DNA of 52,597 nt from NCBI RefSeq assembly GCF_000472285.1, contig NZ_KI421416.1, forward strand, positions 93,214-145,810, in the 5' to 3' direction. The number at the start of each line of letters is the position of its first letter. Positions within the stretch are counted from its first letter, which is position 1. Positions 1-52,597 of the stretch are shown here, one piece after another. The notes below the pieces were generated by a model, which was not told the origin of the DNA, made no database searches, and saw nothing but the letters and a program-made list of their open reading frames with translations. The position numbers and the translations under genes were made by a program. This stretch comes from Desulfuromonas sp. TF (GTDB lineage: Bacteria > Desulfobacterota > Desulfuromonadia > Desulfuromonadales > ATBO01).

Positions 1-166
1 GGTTACGCAAAATTTCCGGAATCGGCAAGCGGCAAGCACCTTTAGCTTTATAAAGCCATTGTAGCGCTGAAGAAACCGCAGTCAAACACCCCGTGCCTCT
101 TCCTATTGGATTACCCCGCGTTTTCTGATAATGATAAAGAAAACAATTTTCCAAAAAGGTATAAGC

Positions 167-802
167 ATGAGAGCCAAATCGACCTTCAGATATCTGCTGA
201 TTCCGCTAGTCATTTTTTCTCTCGCCGGCCCTGCCGCGGCGCAACCCCCGCAAGGACCGACGGAACAGCTCCGCAATGATATCGATGCAATCGTCTCCAT
301 TCTCAGAACCAGGGGCCTTGAAGCCGCAGAAAAGGCCGATCGGATCACGGTTCTGGTTAAGCGGCGCTTCGATTTCGAAGCCATGTCCAGACTGGTTCTG
401 GCCGTAAACTGGCGGCGGGCCTCCGAGGAGCAGAAGGCCCGGTTCAGCGGGCTCTTCGCTGACCTTCTGGAGGCGAACTACCGGGGGCGTATGGAAGATT
501 ACATCTCGGAGTATTCGGATGAACATGTGGAATACGGCTCGGAAACCATCAGGGATGGCAGAGCTCTTGTGGAGACTCTCCTGGTGACCGATACCCGGGA
601 GTTCCCCATCAGCTACAAGATGCTTCAGAAAGAAGGGGAATGGCTGATATACGATGTGGAGATCGAAGGAGTCAGCCTGGTTCGGAATTTCCGCAGCACC
701 TACGATGAAATCGTGCGCAGGGAAGGAATCGATCGGCTGCTGGAGCGGATGGAACAGAAGATCCGCGAGAGGAAGTCGGCTTCCTCCGGCAAGGCCAACT
801 GA
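167..802 (+). CDS. mlaC: MlaC-like phospholipid-binding periplasmic protein
   Basis: Predicted periplasmic lipid carrier of the MlaC/Ttg2D family, which shuttles phospholipid between the outer membrane and the inner-membrane MlaFEDB ABC transporter. The protein is 211 residues from the ATG at 167, chosen because AAGG lies 7 bases upstream; an in-frame ATG at 131 has no ribosome site. A signal peptide is clear (hydrophobic core LLIPLVIFSLAG, cleavage near AAA-QPP). The body carries family landmarks: an LVKRRFDFEAMSRLVL stretch, then VNWRRASEEQKARF, and a WLIYDVEIEGVSLVRNFRS-type core strand near the C-terminus. No mlaDEF genes follow; they may lie upstream of the window. Family assignment is from sequence memory and fairly secure. 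Confidence 0.82.
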   Translation: MRAKSTFRYLLIPLVIFSLAGPAAAQPPQGPTEQLRNDIDAIVSILRTRGLEAAEKADRITVLVKRRFDFEAMSRLVLAVNWRRASEEQKARFSGLFADLLEANYRGRMEDYISEYSDEHVEYGSETIRDGRALVETLLVTDTREFPISYKMLQKEGEWLIYDVEIEGVSLVRNFRSTYDEIVRREGIDRLLERMEQKIRERKSASSGKAN

Positions 803-942
803 GTTTTTCCGGATCAGAACTGCCACGGGAAACCAGCCGCACACCGCCCCCCGAAAATCTGTGGATTCTCCCCTTCGGGTTGAACATCCCGATTGCATTC
901 GAGACGGTACAAAGGTAAGCTCTCGGCCAAAGGAGGCTGGAA

Positions 943-1548
943 GTGACCCTGCTGTATTTTCTCGATCTGCTTGGAACCGCCGCTTTTGCCGCTTCGGGGG
1001 CCTGGGCCGGCATCCGGCGAGATATGGATCTTTTCGGTGTGATGGTGCTGGGACTGGTCACCGCCACCGGCGGAGGCACCCTGCGCGATCTGCTCCTGGG
1101 GGATACGCCCCCTTTCATTCTCCAGAACGAAACCTATCTCTATCTCTCCATCGCCGTTTCGCTGGCCGTCTTCTTCTTCCATCGGCGGATAGGTTTTCTT
1201 CAGCACCCGCTTCTTTACTTCGATGCGGTGGGATTGGGAACCTTCGTGGTGATCGGCACCAGCAAGGCCCTTGCCTTCAACATCGGTTTTCTCGGTTCGG
1301 TGCTGCTGGGAGTCATGACCGCCACCGCCGGCGGCATGCTCCGCGATATCCTGTCCAGCCGGGTTCCCCTGATCCTGAGAAAAGAGATCTACGCTTCCGC
1401 CTGCCTTGCCGGAGCCGCCCTCCTTTATGTCCTTCACCAGACGCCCCTTCCCCACAACCTCTCGCTCCTTGCCGGAGCCCTGGCCGTCGTCGCCCTGCGG
1501 CTGATGGCGATCCGCTTCAACTGGTCCCTGCCGCGCGCCGGAACCTGA
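943..1548 (+). CDS. TRIC-type cation channel (UPF0126 family)
   Basis: Seven-helix membrane protein of the UPF0126/YicG family, the bacterial counterpart of trimeric intracellular cation channels. It is 201 residues, almost entirely hydrophobic. The family's internal duplication is visible: GGGTLRD at residues 43-49 and GGMLRD at 130-135 are the paired glycine-kinked motifs of the two three-helix repeats. The start is GTG at 943, fixed by a perfect AGGAGG at 931-936 with a 6-base spacer. It sits 140 bases downstream of the MlaC gene on the same strand. Role in potassium or other cation conduction is known for homologues; the substrate here is inferred. Confidence 0.9.
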   Translation: MTLLYFLDLLGTAAFAASGAWAGIRRDMDLFGVMVLGLVTATGGGTLRDLLLGDTPPFILQNETYLYLSIAVSLAVFFFHRRIGFLQHPLLYFDAVGLGTFVVIGTSKALAFNIGFLGSVLLGVMTATAGGMLRDILSSRVPLILRKEIYASACLAGAALLYVLHQTPLPHNLSLLAGALAVVALRLMAIRFNWSLPRAGT

Positions 1549-1689
1549 AACATCCCCTGCAAGGTCTTACGGACGGGGTCGGTCTCCCCTCGATCGAAAA
1601 ACCTGCTAGCATTCAACTCACAGGCCGGCAGTCGGCAGATAAATCGGCTGCGGCTCTTCCTCTTCCATCCATTTCGAAGGAGCGACCAT

Positions 1690-1848
1690 ATGGACTTCTT
1701 GCGCATTCTGCTGGCCATCCTGCTGCCGCCGCTCGGCGTCTTCTTGCAGGTGGGGTTCGCAGGGGCCTTCTGGCTGAACATCCTGCTGACGCTGCTCGGC
1801 TACATCCCAGGCATCGTTCATGCGGTCTGGATCATCGCAAAGAGGTGA
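1690..1848 (+). CDS. YqaE/Pmp3 family small membrane protein
   Basis: A 52-residue hydrophobic protein with two transmembrane helices separated by a short turn, matching the YqaE/Pmp3 proteolipid family (UPF0057). The hallmark is visible: helix 1 ends LLPPLGVFLQVG, and the second helix runs FWLNILLTLLGYIPGIVHAVWI. The start ATG is set by AAGGAG at 1677-1682 with a 7-base spacer. Family members are linked to membrane potential and stress tolerance in yeast, plants and bacteria. It stands alone between the channel gene and the convergent phospholipase D gene. Confidence 0.9.
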   Translation: MDFLRILLAILLPPLGVFLQVGFAGAFWLNILLTLLGYIPGIVHAVWIIAKR

Positions 1849-1882
1849 TGCCGAAAGGAGAACAAAACGGGGTTCCCTCCGA

Positions 1883-3490
1883 TCACAGAAGAGGTGAGTC
1901 CTTGAAGAGGCGCCAGCCCCAGTGGAACATTTTCCGGTATCGCAGCGCTCCCTTCATCTCTTCGGGTGGGATATGGTCCTCGGGACCGAAATCGACGATC
2001 GCGCGACCTTTGTCGTCTCGAAGGGGATTCCCTTCCGCATCGCGCTTGATGAGGTATTCATAGATCAGCGGGGAGCCTTCGGCGATGAACCCCCGCCGAT
2101 TCTGCAGAAGATCCCCGGCAAGGGGAGAAGACCAGGCGGCCGCGACGAGTTCGCTGTTGAGGGCCATGCTCAACGGATCGAGATTGTACGTCCCGACCAG
2201 CGCCAGCCGACCGTCGAAGACCGCCAGTTTTGAGTGCAAATTGTGCCGGTCTCCGGCAACATAGATGCGCAGGCCCGGAACCCTGGCCAGCAGCTCCGGC
2301 CACTGCTCCAGGAATACCCCCTGACTCATGGCATTGTCGCTGGACAGAGGGCTGTTGGTCAGAACGGTGATCTTCACTCCCCGTGCGGCGGCTTCCTCCA
2401 GGATGTCCGCGGCTTCTTCCGGCAGGACCAGATAGGGGCTCTGGATGAAAACCTCCTCGCGTGCGGAGCGCACCAGACGGATCAGACTGCGGGTGATGAA
2501 ATCGTCCGCCTCCATCAGCCGGCAGCGGCTGTCGACCAGACGAACTTCGGCGGAAGTCCGCTCGGGTTCTGATTCCACAAGGGCCCCGCGAAGCTGAGGC
2601 ATATCCCGGAGCTCTTCAAGCCAGGGAAAGTCACGTTCTTGTATCCGCTCCTCTATCTCCGAAGGGATCGACCCACCGCGCAGCCAGGCATCCATCACTC
2701 GATAAGCCAGGAGCAGGTCATCCGTAGAGTCCTTCAGGTCGAGTTCCTCCCGCTCCACCCTGTGCGCTTCCCCCCCCATGTACTGGGCTTCGAAAATGGT
2801 TTCGAGGCGTTCGCCCGTCATGGGTCCGACAAGAAGAATGTCAGTATCGCGAAAGACCTGCGGATCGTCATCCGGAGAAGTGAAATATTCGCTGGAGATG
2901 TTGCGGCCGCCGATCATGCCACGCATCCCGTCGGCGAGAAGAATTTTGTCATGATTGCTGACGAAGATGGCCGCCGGATTCAAGGTCAGAAAGGCGTCCA
3001 GATACCTGAAAGGAAGAGGGCGGTAGATGCGAACCGTTATTTTCTTCGTATTGACGAGAGTATCGAGGTAATCGTTTCCTCGCAGGGTGCGCGACATCCT
3101 GGTGCCCATGGCGTCGAGAAGGATACGGATATCAAGCCCTTCATGAGCCTTGTGCAGAATGTGGCCGAGAAAAGCCATGCCAAATATATCTTGCTTGAGG
3201 ATGAAATAACCGATGTCAAGGCGCTCGCGGGCCGCCGCCAGGAGGCGCCAGCGTTCGACCCACCCCATGGAATTTTCGTCCAGCAGACTCACCCGAATCT
3301 CTTCTCCACCTCCGTCCGGGAGGAGATCGAAAACCTCGCGAAGAGAGAGATCTGGATTCATCGGATCGGGAAAGCCGTCACGGCGGCCGCTGCGGTCCGG
3401 AAGCTGAACTTCGAGCAGCAGGTTGCCCGCCATCCAGGCGACGGCAAGACCTCCCATGATGAAAAGAAGCGACTTTCCAAAGCCCTTCAT
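1883..3490 (-). CDS. Membrane-anchored phospholipase D / cardiolipin synthase-like protein
   Basis: Member of the phospholipase D superfamily with two complete HxKxxxxD catalytic motifs: HDKILLAD at about residues 180-187 and HSKLAVFD at about 419-426 (535 residues from the ATG at 3490). An N-terminal hydrophobic segment (SLLFIMGGLAVAWMAGNLL) should anchor it to the inner membrane with the catalytic part outside. The ATG at 3490 has GAGGGG just upstream; the alternative ATG at 3502 has no ribosome site. The length and the long linker between the two motifs fit the YmdC/ClsC-like group. It lies 46 bases downstream of the endonuclease/exonuclease/phosphatase gene on the same strand and probably shares its transcript. 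Whether it makes cardiolipin or hydrolyses phosphodiesters cannot be told from sequence. Confidence 0.88.
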   Translation of the reverse strand: MKGFGKSLLFIMGGLAVAWMAGNLLLEVQLPDRSGRRDGFPDPMNPDLSLREVFDLLPDGGGEEIRVSLLDENSMGWVERWRLLAAARERLDIGYFILKQDIFGMAFLGHILHKAHEGLDIRILLDAMGTRMSRTLRGNDYLDTLVNTKKITVRIYRPLPFRYLDAFLTLNPAAIFVSNHDKILLADGMRGMIGGRNISSEYFTSPDDDPQVFRDTDILLVGPMTGERLETIFEAQYMGGEAHRVEREELDLKDSTDDLLLAYRVMDAWLRGGSIPSEIEERIQERDFPWLEELRDMPQLRGALVESEPERTSAEVRLVDSRCRLMEADDFITRSLIRLVRSAREEVFIQSPYLVLPEEAADILEEAAARGVKITVLTNSPLSSDNAMSQGVFLEQWPELLARVPGLRIYVAGDRHNLHSKLAVFDGRLALVGTYNLDPLSMALNSELVAAAWSSPLAGDLLQNRRGFIAEGSPLIYEYLIKRDAEGNPLRDDKGRAIVDFGPEDHIPPEEMKGALRYRKMFHWGWRLFKDSPLL

Positions 3491-3536
3491 AGGTCCCCTC
3501 ATCGCCGCCCGGTGCGGCTCTCAGCTGTATGGCGAT

Positions 3537-4802
3537 TTACAGCGCGACAGGTTTCTTCATCAGTTCCGCAATCATTTCTCCAAAACCCGTGGCCGAGGCA
3601 AGCCAGGCCGCCCGCCGATCCACTCCGGGTTCGGGGGAAGCCAGGTCGCCGTTCATAATTATACCAAGCTGGCGACGGCGCATGGTGTCGTGCCAGCGTC
3701 CATATTTCGCCGCCATCTCCTCATCCAGCCAGCCGTAGGATACGAGCAGCCCGCGATGGTCGGATTCATCAGCGCCGACCACCCGCACGGCCTGGGGAAG
3801 GAGATCGGCCGTGGCAAAAACGCCGTCAAGGGGCCATTCCGGCTGGAGGGCAGGATAGGTCGACCAGATCGAAAGATCTTTCAAACCCTCAAGTGCAGCG
3901 ATACGCACCCGGGCATCGACCAGTTTGCCGCTGGTCAAAATGTCGTGCGTCCGGTCGGCGGCAAAAGGCCCGCGAGCGGCGGTCATATCCGAGGGGACGG
4001 CATTGATATCGCCAAGCAGCACGGTCGGAACCTCGGGGCGGACGTAGTTGCGCAGGATTTCAGCGGCCTGGACCTCCCGCTGTTTCAGGACGAAGGCCTC
4101 CAAATGAGTCACCAGCACGTCCACCGGCTGGCCGTGAAAATCGATTCGCACCCTCACGATGCCGCGCTTCTCGCCGAGAATACGCGAGAGCAGGTGCCCG
4201 GCGGGGTCTATCGTGGTCCCGGATTCACAATGAGAACCGAGTTCGCAGGCATGGTCTTCCATGACCGGATGCCGGACAAGGACGGCGTTGCCGAATTGAA
4301 CCTCCAGCCCCGGGACCGTCCGGCGCCAGGTTTCGCCGCGCACCACTCGATAGAAATGACCCGTGAGAGAAAAGAGTTCATCGGCCAGGAACGCGGCCTG
4401 ATCGGTCCAGCCGCTGCGACGCGAATGGAAATCGACTTCGTTGAGACCGATGACATCCACAGGAGAAGTCGCCGGCGCCTCCTCGACGATTCGTCGGGCG
4501 ATGGCACGAAGAGTGGCTTCGACCTCCCTGCGGGTGGCGAACAGGCGCCATTCGGAGCCGAGGCCCGAATGAAGATTGTAGGTGAGCGCCCGCAACGGCG
4601 GCAGATCCGGGCGCTGCACCAGCCGGGGCGGAGCGGGATCATCCCTCCAGTAAGGGAGTCGCTCCGAAATTGCATCGGCGTCCCGAACCTGCCCGAAAAT
4701 GCTTTCCATCTGGAAAGCGTCCCACGGGCTGGCGATGGTGAAAGCCGTCATGAAGATCAGCGGCAGGGCAAGGCTGTACAGGCGGAATCTAGGCTTTCGC
4801 AT
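3537..4802 (-). CDS. Exported endonuclease/exonuclease/phosphatase family protein
   Basis: A 421-residue member of the DNase I-like metallohydrolase superfamily. All core motifs are visible in order: YNLHSG (strand 1 Asn), GLNEVD (metal-binding Glu), THLEAF, LGDINAVP (Asp and Asn) and SDHRGL (catalytic Asp-His). A hydrophobic N-terminus (LALPLIFMTAFTIAS) predicts a signal peptide or anchor, so the enzyme likely works outside the cytoplasm, on a lipid headgroup or other phosphodiester rather than on chromosomal DNA. It is the first gene of a two-gene unit with the phospholipase D-like gene. Substrate is unknown. Confidence 0.87.
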   Translation of the reverse strand: MRKPRFRLYSLALPLIFMTAFTIASPWDAFQMESIFGQVRDADAISERLPYWRDDPAPPRLVQRPDLPPLRALTYNLHSGLGSEWRLFATRREVEATLRAIARRIVEEAPATSPVDVIGLNEVDFHSRRSGWTDQAAFLADELFSLTGHFYRVVRGETWRRTVPGLEVQFGNAVLVRHPVMEDHACELGSHCESGTTIDPAGHLLSRILGEKRGIVRVRIDFHGQPVDVLVTHLEAFVLKQREVQAAEILRNYVRPEVPTVLLGDINAVPSDMTAARGPFAADRTHDILTSGKLVDARVRIAALEGLKDLSIWSTYPALQPEWPLDGVFATADLLPQAVRVVGADESDHRGLLVSYGWLDEEMAAKYGRWHDTMRRRQLGIIMNGDLASPEPGVDRRAAWLASATGFGEMIAELMKKPVAL

Positions 4803-4972
4803 GTTCTCTCGATATCGGATAAGTGTCGATGAATGAAGTGGGGCGGGCGAAGCGGCGGGGCGCTCTGAAAGAATCCCTCCCTGAACAAATAAACCCCTCT
4901 ATTAATACCACTGCTCACCGATTTCATGCAACCCACTGAACGGCCGTGTTTTTTTCTAAAAACCTCGACCGT

Positions 4973-5100
4973 CCACGAAGAGCACGAAGAGACACGAATG
5001 AATCAGGCCGTTCATGGACAAGGATTTTCACCACGTAGGAGATAATCAACAGGCCCGCAACAGCGCGAATTCTTAGCGCCCCTTTCGTGTCCTTCGTGGA
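4973..5100. repeat. Inverted-repeat cassette of CACGAAG iterations (copy 1)
   Basis: The left arm begins TCCACGAAGAGCACGAAG at 4973 and iterates a roughly 9-base unit (CACGAAGAG) three times up to about 5000. The right arm at 5081-5100 is its reverse complement with small differences (TTCGTGTCCTTCGTGGA). The arms enclose about 80 bases. The right arm overlaps the 3' end of the PGPGW gene, so that protein's last residues are encoded by the repeat. A second cassette of the same size and design lies at 30979-31116. It may be a small non-autonomous element; no transposase is nearby. The stretch between 4803 and 4972 shows nothing I can name. Confidence 0.6.
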
Positions 5101-5327
5101 TGAATGCTTTTTCCGGGGGGCACCTCTCTCCGGCGGTTCCTGGTCTTATGCCACCAGTTTCGCGCAAAAATCTCCGAACGGTCGAGCAGGTGCGCAACGC
5201 CACGTGATTCGGAGGCCAGCACCCCCAGACCGGCAAAGACCACGAGCAATCCGGGACCGGGCACGGCCAGCAGAAAAATCCCGACCGAAATCAGGAGGAT
5301 TCCCAGTAGCAGTTTTACCGTCTTCAT
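5073..5327 (-). CDS. PGPGW family transmembrane protein
   Basis: Small membrane protein of the PGPGW family (PF09656): the sequence VKLLLGILLISVGIFLLAVPGP followed by GLLVVFAGLGVLASESR shows two helices around the PGPG turn. From the ATG at 5327 it has 84 residues. Neither this ATG nor in-frame ATG 5429 has a good ribosome site, so the N-terminus is uncertain; a longer form would add a basic 34-residue tail. The C-terminus (KSIHPRRTRKGR) is encoded by the right arm of the repeat cassette, so the original stop was probably replaced when the repeat arrived. Function of the family is unknown. Confidence 0.72.
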   Translation of the reverse strand: MKTVKLLLGILLISVGIFLLAVPGPGLLVVFAGLGVLASESRGVAHLLDRSEIFARNWWHKTRNRRREVPPGKSIHPRRTRKGR

Positions 5328-5467
5328 CCACGGTTTTCTCTGTTGCGATTCCGTCGAATGGACATTCTGAAAACGGTGGCCTGCCCGGCTGGAACTGAGG
5401 TGCCGCAATGTTTTGCGAAAGGGAGTCATATCTATAGAATAGCAGCTCAAACAGAGCAAATGTGACT

Positions 5468-5505
5468 GAAGCGGCGCCCCGGCCGGAGCGCCGCTTCTTT
5501 TTTAT
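5468..5505 (+). terminator. Intrinsic terminator, plus-strand orientation
   Basis: GAAGCGGCG at 5468-5476 pairs with CGCCGCTTC at 5489-5497 (9 bp), followed by a T-run on the plus strand. Both flanking genes run on the minus strand, where the hairpin lacks a U-tract, so it would end plus-strand (antisense) transcripts and could still protect the 3' end of the hemerythrin message. Confidence 0.55.
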
Positions 5506-5512
5506 CGACAGT

Positions 5513-6469
5513 TTAGTGCACGCGGATTTCAGGCTGTTCCGAGGTGACCGACGGGATATCGGGATATTTGGACTGCGCCAGCTCTTTTTCCCGATGGAAT
5601 CCGTCCAGCACCTCCCCCGCCCTGTTTTCGCTCAGGGTTTCCTCCAGATCCCGGAAAATTTTGTTTTCTTCTTCCCGAATGTGATGCTCGACCATTTCCT
5701 TGAGCACCGTCGCCTTGGCCAGGAAACGCTCGTCTTCGGGCGACATCTCAGCAAGTTCTCGAAGGACCATCTGCGCCGCATGATGTTCTTCCAGCCCTTC
5801 GAGGGCGTCGGACCAGAGTTCCTTCCGTTCCCTCAGGGAGGCGTAGACCATTTTCTCTTCGGCGATCATGTGGGGAAGGATCTCCTTGCGAAGCGTTTCG
5901 ACCAGACTTCTTCGCTCCGCCGCGCTCTCCGACTCCCGCATTCGGGTAAAGATTTTCTTCGTTTCCTCATGATCCTTCTTCAGCGTCTTGAACAATTGAT
6001 CGTGCATGGTCGCGCTCCTTGTCGGCTGTTGAGTTTCCCATACTTTTTCCGCAAGCACCTGTTCTACATATCGCAGGTGTTTTATCTCATCCTGCCGGTT
6101 GCTTTCGATGAGACTCCGGATTTCGGGGGGAAAATCTTCTTTCGCGGCCTCCTCGTACTTGCGGTTGGTCAACTTTTCGTTGGTCTGCATGGCCAGTGCC
6201 CCCTTGGTGCCGGTGCTGCTGCGCAGTCCCGTGAAGCCCTCGATCAGATATCCCTTGAGATCGGGGGAATCGGGAGCTTTTTCTCCCATCCCGACGAGCT
6301 TTGCCGAGAGCTCGCGCACATGCCGCTCATGATCTTTTTGGAACAGGATCAGTTGATCCCGAACCCCGCGATGCTCGGTTTTTTCGATGGCATGCTGATA
6401 GGCATGGGTGGCATCGATATCCAATTGAATGAGAGATCTGATCTTTCTCTGGATTTCCTTCTGTTCCAT
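5513..6469 (-). CDS. Ferritin-like (DUF2383/PA2169-type) and hemerythrin fusion protein
   Basis: A 318-residue all-helical protein with two modules. Residues about 1-145 resemble the PA2169/DUF2383 ferritin-like four-helix bundle, with Glu and His pairs such as DATHAYQHAIE and KDHERHVREL. Residues about 154-275 form an HHE hemerythrin domain with candidate di-iron ligands H167 (KDHEE), H200 and E204 (LPHMIAEE), H229/H230 (EEHH) and H262/H263 (VEHHIREEE). The start is fixed by AAGGAG with a 7-base spacer. The protein is cytoplasmic (no signal). Hemerythrin domains bind oxygen, nitric oxide or iron; a role in oxygen, NO or iron handling is inferred. It is transcribed alone. Confidence 0.85.
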   Translation of the reverse strand: MEQKEIQRKIRSLIQLDIDATHAYQHAIEKTEHRGVRDQLILFQKDHERHVRELSAKLVGMGEKAPDSPDLKGYLIEGFTGLRSSTGTKGALAMQTNEKLTNRKYEEAAKEDFPPEIRSLIESNRQDEIKHLRYVEQVLAEKVWETQQPTRSATMHDQLFKTLKKDHEETKKIFTRMRESESAAERRSLVETLRKEILPHMIAEEKMVYASLRERKELWSDALEGLEEHHAAQMVLRELAEMSPEDERFLAKATVLKEMVEHHIREEENKIFRDLEETLSENRAGEVLDGFHREKELAQSKYPDIPSVTSEQPEIRVH

Positions 6470-6611
6470 TTCTCGTCTCCTTTATGCAAGAGTCTTTGGC
6501 CCGAGTTCGGAAAGATGAAGACAGAATAGAGTGAAACCCGCCCTTGTCAAATACCGCCGCCCACGCTTCTGCGGAACAGAAACGGGTAGACGACAGACCC
6601 TGCATTTCTCC

Positions 6612-7448
6612 TCAAGCTTCGATCCAGCGCATGCTCATTTCCCGCAGCAGACGCCGCGCCTCCGGATCGTAGGCCTGGGCATCGGCCCGTCCCTGGCGGA
6701 GACCTTCGAAATACGCCCCCGTCATCTCTTCGACCTCCTCCGACAGCACCAACCGCTCCAGGGCGCGGGCTCCTTCACCGACCGAAGTCCTCGGCTTGCC
6801 GAACCATTCACGCACCATTTTCGTATCCATGAGCGATGCCGGATGCAGGGCGTTCACCGTGACTCCGCTTCCCTCCAACTCCGCGGCCAAATCGAAGGTG
6901 AACATCACCAACGCCAGCTTGCTCTGGCTATAGGCGCGCATCCCGTTGTATCCCCGCGCCAGCATCGGATCGTCGAAATCGATCGTCTGCTGGGCGGCGG
7001 AGGCGACATTGACGATGCGGGCTTCCCCGCTCTCTCCGGCGGCACGGCGCAACAGCGGCAGCAGGCGACGGGTGAGCAGGAAAGGGGCCAGATAATTAAC
7101 AGCGAAACGAAGCTCCCAGCCGTCCGCGCTCGTCTCCCGGGACTTCGGATGCGATCCGGCTCCGAGTCCGGCGTTGTTGACGAGAATGTCGAGGAGTGGA
7201 TTTCCGGCGGCGACTTCGGCGGCGAGGCGGCGGACCGCCTCCAGCGAGGAAAAGTCACCGTTGAAGTAATGAAGCCGATCGTTGCCCGTGGCTCGGCGGA
7301 TTTCCGCAAGGGCGGAGCGGCCCTTTTCCGGGCTGCGTCCGTGGAGAAGGATCACGGCGCCTGACGCGGCAAGGTCTTCGGCGACCCGTCTTCCAAGTCC
7401 GTCGGTTGCGCCGGTGATCAGAATGGTCCGTTCACTGAGTCGTCTCAT
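6612..7448 (-). CDS. Short-chain dehydrogenase/reductase (retinol dehydrogenase-like)
   Basis: Classical SDR of 278 residues. The NAD(P)-binding motif TGATDGLGRR follows the first strand (RTILITG), NNAGLG is the structural motif, and the catalytic Ser (VNVASAAQ) and Tyr-Lys (YSQSK) are present. The Arg residues after the glycine motif suggest NADP. The start ATG at 7448 has GGAGG upstream and places the Rossmann motif at the usual distance from the N-terminus; longer in-frame extensions are non-homologous. Sequence most resembles the retinol dehydrogenase 11-14/WW-domain oxidoreductase branch, which is a broad annotation; the true substrate is unknown. Confidence 0.9.
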   Translation of the reverse strand: MRRLSERTILITGATDGLGRRVAEDLAASGAVILLHGRSPEKGRSALAEIRRATGNDRLHYFNGDFSSLEAVRRLAAEVAAGNPLLDILVNNAGLGAGSHPKSRETSADGWELRFAVNYLAPFLLTRRLLPLLRRAAGESGEARIVNVASAAQQTIDFDDPMLARGYNGMRAYSQSKLALVMFTFDLAAELEGSGVTVNALHPASLMDTKMVREWFGKPRTSVGEGARALERLVLSEEVEEMTGAYFEGLRQGRADAQAYDPEARRLLREMSMRWIEA

Positions 7449-7540
7449 GGAGGCCTCCGGGTCAGTCTGGGCGCCGGCAAATATTTTTATGGGTAGTGTA
7501 GCCGGGTTGTTTCCGGAGGCAAGCGGGGGGAGGAGTCGCG

Positions 7541-7576
7541 AAGAAGAAAGGGCTGCTCCCCAGAGGGAAACAGCCC
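7541..7576 (-). terminator. Intrinsic terminator of the DUF4015 gene
   Basis: On the minus strand, GGGCTG (7571-7576) pairs with CAGCCC (7550-7555), with further pairing inside, followed by TTTCTTCTTC. It lies just after the DUF4015 stop at 7610 and before the SDR gene. Confidence 0.6.
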
Positions 7577-7609
7577 AATTTTCAGCTCGTTCTGTTTGTT
7601 CCAGACGGG

Positions 7610-9031
7610 TCAACTCGAACCGATGGAGGTTTTCGATTTGCGATTCAGCTCTTCAGCCCGACGCAGATTTTCTTCAGCCTGGCGCAGGTCCTCTTCGGCT
7701 TGGTGCAGGTTCTCATCTTTCTCGGGGACGGACGGCGAGTTCACAATCAGGCCGTACTTTCGATAGGTGTTTGAGGCATTCCAGAGCATCCAGCCATTGG
7801 ACCCGAAATCCCTGCTCGCTTCAATCTGCGCGGCAATTTCGAATTCCTTGAAGTGCCGGCGGTCGAAAGCGTAATCCCGAAAAGCCTGCAGCCAGGGGCG
7901 AAAGCGAACCGCCGGCAGACCGCTGCGCTGCTGGGCCTTGCGCAGGGAGAGATAAACCATCTCGTAGGGGTATTTCACCGGATTTTTGTACTCGCCCACG
8001 CCGTGCTGAAAACCGGAAGGATAGAGCATCGGCGCCAGATAATCGACGTGGGGGGCGAGTTCGTCCAGGCTCTGGCCGATGGAAGTATCGTTGGTGTTCC
8101 AGCAGACATAGCCAAAAATATCCGCAGAGGTGAAGACGTTGTAGGGGGCGAGGCGCTCACTGGCCCGAGCCAGAAAACCCGATATCGCCGCAACCCGGCT
8201 CTCTTCCGTGTTCTCCTGTGAAAAAACGAGGCCGGCGGTGTCGGGAAAACGGACATAATCGAACTGGACCTCGTCAAAGCCCATCCGGGCCGCCTCTTCG
8301 GCCACCGCTATATTGTAATCCCAGATTTCGGAGAAGAAGGGATCGACCCATCCCAGCCCTTCCCGGTCGGTGAACGGAGTCCCGTCGGTCCGGCGCACCG
8401 CCAGTTCGGGGCGGGCCGAGGCCAGGGGCGTATCCTTGAATACCACGACGCGGGCGATGGTATAGATCCCTTTCTCTTTCAGGGAGTTCACCAGTGCGGG
8501 GAGTTTTTTCAGGGTAATGGTCTTCTGGGCCCCGATTTCCCCCGCCATCGGGATGGCGCTCGGATAGGAGAGGAGTCCCAGATCCCCCTTGACATCGATG
8601 ACGAGGGTGTTGAGCTCGGTCTCTTCGATCAGTTTCAGGGCCGCTCCGCGCAAGCCTCCATGTCCGGCCCCCCAGAAAGAGAGATATAGCCCCTTGGGAG
8701 TAAAAGGCTTCAGTTCGATGATCGGAGCCTTGTCACCGGGAACAATCTCGGCACGGCGATATCCCGGAGCCCGCGCGGCGATCCGCTCCACCGGATGCGG
8801 GAAATCGAATTCACCGTTGAGATCGGTACGGACAGCGATGCCGTCAAGGGTGACGCTGGCTCCGGCGACCGGCTTCCTGGTAGCTGCATCTAGGACCAAG
8901 CCCCGGACAGGAATGCTCGCGAAAGAAGAGGAAACGAGAAAGACAAGAAAAAAAACCGGAAGCATGACAGAAATTCGGATACCCACGTCTGCGGCCCACC
9001 TTTTAGATGAAGTTTTGATATACAGATTCAT
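7610..9031 (-). CDS. Exported DUF4015 glycoside hydrolase-like protein
   Basis: A 473-residue exported protein. After an N-terminal hydrophobic segment (MLPVFFLVFLVSSSFAS) there is a carboxypeptidase-regulatory-like beta domain (about residues 43-100, VRGLVLDAATRKPVAGASVTL), then the DUF4015 putative TIM-barrel (about 110-410) with KGLYLSFWGAG, TLVIDVKGDLG, ARVVVFKDTPLA, GFDEVQFDYVRFPD and DYLAPMLYPSGF. The family is annotated as putative glycosidase related to GH13/GH114-type barrels; the Asp in FDYVRFPD is a likely catalytic residue. The C-terminus ends in a charged coiled coil with a repeated AEE-LRQAEE pattern. The start at 9031 has GGAGG close upstream. A polysaccharide or glycopeptide substrate is inferred only. 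Confidence 0.82.
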   Translation of the reverse strand: MNLYIKTSSKRWAADVGIRISVMLPVFFLVFLVSSSFASIPVRGLVLDAATRKPVAGASVTLDGIAVRTDLNGEFDFPHPVERIAARAPGYRRAEIVPGDKAPIIELKPFTPKGLYLSFWGAGHGGLRGAALKLIEETELNTLVIDVKGDLGLLSYPSAIPMAGEIGAQKTITLKKLPALVNSLKEKGIYTIARVVVFKDTPLASARPELAVRRTDGTPFTDREGLGWVDPFFSEIWDYNIAVAEEAARMGFDEVQFDYVRFPDTAGLVFSQENTEESRVAAISGFLARASERLAPYNVFTSADIFGYVCWNTNDTSIGQSLDELAPHVDYLAPMLYPSGFQHGVGEYKNPVKYPYEMVYLSLRKAQQRSGLPAVRFRPWLQAFRDYAFDRRHFKEFEIAAQIEASRDFGSNGWMLWNASNTYRKYGLIVNSPSVPEKDENLHQAEEDLRQAEENLRRAEELNRKSKTSIGSS

Positions 9032-9140
9032 ATTCCTCCATCCGGAAAGACACGGCCGAAATGACATTAAATTACATGAAATAGAATCAAAACCTCTCAA
9101 CCCGGGGACGAGGTCTTTACTCAACAAAACAAGTGATCGG

Positions 9141-9170
9141 ATTATAAGGGTAATTCCCGGCATGAAACAA
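9141..9170 (-). promoter_or_regulatory. Candidate sigma-70 promoter for the DUF4015 gene
   Basis: On the minus strand TTGTTT (9165-9170) and a perfect TATAAT (9141-9146) are 18 bases apart, predicting a start near 9134 and a leader of about 100 bases. The 344-base divergent gap 9032-9375 is AT-rich and otherwise shows nothing clear; I could not pick a convincing promoter for the protease gene. Confidence 0.45.
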
Positions 9171-9375
9171 GCAATAAATACTTAAATGCCCCTTAACCTG
9201 AAAGATGGATTTTCCAGCCTCCGCTCCAGCATTTCCCATTGATCGGGACTCGAGATAAAGGATCGTTTTTATTTGGACGCCTGTTTGAAAACATCCCGTG
9301 TTCTGATAAACCTGAAAAAAAGAGCGGCCGCTGCTGCAACGGAATCAGGAGAGCCTGTCCTGGGCGGAGAAGACA

Positions 9376-11913
9376 ATGAACCCCTTTATTCCGATTCTTC
9401 TACTGGTCCTATTTCTGTTTGCCGGATGCGAAGGCGGTGGTGGGGGGGGCACGCCCGCGCCGGACGACGGCGGGGGAGACACCCCTTCCCCGACTACGGG
9501 GATCATTTCGGGTACCCTGATCGTCCCTCCGAACCATACTCTTGAAATCGAACCTAACGAAACGGCAGCTTCAGCCCAGCTGGTGTCGGACGTGCAGAAG
9601 GTGGCCGGCAGAGCCTCAGTCGCCGATCCGGGATTTATCCTCCTTGGCCAGGAAGGAATTTCCGTACAGGACCTTTACCGCCTGGAAGCCGATGGACCGG
9701 TCCGAATCACTCTCACCCTTGCAGCCAATGACCCGGTCTCCAACAATCTCGATCTGATCCTGATGAATGCGGACGGTATCCTCCTGGATGCTTCGAACGG
9801 CTCTGCTTCAACAGAGCTTGTCGAGACCTTGGGACCGGGAATCTTTCTGGCGGGGGTGCGGGCCGCGAGTGGCGCAAGCGCCTACCTCCTCTCGCTGTCG
9901 CCGATTGGCGGACTGGGAAGCCTGCAGACACAGGCGTTTGAGGGCGAGGGTGAATTCGTGCCCGACGAACTTCTGGTCAAGATGCGGGAGGGGTCCCCTT
10001 CCGGGGCGGTTTACGGCCTCGCGTCAGGCCATCGGCTGAAGGCGATGAAGGAATTTTCCCGGGGGCTGCACCAGATGCAGATCGCCGAGCATCCCGTCTC
10101 CGCAGCCGAAGCCAAGCTCGACCTTCCGAAGAGCCGCTCCAATGCCGTGAAGGCCCGTATGATCGACGAGATCCGAAAACTTCAGCGCAATCCTTTCGTC
10201 GAATATGCCGAACCCAATTACATTCGAAAACCGTCGCGCCTGCCCAACGATGATTTATTCGATCTGCAATGGCACTATTCTCTGATCAATCTTCCCCAGG
10301 CCTGGGACCGGACCATCGGCAGCTCGGAAGTGACCACGGCGGTTCTCGATACGGGGATACTCCCCGGCCATCCCGATCTGCAAAACCGTTTGGTGTCCGG
10401 TTACGATTTCGTCAGCAATCCGGATCTGGCAAACGATGGCGATGGAATCGATCCCGACCCCACCGATCCGGGTGACGGTTTCCACGAATTCAGCAGCAGC
10501 TTTCACGGCACCCTGGTGGCGGGCATCGTCGCGGCCGAAACAGACAATATTGCGGGCGTGGCGGGAGTCACCTGGGCAACCCGGCTCATGCCTCTGCGGG
10601 TCCTGGGTATCGGCGGCGGAACCGACGCCAATATCGCCCAGGCCATCCGCTATGCGGCGGGACTGCCTAACAACTCCGGCACCTTCCCTGAACGCCCCGC
10701 AGATGTCATCAACATGAGCTTCGGCGGGAGCGGATTCAGCCAGACCGTAAACGATGCCGTGCAGGACGCCCGCGCCGCCGGTTCCGTTCTGGTGGCGGCC
10801 GCCGGCAATAACAGCAACAGCATCCCCTTCTACCCCGCCTCCTACGCCGGCGTTCTGGCCGTTGCCGCGGTAGATCTGGCGTCGCAAAGAGCTCCCTATT
10901 CCAATTTCGGCCCCCAGATCGACCTGGCGGCTCCGGGCGGAGACAGCAGCCGCGACCTGAATGGCGATGGGCATCCGGACGGGATACTGAGTACGGACGG
11001 CGACATCGAGGGAAACTTCCTCTATCGCTTCCAGTCCGGCACATCCTTCTCCGCCCCCCATGTCGCCGGGGTCGTTGCCCTGATGCTCGGAGTGAATCCT
11101 TCCCTCTCACCCGCCGATATCGACCAATTAGTCAGCGGAACACATCCGGAAACGGGCATCCAGATCACCCGGGATCTCGGCACCCCCGGCAGGGACGATC
11201 TGTACGGCCATGGGCTGATCGACGCATCCAAGGCGATACTCGCAGCCCAGGAGGTACCGGGAGGAGGAGGAGGCGAACCCGAATCCCGGCTGGCGATCTC
11301 CGCCACGGTTCTCGATTTCGACTTCTACCTCACCGGTCTCACTTTCGAGATCAGCAATGCCGGATCCGGCGTCCTCAACATCACCGATATCTCCTCCGAT
11401 CAACCATGGCTTTCCGTCATCCCCACGGAAGGCAATGCACCCCTGACGGTCCGTCTCACCGTCAACCGCAACGGCCTCTCTCAGGGAAATTACCAGGGAA
11501 CAGTAACCATCACTTCCGATGCCGCCCAGGGCCCGGCCTCCGCTACCGTCCAGGTCTTCATGAGCGTCGGCGAGGTCGTGTTCGGCAATGTCGGAAATAT
11601 TTTTGTCCTGCTCATCGATGAGGCCAATCAGCAGACCGTCGCGCAGGTTGAAACAGACTTTTCCCAAGGCTATGCCTATTCGATCGGTGGGATCAGCCCG
11701 GGCTCATTCCTGGTGGTGGCCGGCACGGACCGGGACGAAGATGGCATAATTTGCGACATCGAGGATGCCTGCGGCTTTTATCCCCTTTCGGTCACCGTGA
11801 ACGCCGGCAGCGACCAGAGGAATCTGAATTTCACCATCGGTGAACTCATAGCGCCGCAAACCGCAAGCCTGAGGGAACGAATTCCCCTCCAGAATCTGAT
11901 TCGGTTGAGGTGA
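9376..11913 (+). CDS. Subtilisin-like (S8) serine protease lipoprotein
   Basis: An 845-residue lipoprotein protease. The signal ends in lipobox FAGC (Cys18), followed by a Gly-rich linker. Residues about 55-175 look like a bacterial pre-peptidase C-terminal (PPC) domain; about 195-285 are a fervidolysin-like propeptide (PDELLVKMREG, VEYAEPNY). The S8 catalytic domain spans about 300-620 with Asp325 (AVLDTG), His377 (FHGTLVAG), oxyanion Asn478 (AAAGNNSNS) and Ser557 (SGTSFSAPHVAG). A BACON/Ig-like domain follows (about 635-730) and a final beta domain. ATG 9376 has GGAG upstream. The next gene starts 4 bases after the stop and encodes a PrcB-like lipoprotein, a combination recalling dentilisin (PrtP/PrcB) of Treponema. 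Membrane-tethered, periplasmic or surface location is inferred. Confidence 0.9.
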   Translation: MNPFIPILLLVLFLFAGCEGGGGGGTPAPDDGGGDTPSPTTGIISGTLIVPPNHTLEIEPNETAASAQLVSDVQKVAGRASVADPGFILLGQEGISVQDLYRLEADGPVRITLTLAANDPVSNNLDLILMNADGILLDASNGSASTELVETLGPGIFLAGVRAASGASAYLLSLSPIGGLGSLQTQAFEGEGEFVPDELLVKMREGSPSGAVYGLASGHRLKAMKEFSRGLHQMQIAEHPVSAAEAKLDLPKSRSNAVKARMIDEIRKLQRNPFVEYAEPNYIRKPSRLPNDDLFDLQWHYSLINLPQAWDRTIGSSEVTTAVLDTGILPGHPDLQNRLVSGYDFVSNPDLANDGDGIDPDPTDPGDGFHEFSSSFHGTLVAGIVAAETDNIAGVAGVTWATRLMPLRVLGIGGGTDANIAQAIRYAAGLPNNSGTFPERPADVINMSFGGSGFSQTVNDAVQDARAAGSVLVAAAGNNSNSIPFYPASYAGVLAVAAVDLASQRAPYSNFGPQIDLAAPGGDSSRDLNGDGHPDGILSTDGDIEGNFLYRFQSGTSFSAPHVAGVVALMLGVNPSLSPADIDQLVSGTHPETGIQITRDLGTPGRDDLYGHGLIDASKAILAAQEVPGGGGGEPESRLAISATVLDFDFYLTGLTFEISNAGSGVLNITDISSDQPWLSVIPTEGNAPLTVRLTVNRNGLSQGNYQGTVTITSDAAQGPASATVQVFMSVGEVVFGNVGNIFVLLIDEANQQTVAQVETDFSQGYAYSIGGISPGSFLVVAGTDRDEDGIICDIEDACGFYPLSVTVNAGSDQRNLNFTIGELIAPQTASLRERIPLQNLIRLR

Positions 11914-11917
11914 CGCG

Positions 11918-12403
11918 ATGGGGGACCGATCAGCCATTTTTATCGCGGGGATTCTTCTGATCGCCCTGTGCGGTTGTCTATCCCGGAAGATCGAACATCA
12001 GGTTCTGGAACGAGGGATTCAAGCCGGCGCCGCTCTTTCGGATTCACATTTCGCGGTCGTGAACACGAAAGAGGAGTTCTCCGGGCTGTATCGCAAGATT
12101 CATTCCGGAGTACTTCCTCCACCGGAACCGCCTCCGGTGGATTTCAGCAAATCGTTCATTCTGGTGATTGCCATGGGTGAGAAACCGACCGCCGGCTATG
12201 CCCTGGAGATCGGCCAAGTCGTTCGGGAGGGTTCGAGACTCGTGGTGGAGGTCCGGTCCATCGAGCCGGACTCCGAACGGATGCAGGCGACCGTCATCAC
12301 CCGACCCTACGCGCTGATCCGCATCGAGTGGCAGCCCGGTCTCGAGACCGCTGTCTTCGTCAATCCAAGCGGGAAGCGTCTAGCGGAGATACCGCTGAAC
12401 TGA
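11918..12403 (+). CDS. PrcB-like lipoprotein, partner of the S8 protease
   Basis: A 161-residue lipoprotein with lipobox ALCGC near residue 20. The C-terminal half (about 83-160) matches the PrcB_C domain: GEKPTAGYALEIGQVVREG, then VVEVRSIEPDS and a closing PYALIRIEW strand. The start overlaps the protease transcript (4-base gap) with GAGGTGA as ribosome site. In Treponema denticola, PrcB is a lipoprotein needed for the assembly or stability of the subtilisin-like PrtP complex; a similar chaperone or inhibitor role for the upstream protease is inferred from the tight coupling. Confidence 0.75.
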   Translation: MGDRSAIFIAGILLIALCGCLSRKIEHQVLERGIQAGAALSDSHFAVVNTKEEFSGLYRKIHSGVLPPPEPPPVDFSKSFILVIAMGEKPTAGYALEIGQVVREGSRLVVEVRSIEPDSERMQATVITRPYALIRIEWQPGLETAVFVNPSGKRLAEIPLN

Positions 12404-12469
12404 AATCATGTACTTCACGCAGCGGCTCAAGCGAAGACTTTTCAGATTTGCTTAGAAACGGCTCGCCGG

Positions 12470-13312
12470 TCAGCGGCGGACGGTCGGAAGGAAGAAGCGG
12501 ACTCCCCGGCAGGTGAGCCGGATTCCGTCGGGCGTGATCTCCACCACGCTCAGGCCGTCCCCTCCCCGTTCCCCTTCCCGCAGATTGGAGCCGTTGAGAC
12601 GGACCAGACGGCGGGCGGGATCCGGGGAAAAAAAGTGGAGCTGCAGGTTCAGCCCGGGCAGACCGGAGCGGAGGTCGGCAGGCAGTTCGGAAATAAGAGG
12701 AAACGATTCGGCCGGAGCCGGCGCGGCTACAGTTGCCCGTTTCGTTGGCGATTGTGCCGGTTGCGCGGGTTTTTCCGGTTTTACTGATTTAACGGATTGT
12801 GCCGCTCGGGTTTTATAGGATCCGATCTCCTCCGAGGCGGCAGCGGGGTTTTCCTTGAAGGCGGGCGCGGCGGCCTTCGGTTTCGCCTGCGGTGTCACGC
12901 CTGCCTGCTTTACCGGAACAGATTCGCGGGTTGAGACAGTCGCCTGCGCCGGTTGGACCGGCGGATCCGTTATCGTTATCGGCTTCACCGCCGCGGCGGA
13001 CAGCTCGGTCTCTTTGGCCACAGGAGCGGACTTTGTTGTAAGGTCTCCAGTCGATTCGGCGTGGCCGGCACGGGAAGCGAGGATACGGTCGGGCTCTCCG
13101 GAGGACGTCGCCGCCACGGGAGGTTTCTCCTGCCGAAGGAGCAGCCAGCCGCCGAGCACCGCCCCGTTGAGAAGAAGGGCGAAGGTCAGCACTAAGGGCC
13201 AGATGGAGCGCCGGCGAGGGGCGGCGGAACCGATATCGTTCTGCAGGCTGGGGACTTCCCCCTGCCGCCGCTCGGCTTCCGATTTTTTCAGAGCATCAAG
13301 AATGAATGACAT
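12470..13312 (-). CDS. gspB: Type II secretion GspB-like protein
   Basis: A 280-residue GspB/ExeB-family protein. It begins MSFILDALKKSEAERRQGEVP, the conserved N-terminal cytoplasmic tag, then a single transmembrane helix (PLVLTFALLLNGAVLGGWLLL), a long Pro/Ala/Lys-rich periplasmic linker, and the C-terminal T2SSB domain (LPADLRSGLPGLNLQLHFFS; end LTCRGVRFFLPTVRR). It starts 3 bases after the GspA stop. In Aeromonas ExeA-ExeB help assemble the secretin in the peptidoglycan. No other secretion genes are in the window. Confidence 0.88.
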   Translation of the reverse strand: MSFILDALKKSEAERRQGEVPSLQNDIGSAAPRRRSIWPLVLTFALLLNGAVLGGWLLLRQEKPPVAATSSGEPDRILASRAGHAESTGDLTTKSAPVAKETELSAAAVKPITITDPPVQPAQATVSTRESVPVKQAGVTPQAKPKAAAPAFKENPAAASEEIGSYKTRAAQSVKSVKPEKPAQPAQSPTKRATVAAPAPAESFPLISELPADLRSGLPGLNLQLHFFSPDPARRLVRLNGSNLREGERGGDGLSVVEITPDGIRLTCRGVRFFLPTVRR

Positions 13313-13315
13313 GGA

Positions 13316-14926
13316 TCAGGACTCCATCGTGCGTCGGGTCAGGCGTGGTCCGGGCATATCCAGACGCCGGTTGAGCAGGATAAGCGTCTTGGGTCCGGCA
13401 ATGCCGTCGGGCAGAAGGTCGTGCCGTAATTGAAAGCGCTTCACCCGTTCCTCCAGGAGGTCGTCGAAGACTCCGCCGGACGTCCCCTCCCCTGCAATGC
13501 CGGGCGGATCCGGCAGGGACCTCGCCAGCCATTCCACCGCCCCCCCCTGGTCGCCCCGCCGAATCACTTTGGCTGCCGGCAGCATCGGCCGCCACAGGAG
13601 GGTGAACTCGCCAAGCCAGTAACGCTCCAGCTCGGCGACGGGCAGCTCATGAATCTGCCCCTCAATCATCAGCGCCACCGTTTCACCTTCAAGCCCGACC
13701 AGGCTGGCATGAAAGGGTTCACCCCCGGAGGTGTGCAGACGCAGGATCGCCGGCCGGTCAAGAAGCCCGAGAAGAGCCAGGGAACCGATATTTTCGAGAC
13801 ATTCGAGACCGGCGGCCTGGGCGATCCCGCATACCTCTTCATCCTCCGCCGCTTCAAGGCCCCACAGGCGCAGGAGGTCTCTTTCCGCCTGGCGGCGTTC
13901 GCCCTGTCCGGCCGGAAAAATCGGCACGGCCTGATCAGCGGACAAGGTCGACGGAGTTGCGGGCGCGGCTTCTGAAGCAGCACTGCTGCCGGAGGACACG
14001 GAAGGCTCCCCTGTCGGATTCGCTATTTCGAGCCAGCGGCTGGGACCAAGAGCAGCCAGCCCGGCAACAACCAGAATCGAGACCATCGCCCAGCGCAGGA
14101 AGCGGGGGGAAGAAGAGAGCGGGGCCAGCACTTCCCTTCCCGCCTGTTTCACCGTTCGGGCGCCGACCGTGTTCTCTGCCCGGGCATAGGCACCGAGAAG
14201 AGCGCGATCGGCCAGGACGTTGACCAGCCGCGGAATACCGCGGCTCAGGCGATACAGCGCGGCCACCGCCCGGGAGGTGAAGATGGGATCTCGAACCCCG
14301 GCGACGGCCAGACGGTGCCGCAGATACTCGGCAAGATCAGCCCGCTCCAATTTCCCTAAGTGGTAACGGGCGGTGATGCGCTGGGCCACCTGGCGCAGAT
14401 CGGTGCGGGTCAGCAGCTCGCGCAGTTCGGGCTGTCCGATAAGGATGATCTGCAGAAGCTTTCGGCTGCCGGTCTCCAGGTTGGTGAGGAGCCGAAGCTG
14501 TTCGAGGACTTCGGCGAAGAGGTTCTGGGCCTCGTCGACGATAAGTACGGTGGTCAGCCCCCGGGCATGGGAGTCAAGGAGAAAGCGGTTCAGGGCGTCG
14601 ATGAAGATCTTGTTGCTCACGTTCCCCATGGGATAGGGGACGCCGAGGTCGTCGCAGATCGTCGCCAGCAGTTCGGGGACGTTCAGGGAAGGGTTCAGCA
14701 CCAGAGCCACTTGCACCTGATCCGGAACCTGTTCGAGAAGACATCGGCAGATGGTGGTCTTGCCGGTCCCGACTTCGCCGGTCAGCAGCACGAATCCGCC
14801 GTCTCCCCGCAATCCGTAAAGCAGGTGCGCCAGCGCTTCGCGATGGGCGCTGCTCAGATAGAGATACCGCGGATCGGGGGCGATGGAAAACGGGGCTTCC
14901 TTCAAACCGAAATAGGCATTGTACAT
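13316..14926 (-). CDS. gspA: GspA/ExeA-type AAA ATPase with peptidoglycan-binding domain
   Basis: A 536-residue ATPase anchored in the inner membrane. The N-terminus MYNAYFGLKEAPFSIAPDP is the family signature; Walker A is GEVGTGKTT (about 50-58), Walker B is VLIVDEAQ (Asp131, Glu132). A transmembrane helix (RWAMVSILVVAGLAALG) near residue 275 is followed by a C39-peptidase-like region without an obvious catalytic Cys-His pair and by a PG_binding_1 domain (GGVFDDLLEERVKRFQLRHD, DGIAGPKTL). The ATG at 14926 is preferred over an upstream GTG at 14938 because it matches the family N-terminus. It couples ATP hydrolysis to peptidoglycan remodelling for secretin insertion, together with GspB. Confidence 0.88.
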   Translation of the reverse strand: MYNAYFGLKEAPFSIAPDPRYLYLSSAHREALAHLLYGLRGDGGFVLLTGEVGTGKTTICRCLLEQVPDQVQVALVLNPSLNVPELLATICDDLGVPYPMGNVSNKIFIDALNRFLLDSHARGLTTVLIVDEAQNLFAEVLEQLRLLTNLETGSRKLLQIILIGQPELRELLTRTDLRQVAQRITARYHLGKLERADLAEYLRHRLAVAGVRDPIFTSRAVAALYRLSRGIPRLVNVLADRALLGAYARAENTVGARTVKQAGREVLAPLSSSPRFLRWAMVSILVVAGLAALGPSRWLEIANPTGEPSVSSGSSAASEAAPATPSTLSADQAVPIFPAGQGERRQAERDLLRLWGLEAAEDEEVCGIAQAAGLECLENIGSLALLGLLDRPAILRLHTSGGEPFHASLVGLEGETVALMIEGQIHELPVAELERYWLGEFTLLWRPMLPAAKVIRRGDQGGAVEWLARSLPDPPGIAGEGTSGGVFDDLLEERVKRFQLRHDLLPDGIAGPKTLILLNRRLDMPGPRLTRRTMES

Positions 14927-15093
14927 CAGTACTTCCACTCCAGATTCTGAACTAGGGCCGTCACTGGGATTTCATACCATGAATGGCTCGAGAAAACAAT
15001 ATCTTGCGCATTAACGGAAAAGGGGCCCTTGCGGGCCCTACTTTCGTATCTGTTTCATCAGCCGAGGTGTCGATAAACGGCGGGAGTGTGAAC

Positions 15094-15191
15094 TGGACCA
15101 CTATTTCCATTGTCGGAGTTCAATGATAAGTCCATCGGGATCTCTTATCTCCCCCCGGTATGTCTAGGGGCGGTCGTCAATAGTGGACACC
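15094..15191. repeat. Short element with IS-like inverted ends
   Basis: TGGACCACTATTTCC (15094-15108) and the reverse complement of GTCAATAGTGGACACC (15176-15191) share CCACTATT, giving terminal inverted repeats around about 98 bases. The inner sequence has no coding signal. It looks like the two ends of an insertion sequence joined after loss of the middle, or a MITE. Just before it, GGGCCC-TTGC-GGGCCC near 15025-15040 is a weak hairpin. Confidence 0.4.
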
Positions 15192-15411
15192 AAACTCCTA
15201 CGCTTCCGGGGCTTCGCCAAAAGGTTTCCGCCTTTATACTAGAAGCCTTTCAACGAGATCTCCGAAGAGGAAAGCCACTGCCGAACCGAAACCCCGGCCA
15301 CCAAAAGCAACCGATCCCACGAAGCACCGACATTATCCTCGGCACTACGATCCAAAAAAGCCACCGAAAGACCGCAACCGGATGCCCCCCGCAGGGGAAA
15401 GGCGTTTTTTG

Positions 15412-15445
15412 CTTACTTTTTGTTGCCGCCTGGACAAAAAGTAAG
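15412..15445. repeat. Perfect 12-bp hairpin (CTTACTTTTTGT) and triplicated GCCGCGG units
   Basis: CTTACTTTTTGT at 15412-15423 is perfectly inverted at 15434-15445 around a 10-base loop. Such GCTTACTTTTTG hairpins recur between genes in many proteobacteria. Right after it, about 15466-15511, a 14-base unit like GCCGCGGTTTTGAA is repeated three times in tandem. The gap 14927-15544 holds no supportable gene; this region and the IS-like ends are its only structure. Confidence 0.6.
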
Positions 15446-15544
15446 GCGGGGTGCGGGGCGCAGCGCCCGCGGTTTTGGAGCCGCGGTTTTGAAGCCGCGG
15501 CTTTGAAGTTTGCCTTTCCATCTTCCCTCGGCTACCATTTCCCC

Positions 15545-17230
15545 ATGGAACGACTCCGAGCCATCCTCCGCCGCATCGACGGCAAGGGCTATAAGGCCTA
15601 CAAGGACCTGACGGGAGTCTACGACTTCGGTTTCTTCCATCTGAGTATAGACCACGTCCAGGGAGACCCCTTCGCCGCTCCGTCACGCCTATCAGTCACT
15701 GTACCGGCGGCGGAGGCGGCACTGCCGGCGGGGCTCCGGAGCAATGCGGTGCGCCGCGTCGCCCTGGAGGATTTTCTCGGCCGGGCCGTCGCCGCCGCCA
15801 TCGGCCGACATGCCCGCGGCCGCCGCGGCATCGGCAAGAGCGGGGAGTGGGATATCGCCACCAGCGGCCAGCAGATCCTGACGCGCAACTCCGTGCTGGT
15901 CACCGGCACGGGAGTCGAGGCCCGGCTCACCGCGGGACTGCCGGCGTCCGGCCGCACCATCCGCGGACGTGACGCCGAAGAGATGGTGCTGGAGGAGCTC
16001 CCCTGGGTGGTGCGGCAGGCCCTGCTCCACCGCAGCCTCGATTCGCAGCGGCTGAAGCAGCATATCGAGTCGGCCGAGGACCAGGACCACCTGCGCCGCC
16101 TCCTCGCCGGGGAGGGGCTGGTCGCCTTTGTGGCCGACGGCGCCCTCCTTCCGCGTCGCTCCGGGATCGACGACCGCCCCATGGATGAGGAGGCCGTCCC
16201 CTTCCGAGCTCCCGAGAGCCTTGCCCTCACCGTCGTCCTCCCCCATGCCGGGCCGGTGCGGGGGATGGGCATCCGGCAGGGTGTGACCCTCATCGTCGGC
16301 GGCGGCTTCCATGGCAAATCGACCCTCCTGCATGCCCTTGAGCGGGGAGTCTACGATCACATTCCCGGGGACGGCCGGGAACAAATCGCCACCCAGGCTT
16401 CGGCGGTCAAAATCCGCGCCGAGGACGGCCGCGCCATTCATGAGGTCGACATCAGCCCTTTCATCGCCAATCTCCCCCTGGGCCGGGAAACCGTAGGCTT
16501 CTCCACCGAAAACGCCAGCGGCTCCACCAGCCAGGCGGCCAACATCATCGAGGCCCTGGAGTGCGGCGCCGAAGCGCTCCTCATAGACGAGGACACCTCG
16601 GCCACCAATTTCATGATCCGCGACGCCCGGATGCAGCGCCTGGTCTCCGACGACAAGGAGCCGATCACTCCCCTGCTGCACCGGGTGCGGGAGCTTTATC
16701 GGCGCAACGGCATCTCCACCGTCATCGTCATGGGAGGTTCGGGGGATTATCTCGAAGTGGCCGACACAGTGATCATGCTCGACAACTATAGAGTCCGCGA
16801 CGTCACCTTCGAGGCCCGCCGCATCGTCGGGGGAAACCACACCCTCCCCGAAACGGAATCCGGTGCTCCCCTGGGCATTTTCGCCCCCCGCCGCAGGTCG
16901 GCCCGCGAATTGAATCCGGTACGGGGACACAAGGAAAAAATCGACGTCAGGGGACTGTCGACACTCCTCTACGGTGAATACGAGATCGACCTCTCCCGAG
17001 TCGAACAGCTCGTGGACATCGGCCAAACCCGGGCCATCGGTCTGCTGATCCGCTATTTCGCCGCAAATCATGCGGGAACCTCCGCCGGTATGGTGGAAGG
17101 GCTGAGGCGCGCACTGAAAGAGGTGGAGGAGCGGGGACTCGATCTGCTCCCCCCCTGGAAAAGCGGAGACCTCGCACTCCCCCGCCTCCACGAGACCGCG
17201 GCGGCCCTCAACCGGATAAGAAGAGCTTAA
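15545..17230 (+). CDS. Predicted P-loop ABC-class ATPase (PF09818/COG3044 family)
   Basis: A 561-residue soluble ATPase of the COG3044 family of ABC-class ATPases that lack transporter partners. The N-terminal domain (MERLRAILRRIDGKGYKAYKDLTGVY) is family-specific. The Walker A motif is variant but clear (GGGFHGKSTLL, about residues 256-266). Walker B is EALLIDEDTSATNFMIRDARM, where DEDTSATNFM is diagnostic, and a His-containing switch follows (VIVMGGSGDYLEVAD). The ATG at 15545 matches the family start; an open frame upstream is repeat-rich and unrelated. Cellular role unknown; it lies alone, 56 bases before the DUF3135 gene. Confidence 0.9.
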   Translation: MERLRAILRRIDGKGYKAYKDLTGVYDFGFFHLSIDHVQGDPFAAPSRLSVTVPAAEAALPAGLRSNAVRRVALEDFLGRAVAAAIGRHARGRRGIGKSGEWDIATSGQQILTRNSVLVTGTGVEARLTAGLPASGRTIRGRDAEEMVLEELPWVVRQALLHRSLDSQRLKQHIESAEDQDHLRRLLAGEGLVAFVADGALLPRRSGIDDRPMDEEAVPFRAPESLALTVVLPHAGPVRGMGIRQGVTLIVGGGFHGKSTLLHALERGVYDHIPGDGREQIATQASAVKIRAEDGRAIHEVDISPFIANLPLGRETVGFSTENASGSTSQAANIIEALECGAEALLIDEDTSATNFMIRDARMQRLVSDDKEPITPLLHRVRELYRRNGISTVIVMGGSGDYLEVADTVIMLDNYRVRDVTFEARRIVGGNHTLPETESGAPLGIFAPRRRSARELNPVRGHKEKIDVRGLSTLLYGEYEIDLSRVEQLVDIGQTRAIGLLIRYFAANHAGTSAGMVEGLRRALKEVEERGLDLLPPWKSGDLALPRLHETAAALNRIRRA

Positions 17231-17286
17231 TCCGTAAAAGCGTCTATAATAGAAATCAAGAGAACTCCGCAGAGAGGAGGGTCGTC

Positions 17287-17640
17287 ATGGACAAGCCGAG
17301 AGAAAATACTGAACAGCAGTTGGCGAGGCTTACCGGTCTCTACCAGAAAGACCCCGAGGAGTTCGAAAGGCAGAGTCAGGAGCTGATCCGGCAGACCATC
17401 GAGAGATTTCCGGAAGAGAGCCGTCGCCGCGCCTACGGCCTTCAGTTCCGGATCGATACCGCTCTCAGCCGGTGCAGGGACCCGGTGTCCAGAATGAACA
17501 AGATGGTGGAGCTGTTCTGGGAGCAGTTCCTGAAGTTCCAAGAAACAGTCTGCGATCCCCTGAAGGCGGTCGAGGAGAAGGAACGGACCGGGGAGGGGGC
17601 GAAAATCATTCCTCTGCCGCGAAAGGACAAGCAGCACTAG
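17287..17640 (+). CDS. DUF3135 family protein
   Basis: A 117-residue soluble, mostly helical protein with the DUF3135 pattern: ARLTGLYQKDPEEFERQSQELIRQTIE at residues 13-39, then RRAYGLQFRIDTALSRCRDPVSRMNKM. The ribosome site GAGGAGGG precedes the ATG. Function unknown. It may be cotranscribed with the preceding ATPase and ends at a strong terminator. Confidence 0.82.
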   Translation: MDKPRENTEQQLARLTGLYQKDPEEFERQSQELIRQTIERFPEESRRRAYGLQFRIDTALSRCRDPVSRMNKMVELFWEQFLKFQETVCDPLKAVEEKERTGEGAKIIPLPRKDKQH

Positions 17641-17660
17641 AAGAGCGGATGCGGAACGGC

Positions 17661-17690
17661 AAAAAGCCGGGAGCGAGCTCCCGGCTTTTT
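17661..17690. terminator. Bidirectional intrinsic terminator
   Basis: AAAAAGCCGGGAG - CGAG - CTCCCGGCTTTTT, a perfect 13-bp stem with T-runs on both strands, between the convergent DUF3135 and sodB genes. Confidence 0.95.
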
Positions 17691-17715
17691 GCGTTACTGC
17701 TCGGAATCCGTTTTT

Positions 17716-18309
17716 TCAGCCCAGGTTGGCGTTTACGAAATCCCAGTTGATCAGGTGATCGATAAAGGTCTGAAGGAAATCGGCCCGACGGTTCTGGTAA
17801 TCAAGGTAGTAGGCGTGTTCCCAGACATCGACCACGAGCAGAGTCTTGATCCCCTGCGCGACGGGAGTTTCGGCGTTGGCGCCCTGCATGATCTCCAGTT
17901 TTCCGTTCTTCTCCACCAGCCAGGCCCAGCCGCTGCCGAAGAGCTTGACCCCGGCTGTCTTGTATTTCTCGACAAATTCCTCGTAGCTGCCGAAATCGGC
18001 TTTGATCCTTTCGGCAATTTTGCCGCTCGGTTTTCCACCGCCGCCGGCCTTCATGCACTGCCAGAAAAAGGTATGGTTCCATGCCTGCGCGGCGTTGTTG
18101 AAGAGGACTTTTTTCTCCGGGTCCTTGGCAGCGGACTGAATGATGGCTTCCAGCTCCTTGCCGGCCAGATCGGTCCCCTCGATCATCGAATTGGCTGTAT
18201 CCACATACGCCTTGTGGTGTTTTCCATAATGGAACTCCAGGGTTTTAGCGCTGATATGGGGTTCGAGCGCATTTTTGGGATAGGGCAGGTCGGGGTATGG
18301 AACGGGCAT
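17716..18309 (-). CDS. sodB: Superoxide dismutase, iron type
   Basis: A 197-residue Fe/Mn superoxide dismutase converting superoxide to peroxide and oxygen. The metal ligands are visible: His27 (EFHYGKHH), His79 (AWNHTFFW), Asp161 and His165 (DVWEHAYY). Gln75 in NNAAQAWNH is the iron-type second-sphere residue. There is no signal peptide, so it is cytosolic. The start ATG at 18309 has AAGGAGG upstream. A weak promoter-like pair (TTGCAA, 16 bases, TAAACT) lies near 18354-18381 on the minus strand. Single-gene unit; fits an anaerobe's oxygen defence. Confidence 0.95.
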   Translation of the reverse strand: MPVPYPDLPYPKNALEPHISAKTLEFHYGKHHKAYVDTANSMIEGTDLAGKELEAIIQSAAKDPEKKVLFNNAAQAWNHTFFWQCMKAGGGGKPSGKIAERIKADFGSYEEFVEKYKTAGVKLFGSGWAWLVEKNGKLEIMQGANAETPVAQGIKTLLVVDVWEHAYYLDYQNRRADFLQTFIDHLINWDFVNANLG

Positions 18310-18526
18310 GTCTTCCTCCTTCGGAAAATGGTTGCGCAAAATAGTTCCCGATAGTTTACAGGCTGAGGACCGATTTGCAACCACCCCGGCGCGTTCCGTA
18401 GAGTGTTTTCCCTGCCAGAGCCGCGGCGATCAGCTGTCCGGAGCCGGCAAAATTCCCGTGAGAGGCGAAAAGCTTGCCAGCGTGCAAAGAAAAAGCTAAC
18501 CTTGCCCATCCCCCTGCCTATAAACG

Positions 18527-18615
18527 AATGCCGGGAACGGCCTTCGGCCTTATCCCGGACTACGATTCATCCGGTGATCGCGTAGGCCGGCATAAGCGCA
18601 GCGTTGCCGGCAACA
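18527..18615. repeat. REP-like palindromic pair (BIME-like), left edge of island
   Basis: AATGCCGGGAACGGCCTTCG at 18527 begins a 38-base imperfect palindrome; it is followed in opposite orientation by GTAGGCCGGCATAAGCGCAG near 18582 ending in GCCGGCAAC. The layout resembles enterobacterial REP/BIME elements (GTAGGCCGGATAAGGC type). The 38-base unit recurs at 23156-23193 in the same orientation with 36 of 38 bases identical. The rest of 18310-18526 holds nothing I can name beyond the sodB leader. Confidence 0.7.
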
Positions 18616-18633
18616 TGGAAGACAGGACAGAGA

Positions 18634-21600
18634 ATGACCGAGACGTCGGCAACCTACGCCCGCAGCTACGCAGGCATTGAGGAATTCATTCGCCGCTGGG
18701 AGAGTTCCGGCGCAGCCGAGCGCGCCAATTATCAGCTCTTCTTCTCCGAGTTGTGCGACCAGCTCCATGTTCACCGCCCCGAACCAACACGCCCCGACGA
18801 TCAGGAGAACGCCTACGTCTTTGAACGGGCCGTCACCTTCCGCCATGGCGATGGCAGCTCCAGCATCGGACGCATCGATCTTTACAAACGCGGCTGCTTT
18901 ATTCTGGAGGCCAAGCAGGGGAGCGACCGGCCCGCCTCCGATATATTGGTTCGGGAGACCGTCGGACCCCGGCGCAAGGGGACGGCCGTGCGCGGAACCC
19001 GAGGGTGGGATGACGCCATGCTCGCCGCCCGCGGTCAGGCCGAGCAGTATGCCCGCGCCTTGCCGGTTGAGGAAGGATGCCCCCCCTTCCTGGTTGTAGT
19101 CGATGTGGGACACTCAATCGAGCTCTACAGCGAGTTCTCGTGTACTGGCAAAGCTTACCTGCCTTTCCCCGACCCCCGTTCGCACCGCATCGGATTGCAG
19201 GACCTCTCCCGGGAGGATGTCCGCGAACGGCTGCGCCTGGTCTGGACCGACCCGCACCAACTTGATCCCGCCCGGCACAGCGCCAAGGTCACCCGCGAGG
19301 TTGCCGATCGGCTGGCCAGGCTGGCCAAGTCCTTCGAACGCTCCGGGCACAAGCCCGAGGCGGTCGGCAATTTCCTCAAACGCTGCCTCTTCACCATGTT
19401 CGCCGAGGACATCAACCTCATCCCGAAAGGGAGCTTCACCGGACTTCTGGAGAGCCTCAAAGGGGAGGCTGAGAAGTTCGCGCCGCTGGCCGAATCCCTC
19501 TGGCAAACCATGCGGGACGGCGGCTTCTCTCCGGTGCTTCGCGAGAGGCTCCTGCGCTTCAACGGCGGTCTGTTCGAGGAAGCCGAGGCGCTACCACTCT
19601 CCGAGCCCCAACTTGAGCTTTTGATCGAGGCAGGGAAAGCCGATTGGAAGGACGTCGAACCGGCCATCTTCGGCACCCTGCTGGAGCGCGCCCTCGACCC
19701 CCGCGAGCGGCACAACCTGGGCGCTCACTACACCCCCCGCGAGTACGTCGAACGGCTGGTTCTCCCCACCGTCGTCGAGCCTCTGCGCGCCGACCGGGAG
19801 GCGGTCCTCGCCGCTGCCGTCACTCTGGCCCGGCAAGGGAAGCTTAAGGACTCCGTGGCTGAGGTCAAGGCGTTCCATCAGAAACTCTGCTCCGTTCGGG
19901 TGCTCGACCCGGCCTGCGGCAGCGCAACTTTCTCTACGTCACCTTCGAGCACCTCAAACGCCTGGAGGGGGAAGTCCTCAACGCCCTGGAGGGTTTTGGC
20001 GAGACCCAGGCGGTCCTCGATCTGGCCGGCAGCGTCGTCGATCCGCACCAACTGTTGGGCATCGAGGTCAACCCCCGGGCCGCCGCCATCACCGACATGG
20101 TCCTCTGGATCGGCTACCTGCAATGGCACTTCCGCACCAGGGGGAATGTGATGCCCCCCGAGCCGGTGATCAAGAAGTTTTGCAACATCGAATGCCGTGA
20201 TGCGGTACTTGCTTATGACCGTAAGGAGCCGCTAATAGACGAGAACGGCAATCCGGTCACAATCTGGGATGGCCGCACGACCAAGCCACATCCGGTGACC
20301 GGTGAGCAAGTGCCGGATGAGATGGCACGGATTGCGCTGTATGGTTATGTGAATCCGAGAAAGGCTGAGTGGCCGGAGGCGGATTTCGTAGTGGGAAATC
20401 CGCCGTTTATCGGGGCAAAAAGCATGCGCGCAGCCTTGGGTGATGGATATACCGAAGCACTGCGCAGAGAGTGGAATGATGTTCCTGACTCCTCCGACTT
20501 CGTCATGTATTGGTGGCATCATGCTGCCGGACTGGTCCGCCAGGGTAGGGTTCGCCGGTTTGGCTTCATCACCACAAACAGCTTAACGCAGGTATTCAAT
20601 AGAAATGTGGTCCAAAATCACCTTGCGGCCAAGCAGCCCTTGTCACTTGCTTTCGCCATTCCCGATCACCCGTGGGTAGACTCGGCTGACGGCGCTGCCG
20701 TCCGTATTGCGATGACAGTGGGCAGGTTGGCCGTGAATGTCGGCGACGACGAAGGGGTACTTACCACCCTCACTGCCGAAAGTGAGGGTGGTAGCGAAGG
20801 GGTAGCCGTGGAGCTTGCCACCCGGCGGGGAACTCTCCATTCGGACCTCAAACTTGGAGCCAATGTGGCGGGCGCTGGTACGTTAAGATCAAACGCCGAC
20901 ATAGGAAATCGTGGAATCCAAACGATAGGCACCGGTTTCGTCATTACCCCGGATGCTGCCCAGCGCCTTGGGTTTGGCCGGATTCCTGGTCTCGAAGCAC
21001 ACATCCGCCCCTACCTGAACGGCCGCGATCTGACCAGCACGCCACGCGGTGTGCTGGTTATTGATCTGTTTGGTCTCGGTGTCGAGGAGGTGAGGTCACG
21101 CTTTCCGGAAGTTTACCAATGGGTGCATGAACGCGTTAAGCCGGAGCGGGACTATAATGCGCGCCAAAGTTACCGAGAGAACTGGTGGCTCCTTGGCGAA
21201 AACCAACCGCGAATGCGGGAAAGCCTCTTCGGTCTGAATAGATTCATTGCTACGGTCCTCACGGCGAAGCACCGGGTCTTTTCATTCTTGGACGTTTCGG
21301 TTCTCCCAGATCAAACACTTGTGTGCTTTGCAAGTGAAGACCCTTATCATCTCGGCGTCCTCTCCAGCCGTATTCACATCACCTGGGCGTTGGCGGCCGG
21401 TGGCCGGCTGGGGGTCGGCAACGATCCTCGATACAACAAAAGCCGTTGCTTCGAAACCTTTCCTTTCCCAGCTTGTGAGGAGGAGCAGAAATTCCAAATT
21501 CGCACTCTCGGCGAGACCTTGGACGCACACCGAAAGCGCCAGAAGAGCTTCTACCCCGATCTGACCATGACTGGCATATATAACGTGCTGGAGAAGCTGC

Positions 21601-22106
21601 GGACGGGAGAGACGCTTTCGTCCAAGGAGCGCGAGATTCACGAAAAGGGGCTGGTCTCCGTTCTCAAACAACTCCACGACGATCTCGATGCGGCCGTTTT
21701 CGCTGCCTACGGCTGGCCAGCGACTCTCTCTGATGAGGAAATCCTGGAGCGGCTCGTTACCCTCAACCGGGAGCGAGCCAGGGAAGAGGAGCAAGGGCTG
21801 GTGCGCTGGCTACGGCCGGAGTTCCAGGCACCGCACGGGGCCGCGCCCGGAGTCCAGGTGGAGATGGGGATGGAGGAGGAAGCCGCCGAAACCGCGCCCA
21901 AAGCCAAACATCCTCGGCCAAAGAACCTTCCCGAGCAGGTCCTGGCCATCCGCGCGGCCCTCGCCGCCTACGACCGGCCAGTCACAGCCAAGGACCTGGC
22001 TAAGGGATTCGAGCGGGCGCGGGTTGATAAGGTGCTGGAACTTCTTGAAACCCTTGCATCGTTGGGGCAGGCGGGGGAAGTGGGGGAGGAAAGTTTTGTG
22101 GCGTGA
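18634..22106 (+). pseudogene. MmeI-like type II restriction-modification enzyme, frameshifted in SAM motif I
   Basis: One-polypeptide restriction-modification enzyme of about 1157 residues if repaired. The N-terminal nuclease domain carries a PD-(D/E)xK pattern ([17 protein letters not shown]). The helical linker leads to the methyltransferase core, with motif I DPACGS and motif IV GNPPF (N6-adenine type), then target-recognition and C-terminal helical regions (ends EVGEESFVA). The reading frame breaks between 19923 and 19925: GGCAGCG-CAACTTTCTC needs one more G to read [17 protein letters not shown], after which the second frame stays open to 22106. The break sits inside the SAM-binding loop, so both activities should be lost unless it is a sequencing error. 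A perfect 13-bp hairpin lies inside the gene at 20762-20793. ATG 18634 has AGGA upstream. Confidence 0.85.
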
Positions 22107-22220
22107 ATACCCAAGTGAGACAGGCAGGAGTCGAGTTTTGAATTCATTGATATTCCGAAGTTCAGGGGCGGCATCCAATATCAACGAACTTCAGTCAATA
22201 TCTGTAGGGGCTCGAAAAAG

Positions 22221-23104
22221 ATGAAATTTGGGTATCTACCTGAAAATCAGTCATATAAAACTGACTTCTTTAGAATTGAGCCCTTAGATGAAATCTGGAC
22301 TATCGTTAAAGCGGTTACATCAGATGGTTTCATTCATGATGGGTGGTTTTACCCCCCAGCAGAGAAACCTTTATCGAATATAAATAACCTTACAAAAGCA
22401 CCAAAAATTCCTTGGGTTGCTTTTGGCCTTCCATCTACCCACAGAATTGAAATCATTGGTGAACAAAACGATGAATTTTGCGAATTCATCATTAATTTAT
22501 TTGGTTTTATCAGGGGTCTGAAACTAATTCCAGAGAAGTGGTTACACTTTTATAGAGTTGCGGTAGATCCAAACAAGTTGGTTGGTTTCCATTGTAGAAC
22601 CCATGAGGTCATCGAAATTTTAAATCTTGGGTGTGAATATTATTTTAAAATATTAACAAAAATTTAAACAATCTCTTGTTTGGTGCAATTCACTGGCACA
22701 TGTTTAGCCATTCTTACCTTCATGACTTTGAGAGATTCGATTGTCAATACAAGGTGCTAGATACATGCTATAGAATTGTCGAAGAGGCTTTCGGGATAAA
22801 AAGTAAAAATCATGCGGGTCGTCCAGTTGCTCTATGTAAACTTTTTGAAATGTCTGTACCCCATTGGGCGGTGATATCAAATAAAAATAGCTACTTGTCT
22901 AATCTGAGAAACAATTTGCTCCATGAGGCTCAATTTGCTAATGAGCCAATTGGATTTGGAACACCAGATCCAAGTATCGTCTTCCAACTTACAAACCTAA
23001 ATGCTAAATTCATCTTGAGCATATTAGGAGTAAAAGCTAAATACATAGAATATCCTGCTGACAAAGAGTTCTGTCTACATGCTCTCGACATGTGTGAGCA
23101 CTGA
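22221..23104 (+). pseudogene. AT-rich HEPN-like protein gene with A-tract frameshift
   Basis: Two adjacent frames (22221-22667 and up to 23104) read as one protein of about 294 residues if one A is added to the AAAA run at 22647-22650: CEYYF then continues KNINKNLNNLLFGAIHWHMF. The C-terminal half is helical and contains LRNNLLHEAQF, an RX4H motif as in HEPN ribonucleases, after FERFDCQYKVLDTC. No family name can be given with certainty; it resembles Apea/abortive-infection HEPN proteins. Base composition is strikingly AT-rich compared with all neighbours, indicating recent transfer. It follows the restriction-modification gene by 114 bases. A phage-defence role is inferred from motif and context. 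Confidence 0.6.
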
Positions 23105-23155
23105 TAATGGTCAGAGGACATGAAATGAGGGGCATCTCCCCTATCCTATCAGGGC

Positions 23156-23193
23156 AATGCCGGGAACGGCCTCCGGCCTTATCCCGGCCTACG
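23156..23193. repeat. REP-like palindrome, right edge of island
   Basis: Direct copy of the 38-base REP-like unit at 18527-18564 (36 of 38 identical). It ends CCCGGCCTACG; a shorter CCCGGCCTACG recurs at 23630-23640 inside the following broken gene. Confidence 0.7.
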
Positions 23194-23209
23194 CTCTGAA
23201 TGCGAGCCA

Positions 23210-23670
23210 ATGAGCAGCTTCCTGAAGAGACTGAAAAAATCCGCGCAGGCAAAGCCCGCGATAGTGCCAGCGCCGAGTGAAAAACAGAGCATATCGGAAA
23301 TCCTTATGGACCTCGCCGGTGATTTCATCACCCAGGTCAAGAGCCCTCAGTACCACAGTTTTCATAGCTATATTGCCGCTACGGCATGGAACATCGCTCA
23401 TTTGGAGGAGTCGCAACGCCCTTCCGCCATCGCAAGCTACCTCGAAAGGTTCCCTCTCGATCAACGCGACAAGTTGCAACACGAAATAACACGAAATGGA
23501 TTTGCTGATCGGCGAAAAACTTTCCAGGCACCCCTGATGTCATCAAGATCATCGTCAATCTCCAGGTCGAAGAGGAAGGTTCCGATATCCGACTCATGGT
23601 TGCCTCGACCCCATACCAGAAACGAATTTCCCGGCCTACGGTTCATTTGACACCGAGTAGGTATTGCTGA
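23210..23670 (+). pseudogene. Unrecognised protein gene with A-tract frameshift
   Basis: I do not recognise the family. The frame from ATG 23210 reads a sensible soluble protein (SEILMDLAGDFITQ, HSYIAATAWNIAHLEESQRP, YLERFPLDQRDKLQHEI) to about 23514. There the sequence CGGCGAAAAACTTTCC shifts: with a sixth A it reads RRKNFPGTPDVIKIIVNLQV and continues DIRLMVASTPYQKR to TGA at 23668-23670, whereas the literal frame degenerates into Ser/Arg-rich nonsense. Total repaired length about 153 residues. Lies between the right REP-like element and the MntA/HepT pair. Confidence 0.5.
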
Positions 23671-23783
23671 TCTCAAAGGCAATGCTTCGATTTCGAAAAT
23701 CCAGGTTTTCCCATTGGCTTTGTTCTCACGCTAAGCGATAATCGATCCCGCAAGCCTTAATTGACCTGATAACGGAGAGTCCT

Positions 23784-24074
23784 ATGAAACCCTCAGAAGC
23801 CCTCAAGGCGCATCGTGACGAAATCAGACGGCTTGTGGCGCAGTATCGGCTCCGCAACGCCCGGGTATTTGGGTCTGCCCTCCATGGCAAGGATACAGAC
23901 GGCAGCGACCTTGACATCCTGGTCGATCCGCTGCCCGGGACGACCCTGTTCGATCTGGGCGGCCTACAGATCGACCTGGAGGAAAGGTTGGGGGTTCCGG
24001 TCGAAGTGCTCACCCCCGGAGACCTGCCCACGAAATTTCGCGATCATGTGCTTAGGGAAGCGAAACCGATATGA
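23784..24074 (+). CDS. mntA: MntA-type nucleotidyltransferase antitoxin
   Basis: A 96-residue minimal nucleotidyltransferase. The catalytic signature GSx10DxD is exact: Gly30-Ser31 followed by Asp42 and Asp44 (GSALHGKDTDGSDLDILVD). In characterised MNT/HEPN modules the MntA protein inactivates the HEPN RNase by AMPylating it at a Tyr near its active site. The stop overlaps the start of the next gene by 4 bases (ATGA), the normal arrangement. Intact, unlike the upstream island genes. Confidence 0.92.
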   Translation: MKPSEALKAHRDEIRRLVAQYRLRNARVFGSALHGKDTDGSDLDILVDPLPGTTLFDLGGLQIDLEERLGVPVEVLTPGDLPTKFRDHVLREAKPI

Positions 24075-24430
24075 CAGCTAAACAACAAGGGTTGAGACTG
24101 TCCGATTACCTCCAACACATGGTCGAGGCCTCTTCGCTGGCCTGCGGTTACGTTGAAGATATGGATATTGAGGCGTTTCGGGATGACAAAAAAACTCAGC
24201 AGGCTGTGATTTTGAACCTCATGGTAATCGGTGAGGCTGCCACGCAGATCGCCAACGAGTATCCTGAGTTTGTGGCGGAACACCCGGAAGTCTTGTGGAA
24301 GCAGATTCGAGGGATGCGAAACCGAATGGCTCATGGTTACTTTGAAATCAACCTGGATATTGTTTGGGATACCGTTCGGGTTTCGATTCCGGCGATGAGG
24401 GCGAAGGTAGAAAAACTCTTGAAGAATTGA
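24071..24430 (+). CDS. hepT: HepT-type HEPN ribonuclease toxin
   Basis: A 119-residue HEPN-domain (DUF86) toxin. The catalytic RX4HxY motif is complete: Arg83, His88 and Tyr90 in GMRNRMAHGY; the Tyr is the site modified by MntA in studied pairs. The helix LNLMVIGEAATQIANEYPEF is typical. Translationally coupled to mntA. As a toxin it would cut RNA when not neutralised; the pair may act in defence or in stabilising the island. Confidence 0.92.
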   Translation: MTAKQQGLRLSDYLQHMVEASSLACGYVEDMDIEAFRDDKKTQQAVILNLMVIGEAATQIANEYPEFVAEHPEVLWKQIRGMRNRMAHGYFEINLDIVWDTVRVSIPAMRAKVEKLLKN

Positions 24431-24496
24431 GGCAAAAGCAGGAAAAGAGTTTGGAAACTTGTGCCGGAAGCACCTCGGTTATCCGCACTTTCCCCG

Positions 24497-24525
24497 TTGA
24501 CGAAAAAGGCCGGAACTGCTAGGTT
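24497..24525 (+). promoter_or_regulatory. Candidate promoter of the trpS leader
   Basis: TTGACG (24497-24502), 17 bases, then TAGGTT (24520-24525) with an extended TG at 24517-24518. The predicted transcript start (about 24532) would fall next to the leader ATG, implying a leaderless or very short 5' end; another promoter may exist further upstream. Confidence 0.4.
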
Positions 24526-24533
24526 ATCCCGCC

Positions 24534-24617
24534 ATGAGGAAGCTTTTATCCGACATTATAAAAAAACGCCACTGGTGGCGGTGGACCATGACCGGCCCGC
24601 GCGCCGCTTTTTGCTGA
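24534..24617 (+). CDS. Trp-rich leader peptide upstream of trpS
   Basis: A 27-codon reading frame with the central sequence KKRHWWRWTMTG: Trp codons at 24573-24575, 24576-24578 and 24582-24584, three in four positions. It ends at TGA 24615-24617, seven bases before a set of competing hairpins and a terminator, and trpS follows. This is the arrangement of a ribosome-mediated transcription attenuator sensing charged tRNA-Trp. Three TGG codons this close are very improbable by chance. The ribosome site is weak. The peptide itself is probably not functional as a protein. Confidence 0.8.
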   Translation: MRKLLSDIIKKRHWWRWTMTGPRAAFC

Positions 24618-24623
24618 AAACAC

Positions 24624-24678
24624 GCCGCGGAAATCCGCGGCAGGCAGCAGTAAAGCCGCGGCGACCCCGCGGTTTTTT
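24624..24678 (+). promoter_or_regulatory. Attenuator with competing CCGCGG hairpins and terminator
   Basis: Four CCGCGG-bearing segments: A 24624-24630, B 24635-24641, C 24655-24661, D 24667-24672. A pairs with B (7 bp, loop AAAT); C pairs with D and is followed by TTTTTT (24673-24678), an intrinsic terminator. B is also exactly complementary to C (7 bp), which would form an antiterminator and block C:D. The mutually exclusive pairings are what an attenuator needs. Where a stalled or finished ribosome would sit relative to A needs a folding model, so the direction of control is not proven. Confidence 0.75.
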
Positions 24679-24783
24679 CATTTGAAGTCAATTATCAGCC
24701 ACAGGATGCCTCAGCTTTCAAGGTGAAACCTGGGAGAACGCCACGGCCGATTATCGAGACCAGTTTACAAGACGAGGTTCAAA

Positions 24784-25749
24784 ATGCGCATTCTTTCCGG
24801 CATCCAGCCTTCCGGCTCCCTGCACCTGGGGAACTACTTCGGCATGATGAAAAAAATGATCGACTACCAGGAGAACGAGGATCTCTTCTGCTTCATCGCC
24901 AACTACCATGCCATGACTTCCCTCCTGGACGGCAAGTCCCTGGCGAGAGGGACGATCGAGGCGGCGGCGAACTTCCTGGCCCTGGGACTTGATCCGGAGA
25001 AGAGCACTTTCTGGGTGCAGTCCGACCTTCCCGAAGTGCAGGAACTGACCTGGTTCCTCTCCAATTTCACTCCGATGGGACTGCTTGAACGCTGCCACAG
25101 CTACAAGGACAAGGTCGCCCGGGGGATCGCCGCCAATCATGGCCTCTTCGCCTATCCCGTCCTGATGACCGCCGACATCCTGATGTTCCAGAGTGAAAAA
25201 GTGCCGGTCGGCAAGGATCAGAAACAGCACCTGGAGGTGGCCCGAGACATCGCCATCAAGGTGAACAACACCCACGGAGGGCTGTTCACTGTCCCTGAGC
25301 CGGAAATCGACGAGGAAGTGGCGACCGTCCCCGGTCTGGATGGGCAGAAAATGAGCAAGAGCTACGGCAACACCATCGACCTTTTCCTTGAGGAGAAGGC
25401 GCTGCGCAAGCAGGTGATGCGCATCGTTACCGATCCGACCCCGGTGGAAGACCCCAAGGACCCGGACAAGTGCAACGTCTTCCAGATCTACCGGCTGTTT
25501 CTGGACAAGGAGCGGGAGAACGCCATGCGCCAGCGCTATCTGGCCGGCGGCTTGGGGTACGGGGAGGTGAAGCAGGAACTGTTCGAAACGGTGCGGGACT
25601 TCTTCGCTCCCTATGCCGAGCGTCGCAGGGAACTGCTGGCCGACCCCGACGGCATCCGCGCCATATTGGCCCGGGGCGCCGAAAAGGCACGTTACACGGC
25701 AAATAAGACGATGCGCAAGGTCCGCAAAAAGGCGGGGCTTGCGTATTAG
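24784..25749 (+). CDS. trpS: Tryptophanyl-tRNA synthetase
   Basis: Class I aminoacyl-tRNA synthetase that charges tRNA-Trp, 321 residues, the usual bacterial length. The HIGH-type motif is PSGSLHLGNYFG at residues 8-19 and the KMSKS loop is QKMSKSYGN; other conserved parts are ISNYHAM-like FIANYHAM, PVLMTADIL and VGKDQKQHLEVARD. ATG 24784 has GAGG upstream. It is preceded by a Trp leader peptide and attenuator, so its expression is probably set by tRNA-Trp charging. Confidence 0.97.
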   Translation: MRILSGIQPSGSLHLGNYFGMMKKMIDYQENEDLFCFIANYHAMTSLLDGKSLARGTIEAAANFLALGLDPEKSTFWVQSDLPEVQELTWFLSNFTPMGLLERCHSYKDKVARGIAANHGLFAYPVLMTADILMFQSEKVPVGKDQKQHLEVARDIAIKVNNTHGGLFTVPEPEIDEEVATVPGLDGQKMSKSYGNTIDLFLEEKALRKQVMRIVTDPTPVEDPKDPDKCNVFQIYRLFLDKERENAMRQRYLAGGLGYGEVKQELFETVRDFFAPYAERRRELLADPDGIRAILARGAEKARYTANKTMRKVRKKAGLAY

Positions 25750-25809
25750 CTTCTCTTTCCAGGTTTACAGTTTTGCTTCCCCCCCGATGCTCTGGCATAC
25801 TCTAGTCAA

Positions 25810-25874
25810 CAGGCATCAGATATCAGGTGTCAGGTTTAAAACCTGAAGCCTGACTCCTGACTCCTGAAACCTGG
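25810..25874. repeat. TCAGG-ladder inverted repeat
   Basis: A 65-base intergenic stretch in which a 7-base unit (TCAGGTG, TCAGGTT) is iterated and then inverted (AAACCTGAAGCC, TGACTCC, TGACTCC) around a TTTAAA centre. It can fold into a long imperfect hairpin and could act as a terminator-like structure after trpS. Confidence 0.6.
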
Positions 25875-25888
25875 AAGAGGGAGGATCT

Positions 25889-26074
25889 ATGAGCGTCTAC
25901 CGCAAATGGTTCTGCACCTGTACCGACAAACCCGTCGAACTGAGCTATGAGGAACTCCTCGAGGGGGAGGAAGGCGAGAAAGCCGAACCTTTTTGCAAGC
26001 GCTGCGGTGCGACTCCCTCATCCGATCCGAAACGGACGGTGATCTACCGGGACGTGGAAGACTGGGAGGACTGA
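25889..26074 (+). CDS. Small Cys-rich acidic protein, possible zinc ribbon
   Basis: A 61-residue acidic protein with a strong ribosome site (GGGAGGA). It holds CTC near residue 9 and CKRC near residue 36, a CxC...CxxC arrangement that could bind zinc or another metal. I do not recognise a named family. It is the first of a run of three very small genes between trpS and the TIGR02757 gene. Confidence 0.72.
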   Translation: MSVYRKWFCTCTDKPVELSYEELLEGEEGEKAEPFCKRCGATPSSDPKRTVIYRDVEDWED

Positions 26075-26083
26075 AAAAATAGT

Positions 26084-26316
26084 AAGGGGTGAGGAGTGAG
26101 GCGAAAGAGATCTCTCATTCACCCTGTCGGGTAAAGAGGATGAAAGCCATGGCAGGGCGCTTGCTCGCCTCGCGCATGGCGAACTGTATCCCCTCCAGGC
26201 GCCAGCCCTGGGAAACCCATTCGTTGAGGATCTTCTCCAGTTCTTCGTCAGTCACCAGGGACGTTTCGACCACCTTATAGCGAAGCATAAACTTTCCTCC
26301 TCACTCCTCACCCCTC
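26084..26316. repeat. 18-bp inverted repeats bracketing the DUF4177 gene
   Basis: AAGGGGTGAGGAGTGAGG at 26084-26101 is repeated inverted at 26299-26316 (17 of 18 matching), with an extra CCTCACTCCTCAC up to about 26325. The arms enclose the minus-strand DUF4177 gene almost exactly. Each arm is itself a 7-base ladder (GTGAGGA). Confidence 0.6.
26115..26288 (-). CDS. DUF4177 family small protein
   Basis: A 57-residue protein starting MLRYKVVETSLVTDEELEKI and containing NEWVSQGWRLEGIQFAMRE and AMAFILFTR, the compact DUF4177 pattern (strand, helix, GW turn, strands). GGAGG with a 7-base spacer precedes the ATG at 26288. Function unknown. It runs opposite to its neighbours and is bracketed by an inverted repeat. 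Confidence 0.8.
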   Translation of the reverse strand: MLRYKVVETSLVTDEELEKILNEWVSQGWRLEGIQFAMREASKRPAMAFILFTRQGE

Positions 26317-26337
26317 ACTCCTCACGAGGTTTTCACC

Positions 26338-26607
26338 ATGCCCATTGCCGGAAGTCCCAAAAAGCTTGCGCAGGATATTGCCGGAGGGTACATGATGCTC
26401 TCTCCTCCCATGCTGAAAGCCTACACTCCCGCAGACCTCAAGACGATACTGGCCAACCTTGGCATGGTCGCCCGGGAAATTCGCCAGGAGCAGGTCTCCC
26501 AGGAAGATGTCCTGGCGGTGAAAGCAAAGAACATGAAGCTCTCCCGCCTCAATCAGGCCGAAATTGTCGTCCGCGCCTATTGCAAAAAGAAGCGGATAGC
26601 GGTCTGA
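26338..26607 (+). CDS. Conserved-looking small helical protein of unknown function
   Basis: An 89-residue basic, helical protein (SPPMLKAYTPADLKTILANLGMVAREIRQEQ; end AYCKKKRIAV). GAGG lies upstream of the ATG at a normal distance. No family recognised. Codon use is like that of the neighbours, so I take it as real. It ends 1 base before the convergent TIGR02757 gene's stop. Confidence 0.65.
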   Translation: MPIAGSPKKLAQDIAGGYMMLSPPMLKAYTPADLKTILANLGMVAREIRQEQVSQEDVLAVKAKNMKLSRLNQAEIVVRAYCKKKRIAV

Positions 26608-26608
26608 G

Positions 26609-27484
26609 TCAGGTCCAAGGCCCCTCGTCCCTCACCACCACCCCGCACAACCCTGCCACGGCGCAGGGGATGCATGCTTCTCCTTGCCTTCCTGTACATC
26701 CTTCGCTGATTCCTAGATGCGACAGGGCGAAATCGTATCGCACCGGATCCTTCGGATCGAGATGGCGCAGCCTCTCTGTCACTTCGAGGGCCATTCGCCA
26801 GTCCGGGGTGCGCCGACGGGTCATTCCGAGGAGTCGGGAAATACGGGCTGTATGGGTATCCATCGGCATAATTAGCCGTGCCGGCGAAATACCGCGCCAC
26901 AACCCCAGGTCGACTCCGTCATCCGGTCGACACAGCCAGCGCAGGAGCATGCACAATCGCTTGCAGGCGCTTCCGCCGGCGGGACTGGGGAAAAGGTAGC
27001 GGACGGTTGCCTCCGGCGGCAGATCCCGGCGACCGTAAAAGGGAGAAACATCTATCGCCAGGGCTCTCCGGCAGAATGAAACAAGCGCCGGTCCCATATC
27101 GACGGCCGCCGGATCATCTCCCTCCAGAAAAAACCCTTCGATGCTCCCCGCCTCCTCCAGCATGCGGTGCAGCAGCCAGCTCAGACAGGCCAGATCCTGG
27201 CCGCTGTTGAAGCGATGCCTGAAGCCGTTCAACCGCCCGCCGTCCCTGAGGGGGTCGAAGCTTCGAACAAAAGCCGCGGGCCCTTCCGGCATGCGCCGGA
27301 AGAGATCCTCCAGATTATTGCGGATGATGGCCACCCGACCGTAGGCCAGTGAAGCGCTGAAGAACGCCGCTATCTCTCGATCCGCGGGATCCGGGAAACG
27401 GCGGGGAAAGGAGAGGGGATCATTGGCCAGAAAAGCGGAGGAGCGGGTGGCGAGAACCTGCTCCAGTATTTCCTTTAGATTCAT
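26609..27484 (-). CDS. TIGR02757 (DUF2400) family protein
   Basis: A 291-residue protein of the TIGR02757/DUF2400 family, distantly related to helix-hairpin-helix DNA glycosylases. Family features: DPLSFPRRFPDPADREIAAFFSASLAYGRV near the N-terminus, LIMPMDTHTARISRLLGMTRRRT in the middle, and a C-terminal Cys cluster (CTGRQGEACIPCAVAGLC) like the iron-sulfur loop of EndoIII-type enzymes. Function is not established; nucleic-acid binding is inferred. Confidence 0.88.
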   Translation of the reverse strand: MNLKEILEQVLATRSSAFLANDPLSFPRRFPDPADREIAAFFSASLAYGRVAIIRNNLEDLFRRMPEGPAAFVRSFDPLRDGGRLNGFRHRFNSGQDLACLSWLLHRMLEEAGSIEGFFLEGDDPAAVDMGPALVSFCRRALAIDVSPFYGRRDLPPEATVRYLFPSPAGGSACKRLCMLLRWLCRPDDGVDLGLWRGISPARLIMPMDTHTARISRLLGMTRRRTPDWRMALEVTERLRHLDPKDPVRYDFALSHLGISEGCTGRQGEACIPCAVAGLCGVVVRDEGPWT

Positions 27485-27704
27485 GCCTTCAACCTACCAT
27501 ACAGTGTGAACGAGCGCCAAATCTTTGATCGCTGATCCTTTGGAAAAGCATTAATTTCCAGATCGGGAAGGTTTTACCCGATAAGTTAAAACACCTTTTT
27601 AAACACACGATCAGTTATTTTTTACCGAACCGAAATCGCAATAAATATCATATACTTTATCAATTTTCACCCTGCAAAACTAAAGTATTAATAAAAGTTT
27701 TTAG

Positions 27705-27734
27705 TTGACATGATATTAGAACATCGTATCATGT
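27705..27734 (+). promoter_or_regulatory. Promoter with overlapping palindromic operator for the acetate permease operon
   Basis: TTGACA (27705-27710), 16 bases, TATCAT (27727-27732). The palindrome ACATGATA (27708-27715) ... TATCATGT (27727-27734) overlaps both promoter boxes, a typical repressor site. The gap 27485-27989 is AT-rich up to here, and then holds an untranslated leader of about 250 bases before the DUF485 gene; I see no known riboswitch in it. Confidence 0.65.
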
Positions 27735-27989
27735 GCTCGAAAACCGGAACCAACATAAGGCATAAATTACCACGCAAGCATCGGCGCGGACCCCGACGGA
27801 CAAAAAAGGAGTTGAAAAGGGGATTTCCGATCCTTCCCTCGAGGAGCGGCGATCTCATGGCGAGAGGAGGTGAAGTGATCCATTTCCCCGTCTGCAGCCG
27901 AGCCGGGATGCAGCTCATGGATGCAACGCATGCATTCACTTTTATATTTTGGGAAATCCGAATTTTCTGGAGAGAGAAGGAGTGACAAA

Positions 27990-28256
27990 ATGGGACACGG
28001 ACCCGCAGTAAAACTTGGGAAGGACAACGCTTCCGCTTATAAGACCAGACTCGGCATCTGGTGCTTCTTTGCCTACACGGCGGTCTATTTCAGCTTCGTG
28101 GCGGTCAACACTATCAAGCCCTCCTTCATGCAGAAGGTCGTGATGGGGCAGACGGTGGCCGTCGTTTTCGGCTTCGGACTGATCATTCTGGCCCTCGTCA
28201 TGGCCGTGGTCTACAACCATTTCTGCACTGCGGCTGAAACCCGCATGAACAGGTAA
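27990..28256 (+). CDS. DUF485 family membrane protein, partner of ActP
   Basis: An 88-residue membrane protein with two helices (IWCFFAYTAVYFSFVAVNTI and QTVAVVFGFGLIILALVMAVVYNHF) typical of DUF485/YjcH, always found directly before acetate/monocarboxylate symporters. GAAGGAGTG is the ribosome site. Twelve bases separate it from actP. Confidence 0.93.
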   Translation: MGHGPAVKLGKDNASAYKTRLGIWCFFAYTAVYFSFVAVNTIKPSFMQKVVMGQTVAVVFGFGLIILALVMAVVYNHFCTAAETRMNR

Positions 28257-28268
28257 GGAGGGAAGATC

Positions 28269-30203
28269 ATGGTCTATACTCAGTCGCCCCTGGCCATCGG
28301 CCTTTTCATCAGTTTCGTCCTGTTCGTTCTGGGGCTCTCATTCTACCTGGCCCGCCGTACCACCTCCGCCGCGGGATATTATGCCGCGGGCGGCAATATC
28401 CACTGGTTCACCAACGGCATCGCTTTTGCCGGCGACTACCTGTCAGCCGCCTCTTTTCTGGGCATCTGCGGCATGATCGCCACCGCCGGCTATGACGGGT
28501 GGATGTACTCCATCGGTTATCTGGCCGGCTGGATCGTCGCCCTCTTCCTGGTCGCTGAGCCGATGAAGCGCCTCGGCAAATACACCTTCACCGATGCCCT
28601 CGATTCTAAATTCAACTCCAAGGCGATCCAGCTCACCGCGGCGATCTCGACCCTGCTGGTTTCGGTTTTCTACCTGATTCCACAGATGGTCGGAGCCGGC
28701 GTACTGGTCCAGCCGCTTCTCGGCCTGCCGCACTGGGTCGGCGTATGCATCGTCGGCATCGTCGTGACGATCATCGTCGCCACCGCCGGGATGGCCTCCA
28801 CCACCTATGTCCAGTTCTTCAAGGGCGCCCTGCTGCTGATCATGTCCACAATCGTCGTCGCCTCGGTGCTGGCGCGGGGCCTGTCCACCACCCCGGCGGA
28901 CAACAACGGCAATCCCTATCATGACTTCAAGACCCTGCACGCCACCAGCTCGATGGAAATCTCCGAGCCCGGCTACGCCGTCATCGAGGGGAAGGATTCC
29001 GCCTTCGGGGAGGCAGGCTTCGTCAAGCTTGCGAAGGACGGACAGCAGACGGTCTGGCATGTACAGGAAGATCCACAGGGCGGCTATCTCCTGGAGGAGA
29101 CCCTCTTCACCGCCGAACTGCCGAGCGGCGCCAAACTCTACAACGGCGCCGAAAAGGAAGATGGCAAATTCTTCCCCGTCGGTCACATCAAGGAACTCCG
29201 CATCGATGGCCAGGAAGTGGCCCAGACCGGACCGGTAGGCCCCTTCGCCTACCTCTCCGCCCTCAAGGACAGCACCATTGTGCTGTGGGGCAAGAAGTAC
29301 ATCATGGACGGCGAAACCAAGTATACCGTCTACTATCAGAAGCCGACCCCCGGCGCCCGCGTGCTGCGTCCCGGCCTGAAATTCAAGGTCGACAACGCCA
29401 CCGGCACCGAGAAGTTCAACTTCATCTCTCTGATGGTGGCTCTTTTCTGCGGCACCGCGGCGCTGCCGCACATCCTGATCCGCTACTATACCGTCCCGAG
29501 TCAGGCCGCCGCCCGCAAATCGACCATCGTCGCCATCGCCGCCATCGGCTTCTTCTATGTTCTGACTCTGTTCCTCGGCATGGGAGCGATGACCAGCGGC
29601 GTCATCAACATGACCGACAACAACATGAGCGCGCCGCTGCTGGCTCTTTCCTTCGGCGTCGTCCTCTTTGCCGTCATCTCGTCGCTGGCCTTCGCAACGG
29701 TCCTGGGCACCGTCTCCGGCCTGATCGTCGCCGCCTCCGGGGCGGTCGCCCACGACCTGATGGACAATTTCCTGGGGATGAAAATGAGCGACACCGGCAA
29801 GGTGCGCGCCGGCAAGATCGTCGCCATCGCCGTCGGTGCCATCGCCATCTACCTGGGGATCGTCTTCGAGGGGATGAACGTCTCCTTCCTCGTCGGCTGG
29901 GCCTTTGCGGTGGCGGCTTCTGCCAACCTGCCGGCGATCCTGATGCTTCTCTTCTGGAAAAAGACGACCGCCCAGGGGATTGCCGCCTCCATTCTGACCG
30001 GCCTGGTTTCGTCCCTGGGGCTGATCCTGATCTCCCCGGACATGTGGGTGCGCTACGGACTGCTCCCCTCGGACGCCCCGATCTCTTTCAACAGCCCCGG
30101 CCTGATTTCCATCCCCCTGAGCTTCATCGCCCTGGTGGTGGTCAGCCTGATAACCCAGAAGTCGGCGGTGCCCGACATCGCGGTCGAGGGAGCGGAAGCC
30201 TGA
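28269..30203 (+). CDS. actP: Cation/acetate symporter (SSS family) with large soluble insert
   Basis: Sodium:solute symporter of 644 residues, about 95 longer than E. coli ActP. The N-terminal part is standard (RRTTSAAGYYAAGGNIHWFTNGIAFAGDYLSAASFLG), and the second half resumes at LPHILIRYYTVPSQAAARKS. Between them, residues about 205-382 form a soluble, mostly beta-rich insert (GYAVIEGKDSAFGEAGFVKL; VGHIKELRIDGQEV) with no hydrophobic helix. It imports acetate and similar acids driven by a cation gradient, fitting an acetate-oxidising metabolism. Operon with DUF485; followed by a hairpin at 30238. Confidence 0.9.
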   Translation: MVYTQSPLAIGLFISFVLFVLGLSFYLARRTTSAAGYYAAGGNIHWFTNGIAFAGDYLSAASFLGICGMIATAGYDGWMYSIGYLAGWIVALFLVAEPMKRLGKYTFTDALDSKFNSKAIQLTAAISTLLVSVFYLIPQMVGAGVLVQPLLGLPHWVGVCIVGIVVTIIVATAGMASTTYVQFFKGALLLIMSTIVVASVLARGLSTTPADNNGNPYHDFKTLHATSSMEISEPGYAVIEGKDSAFGEAGFVKLAKDGQQTVWHVQEDPQGGYLLEETLFTAELPSGAKLYNGAEKEDGKFFPVGHIKELRIDGQEVAQTGPVGPFAYLSALKDSTIVLWGKKYIMDGETKYTVYYQKPTPGARVLRPGLKFKVDNATGTEKFNFISLMVALFCGTAALPHILIRYYTVPSQAAARKSTIVAIAAIGFFYVLTLFLGMGAMTSGVINMTDNNMSAPLLALSFGVVLFAVISSLAFATVLGTVSGLIVAASGAVAHDLMDNFLGMKMSDTGKVRAGKIVAIAVGAIAIYLGIVFEGMNVSFLVGWAFAVAASANLPAILMLLFWKKTTAQGIAASILTGLVSSLGLILISPDMWVRYGLLPSDAPISFNSPGLISIPLSFIALVVVSLITQKSAVPDIAVEGAEA

Positions 30204-30237
30204 TTTTCTTGAATACGATCGAGATCTGCCATACCAT

Positions 30238-30267
30238 GGGGCCGCCTCCGGGCGGCCCCGATTCTTT
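30238..30267 (+). terminator. Probable terminator after actP
   Basis: GGGGCCGCC (30238-30246), loop TCCG, GGCGGCCCC (30251-30259), followed by GATTCTTTT. Nine-bp GC stem with an imperfect T-tract. Confidence 0.6.
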
Positions 30268-30282
30268 TCCAAGGTTTTGCCG

Positions 30283-30900
30283 ATGAAACGTTTTCGCTTT
30301 ACCCTCCTGGCGGTCTGTCTGCTCCTGCTCTACCTGGGGTGGAACGACGTCTCACTCTACCTGCGCAACCCTTCCCCCCTGACCATCGAAATTTCCGAAC
30401 TGGAGCGAAGCGGCGCTCCCCGGGAATGGTTGCATCTCACGGACGGGATCCAGGATCTTGAAGAAGCTATCAGCACCTCGGGCAGCGTCGATATCGACGC
30501 CCTTCTTATCCCCCTCAAAAGTTCCACTCGGGAAGATAATGTCCGCGTCCTCTTGGAAACCCGTCACCCTGGCCTCATGGAGCATTTCAAGGCTTATCAC
30601 TTCAAGCAGGATTCGGCCTTCGCCAAGGAGAAATATCTTCGCGAGCATGCTGCGGACTTCCACTCCGCCCGGGATGTCACCGGCATGATAGTCGGCGGCC
30701 TGGTCGCCAGCGGGAACCGCGACAAGCTGATGCAGTTGGCCAAGGATGTCGGAATGGATGCGGCCGATGACGTCATCTTCATCAGCGAGGGGAAGGAGCC
30801 GTCCCGCTACCGCGGCTTCTTTTTTCTGGCCGTCGGGCTGCTCGGTCTGGTCAAGGTGCTGCTGAGGTGGAAGCCGAAACAACCGGCGGCGCAGGGATGA
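30283..30900 (+). CDS. Membrane protein of unknown function
   Basis: A 205-residue protein with a hydrophobic helix at each end (FTLLAVCLLLLYLGW; RGFFFLAVGLLGLVKVLLRW) and a soluble middle that should face the periplasm. AAGG precedes the ATG at 30283; a TTG six bases upstream is less likely. No family recognised; the helix pair resembles small membrane-anchored sensors. It follows the acetate permease and ends at a strong terminator. Confidence 0.8.
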   Translation: MKRFRFTLLAVCLLLLYLGWNDVSLYLRNPSPLTIEISELERSGAPREWLHLTDGIQDLEEAISTSGSVDIDALLIPLKSSTREDNVRVLLETRHPGLMEHFKAYHFKQDSAFAKEKYLREHAADFHSARDVTGMIVGGLVASGNRDKLMQLAKDVGMDAADDVIFISEGKEPSRYRGFFFLAVGLLGLVKVLLRWKPKQPAAQG

Positions 30901-30940
30901 AAAAAAAGAAGGCGGAGCCGGGGCTCGCCTTCTTTTTTTT
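30901..30940 (+). terminator. Strong intrinsic terminator
   Basis: AAAAAAAGAAGGCG-type arm pairs with CGCCTTCTTTTTTTT around GAGCC/GGCTC; A-run before and 8 T after, so it can serve both strands. Confidence 0.9.
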
Positions 30941-30978
30941 GCACAACGGTGAATAGAATTTCTTTTTATAAGCAGGTC

Positions 30979-31116
30979 TCACGCGAAGCCGCGAAGACGC
31001 GAAGTAGGATCAATCCGTAAGGACTTGCCGCTTGGCATGTCCACCTTACATTCAATATTATTCAATATCTTCTTTTTTTTGTTTTCTTTCTTCGCGTTCT
31101 TCACGGCTTCGCGTGA
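30979..31116. repeat. Inverted-repeat cassette of CGCGAAG iterations (copy 2)
   Basis: TCACGCGAAGCCGCGAAGAC at 30979 begins a 26-base left arm; the right arm at 31090-31116 is its reverse complement with one substitution and one extra base. The interior is AT-rich with TTCAATAT repeated. Length (138 bp) and ladder design match the cassette at 4973-5100. No gene lies in 30941-31143. Confidence 0.65.
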
Positions 31117-31143
31117 AATATATGTTTTTCGTTTTTCAATCGA

Positions 31144-32532
31144 TCAGAACCGGGCGTTGCCCGGCGTCCGGGGGAAGGGAATGACGTCGCGGATGTTCTC
31201 CATCCCGGTGACGTACATCAGGAAACGCTCGAAGCCGAGACCGAATCCGGCATGGGGACAGCTTCCCCATCGCCGGGTATCGAGATACCACCACAGGCTC
31301 TCGGGCGCAATCCCCATCTCTCTCATCCGTGCAGTCAACACATCGTGGCGCTCCTCGCGCTGACTGCCGCCGATGATCTCGCCGACCCTGGGAACCAGAA
31401 GATCCATAGCCGCAACCGTCCGCTCATCCTCGTTGAGACGCATATAGAAAGCCTTGATCCCCGCCGGATAATCGGTGACGAAGACCGGCCCCCGGAGCAC
31501 CTTCTCGGTAAGATAGCGTTCATGCTCCGATTGAAGGTCGAGACCCCACTCCACGGGGAATTCGAATTGCTCTCCCGAATTCTGCAGAATCCTCACCGCT
31601 TCCGTGTAGGTTACGGTTTTGAACTCGGCGCCGGCCAGCGATTCAAGCTTCGCGATCAGCCCCTTTTCGATGCGCTCGTTGAAAAAGGCGAGGTCCTCCG
31701 CGCAGTTCTCCAGGGCGTACGTCACGAGATACCGCAGAAAATCCTCGGCCAGCCGGCAATCCTCCGCGAGATCGGCAAAGGCCATCTCAGGCTCGATCAT
31801 CCAGAATTCAGCGGCATGTCGGCTGGTATTGGAGTTCTCCGCCCTGAAGGTCGGACCGAAGGTATATATGTCTGAAAAAGCCGCGGCAAACAGTTCTCCC
31901 TGCAACTGACCGCTGACGGTGAGTCCCGTCTTCTCTGCAAAGAAATCCTGTTTCCAGTCGATCCGGCCGTCCGCCAGGGGAGGCCTCTCGGCAGCGAGGG
32001 TGGTCACCCGGAACATCTCCCCTGCCCCTTCGCAGTCGTTGGCTGTGATGATCGGGGTCTGGACATACAGGAACCCGCGTTCATGGAAGAACCGGTGCAC
32101 GGCATATGAAAGAACGCCGCGCATCCGAAAGACGGCGCTGAAAGTGTTTGATCTCGGCCTGAGGTGGGCAATGGTGCGCAGGTATTCGAAGGAGTGACGC
32201 TTTTTCTGGAGTGGGTATTCCGCATCTGAATCGCCGAGGATTTGGATCTCCCGGGCCTGGACTTCCCATCGCTGCCCGGACGCCGGTGATTCCACCAGCG
32301 TTCCCCTCACCGCCAGGCAGCCGCCCGTCCCCACCCCCGAGACTTCTTCGAAGCCCGGCATATCCGGTGACAGTACGATCTGAATGGAGGCGAAGCAGGA
32401 GCCGTCGTTCAGGGCGATGAAGGTGACTTCCTTGCCGCGCCGCACCGTGCGCACCCACCCCTTCACGGAGATGGTCTCCTGGCCGCAGACTGCGCCCAGC
32501 GCATCCTTTATCCGGGTTCTATCGAGCTTCAT
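31144..32532 (-). CDS. asnS: Asparaginyl-tRNA synthetase
   Basis: Class IIb synthetase charging tRNA-Asn, 462 residues. The N-terminal OB-fold anticodon domain (VSVKGWVRTVRR-like) is followed by the class II core: motif 2 FRAENSNTSRHAAEFWMIEPEMAF and motif 3 GFGLGFERFLMYVTGMENIRDVIPFPRTPG. The WKQDFFAEKTGLTVSGQLQ segment is AsnRS-specific rather than AspRS-like. ATG 32532 matches the family start; an ATG at 32547 is possible, neither has a good ribosome site. Confidence 0.95.
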   Translation of the reverse strand: MKLDRTRIKDALGAVCGQETISVKGWVRTVRRGKEVTFIALNDGSCFASIQIVLSPDMPGFEEVSGVGTGGCLAVRGTLVESPASGQRWEVQAREIQILGDSDAEYPLQKKRHSFEYLRTIAHLRPRSNTFSAVFRMRGVLSYAVHRFFHERGFLYVQTPIITANDCEGAGEMFRVTTLAAERPPLADGRIDWKQDFFAEKTGLTVSGQLQGELFAAAFSDIYTFGPTFRAENSNTSRHAAEFWMIEPEMAFADLAEDCRLAEDFLRYLVTYALENCAEDLAFFNERIEKGLIAKLESLAGAEFKTVTYTEAVRILQNSGEQFEFPVEWGLDLQSEHERYLTEKVLRGPVFVTDYPAGIKAFYMRLNEDERTVAAMDLLVPRVGEIIGGSQREERHDVLTARMREMGIAPESLWWYLDTRRWGSCPHAGFGLGFERFLMYVTGMENIRDVIPFPRTPGNARF

Positions 32533-32657
32533 ACTGCTAACTTTCATGCTTTTTTTACAAAAAAAAAGAAGACACACATCCTCTTTTTCCGTCTGAGTCG
32601 CACCGGGCGCAAGACTCGACGAATAAAATTCCGCTCAAATCTGAATCGCTCCCCTGC

Positions 32658-32840
32658 TCAGGAACTGGCCGCGGTGAACGCGGAAACAAACGTGCTAAAA
32701 CCCCCTTCCACCTGCAAGCCGAGAAAAACAACGGCCGCAAGCACGACCAGAAGGATGAGGGTGATCATGACCACGTATTCGGTGGCCGTTGCACCCTTTT
32801 CTTCCGTGAGCATCCTCCTGAAGATGTCCATTCCGCACAT
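32658..32840 (-). CDS. Flp/Fap type pilin subunit
   Basis: A 60-residue Flp-type prepilin: a short basic leader with the processing region EKGATATEYVVMI, conserved Glu and Tyr, then one hydrophobic helix (TLILLVVLAAVVFLGL). ATG 32840 has GGAGGAGG upstream. No tad secretion genes are in the window, so assembly would rely on a distant cluster. Confidence 0.9.
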   Translation of the reverse strand: MCGMDIFRRMLTEEKGATATEYVVMITLILLVVLAAVVFLGLQVEGGFSTFVSAFTAASS

Positions 32841-32927
32841 CAGCCACCTCCTCCAGCAAGAAGTAAATTCGACACTTTAATAAAACTTAGCTCCGTCCCT
32901 CCTTTTGTCAAGAAGATCTGATATCGC

Positions 32928-34514
<1,587 letters not shown>

Positions 34515-34612
34515 TTAGTTAACCTCAAAGGAAAATTATGATGGTCAAAAATGTTGGAGGGAACCTCTTCCCGGCGGTGATCGATTTACGGGGGGGGGGC
34601 ATGCACCCCGCA

Positions 34613-34682
34613 CACAAAAAAAGCGGGCTGGACGGCCCGTTTGCAGATTTCAATAATAGCTTAAACTACCCGCCCGGGTCAA
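34613..34682 (-). promoter_or_regulatory. prfC promoter followed at once by a terminator-like hairpin
   Basis: On the minus strand TTGACC (34677-34682), 18 bases, TATTAT (34653-34658). About 10 bases after the predicted start lies CGGGC - CGTCCA - GCCCG (34624-34639) followed by CTTTTTTTG. The order promoter, intrinsic terminator, prfC suggests attenuation or a very short RNA. Confidence 0.5.
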
Positions 34683-34782
34683 CGTGTATGAAGGGAATCC
34701 CCTTTGCAAATACTTCCTTTATGGCATAATGAGAACCATCCGGAAATTCCGGATGAACATGACGGATTCAGAAAGGTCTTCC

Positions 34783-36315
34783 ATGCAACTCAAGCGATCC
34801 AGCGGCATCATCCTTCACCCGACATCCCTTCCCGGCCGGTTCGGAATCGGAGCGCTCGGGGCCGAGGCTTATGAGTTCGTCGATTTTCTAGCCGATGCGG
34901 GGCAATCGGTCTGGCAGATTCTTCCGCTGGGGCCTACGGGTTATGGCGATTCGCCCTACAGCGCATTTTCGGCTTTCGCCGGCAACCCGCTGCTGATCTG
35001 TCTGGAGCGGCTGGTGGAAACCGGGGATCTGAACCCGGAAGACATTGAAGGAATATCCTTTCCCGAGGGCAAAGCCAATTATGGCTTCGTTCACGGCTTC
35101 AAGGAACGCCTCCTGCACCAGGCGGCGCACCGGTTTCGAACAGGGGCAAGCGCCGAACGCAGGGCGGCTTTCGAGGAATTCTGCGCTCTTCAGGGGTATT
35201 GGGTCAACGATTACAGCCTTTTCCGCGTCCTGCGCAGCCACTTCGACGAAAAGTCCTGGAACCAGTGGCCTACGGACATCCGGAAGCGCGAAGAGAAGGC
35301 CCTGCAGAACTGGAGGGAGAAACTGGGCGATGCCATCTACTACCATCAGTACGCACAGTTCATCTTCTTCGAGCAGTGGTTTGCTCTGAAAGGTTATGCC
35401 AACAGTCGGGGAATCAAGATCTTCGGGGACATTCCCATCTTCGTAGCTTTCGATTCTGCCGACGTGTGGGCCAACCCGCACCTGTTCCACCTGGATGAAA
35501 ACGGAAGTCCGACAGTGGTGGCGGGGGTCCCACCCGATTATTTCAGCGCGACCGGCCAGCGCTGGGGCAATCCCCTCTACCGGTGGGACCGCATGGCTGA
35601 AAGCGGATTCTCCTGGTGGGTTGCCCGCTTCCGCTGGAACCTTTCCCAGGCGGACATGGTGCGTATCGACCATTTCCGAGGCTTCGAGGCCTGCTGGAGC
35701 ATTCCCGTTTCCGAGGAGACGGCCGTCAACGGCAGTTGGACACCGGTGCCCGGGGAAAAGCTTTTTCTGACGCTGGTCGAGGTCATGGGAGAAATCCCGG
35801 TGATCGCCGAGGATCTGGGTTTGATCACGCCGGAAGTTGAAGAACTGCGCGACCGGTTCGGTTTTCCGGGAATGAAGGTGCTGCAGTTCGCCTTCGGCTC
35901 CGGCCCCGATCCCGACCCCGGCAATCCTTATCTCCCCCATAACCTGGAGCGCAGGAGCGTCATCTATACCGGGACTCACGACAACACCACGACTCCCGGA
36001 TGGTGGCAGGATCTCAGCAAAGACGAAAAGAACGCCGTGCGCTCCTATCTTGGCACGGACGGCAGGGATATTCATTGGGACCTCATCCGCCTGGCCATGC
36101 TCAGCGTTGCCGACCTGAGCATCTTTCCTCTGCAGGACGTCCTTGGCCTCGGCGCCAGTGCCCGGATGAATGCGCCCGGCAGCTCGGCGGGAAACTGGAG
36201 CTGGCGCTATCTCCCCAACGTCCTGACCGAAGAGCTGCGGCAGCGCCTCGCCGGAATGTGCCGCACCTACGGACGAATCCCCTGGGAGGAAACGCCCTCC
36301 TTTCTCGCAGGATAA
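34783..36315 (+). CDS. malQ: 4-alpha-glucanotransferase (amylomaltase)
   Basis: GH77 amylomaltase of 510 residues, which transfers alpha-1,4-glucan chains in glycogen/maltodextrin metabolism. Catalytic residues are visible: nucleophile Asp296 (MVRIDHFRG), acid/base Glu343 (IAEDLG) and Asp400 (GTHDNTTTPGWW); also the N-terminal RSSGIILHPTSLPG and the GYGDSPYSAFSAFAGNPLLI loop. ATG 34783 has AAAGG 6 bases upstream; longer in-frame starts lack ribosome sites. Cytosolic. A debranching enzyme gene lies at the right end of the window. Confidence 0.95.
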   Translation: MQLKRSSGIILHPTSLPGRFGIGALGAEAYEFVDFLADAGQSVWQILPLGPTGYGDSPYSAFSAFAGNPLLICLERLVETGDLNPEDIEGISFPEGKANYGFVHGFKERLLHQAAHRFRTGASAERRAAFEEFCALQGYWVNDYSLFRVLRSHFDEKSWNQWPTDIRKREEKALQNWREKLGDAIYYHQYAQFIFFEQWFALKGYANSRGIKIFGDIPIFVAFDSADVWANPHLFHLDENGSPTVVAGVPPDYFSATGQRWGNPLYRWDRMAESGFSWWVARFRWNLSQADMVRIDHFRGFEACWSIPVSEETAVNGSWTPVPGEKLFLTLVEVMGEIPVIAEDLGLITPEVEELRDRFGFPGMKVLQFAFGSGPDPDPGNPYLPHNLERRSVIYTGTHDNTTTPGWWQDLSKDEKNAVRSYLGTDGRDIHWDLIRLAMLSVADLSIFPLQDVLGLGASARMNAPGSSAGNWSWRYLPNVLTEELRQRLAGMCRTYGRIPWEETPSFLAG

Positions 36316-36434
36316 TCAAAACCCCCTTGAATCCCTATCTAAAGATATGTTAAGGTACGCATCGGTCAGATTTTGATCACGCCTAAACCATAAACGGGCG
36401 AAGATTCGCCCACTACCCTGTGTGGAGGACAACC

Positions 36435-37190
36435 GTGAAAAAGCAGCTCACTCTTATCCTGGCCGGCCTGATGACCCTCGCTCTGGCCGCCGGGTGCAAG
36501 GAAAAAACCCCCGAAGTCACCGAACAGCAGAAACCGGCCGCAGCCGCTCCGACCGCTCCGGCCGCCAAGGGTAAATCCGGGACAGTCGTGGAAACCATGA
36601 ACTCCGGTGGATACACCTACCTTCAGGTCGACACCGGCACGGAGAAGATCTGGGCCGCCGCACCCGAATTCCCGGTGAAGGTGGGAGACCCGGTTGTGGT
36701 CCCCGAAGGGATGCCCATGGCCAATTACCACAGTAAAACTCTCAACCGCGATTTCGAGGTGGTCTATTTCGTCGACTCCGTCATGGTGGGCGGAGAGCAG
36801 GCTGCCGCCGGTCAATCCACCATGCCCGAAGGGCATCCCCCCATCACCGCAGCTGAAGGGAACGGGGTGGACGTTTCCGGCATCAAAAAAGCTGAGGGTG
36901 GCAATACCGTCTCCGAGATCTTTTCGGCTAAAAGCGAACTGGCCGGAAAAGAAGTAACCGTACGCGGTAAAGTGGTCAAGTTCAGCCCTCAGATCATGGG
37001 CAAAAACTGGATTCACCTTCAGGACGGCACCGGCGACAACGGCAGCAACGACCTGACCGTCACTACCGATTCCACGGTCAATGTCGGCGATACGGTCCTG
37101 GTGAGCGGTGTCCTCAACACCGACAAGGACTTCGGATACGGCTATCAGTACGCCGTCATCGTCGAGGATGCCAAAATCATTGTCGAGTAA
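36435..37190 (+). CDS. Lipoprotein with two OB-fold-like domains (NrfJ-like)
   Basis: A 251-residue lipoprotein (lipobox LAAGC, Cys21), then an Ala/Pro-rich linker. Residues about 47-115 (KSGTVVETMNSGGYTYLQVDTG) match the OB-like NrfJ/YgiW type domain; about 150-250 (LAGKEVTVRGKVVKFSPQIMGKNWIHLQDGTGD) form a second OB-fold. The start is GTG 36435 with GGAGG upstream. A small hairpin (GGGCGA-AGAT-TCGCCC, 36396-36411) precedes it. Such proteins are often annotated as DNA-binding, but the lipobox points to the periplasm; function unknown. Confidence 0.8.
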   Translation: MKKQLTLILAGLMTLALAAGCKEKTPEVTEQQKPAAAAPTAPAAKGKSGTVVETMNSGGYTYLQVDTGTEKIWAAAPEFPVKVGDPVVVPEGMPMANYHSKTLNRDFEVVYFVDSVMVGGEQAAAGQSTMPEGHPPITAAEGNGVDVSGIKKAEGGNTVSEIFSAKSELAGKEVTVRGKVVKFSPQIMGKNWIHLQDGTGDNGSNDLTVTTDSTVNVGDTVLVSGVLNTDKDFGYGYQYAVIVEDAKIIVE

Positions 37191-37211
37191 CTCCTTCTCG
37201 CATCAGCATCG

Positions 37212-37241
37212 AACCCCCGGCCGTACGGTCGGGGGTTTTTT
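37212..37241 (+). terminator. Intrinsic terminator
   Basis: AACCCCCGGCC - GTAC - GGTCGGGGGTT followed by TTTT; strong stem directly after the lipoprotein stop. Confidence 0.93.
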
Positions 37242-37326
37242 GTTATAATCGTCCTGTGCTTCCATGAACTTGTTTCGGAATCCCCATGGATTTCCGAAAC
37301 CGACTCCCCCTAGCTGATGCAAACAC

Positions 37327-38481
37327 ATGCTGATCTTCGCGCTGACATTCCTGGCCATCTATTCGGCCATGCACGCACTGGTCTTCTGGGGCTTTTACCC
37401 CCTGCTCTCAGGTCATCCTGCCCTGCCGACTCTCACCGGCCTCTGGATGGGCGCCATGATCGTCGCTCCGGTGGCGTGCCGCGTCCTCGACCATCACGGC
37501 CACCCTCTTTTCGCCCGGGCCCTGGCATGGGTCGGCTACAGTTGGATGGGCCTTCTGTTCCTGGCCTTCAGCCTCTTTGCTCTGCTTGGGGTCTGGGAGC
37601 TGCTGATCTGGTCGCTGGCCCGGTTCTATCTCGCCATTCACGCCGTATCGCTCTACGGCGCCGTGACCTCTCTGCTGGTCCTGGTGACGGTGCTTGCCGC
37701 GGGTCTGTACGGCCTCTTCGAAGCATCGGCGCGGCGGGTCGAGAGAGTAACTCTCGAAAGCGCCAAGCTGCCCGCCAATGTGGAAAAGCTGCGCATCGTC
37801 CAGATCTCCGACCTTCACCTCGGCCTCATTCACCGGGAAGAGGCCCTGGCCCCCATCGCCGCTTTGATCAGCGAACTTGAGCCGGACCTCCTGGTGGCGA
37901 CCGGTGACGTGGTCGATGCTCAGATCAGCCATCTTGACGGTCTGAGCACCCTGTGGCGGCGCCTCGATCCGCCGCTCGGCAAGTACGCCGTGATCGGCAA
38001 CCACGAAGTCTATGCCGGACTTGAACAGAGTCTGGCCTTTCTGGAGAGAAGCGGCTTCACCGTTCTGCGCAACGAAGGCGCCACGCTTCGGGACACCCTG
38101 GCCCTGGTCGGCGTGGACGATCCCGCCGCCCGCTCCCCGCAGGACGAGACATTTCTGTTGAAAAACGTCCCAGGGAACCTTTTTACCGTTCTCCTCAAGC
38201 ACCGTCCGGTTCTGGAGGAAGAATCCCAAAGCCTGTTCGACCTGCAGCTCTCGGGCCACGCCCATCGAGGCCAGATTTTCCCCTTCAACTTTCTGACCGG
38301 CCTTGAATACCCCATGCAGAATGGTCTCTACAGCCTTTCAGGGGGCAGCCACCTTTACACCAGCCGGGGAACCGGAACCTGGGGACCGCCGATGCGCATC
38401 CTCGCCCCCCCGGAAATCACCGTCTTCGAAATTGTCAGAAAACCGGAGAAGCCCACGGACCGTCGAGAAAGGACCCGCTGA
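37327..38481 (+). CDS. Membrane metallophosphoesterase (YkuE-like)
   Basis: A 384-residue protein with four hydrophobic helices in the first 130 residues, then a calcineurin-like phosphoesterase domain. Metal ligands: Asp162 and His164 (SDLHLG), Asp194 (TGD), Asn225-His226-Glu227 (GNHE), His292 (LKHRP) and His311/His313 (SGHAHRGQ). Homologues such as YkuE act on membrane lipids or cell-wall precursors (e.g. UDP-diacylglucosamine-like phosphodiesters); the substrate here is unknown. Its stop abuts the ATG of the polyketide synthase gene, so they are translationally linked. The ribosome site at 37327 is weak. Confidence 0.88.
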   Translation: MLIFALTFLAIYSAMHALVFWGFYPLLSGHPALPTLTGLWMGAMIVAPVACRVLDHHGHPLFARALAWVGYSWMGLLFLAFSLFALLGVWELLIWSLARFYLAIHAVSLYGAVTSLLVLVTVLAAGLYGLFEASARRVERVTLESAKLPANVEKLRIVQISDLHLGLIHREEALAPIAALISELEPDLLVATGDVVDAQISHLDGLSTLWRRLDPPLGKYAVIGNHEVYAGLEQSLAFLERSGFTVLRNEGATLRDTLALVGVDDPAARSPQDETFLLKNVPGNLFTVLLKHRPVLEEESQSLFDLQLSGHAHRGQIFPFNFLTGLEYPMQNGLYSLSGGSHLYTSRGTGTWGPPMRILAPPEITVFEIVRKPEKPTDRRERTR

Positions 38482-39534
38482 ATGCCGAGAATCATCGCTG
38501 CCGGCCACGCCTTGCCGCCTCACGTCGTCTCCCAGAAGGAGGTCCGAAAAACAGCGGAGCACCTTTTTACCGGGAAAATCGCCAACCTGAAAAAGCTCCT
38601 GGCGCTTTTCGACCGTTGCCGGATCGAGGAGCGCCAGTTCATGCGCCCCCTCGAATGGTACCTGGCTGCCAGAACCCCCTCTGAACGCAACCGGGTCTAC
38701 CAGGAGGATGGGATGGAGCTGCTGGACCGGGCGGCCCGGAACTGCCTGGCCGCGGCCGGCATGAGTCCGGACCGGGTGGACCACCTCATCTTCGTCTCCT
38801 CCACCGGACACGCCACCCCCACCCTCGACGCCCGGCTGATCAATGTGCTGGGCATGCGCCCCTCCACCACCCGGCTGCCGATCTGGGGGTTGGGATGCGC
38901 GGGCGGAGCGGCGGGACTCGCCCGAGCCTTCGACCACTGCCGGGCCCATCCCCGGGACGCGGTTCTGCTGAGCGCCCTGGAATGCTGCAGCCTGACCTTC
39001 TGCGAAGGAGACTTGAGCAAGAAGAACCTGGTGGCCACAGCGCTCTTTGCCGACGGCGCGGCGGCGGTCCTCGTCGTCGGCGACGAAGTCGACCTGAGTG
39101 GTCCGGAGATTCTGGCCACCGGCTCCCACCTCTTTCCCGACAGCTACAGGATTATGGGCTGGGACTTTCTGGACGACGGGATGCAGCTGGTTCTCTCCCC
39201 CAAACTCCCATCGATCGTGAAGCAGGCCCTGCCGGCCCTGATCGATCGTTTTCTGGAGGAACAGCGCCTGCAACGCTGCGACCTGGTTCACTACGTCACC
39301 CATCCGGGAGGGGCCAAGGTCCTCGATGCCTATTGGGAAAGCCTCTCGCTCGCACCGGAGGAACTGGAGTTCTCCGCCGAGGTCCTGCGCCGTCACGGCA
39401 ACATCTCGTCGGTGACGGTGCTGGTCATTCTTGAGAAATGGCTGAACTCGCCGCGGGCGAGCCGACCGGGGCACGGCCTGCTGTCGGCCTTCGGTCCCGG
39501 ATTTTCCGCCGAACTCGTACTCTTCAGGGTGTGA
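38482..39534 (+). CDS. Type III polyketide synthase (BpsA-like)
   Basis: A 350-residue chalcone/stilbene-synthase-fold enzyme. The catalytic triad is in place: Cys139 (WGLGCAGGAAGL), His274 (THPGG) and Asn307 (RRHGNISS). RCRIEERQF and STGHATPTLDARLI are typical of bacterial type III PKS rather than of FabH. It condenses acyl-CoA starters with malonyl-CoA; relatives BpsA/ArsBC make alkylpyrones or alkylresorcinols. AAAGGAC lies upstream of the ATG, which directly follows the stop of the phosphoesterase gene. The gene 3 bases downstream encodes a methyltransferase-like partner. Confidence 0.9.
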   Translation: MPRIIAAGHALPPHVVSQKEVRKTAEHLFTGKIANLKKLLALFDRCRIEERQFMRPLEWYLAARTPSERNRVYQEDGMELLDRAARNCLAAAGMSPDRVDHLIFVSSTGHATPTLDARLINVLGMRPSTTRLPIWGLGCAGGAAGLARAFDHCRAHPRDAVLLSALECCSLTFCEGDLSKKNLVATALFADGAAAVLVVGDEVDLSGPEILATGSHLFPDSYRIMGWDFLDDGMQLVLSPKLPSIVKQALPALIDRFLEEQRLQRCDLVHYVTHPGGAKVLDAYWESLSLAPEELEFSAEVLRRHGNISSVTVLVILEKWLNSPRASRPGHGLLSAFGPGFSAELVLFRV

Positions 39535-39537
39535 ACA

Positions 39538-40080
39538 ATGTCCCTCTGGTGGATATTCGGATTTTATTTCGGTGAGCGCCTCTTGGAACTCCTTCTCGCA
39601 AGAAGAAACCGGCGACGGCTGGTGGCCCGGGGAGGAAGGGAATTCCACCCCGAAAGCTACCGGACCATCGTTTTGCTCCATACCCTCTTCTTCGCCTCTC
39701 TGCTGGCGGAGTCCTTCCCCTGGCGGGTGCCCCTCGACTCTCTCACTCTGTTTTGCCTGATCTTCCTGGTTTTCCTCCAGAGCCTGCGCTACTGGTGCAT
39801 CGTCAGTCTGGGCGAATACTGGAACACCCGCATCATCCTCGTTCCCGGAGCCGAGGCGAGTCGCCGCGGGCCCTATCGTTTCCTGCGCCATCCAAACTAC
39901 CTGGCAGTGACCCTCGAATTCGCCGTCATCCCCCTGCTGATGCGCGCCCCCCTCACCCTGGTCGTCTTCTCTCTGGCCAACCTCGTCGTCCTGCGGCAAC
40001 GCATCCGCCTGGAGGAAGAAGCCCTCAGGGAGTTCACCGATTACGGCGAGCGGTTTTCCCGGCCCCCGATAAATGACTGA
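39538..40080 (+). CDS. Isoprenylcysteine carboxyl methyltransferase-like protein (BpsB-like)
   Basis: A 180-residue integral membrane protein of the ICMT family. The C-terminal signature GPYRFLRHPNYLAV and the later EEEAL segment form the SAM-binding region. In Bacillus, the ICMT-like BpsB follows type III PKS bpsA and O-methylates its alkylpyrones; the identical gene order, separated by 3 bases, supports a similar role here. No protein prenylation is expected in this organism. Confidence 0.88.
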   Translation: MSLWWIFGFYFGERLLELLLARRNRRRLVARGGREFHPESYRTIVLLHTLFFASLLAESFPWRVPLDSLTLFCLIFLVFLQSLRYWCIVSLGEYWNTRIILVPGAEASRRGPYRFLRHPNYLAVTLEFAVIPLLMRAPLTLVVFSLANLVVLRQRIRLEEEALREFTDYGERFSRPPIND

Positions 40081-40141
40081 ACGAGGTTTACCTCTAGGAC
40101 GATGATTATCTCACTAAAATCAACTCTCGCCATATTTTTGC

Positions 40142-40302
40142 TTGACATCCCCCTCCGAATTTCATAATTATTAATCCGTTTAATTTTCATTGTTTAATGA
40201 CCTTTGATTGAATCGCCGGAGATCGGCTTTTGCATGGGTGGGTAAGATGGATACGTCTCAAAAAGCCGCTTTGGTCAGCAGATTGCTGATAAGCGGCTTT
40301 TC
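40142..40302 (+). ncRNA. Candidate small RNA or leader (promoter plus terminator)
   Basis: TTGACA (40142-40147) with an AT-rich -10 region (CATAAT/TAATTA at 40163-40170) is followed after about 120 bases by a strong terminator: AAAAGCCGCTT (40261-40271) pairs with AAGCGGCTTTT (40291-40301), with a nested CAGCA/TGCTG hairpin. No open frame of note lies between. Either a free RNA or the upstream part of an attenuated leader of the lipoprotein cluster that begins 147 bases later. Confidence 0.4.
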
Positions 40303-40448
40303 TTATTCGCCCCCAAGTGGACCGGCGGCATGTAAATAACTGTCCCGGGCGGGTCGTCGTCTGAAGCGGCTCCTGCCCTGTTCACCTGGGAAAAAGGGAT
40401 TTCCCCGGCTTCCCGTATTTTTATTCGATTGCAAGGAGGAAGAGAATC

Positions 40449-40985
40449 ATGAAAGCGTCCAAAACTGTAAAGATGCTCCTGGGCTTGGCAGCCGTCGTCC
40501 TTCTGATGGTCTCCGCCGGCTGCGCCCCCCACATGGCCCGCCCCGACCAACTGACCGCTCCCGAGCCGGTCGTAGGGAACACCGGCAAGTACATGTCCCC
40601 CTACACCTCGGATGAGGTCCTGGCCGAATGGGTCGACAATGCGATCAAGGCCCGGGCTGCGGGCAAGATCGGCGGCGCCATTGGCGCCTATGCGGGGACC
40701 AAGGCCCTGGAGCAGGTTCCCCTGATCGGCGGCATTCTCGGTGAGAAGGTGGGCAACAAGATCGGCAAGGAAATCGCCATCAAATGCGCCGGGGGGATGG
40801 ACTTCATCTGCAATTCCTCAGACCTCTCCTTCAACAGTCTGGACGACATGGCCGTCTACCTCTACGTCAAGCACTCCAGCCATGAGCATTACCAGGATGC
40901 ATTGAAGGCCAGCTTCGGCATCTATCCCCAACTCGAGCAGCGCTACTATGTCGCCCTGGCGAATGCGTCAAAAGGAATCCGATAA
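40449..40985 (+). CDS. Glycine-zipper lipoprotein
   Basis: A 178-residue lipoprotein (lipobox VSAGC). The middle holds a glycine-zipper-like stretch (AAGKIGGAIGAYAGTKALEQVPLIGGILGEKVGNKIG) that could insert into or lie on a membrane. Two Cys (KCAGGMDFIC) may form a disulfide. AAGGAGG precedes the start. First gene of a six-gene lipoprotein cluster. No named family recognised. Confidence 0.82.
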   Translation: MKASKTVKMLLGLAAVVLLMVSAGCAPHMARPDQLTAPEPVVGNTGKYMSPYTSDEVLAEWVDNAIKARAAGKIGGAIGAYAGTKALEQVPLIGGILGEKVGNKIGKEIAIKCAGGMDFICNSSDLSFNSLDDMAVYLYVKHSSHEHYQDALKASFGIYPQLEQRYYVALANASKGIR

Positions 40986-41015
40986 GCCGAAACACAGAAT
41001 GATAAGGGAACAACG

Positions 41016-41651
41016 ATGAACAAGCTTGCAATCCTGCTTATTGCGGCGACGGTGCTGATTCAGACCGGGTGCACCTACACCACGCGGGTGAACAATGCCG
41101 CCGGCCGGCCGACGATTTACGAGGACACGACCTCCACAGGCGCCGTGGCCGGGATCGGTATGGAATCCCAGGACATCACCAGCATGACGGACCAGATGGT
41201 GCGGGATATGCTGTCCAACCCGATACTCGCCGGGCGCAACCCGGCCCCCCGGGTCATCGTCGATGCCGAGTACTTCCACAATGAAGGCTCTACCCGCATC
41301 AACAAGAACATGATCACCGACCGCATGCGCATCGACCTGAACCGGTCCGCGAACGGCAGGATGGTCTTCATCGGGCGGCATTTTTCAGACATGGTGGCCA
41401 AGGAGCGCGAACTGAAGCGTGAGGGAATGGTGACCGAAGGGACCATCGGAAGTGCCAAGGCGCAGGCAGGCGCCGACTTCCGCCTGGGCGGCCGCATCAC
41501 GACCCAGGATGCGGTACGCGCCTCTTCGGGAATGGCCTCACGTTATCATTTGATCACCTTCGAAATGATCGATCTCGAGACGGGGATCATCGTCTGGAGC
41601 GGCATGTATGAATTCAAGAAGTCGGCACAGGACGATGTCGTTTACCGCTAG
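41016..41651 (+). CDS. LpoB-like penicillin-binding protein activator lipoprotein
   Basis: A 211-residue lipoprotein (lipobox IQTGC) of the COG3417/LpoB family. Family landmarks are DMLSNPILAGRNPAPRVIVDAEYFHNEG, DRMRIDLNRSANGRMVFIGR, GADFRLGGRITTQDAV and FEMIDLETGIIVWSGMYEFKK. In E. coli LpoB reaches through the peptidoglycan and activates PBP1b; the same role here is inferred. Thirty bases after the first cluster gene; the next gene overlaps its 3' end. Confidence 0.87.
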   Translation: MNKLAILLIAATVLIQTGCTYTTRVNNAAGRPTIYEDTTSTGAVAGIGMESQDITSMTDQMVRDMLSNPILAGRNPAPRVIVDAEYFHNEGSTRINKNMITDRMRIDLNRSANGRMVFIGRHFSDMVAKERELKREGMVTEGTIGSAKAQAGADFRLGGRITTQDAVRASSGMASRYHLITFEMIDLETGIIVWSGMYEFKKSAQDDVVYR

Positions 41652-42903
41652 GGAGAAGGGAAAGGCACGCCTTTCCCTTCTCCTGCTTTTCATCCTGCTC
41701 TTCACGGCCGGCTGCGCAACGACCGGCGGCAGGACCGTCCCCGAAGTGCCGCCCGAGGTTCTCGAGCAGTATCTGAGTGACAAGCCCGCCCCCTTGCGCG
41801 GCATGTATGCCAAGGTGCTTACCGAGGGGAAGGGAAACCAGGTGCTCAACTACCTTCAGGCCGGCCTGGCGGCCATGGAGATCGGCGACTACGCGCTGGC
41901 CGAAAGTTCCTTCGATCAAGCGCTGCTGCACATCGAATCGGTCTATGCCAACAACGAGGAGGCCGCCAGAGCCCGCAGCCTATGGCACGAGGAAGGGGCC
42001 AAGGATTTCAAGGGGGAGCCCTACGAGCGAGCCATGGCCTATTACTACCGTGGCCTCCTGTATATCCGGCAAGGCGACTATGAAAACGCTCGAGCCTGCT
42101 TCAAGAGCGGCATCCTTCAGGATGCCTTCGCCGAAGAGGAGCAGAGCCAGTGCGATTTCGCCTTGCTTCTATTTCTGGAGGGCTGGACCTCCCAGCGCCT
42201 GGGAGACAGTCATCTGGCCGAGTCCGCCTACGCCGAGCTGGAAAAATTCCGTCCCGATTTCGTGCGGCCGGCACCCGACCACGATACCCTGGTCCTGATC
42301 GAGACCGGAACGGCCCCGCGCAAGATCGCGGACGGGGTCGGACACGCGGAGCTGAAATACCGCCGCGGTAAGCAGATCAGGGAAGAACGGGTGATTCTCA
42401 AACGGGGCGGAGAGACCTTCTCGGCGTATCCGATGGAGGACATTTTCTACCAGGCCCGCACTCGCGGCGGCCGCCCGATCGATAAAATTCTCGAGGGAAA
42501 GGCCGTTTTTCTCCAGAGAGGCCTCGATATCGGAACGGCATTGACCGACACGGCGACCGGCGTCATCCTCGGCTCCACCGTGCTGACCAGCCACTCCAAC
42601 TCCATGGCTAACGTCGGGGCGGCGATCGGTGCCGCCGGAGGTGTGGTCACCATCATTGCCATCAACGCCAAGCCCCACGCAGACACCCGATACTGGAAGA
42701 ATCTGCCGGACATCATCCATGTCGCCACCTTGAGCGGCACCGGGGGAGAGGAATTGGAGCCGGTCTTTACCACCATGGACGGAACTCAGGTCGATCTTCC
42801 TCTTATCGGCCTCACGCCGCAGTCCGATGTCGAAGGGAGCCGTCTCATCTGGGCTCGTTCCCGCTCCGGCATCATTAACGAGATTGCAATTACACGGAGG
42901 TAG
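41635..42903 (+). CDS. COG3014-like TPR lipoprotein
   Basis: A 422-residue lipoprotein (lipobox FTAGC). TPR-like helices occupy about 60-190 (NYLQAGLAAMEIGDYALAESSFDQAL; AMAYYYRGLLYIRQGDYENARACFKSGIL), followed by a beta-rich part and a Gly/Ala hydrophobic segment (MANVGAAIGAAGGVVTIIAINAKP). It matches the COG3014 family that occurs with LpoB- and YcfL-like proteins in gammaproteobacteria. ATG 41635 overlaps the LpoB gene by 17 bases. Likely part of a cell-envelope assembly. Confidence 0.85.
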   Translation: MSFTAREKGKARLSLLLLFILLFTAGCATTGGRTVPEVPPEVLEQYLSDKPAPLRGMYAKVLTEGKGNQVLNYLQAGLAAMEIGDYALAESSFDQALLHIESVYANNEEAARARSLWHEEGAKDFKGEPYERAMAYYYRGLLYIRQGDYENARACFKSGILQDAFAEEEQSQCDFALLLFLEGWTSQRLGDSHLAESAYAELEKFRPDFVRPAPDHDTLVLIETGTAPRKIADGVGHAELKYRRGKQIREERVILKRGGETFSAYPMEDIFYQARTRGGRPIDKILEGKAVFLQRGLDIGTALTDTATGVILGSTVLTSHSNSMANVGAAIGAAGGVVTIIAINAKPHADTRYWKNLPDIIHVATLSGTGGEELEPVFTTMDGTQVDLPLIGLTPQSDVEGSRLIWARSRSGIINEIAITRR

Positions 42904-42906
42904 ATC

Positions 42907-43365
42907 ATGCGCTACTGGCTGACCATCGGACTGCTGGCGGCAGTCCTTGCCGGATGCAATACAATCGTCCGGGAAGGAGCGGCTCCCGGGGTACGGGTGC
43001 AGGATGAAAAAGCTCCCCAAGCCGGAATCCGGCTCAACACCGTCCAGATCATCGACGACGGCCTGCAGAAGTGGCAGGGAAAGGAATCGGAGCGGTGGAG
43101 CAAGATCTCCGTTGAGTCCACCAACAGCCGTCGCACTCCCACGGGCACTCTCGAGGTTTGGGGAGTGCTGCGCAACCGAACCGATTACCCTTTGCAGATC
43201 GAGGGGCGCACCACCTTTTTTGATCAGTATGAGGTTCCTGCGGAGAAGCCGACCGCCTGGCGCCGGGTGATGCTTCCTCCCAACGGAGTGGCAGCCTACA
43301 AGGAGCTGTCCACTCGCATGGACGAAGTTGCCTTCTACTATATCGAAATTCGGGAGGGTCGCTAA
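42907..43365 (+). CDS. YcfL-like lipoprotein (DUF1425)
   Basis: A 152-residue lipoprotein (lipobox LAGC, Cys17) with an Ig-like fold of the COG5633/DUF1425 family: TLEVWGVLRNRTDYPLQIEGRTTFFD and WRRVMLPPNGVAAYKELS. In E. coli ycfL lies next to lpoB. Starts 3 bases after the COG3014 gene and abuts the next gene. Confidence 0.85.
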   Translation: MRYWLTIGLLAAVLAGCNTIVREGAAPGVRVQDEKAPQAGIRLNTVQIIDDGLQKWQGKESERWSKISVESTNSRRTPTGTLEVWGVLRNRTDYPLQIEGRTTFFDQYEVPAEKPTAWRRVMLPPNGVAAYKELSTRMDEVAFYYIEIREGR

Positions 43366-44313
43366 ATGAAGAACTCGATCACAGCGGCTTTGGCGGCTCT
43401 TCTTCTGTTCATCCTCGGCGGCTGCGTCAAGACGGTCTACCTGGAACAGGAGACCCCGGCCGGCGCCGTTCCCCGGGCCAGAGTCATGCCGCCTCCGGGA
43501 GTGGAACAAGGGCTGCAGGGAGCCTATCAGGCGAATACCGCAGCCACAGGGCAGGAGAAGGCCGAGAACGTGGCCGAGCGGTTCCGGAAGGCGTACGACA
43601 AGGCGCGCCAGCCGCGGATCGCCCTCTATCTCAACCGCGCTCTGAGCGACGAAGTGCGCGAATGGAAAACCAATGAGCGAATCGTTGTGGCCAGCCAGGT
43701 CAAGGCCCAGGGAGCCCTGGCCGGATCGACGACCGGGGAGCGGCCCAGCGGCGATCTGATCGTCATCGGCGCCGACGGCAATCCGCAAGCCGACACCCGG
43801 ACCCTGGAGGGGAAATATGCTGCCGCCGGGGAGATCAGCGCTTCCCGACAGGTCCACGTCGAGGATGCGGCGCGATCGACCGGACCCGAAACATGGAGTT
43901 GGGCATTCGAGGACGGATTCTCCCAGCCTTTCCTTACCGCCGGGTCCAGGCTGGTCGACCGGGCCACGATTCTGCGGCTGACCGCAGCCGGTCAAGGGGG
44001 TGATGCTCAGACGGCGGTGAAGCAGGTCGAAATGGCGGCCCTTAAAGAGTATGCCGACCTGCTGGTCGAAATCCTGGTCGCCAACCGTTATCAGACGGGA
44101 GGTAATTATGAGTTCAAGGTATCTGTGAAAGACGTGCAGAGCGGCCGGATCGTTGCCAACGCCACGACTCTCTACCCGGACAACAGGATGCGGAGTCATC
44201 ATTATGAGGAAACCTCCCACGGCTTCGAGTCTCAGGGGGAGGATCCCTATATCACGGGCCGCGACCTGGCTCTCGATCTGATGGAATCCCTGGCCGTAGC
44301 CTGGGAACGATGA
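43366..44313 (+). CDS. Lipoprotein of CsgG/LpoB-like type
   Basis: A 315-residue lipoprotein (lipobox LGGC). PRIALYLNRALSDEVREW, then a C-terminal alpha/beta part (YADLLVEILVANRYQTGGNYEFKVSVKDVQSGRIVANATTLYP) resembling the CsgG/FlgO/LpoB fold. Not assignable to a single named family. Starts on the base after the YcfL-like stop. Confidence 0.78.
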   Translation: MKNSITAALAALLLFILGGCVKTVYLEQETPAGAVPRARVMPPPGVEQGLQGAYQANTAATGQEKAENVAERFRKAYDKARQPRIALYLNRALSDEVREWKTNERIVVASQVKAQGALAGSTTGERPSGDLIVIGADGNPQADTRTLEGKYAAAGEISASRQVHVEDAARSTGPETWSWAFEDGFSQPFLTAGSRLVDRATILRLTAAGQGGDAQTAVKQVEMAALKEYADLLVEILVANRYQTGGNYEFKVSVKDVQSGRIVANATTLYPDNRMRSHHYEETSHGFESQGEDPYITGRDLALDLMESLAVAWER

Positions 44314-44369
44314 ACGCTCCACGGCAGTGAAGCGATATCGGGTCGCTTCCCATCCAAAGGAGGAAGTCT

Positions 44370-44771
44370 ATGAAATACGCATGGGCGGCATTCAGTCTCG
44401 CTTTTCTGTTGGTGTTTTCAGGATGTACCACCTCCTACACTCCGAAGAAGGGAATTTTCGGCGGCGGCTACCGGGAAGAACAGATCGACCGCAATACTTT
44501 CACTGTCGAGTTCAAGGGAGGACCTTTAGTCTCCCGCGACCGGGTGCAAACTTACCTGCTCTACCGCTGTGCCGAGACGACCTTGCTGCACAAGTTCGAC
44601 TATTTCGCCATTGAAGACGACCGGGTGGAGAAAACAGGTATCCGCCTGCTGACAGGAGTCGGCGCCCGAGTGAAGATCAAGGCTTATTTCGGGGAAAAGC
44701 CGCAGGTTGTTCCAGTTACCTACAATGCCCGGGAGGTGATCGACCTGCTGGCTTTCATGGTCAAGGAATAG
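44370..44771 (+). CDS. Small lipoprotein, last gene of the cluster
   Basis: A 133-residue lipoprotein (lipobox FSGC) with CTTSYTPKKGIFGGGYREEQIDRNTFTVEF and LYRCAETTLLHKFDYFAIE, the pattern of the CC0125/CC1285 lipoprotein family. AAAGGAGG upstream of the ATG. Followed by a strong terminator. Function unknown. Confidence 0.83.
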   Translation: MKYAWAAFSLAFLLVFSGCTTSYTPKKGIFGGGYREEQIDRNTFTVEFKGGPLVSRDRVQTYLLYRCAETTLLHKFDYFAIEDDRVEKTGIRLLTGVGARVKIKAYFGEKPQVVPVTYNAREVIDLLAFMVKE

Positions 44772-44824
44772 CCCGCATAAGGTCAGATAAGAAGAAAATA
44801 TTTAGCGAAAGCACTGGCTATATC

Positions 44825-44863
44825 AAAAAGGACAGGTCACTTCGGGTGCTCTGTCCTTTTTGT
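44825..44863 (+). terminator. Terminator of the lipoprotein cluster
   Basis: AAAAAGGACAG (44825-44835) pairs with CTGTCCTTTTT (44851-44861) around a TTCG-capped loop; T-run on both strands. Confidence 0.92.
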
Positions 44864-45129
44864 TGTCGCCCCTGATTCCGCTTTAAAGGACATTGGATCG
44901 GATCTCTCTCTTTTTCCGCGGTCTGATACCAAGTGCGGGCCGGGAAAATATGGTGTCGAAAAAATAGTTTAATCTCGCATAGTAAGCTGGAGTCAATGGA
45001 ATGAACCGTTTTACCAGGTAGAAAAATTTTTGAAGATATGGCATGTTACAGCGGTCATCGGAAAAACCGCCCGAATGGATTGCAAAAACAAAAGGGGTGC
45101 GGGGCCGCTGTTCGCCCGCCTGGAAGAAA

Positions 45130-46584
45130 ATGCAATGGCATAAATACCTTCGCAACGAGGGACATTATCCGTCATCGACAGAAGAAGAGGGGTCGCGAGG
45201 AGGGCTCCGGTCGACGCTGAACCGTTGGTTCGAAAAACTCCCCGGCGGGATTCGCTTCAAGCTCGCCTTCCTCACTCTGTCGCTCATTGCTCTGATCACC
45301 ACCGGATCCTCCCTTGTCGCCATCCGTATCCTTGATGAAGCCCTGCTGCACTCGCTGGTGCAGCGGGGGAGTTCCCTGGCTGTCGGCGCCGCGACGCCGG
45401 CGGGCTACAGCATTCTTTCCGGCGACATCCTGGCTCTCGACAACCTGGCCGCCAAACTCACCGAGGCGCAGGAAGACGTGATCTACCTGGCCATTCTCGA
45501 CCAGGAGCAGACGGTGCTGGCCCACAATCGCCTGGAGGCCGCGGGTGGTCGCTTCGAGAGCCTGTCCGGAAGAGAGGTAACGGAGACTCCCGACTTTTCG
45601 GTGCAGAAAGTCAAGAGGGACGGCCGGTCGACGTTCGAATTCCTGGCTCCGATCCGTTTCGCCGGCCGCCGGCTGGGGGAGGTGGTGGTCGGGATCGACT
45701 CCGCACCCTATCGAGCCGCCAAGGCTTCAGCCCGCAACCGGATGACATTGATCTCCCTGCTGGCCATGGGAGTCGGCCTGGGTGGAACCCTGCTGCTGGT
45801 CACCAGATTCACCCAGCCGATCAAAAGGCTGGCCACAGGGGTGGCGCGCATCCGCGGCGGCGATTACGACGTGCAGGTGGAGACCATTTCCCGGGACGAG
45901 CTCGGCGAGCTGACGACCAGCTTCAACGCCATGGCCCGAACCATCGGAGCACAGAAGGAAAGCCTGGAAGGCTCCGCCCGCGAGCTGGAGGAAGCCTACA
46001 TCTCAACTGTCCACATCCTGGCGGCGGCCCTCGATGCGCGGGACAACTATACCCTGAACCACTCAGCCAGGGTGGCGGCGCTTTCGCTGCGCGTCGGCCG
46101 TCGGCTCGGTCTGGAGCAGAATGAGTTGAGGGATCTGGAGATAGCCTGTTTTCTCCACGACATCGGAAAGATCCGCGTTCCCGATATCGTTCTCAACAAG
46201 CCCGGCCCCCTCGATGCGGAAGAGGCCCGCCTCATCCGCCTTCACCCGGAGCACGGAGCGGAGATTATCGGTCTTGCCCAATCCCTTCACAAGTACGTGC
46301 CGGTGGTGCTCCACCATCACGAATGGCATGACGGCAGCGGCTACCCCAAGGGACTTCGAGGCGAGGAGATCCCGCTCTTTGCCCGGATCGTTGCCATCGC
46401 CGATGCCTACGACGCCATGACCTCGTCCCGCCCCTATCGGCCGGGACGCTCGCTGGAGGAGGCGATCGAGGAGATCAGGGCTTACCGGGGGAAACAGTTC
46501 GCACCCCGGGTTGCGGATCAGTTCATTGAAGCCTTGAAGGAAGAGACGGAGGAAGAATTGTCGTTTATGGGAGGCACCCTGTGA
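45130..46584 (+). CDS. HAMP-HD-GYP signalling protein (predicted c-di-GMP phosphodiesterase)
   Basis: A 484-residue sensor. Helix 1 (FKLAFLTLSLIALITTGSSLVAI) and helix 2 (MTLISLLAMGVGLGGTLLLVTRF) enclose a periplasmic sensing region (about 65-200). HAMP follows (about 228-280), then the HD-GYP domain: His343-Asp344 (FLHDIGK), LHPEHGAEI, and the full HHExxDGxGYP motif at 396-406. This predicts cleavage of cyclic di-GMP. ATG 45130 is preferred over ATG 45043, whose extension looks random; ribosome sites are weak for both. The gap 44864-45129 shows no clear gene. Overlaps the next gene by GTGA. Confidence 0.9.
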   Translation: MQWHKYLRNEGHYPSSTEEEGSRGGLRSTLNRWFEKLPGGIRFKLAFLTLSLIALITTGSSLVAIRILDEALLHSLVQRGSSLAVGAATPAGYSILSGDILALDNLAAKLTEAQEDVIYLAILDQEQTVLAHNRLEAAGGRFESLSGREVTETPDFSVQKVKRDGRSTFEFLAPIRFAGRRLGEVVVGIDSAPYRAAKASARNRMTLISLLAMGVGLGGTLLLVTRFTQPIKRLATGVARIRGGDYDVQVETISRDELGELTTSFNAMARTIGAQKESLEGSARELEEAYISTVHILAAALDARDNYTLNHSARVAALSLRVGRRLGLEQNELRDLEIACFLHDIGKIRVPDIVLNKPGPLDAEEARLIRLHPEHGAEIIGLAQSLHKYVPVVLHHHEWHDGSGYPKGLRGEEIPLFARIVAIADAYDAMTSSRPYRPGRSLEEAIEEIRAYRGKQFAPRVADQFIEALKEETEEELSFMGGTL

Positions 46585-47228
46585 GAACGCATTGGTGCGG
46601 CGGTCTCCTTCTGCCGGCGATTATGCTTGGCCTGACCGCCTGCGGAACGGTCGATTTTCCCAGGCGCGCCGGCGCCCCGGCGGAGGTCCGTCACGTAGAG
46701 CCGCCCAAGCGTCCGGCGTCCTCAGAAAGTCCGGCCCCCTCCATCCCGGAGCGGACGGCGACTCTTCGGCCGACGATCCATCGGCAATTGGAGACGGAAA
46801 GTTACCGCTCCGCCCTGAACCTGCTGTGCAAGGAAATCAAGAGAGGGCTGCCGGAAGCGGCCATTGCCGAGGAATACGGTCAAACAATCAACGGCATCCT
46901 CGCCAAGGCGGAGCTGTATAGAAAACAAGGACTGCCGGATAAAGCCGGAGAGCTGTTCCGGTGCGCCCACGACCGATTTCCGAAAACGGAGGCAGTGGCA
47001 AGGAAGGTCATATTGACACCTTCCGAGATTCTCGCCGGCATCGAGGACTGCGCCGGACAGCTGATGGAACGCGGCCTGGCCTCCTATCGGGCCGGTGATC
47101 TCGACGAGGCAATCAGCACATGGAAAATGATCCAGGCCTTCAGCCCCCGGCATCAGGCATCACGGAAAGCCCTGGAGACGGCCGAGATCCAGCGGGTCAA
47201 TCTGGAGAAGGCGAGCACTAAAAAATAG
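46581..47228 (+). CDS. TPR-type lipoprotein coupled to the HD-GYP gene
   Basis: A 215-residue lipoprotein (lipobox LTAC near residue 21), then a Pro-rich linker and helical repeats (LETESYRSALNLLCKEIKRG; AELYRKQGLPDKAGELFRCAHDRFP; GLASYRAGDLDEAISTWKMIQAFSP) like TPR units. Starts with GTG overlapping the HD-GYP stop by 4 bases, so the two are co-translated. May transmit a periplasmic signal to the sensor; inferred. Confidence 0.8.
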   Translation: MRTHWCGGLLLPAIMLGLTACGTVDFPRRAGAPAEVRHVEPPKRPASSESPAPSIPERTATLRPTIHRQLETESYRSALNLLCKEIKRGLPEAAIAEEYGQTINGILAKAELYRKQGLPDKAGELFRCAHDRFPKTEAVARKVILTPSEILAGIEDCAGQLMERGLASYRAGDLDEAISTWKMIQAFSPRHQASRKALETAEIQRVNLEKASTKK

Positions 47229-47266
47229 CAATACCCGGCGGGCAAGCGACGTCAGGGGAGCAGACA

Positions 47267-47306
47267 GGTCCGGTCGCCAGGTGGCGAACCGGGCCTTTTG
47301 TTTTCA
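47267..47306 (+). terminator. Intrinsic terminator
   Basis: GGTCCGGTCGCCA pairs with TGGCGAACCGGGCC (with G-U pairs), followed by TTTTGTTTT, after the TPR lipoprotein gene. Confidence 0.85.
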
Positions 47307-47393
47307 AGGATGTCAGGTATATTGTTAGATCATTGGCGACGGGCGGACTTTTTTTGCCGCCCGAAGCTGTTCTCATGTATGGGGGGATGGCAC

Positions 47394-48863
47394 ATGCCTT
47401 CAGGCAAGTACGTCATCGTCGGGCTCGGCAACATCGGCCTGCCGCTGGTCAAGATGCTTTCCAAAGATTTCGAACTGGTCTGCATCGACAAAAATCCTGA
47501 AATTCTCGAAACGGTCCGGAAACTGCGCGGCGAATCGACCTTCACCATCGAGGGGGATGCCACCAGCCGCCTGGTGCTGGAGAAGGCGGGAGTGAACGAG
47601 GCCGATACGGTCGTTATTACCACCACTTCGCAGGATGTCAACATCGAGGTGGCGCGGGTTCTGTGCGACCACTTCACCGTGCCGCGAGTGATCGCCGTCG
47701 GCATTACCCAGAAGGGCATCGATGAACTGGAAAAGCTCGACGTCGAAGTGGAGAGGATCTTCGCCGTCAGCGCCACCGGCCTGCGCAACCGCCTCGAGCT
47801 CAAGACCAAGACGGTGCACGGCATCGGTCTGGGGAAGAACGAGATTCTTGAGGTCGAGGTCCACGCCCACTCCCGCCTGGCCTACAAGACCCTCGCCTCG
47901 ATCAATCCCATCAATTGGCGGGTAGGAATCGTCTACCGCGATGAAAATCTCATCGTCCCCCGCGGCGAGACGGTCCTCAAGCCCAACGACCGGGTGGTGA
48001 TCCTCGGCGATCCGCCGGTGCTCAAGACGGTAGCCGAGATGCTCTCCTTCCGCTTCGAACACTTCCCCCTCGAATACGGCGATACGATCATGGCCTATGT
48101 CGAGGGAGAGGAGCCGGACGCCTTTTTCGAGGAGATCGCTTATCTCTTCAGCGTTTTTCCGCTGGAGGAGCTCATCTTCCTGCATCTGGATCGCAAGGGG
48201 CTGGCCGCGCGCATCGCCGAGATGGTGGAGAAGTACGAGTTCAAGCAGGCGCTGACGGAGGTGACCTCGGAGGAGATGTTCCCCGCCTTGCTCGAAACGG
48301 TTCGCGAATATGGCCGGCGTCCCGGCATCATCGTCCTGTCGCGGTCCGCTCTGGCGAAAACCATTCCCTTTGCCGGCCGCCGCCGGCGTTACCTTTTTGA
48401 GCTGGCCAAAGCCGCCGCCTGTCCGATCCTCCTGGCGGCCGGCACCTTCCCTTACGAGCGGGTCGCCGTCCCCTGTCTGCAGCTGCAGGGACTGCAGCAC
48501 GCCACGGAGACGGCACTGGAGATGTCGGTGGCGCTCAACTACGAAATCAGCGCCCTCTTCCCTCGGCTTTCGCGCTACATCGCCTCGGACGAACAGACGC
48601 AGGAGTTCGAACGGATGCGGGAGACGGTGGCGGACATGAGTCTCATCTATAAAACCAGCATCCGAACCGTCGAGCTCGAGGGGAACCCGATAAAAACGGT
48701 CCTCTCCGCCCTCCCCGGCTATAACTTGTCGGTGAATGACATCGGCCGCTGGGAGGAGAAGAAGTTCTGGCAGAGTCTGCTGCAGCCCGACGTTCCCTGG
48801 CACGTGGTTCGAAAATCGCCGGTTTCCACACTCCTCATCCCGCCGCTGGAGGCAGTCATATAG
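47394..48863 (+). CDS. TrkA/RCK regulator with C-terminal USP-like domain
   Basis: A 489-residue cytoplasmic protein. RCK_N Rossmann domain (residues 1-130; VIVGLGNIG, CIDKN, GDATSRLVLEKAGV), RCK_C (about 140-225; LEVEVHAHSRLAYKTLASI, VLKPNDRVVILGDP), then a universal-stress-protein-like region (about 230-370; GIIVLSRSAL, FAGRRRRYLFELAKAAACPILLAA). It binds NAD(H) or nucleotides and gates a membrane transporter; the antiporter gene starts 1 base after its stop. ATG 47394 has GGGGGA upstream. Confidence 0.88.
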   Translation: MPSGKYVIVGLGNIGLPLVKMLSKDFELVCIDKNPEILETVRKLRGESTFTIEGDATSRLVLEKAGVNEADTVVITTTSQDVNIEVARVLCDHFTVPRVIAVGITQKGIDELEKLDVEVERIFAVSATGLRNRLELKTKTVHGIGLGKNEILEVEVHAHSRLAYKTLASINPINWRVGIVYRDENLIVPRGETVLKPNDRVVILGDPPVLKTVAEMLSFRFEHFPLEYGDTIMAYVEGEEPDAFFEEIAYLFSVFPLEELIFLHLDRKGLAARIAEMVEKYEFKQALTEVTSEEMFPALLETVREYGRRPGIIVLSRSALAKTIPFAGRRRRYLFELAKAAACPILLAAGTFPYERVAVPCLQLQGLQHATETALEMSVALNYEISALFPRLSRYIASDEQTQEFERMRETVADMSLIYKTSIRTVELEGNPIKTVLSALPGYNLSVNDIGRWEEKKFWQSLLQPDVPWHVVRKSPVSTLLIPPLEAVI

Positions 48864-48864
48864 C

Positions 48865-50052
48865 ATGCTCGATCAGCAGATCGCACTCTTCCTGATTCTC
48901 CTCGGCGTCGCGGTCATTCCTTTTTTGGCCCGGCGCATCCGGGTGCCTTCCGCCGCCCTGGAAATCGTCTATGGCATGCTGCTGTTCAATGTTCTGCTCC
49001 ACCAGCGCCCCGACTGGTTCGAGCTGCTGAGGCAGATCGGCTTCATCTACCTCATGTTCATCGCCGGCATGGAACTCGACCTGCAGGCCATTCGCCGCAG
49101 CGGCAAGACCTTCTGGTATGTCCTGGTCAGCCTCCTCTCCCTGACCCTCACGCCTCTGCTCTTCGTCAGCCTGGGGCAGCCGCTCTTCCTCGGCGTCGCG
49201 GTGGCGATGATCTCCGCCGGCATCGTCATCCCGGTGCTCAAGGAACTGGGTCTCAGCCGCACCCCGCTGGGGCGGGACATCATCGGCGTCGCCCTCACCG
49301 GGGAGCTCCTCTCCATCCTGGTGCTCACCCTGTTAGACGCCTATCACAAGCACGGCCTCTCCTGGCACGCCGGTCTGGAGCTTGTCAAGCTGACGCTCCT
49401 CTTCGGTCTGGCCATGCTGGTCCTCAAGGTGCTTTATCTGCTGGCCTGGTGGAACCCGGAGCGGGTCGAGAAAGTGATGGAGAGCGAGGACCCGGTTGAG
49501 GAGGGGATCCGCGCCGTGGTCACCGTGGCCTTTGCCGGAGGCATTCTCGCCGCCCTTGCCGGGGCCGAGCCGATCCTCGGTTCCTTCCTCGCCGGCATGA
49601 TCTTCAGCCATGTCTTCAAGAGCAAAGGGCGCTTCGAGGAGAAGGTCAATGCCCTCGGCTTCGGCTTCCTCATCCCCTTCTTCTTCATCGGCGTCGGCTC
49701 CCAGCTCGATCCCGTTCTGCTGACCACGCCGCAGACCGTAACCACCGCCCTGCTCCTGACTGCCGCCGTGTTGTTGAGCAATTTCTATCCGCTGCTGCTG
49801 GCCGCTCCCCTGCGGCTCTCCCTGCTGCAGGCCGCCGGCATGTCGGTGCTACTTTCGGCGCCGCTTTCGATGATCGTGGTCGCCGGAACCCTGGGGCAGA
49901 AGATGGGGATCATCGACAGCGACACCGCCGGAGCCCTCATCCTCACCGCCCTTCTCGCCAGCGTCCTCTATCCCTCTCTCTTCCGCCTCCTTTGCCGGCG
50001 GCTGGCGCCGGAGAAGCAGGAGAAATCCTTGCAGCGGGGGACGGCAGCGTAG
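48865..50052 (+). CDS. KefB/NhaP-type cation:proton antiporter
   Basis: A 395-residue CPA2-family antiporter with about 12 helices. Family marks: IGFIYLMFIAGMELDL, GRDIIGVALTGELLSILVL, AEPILGSFLAGMIFS and IPFFFIGVGSQLDP. It exchanges K+ or Na+ for protons and is probably gated by the RCK/USP protein encoded immediately upstream. It lacks its own C-terminal RCK domain, which explains the pairing. Confidence 0.92.
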   Translation: MLDQQIALFLILLGVAVIPFLARRIRVPSAALEIVYGMLLFNVLLHQRPDWFELLRQIGFIYLMFIAGMELDLQAIRRSGKTFWYVLVSLLSLTLTPLLFVSLGQPLFLGVAVAMISAGIVIPVLKELGLSRTPLGRDIIGVALTGELLSILVLTLLDAYHKHGLSWHAGLELVKLTLLFGLAMLVLKVLYLLAWWNPERVEKVMESEDPVEEGIRAVVTVAFAGGILAALAGAEPILGSFLAGMIFSHVFKSKGRFEEKVNALGFGFLIPFFFIGVGSQLDPVLLTTPQTVTTALLLTAAVLLSNFYPLLLAAPLRLSLLQAAGMSVLLSAPLSMIVVAGTLGQKMGIIDSDTAGALILTALLASVLYPSLFRLLCRRLAPEKQEKSLQRGTAA

Positions 50053-50182
50053 CAAAATCCACCTGCTCCCTCGGAGCGCGGCCGCCCCCTTCTACAGCGA
50101 TCGGGTGGAAGTTCTGCCCTCCGCTGCTAGACTGTCCGAAGGAAGCATGATTACTTCAGGTGGGAAAAAGGAGAGAACACCC

Positions 50183-50647
50183 ATGCGTAAACGGATTCTG
50201 CATGCCGGAACGGCAAAACGCCCCGAGGACAAGGATTGGCTGGACCTGGAGCATTTGGCGGAGGTGGAAATCACTTCGGAAGACGCCGCGCATCCCATCG
50301 AAGCCGCATTGACCCCTGGTGGAAACGGCGGCTGGCGGGCCGGAGAAGCGGGGAAGCAGGCCATCCGCCTGCTGTTCGATCAGCCCCTGCGCCTGCGGAG
50401 GATTCAACTGTCCTTCCAGGAAGAGGAGCGGACCCGCCACCAGGAGTTCGTCCTTCGCTGGTCGGACGGCCGATCCTACCGGGAGATCGTGCGCCAGCAG
50501 TATCATTTCAGTCCGCCAGGGACGACCCGGGAGGAGGAGGATTTCCAGGTCGACCTCAGCGACGTCAGAGCCCTTGAACTGATCATCATCCCGGAGACCG
50601 GCGGAGGGGAGGCGCGGGCCAGCCTGCACCGGCTCCGCCTGGGATGA
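50183..50647 (+). CDS. Small beta-sandwich-like protein (possible galactose-binding fold)
   Basis: A 154-residue soluble protein: ILHAGTAKRPEDKDWLDLEHLAEVEITSED, HPIEAALTPGGNGGWRA, QAIRLLFDQPLRLRRIQLSFQEE and ALELIIIPE. The strand order and WRAGEAGKQAIRLLFD resemble the XRCC1/F5-8 type C galactose-binding-like fold. Function unknown. AAGGAGAG lies about 11 bases before the ATG. Confidence 0.75.
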   Translation: MRKRILHAGTAKRPEDKDWLDLEHLAEVEITSEDAAHPIEAALTPGGNGGWRAGEAGKQAIRLLFDQPLRLRRIQLSFQEEERTRHQEFVLRWSDGRSYREIVRQQYHFSPPGTTREEEDFQVDLSDVRALELIIIPETGGGEARASLHRLRLG

Positions 50648-50686
50648 TTCAGAAGGCTGATGACGCTGCCGGCGGCAATTTTCCTC

Positions 50687-52597
50687 TCACTCCCCCGTCT
50701 TCACCCAGCAGCGAAGCACCTCCGCCACGCTCCAGGCCTGCGCGATGCACCCCCGCGGGGTAAAGGGGGGATCGGCATCGAAGATCTCGCTGATCGAGCC
50801 GACGCCCGCCTCCTCGAAGTGGGAGACGAACCCCTCCAGGAACCGCCGTGCGCCTTTCCTGTCCTCCGGATGAACCTTGAGCCAGGCGTCGACGAAGGGA
50901 CCGATTAGCCAGCCCCAGACCGTCCCCTGATGGTAGGCGGCGTCCCGGGCGTGGATATCCCCGAAATAACGGGGCTTGTAATCGGGCGCACCGGATTCAA
51001 GGGAGCGCAGTCCGACGGGGGTCAACAGATGCTCCTTGACCGCAGCCACCACCGGCTCCCAGTATTCTTCGTCGAGGACAGGATGCGTCAGGGAGATGGC
51101 CAGCACCTGGTTCGGCCGGCAGACCGGATCGTCGCCGTTTTCGCCGTCCACCAGATCGAACAGGAATTTCCGCCGCGGATTCCAGAAACGGCGGTTGAAG
51201 GACTGCCGCGTCTGCTCAGCCCTTTCAGCCAGCGGACGGGCGGCTTCCTCCCCCTGCTCCTCCCGAATCCATCCCTCCAGCAGACGCAGGGCATTGTACC
51301 AGAGCGCGTTGATCTCCACCGCTTTTCCCCGACGGGGAGTCACCACCCAGTCCCCCACCTTGGCATCCATCCAGGTGAGCTGATAGCCGGCCTCCCCCTG
51401 CCGCACCAGTCCGTCGGCCGGATCGACCCGGATTCCGAAGCGGGTGCCCCTCATGTGGTGCTCGACGATGCTCAGCAGCCCCGGAAGGATGTTTCGCAGG
51501 GTGAGCCGGTCGCCGGTGTGCTGAAAGTAGCGGTCGAGTGCCTGGAAAAACCAGAGCGTGGCATCGGCGGTATGGTAGAGTCCCTCGCTCTTTCCCTCCG
51601 GAAACATGTTGGGGATGAGCCCGTCCCGAATGTAGTGGGCGAAGGTGCGCAGGATGCAGCCGGCCTCCCGGTAGCGGCCGGTGGTGAGAGTAAGCCCCTC
51701 AAGGCTGATCATGGTATCCCGGCCCCAGTCGGTAAACCAGTGATATCCTGCGATGATCGTCCCCACTTCGTCGCCTCCTGCCGCGGCCCGGGCCGCCTCC
51801 TCGGGGCGCGTTGTAGGAGTGATCAAAAACTGATCCGCGGCAAGGACAAGCTCCCGGGCGAAATCTTCGCGCACTTGGCGACCGGCGGAAAGAAGCAGGC
51901 GATGACGGCGCTCCTCCTCCAGCCGCAGGGCCTCCTCCGGGCTGATCGAGAGCATGATGGACCAGGGCTCGGTGGAGGCGACCAGGGCGGCGGAGCCGCC
52001 GGAATGCAGTTCGGTGAAGAAATACCCCGGACTCCAGAGACTGCCCAGGGATTCATACCCCCGTTCGGCCTCCACCCGATAGAAGATCTCGCGCCGGAAA
52101 TCCTCTTCAACAGTCAGGGTCGGTTTTTCCGCCTGAAGTTTAAGCCGCAGCGGGGGCAGGCCGGGCCGGCCGGAGACCTCGTAGCGGTCGCCGATGACCG
52201 TCAGAACATAGGGATGGTCAAGGGGGAAATCGACGGATTCCTCATGGGGACGAAAATGAAGGGCGGGTCGAAGTTCCAGCTGGACGGCGGAATCCCCCTC
52301 CAGCAGCCGGTAAAGGATCATGACCGTGTTCTGCTTGTGCGGAAGGAGAATGCGCTTCTCCAGAACGAATCCCGCCTTGGTGAACCGCCAGACCGGGAGA
52401 CCGTCCTCGAGACGGAATTCCTCCAGACAGCCTTGGCCTGGGAAGGAGGCCTGGCGGGGGTCGGTCTCCTCACAGGTTAGAGGAATCCCGGCGCCGCCGG
52501 GCAGCCGCAGCGTTTCCTTCACCTGCCCCAGCATGACCACCCGGCCGGAGGGGGCCGGAAGAGCGGCCACCAGAAGACCGTGGTAACGGCGGGGGGG
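50687..52597 (-). CDS. Glycogen debranching enzyme (amylo-alpha-1,6-glucosidase), 5' truncated
   Basis: The C-terminal 636 residues of a GDE/GH133-type debranching enzyme; the start lies beyond the window's right end (the frame is open to base 52597, with RRYHGLLVAAL, the family N-terminal motif). The N-terminal beta-sandwich domain is followed by the (alpha/alpha)6 GDE_C domain: GYHWFTDWGRDTMISLEGLTL, NMFPEGKSEGLYHTADATLWFF, YQLTWMDAKVGDWVVTPRRGKAVEINALWY and DAAYHQGTVWGWLIGPF. It hydrolyses alpha-1,6 branch points of glycogen and complements MalQ. Confidence 0.93.
   Translation of the reverse strand, partial: PPRRYHGLLVAALPAPSGRVVMLGQVKETLRLPGGAGIPLTCEETDPRQASFPGQGCLEEFRLEDGLPVWRFTKAGFVLEKRILLPHKQNTVMILYRLLEGDSAVQLELRPALHFRPHEESVDFPLDHPYVLTVIGDRYEVSGRPGLPPLRLKLQAEKPTLTVEEDFRREIFYRVEAERGYESLGSLWSPGYFFTELHSGGSAALVASTEPWSIMLSISPEEALRLEEERRHRLLLSAGRQVREDFARELVLAADQFLITPTTRPEEAARAAAGGDEVGTIIAGYHWFTDWGRDTMISLEGLTLTTGRYREAGCILRTFAHYIRDGLIPNMFPEGKSEGLYHTADATLWFFQALDRYFQHTGDRLTLRNILPGLLSIVEHHMRGTRFGIRVDPADGLVRQGEAGYQLTWMDAKVGDWVVTPRRGKAVEINALWYNALRLLEGWIREEQGEEAARPLAERAEQTRQSFNRRFWNPRRKFLFDLVDGENGDDPVCRPNQVLAISLTHPVLDEEYWEPVVAAVKEHLLTPVGLRSLESGAPDYKPRYFGDIHARDAAYHQGTVWGWLIGPFVDAWLKVHPEDRKGARRFLEGFVSHFEEAGVGSISEIFDADPPFTPRGCIAQAWSVAEVLRCWVKTGE

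Follow-up and report, generated by a model that had tools for sequence, protein, structure and literature searches.

A putative six-segment tryptophan leader attenuator upstream of trpS in Desulfuromonas sp. TF and related Desulfuromonadales

The region upstream of trpS in Desulfuromonas sp. TF is most probably a ribosome-mediated transcription attenuator (estimated probability about 0.87), which would set trpS expression by the supply of charged tRNA-Trp. The window, i.e. the whole stretch of DNA that was analysed, comprises 52,597 nt. We infer the transcription start site, ribosome stalling, termination and dependence on Trp from what is directly in hand: the sequence, its conservation, covariation of the pairings 0:1, 2:3 and 4:5 between RNA segments numbered 0 to 5, and fold predictions. 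A Trp leader peptide and attenuator in front of trpS had been proposed by the initial annotation and is still the best-supported reading, given the WW codons, the hairpins and the compensatory changes described below.

All features of the element are located on the forward strand. The promoter (24497–24525) consists of TTGACG (24497–24502), a 17 nt spacer and an extended -10 element, TAGGTT (24520–24525) with TGC just 5' of it. It was absent from the output of a generic promoter scan; its layout recurs before a leader in 36 of 110 related loci. After a further 8 nt follows the leader ATG at 24534, and transcription is predicted from the sequence to start at or within ~2 nt of it. The leader ORF (24534–24617, 27 aa plus stop, MRKLLSDIIKKRHWWRWTMTGPRAAFC) is probably leaderless, as suspected initially, and belongs to a set of conserved WWRW/WWWR leaders. 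Its Trp codons begin at 24573, 24576 and 24582, as had been annotated, and lie in TGG TGG CGG TGG (WWRW, 24573–24584), the core of segment 0. The short ORF with conserved tandem Trp codons expected of a leader-peptide attenuator is therefore present in the sequence, as is a predicted intrinsic terminator between the ORF and trpS.

Segment 0 (24574–24587) is formed by the Trp codons themselves. Its hairpin with the end of the leader, 0:1 (24574–24608), was found in the minimum free energy (MFE) fold of the full leader and in the consensus of 34 sequences. Segment 1 (~24594–24616) comprises the end of the leader with a conserved GGTYCGCGCG-type motif, and was defined from folds with the ribosome stalled at Trp. 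Segment 2 (24624–24630; sequence and folding) and segment 3 (24635–24641; folding, and included in the covariation count) form hairpin 2:3 (24624–24641). Segment 4 (24652–24661; terminator scan and folding) is the 5' arm of the terminator, and segment 5 (24667–24678; terminator scan and covariation) its 3' arm with the T6 tract. The terminator stem (24652–24676) has 10 pairs and leads into T6; the simple terminator scan is weak by itself, with 1.3 terminator-like sites expected per shuffled stretch of the same length. Four CCGCGG-type segments had been described, A (~24624–24630), B (24635–24641), C (24655–24661) and D (24667–24672). All four are present and correspond to segments 2 to 5, but the four-segment scheme is incomplete, since segments 0 and 1 belong to the switch too.

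The gene trpS (24784–25749, 321 aa) was assigned by Pfam tRNA-synt_1b (188.9 bits), with GAGG at 24774–24777 as probable ribosome site, and gave the single TrpS match in a search of the whole genome. A gene pair coding for an MNT-like nucleotidyltransferase and a HepT-like ribonuclease (Pfam; 23784–24430), a toxin-antitoxin arrangement, ends 66 nt before the leader promoter. In several relatives a short gene (~75 aa) is found in place of MNT-HepT, one copy of which (L015) gave no Pfam match. Rfam yielded no matches in the window at gathering threshold, the Trp leader family included. With relaxed settings, sub-threshold sRNA models alone were returned, the best being BSnc120 with 23.6 bits (E 0.0038) versus a gathering score of 114. 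A T-box was considered and rejected, with no T-box model match at either gathering or relaxed Rfam thresholds. No match to 24480–24800 was found in a plasmid collection.

For analysis of conservation, trpS upstream regions of the order were compared. TrpS was present in 120 of 136 genomes, and the upstream regions of 110 were taken into the analysis (L002 and L004 were dropped as duplicates of other loci). WW-containing ORFs of 10–45 aa were counted within the last 420 nt of the 105 upstream regions with at least 430 nt. They occurred in 36/105 regions on the sense strand versus 6/105 on the reverse strand, and dinucleotide shuffles (30 rounds) gave a mean of 1.8 and a maximum of 6. A W-containing leader with a start codon behind a TTGAC...TGnTAnnnT promoter was found in 36 of the 110 regions; L036 and L100, which are among these 36, have one Trp each. 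By the same promoter and W-leader rule, no leader was found in the remaining 74 of the 110. The distance from the -10 element to ATG was 7–10 nt in all 36 leaders (4–16 nt were allowed in the scan), and GAGG, AGGA or GGAG was located within 12 nt before the ATG in 1 of 36. Both results agree with a leaderless start. Leaders with at least two Trp codons were distributed over 11 of the 21 families of the order (f1, f4, f6–f11, f14, f18 and f19). When the leader peptide was used as protein query against 38 genomes, matches outside its own genome were all weak and one (G018) was truly located before trpS; such searches are of little use because the peptide is too short. The initial annotation had named conservation among related trpS upstream regions as a check. 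WW codons and hairpins are kept in part of the order, with compensatory changes.

Several loci appear to retain parts of the element. Seventy-three loci were outside the leader set, which comprised the 36 promoter-linked leaders and L034. Using a looser rule, a TTGAC-type promoter was detected in 27 of these 73; the only two flagged by rule as having a promoter joined to apparent terminator remains were L016 and L020. By eye, L046 and L075 were seen to lack Trp codons but to have, ~95 nt upstream of trpS, a promoter, a terminator-like hairpin and an ATG in leaderless position; judged from sequence, the sensor seems to be gone and the terminator retained. In L014 and L081 the promoter is kept and the leader altered (by eye). 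Altogether, six loci without intact leader were judged by eye to retain the promoter and apparent remains of the element. In L034, the leader is located ~270 nt upstream of trpS. Its WWRR codons are not in the same frame as the promoter-proximal ATG, next to an A run; this is either a sequence error or a decaying leader. L051 and L101 are variants with the promoter ~378 nt upstream and a weak match (36–41 bits) to the covariance model R1 (see below); L101 retains CWWR before a stop and L051 is devoid of Trp codons.

Pairing was analyzed with alignment A1, which contained 34 elements from the Trp codons through the T tract. It omitted L036 and L100, which have a single Trp each, and L034, whose leader frame is broken compared to its relatives. 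Alignment was poor for the Trp codons of L017 and for segments 2 and 3 in the f18 rows. TGGTGG was invariant or nearly so, and conserved blocks were present downstream of the Trp codons. RNAalifold on A1 recovered helices 0:1 and 4:5, whereas 2:3 was not recovered. Covariation was scored against shuffles which ignore kinship among the sequences. For helix 0:1, which was taken from the same alignment A1 used to score it, 91.7% of cells were paired versus 83.9% in shuffles, and both-sided changes occurred in 26 cells versus 10.9 (0/500 shuffles reached this value); pairs changed on both sides were not in excess (4 versus 3.1; 154/500). For 2:3 and 4:5 together, both-sided changes were found in 36 cells versus 13.1 in shuffles (0/500), and 9 pairs versus 6.1 were changed on both sides (11/500). 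Of the cells in 2:3 and 4:5, 71.3% and 96.0% were paired, respectively, and 5 of the 11 pairs of 4:5 were changed on both sides. Covariation of 1:2 plus 3:4 was weak: 79.6% of cells were paired versus 77.2% in shuffles, with 21 versus 13.2 both-sided cells (3/500), and pairs changed on both sides were as frequent as in shuffles (6 versus 6.0).

The proposed pairings form a chain of 0:1, 1:2, 2:3, 3:4 and 4:5. Compared to a his-type six-segment leader, 0:1, 2:3 and 4:5 are backed by covariation, while 1:2 and 3:4 were obtained from folding in a number of relatives and covary weakly. In the stalled state, the window sequence is instead predicted to prefer 1:4 around 2:3, with the antiterminator 5' arm at 24598–24616 pairing with a 3' arm at 24645–24663, which contains segment 4, around the hairpin 24624–24641. 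In a number of relatives the predicted alternative is 1:2 plus 3:4 (1:A plus B:C in the earlier lettering). An antiterminator of B:C alone, as first proposed, gives no account of control from the Trp codons, and segment 1 must pair with A or C. As segments 0 and 1 link the Trp codons to hairpin A, the gap of ~40 bases between them is explained. Because two segments are added to those of trpL, parity is kept: a stall at segment 0 would favour readthrough, and covering of segment 1 or absence of translation would favour termination. The view that the control logic differs from that of E. coli trpL can thus be dropped, since with segment 1 added the trpL/hisL logic holds after all.

The following mechanism is proposed. 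Transcription would begin at or beside the leader ATG, and translation of the leader would start on a leaderless mRNA. When charged tRNA-Trp runs low, the ribosome would stall on WWRW, cover segment 0 and leave segment 1 free. Free segment 1 would then pair with segment 4 around hairpin 2:3 (window) or, in a number of relatives, with segment 2, which would let segments 3 and 4 pair. Both routes would sequester the 5' arm of the terminator, and the polymerase would continue into trpS. With ample charged tRNA-Trp, the ribosome would reach the stop codon and cover segment 1. Hairpin 2:3 would form, and terminator 4:5 would stop transcription near 24678. Without any translation 0:1 would form, which would likewise result in termination.

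For folding with ribosome masks, the RNA of 36 elements was folded through the end of segment 4, beginning at the ribosome edge, which was set 12 nt past the codon; L034 alone was left out. Terminator arms of L001 and L083 were set by hand, since automatic picking was wrong for these 2 of 36. Mean pairing of the segment 4 core was 0.87 for a ribosome at the first Trp codon, compared to 0.65 for one at the stop and 0.69 with no ribosome. In 27 elements, a ribosome at the first Trp codon gave more sequestration of segment 4 (by >0.05) than one at the stop; 1 element gave less, and 8 showed no clear difference. Compared to no ribosome, the stalled state gave higher sequestration in 29/36 and lower sequestration in 2/36. 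Shuffling of the segment 1 region still gave a pairing of 0.78 (versus 0.87 observed and 0.65 at the stop), which indicates that the modelled effect is partly generic (length) and partly specific. The result depended on the assumed footprint. Right and wrong signs were counted as 22:3 at 8 nt, with similar or better ratios up to 16 nt, but as 15:10 at 6 nt and 10:19 at 3 nt, where the set was reversed. With the same procedure as for the trpS elements, E. coli trpL gave 0.62 (stalled), 0.01–0.03 (stop) and 0.30 (no ribosome), and hisL gave 0.61–0.62, 0.16–0.29 and 0.07, respectively.

The window element was the sole one of the 36 with wrong sign at offset 12 (stall 0.86, stop 0.96). Its sign was right at 9–11, marginal at 8 and wrong at offsets 12–16, since a ribosome positioned on the stop codon would extend over part of segment 2 as well. 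Imposing the ribosome on the fold, another check named initially, hence gave the expected direction in most elements but not, at these offsets, in the window itself. When the window element was folded at full length, the probability of the terminator was 0.03 with the ribosome stalled at Trp, 0.99 at stop+9, 0.77 at stop+12 and 0.98 with no ribosome. Full-length folding of the 36 elements favoured the terminator in every ribosome state in 34; L001 and L013 switched, L013 in the same way as the window element, and a partial shift was observed for L094 and L100. The full-length equilibrium of E. coli trpL and hisL likewise favours the terminator in every state. The 34 elements would therefore need kinetic control and act during transcription, as would E. 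coli trpL and hisL. The antiterminator of a leader-peptide attenuator was accordingly found in predicted folds, with a sign that varied with the assumed footprint.

The constitutive terminator of the upstream MNT-HepT genes, overlain by chance with a W-rich ORF, could in principle produce a similar arrangement, as HepT ends at 24430, not far upstream of the leader, and a terminator is present at 24652–24676. However, a promoter-like site sits between HepT and the leader ORF, and genomes that differ in the sequence upstream have conserved the W leader, the promoter spacing and the hairpins. This conservation speaks strongly against a chance ORF over an upstream terminator, which was rejected as extremely improbable.

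Two further explanations accept the leader and differ in its function. The terminated RNA (~145 nt) or the peptide might be the main product and act in trans like S. meliloti rnTrpL/peTrpL, with attenuation being secondary. The terminated trpS leader RNA would begin at the ATG like rnTrpL (PMC7298713), and the terminator is predicted to be strong. Leader peptides are, however, conserved in the W run and little elsewhere, and where the leader was lost the promoter before trpS has remained, in keeping with a role in cis; we consider a main function in trans quite improbable. A similarly small chance is given to a leaderless uORF that acts via general translation or starvation sensing, Rho access or reinitiation and not via its Trp codons. 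Such a uORF would suit L046 and L075, where promoter, ATG and terminator are kept without Trp codons, but no part of the peptide is conserved as well as the Trp codons, which pair with segment 1 with compensatory changes. Attenuation of trpS by Trp codons is hence the preferred reading.

Occurrence of the element elsewhere was analyzed with covariance model R1. Of the 136 genomes of the order, 39 had a listed R1 match of at least 50 bits, each time directly upstream of trpS and on the same strand; 34 of these genomes are the training rows of the model and 5 are outside it (G015, G099, G128, G132 and G133). Weaker listed matches (E ≤ 0.1) were found in 119/136 genomes, many of them hitting both strands of a single site, as expected of plain hairpins. 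Weak matches placed at trpS were those of G121 (40.7 bits), G035 (36.3 bits) and G032 (33.7 bits). In the genome of Desulfuromonas sp. TF, R1 scored 67.3 bits at trpS and 32.7 bits at the next listed match. Genes of the trpE type were present in 58 of 58 genomes of the order; loci were obtained for 30, of which 28 were parsed. No Trp leader was recognised at these 28 loci (3 with <250 nt upstream), nor at the trpE locus of the own genome. At trpE loci L279 and L289, W-containing short ORFs without the promoter layout were found.

At 54 trpS loci outside the order, drawn from the best 80 of 575, no WW ORF was present within 450 nt. R1 matches with E ≤ 0.01 extended to many genomes in other classes of the phylum (at least 142 of 395 in all). 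Of 28 R1-matched loci inspected outside the order, 18 had a Trp-rich short ORF at the match and 10 had none (L158, L160, L164, L166–L168, L172, L177, L180 and L182). By Pfam, anthranilate synthase component I was encoded downstream at L155, L156, L159, L163 and L165, and DAHP synthase at L157 and L174. Judged from sequence, eight more loci downstream of R1 matches look trpE-like and L170 looks TrpB-like; Pfam queries with 100 aa of L170 and L181 found no match. Trp-rich leader ORFs and terminators before anthranilate synthase and DAHP synthase genes were thus observed in other classes (L155–L181). At L164, an R1 match without Trp-rich ORF precedes the gene of a thiamine-pyrophosphate enzyme which reads like ilvB (acetolactate synthase); this element is possibly another amino-acid attenuator.

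Among the best 80 of 575 loci, TrpS was ~78–88% identical in loci named Desulfuromonadales, Desulfuromonas, Pelobacter, Geopsychrobacter and Deltaproteobacteria. TrpS of the order has 34–40% identity to TrpS in other families of its class and 60–69% identity to the best loci outside the order, e.g. of Desulfobulbaceae (best 80 of 575 loci). Since the latter value exceeds the former, the sequences suggest that trpS was replaced or transferred. One may speculate that Desulfuromonadales moved Trp attenuation from biosynthesis to charging, with a six-segment leader at the sole TrpRS gene and not at trpE, whereas other classes of the phylum have similar leaders before trpE or DAHP synthase genes. 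At plentiful Trp, the leaderless 145-nt RNA might in addition signal in trans to trp genes. We regard this combined scenario as rather unlikely.

If the attenuator functions as proposed, an essential TrpRS would be under direct feedback by its own product, charged tRNA-Trp, in many members of an order of environmental bacteria. It would also illustrate scaling of attenuators, in that two added segments let Trp codons act on a terminator 70–80 nt away with unchanged logic. Together with trpE and DAHP synthase leaders elsewhere in the phylum, trpS loci which seemingly lose the element could make gain, loss and target shift of attenuators traceable.

In E. coli trpL, the Trp-codon segment pairs with the next segment, as 0:1 does here; trpL has four segments, its own ribosome site for the leader and trpE as target. 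The trpS element resembles trpL in its tandem Trp codons and in its fold-test pattern, but has six predicted segments, is probably leaderless and would target trpS. Attenuation of Streptomyces trpRS1 has reportedly been studied by experiment. The enteric his leader forms AB, CD and EF for termination and BC and DE for readthrough (PMC10989985). The trpS element resembles the E. coli/Salmonella his leader (A–F) in its predicted six-segment chain and its fold-test pattern. It differs by having Trp codons, by its proposed control of trpS and by the window antiterminator, for which 1:4 enclosing 2:3 is predicted.

A Trp leader in control of trpS had been regarded as unusual by the initial annotation, but precedents exist. 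In Streptomyces, trpS attenuators were predicted, S. avermitilis trpS2 among them (PMC1262725), and a leaderless TrpL2 was reported before trpS of S. lividans (PMC8079986). As here, a Trp-containing leader peptide precedes the tryptophanyl-tRNA synthetase gene and, in S. lividans, is leaderless. TrpL2 of S. lividans contains a single Trp and lacks a U tract, in contrast to usually 2–3 Trp codons, a strong predicted terminator and six predicted segments here. A second Trp leader of S. lividans is located at trpE; at the 28 trpE loci of the order, none was recognised. For Caulobacter crescentus trpS mRNA, a putative small leader CDS was identified by ribosome profiling (PMC4117421); it is similar to the present leader in its position before trpS. 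In S. meliloti trpL/rnTrpL, the RNA begins at the ATG of the Trp leader, as predicted here, but it controls trpE(G) (PMC7298713). The trpE and DAHP synthase leaders of other classes share the R1 model, W-rich ORF, hairpins and T tract, and differ in target genes. In a partial search of the open literature, no trpS leader in Desulfuromonas, Pelobacter or Geobacter was found in titles and abstract openings; in the main texts of the Pelobacter carbinolicus genome paper (PMC3543383) and a wide premature-terminator screen (PMC2965389), the term 'trpS' was absent. The kind of control is thus already known, and the putative trpS attenuator of Desulfuromonadales appears to be new. It is of interest for combining Trp codons with a predicted six-segment form and for being located at trpS in this order.
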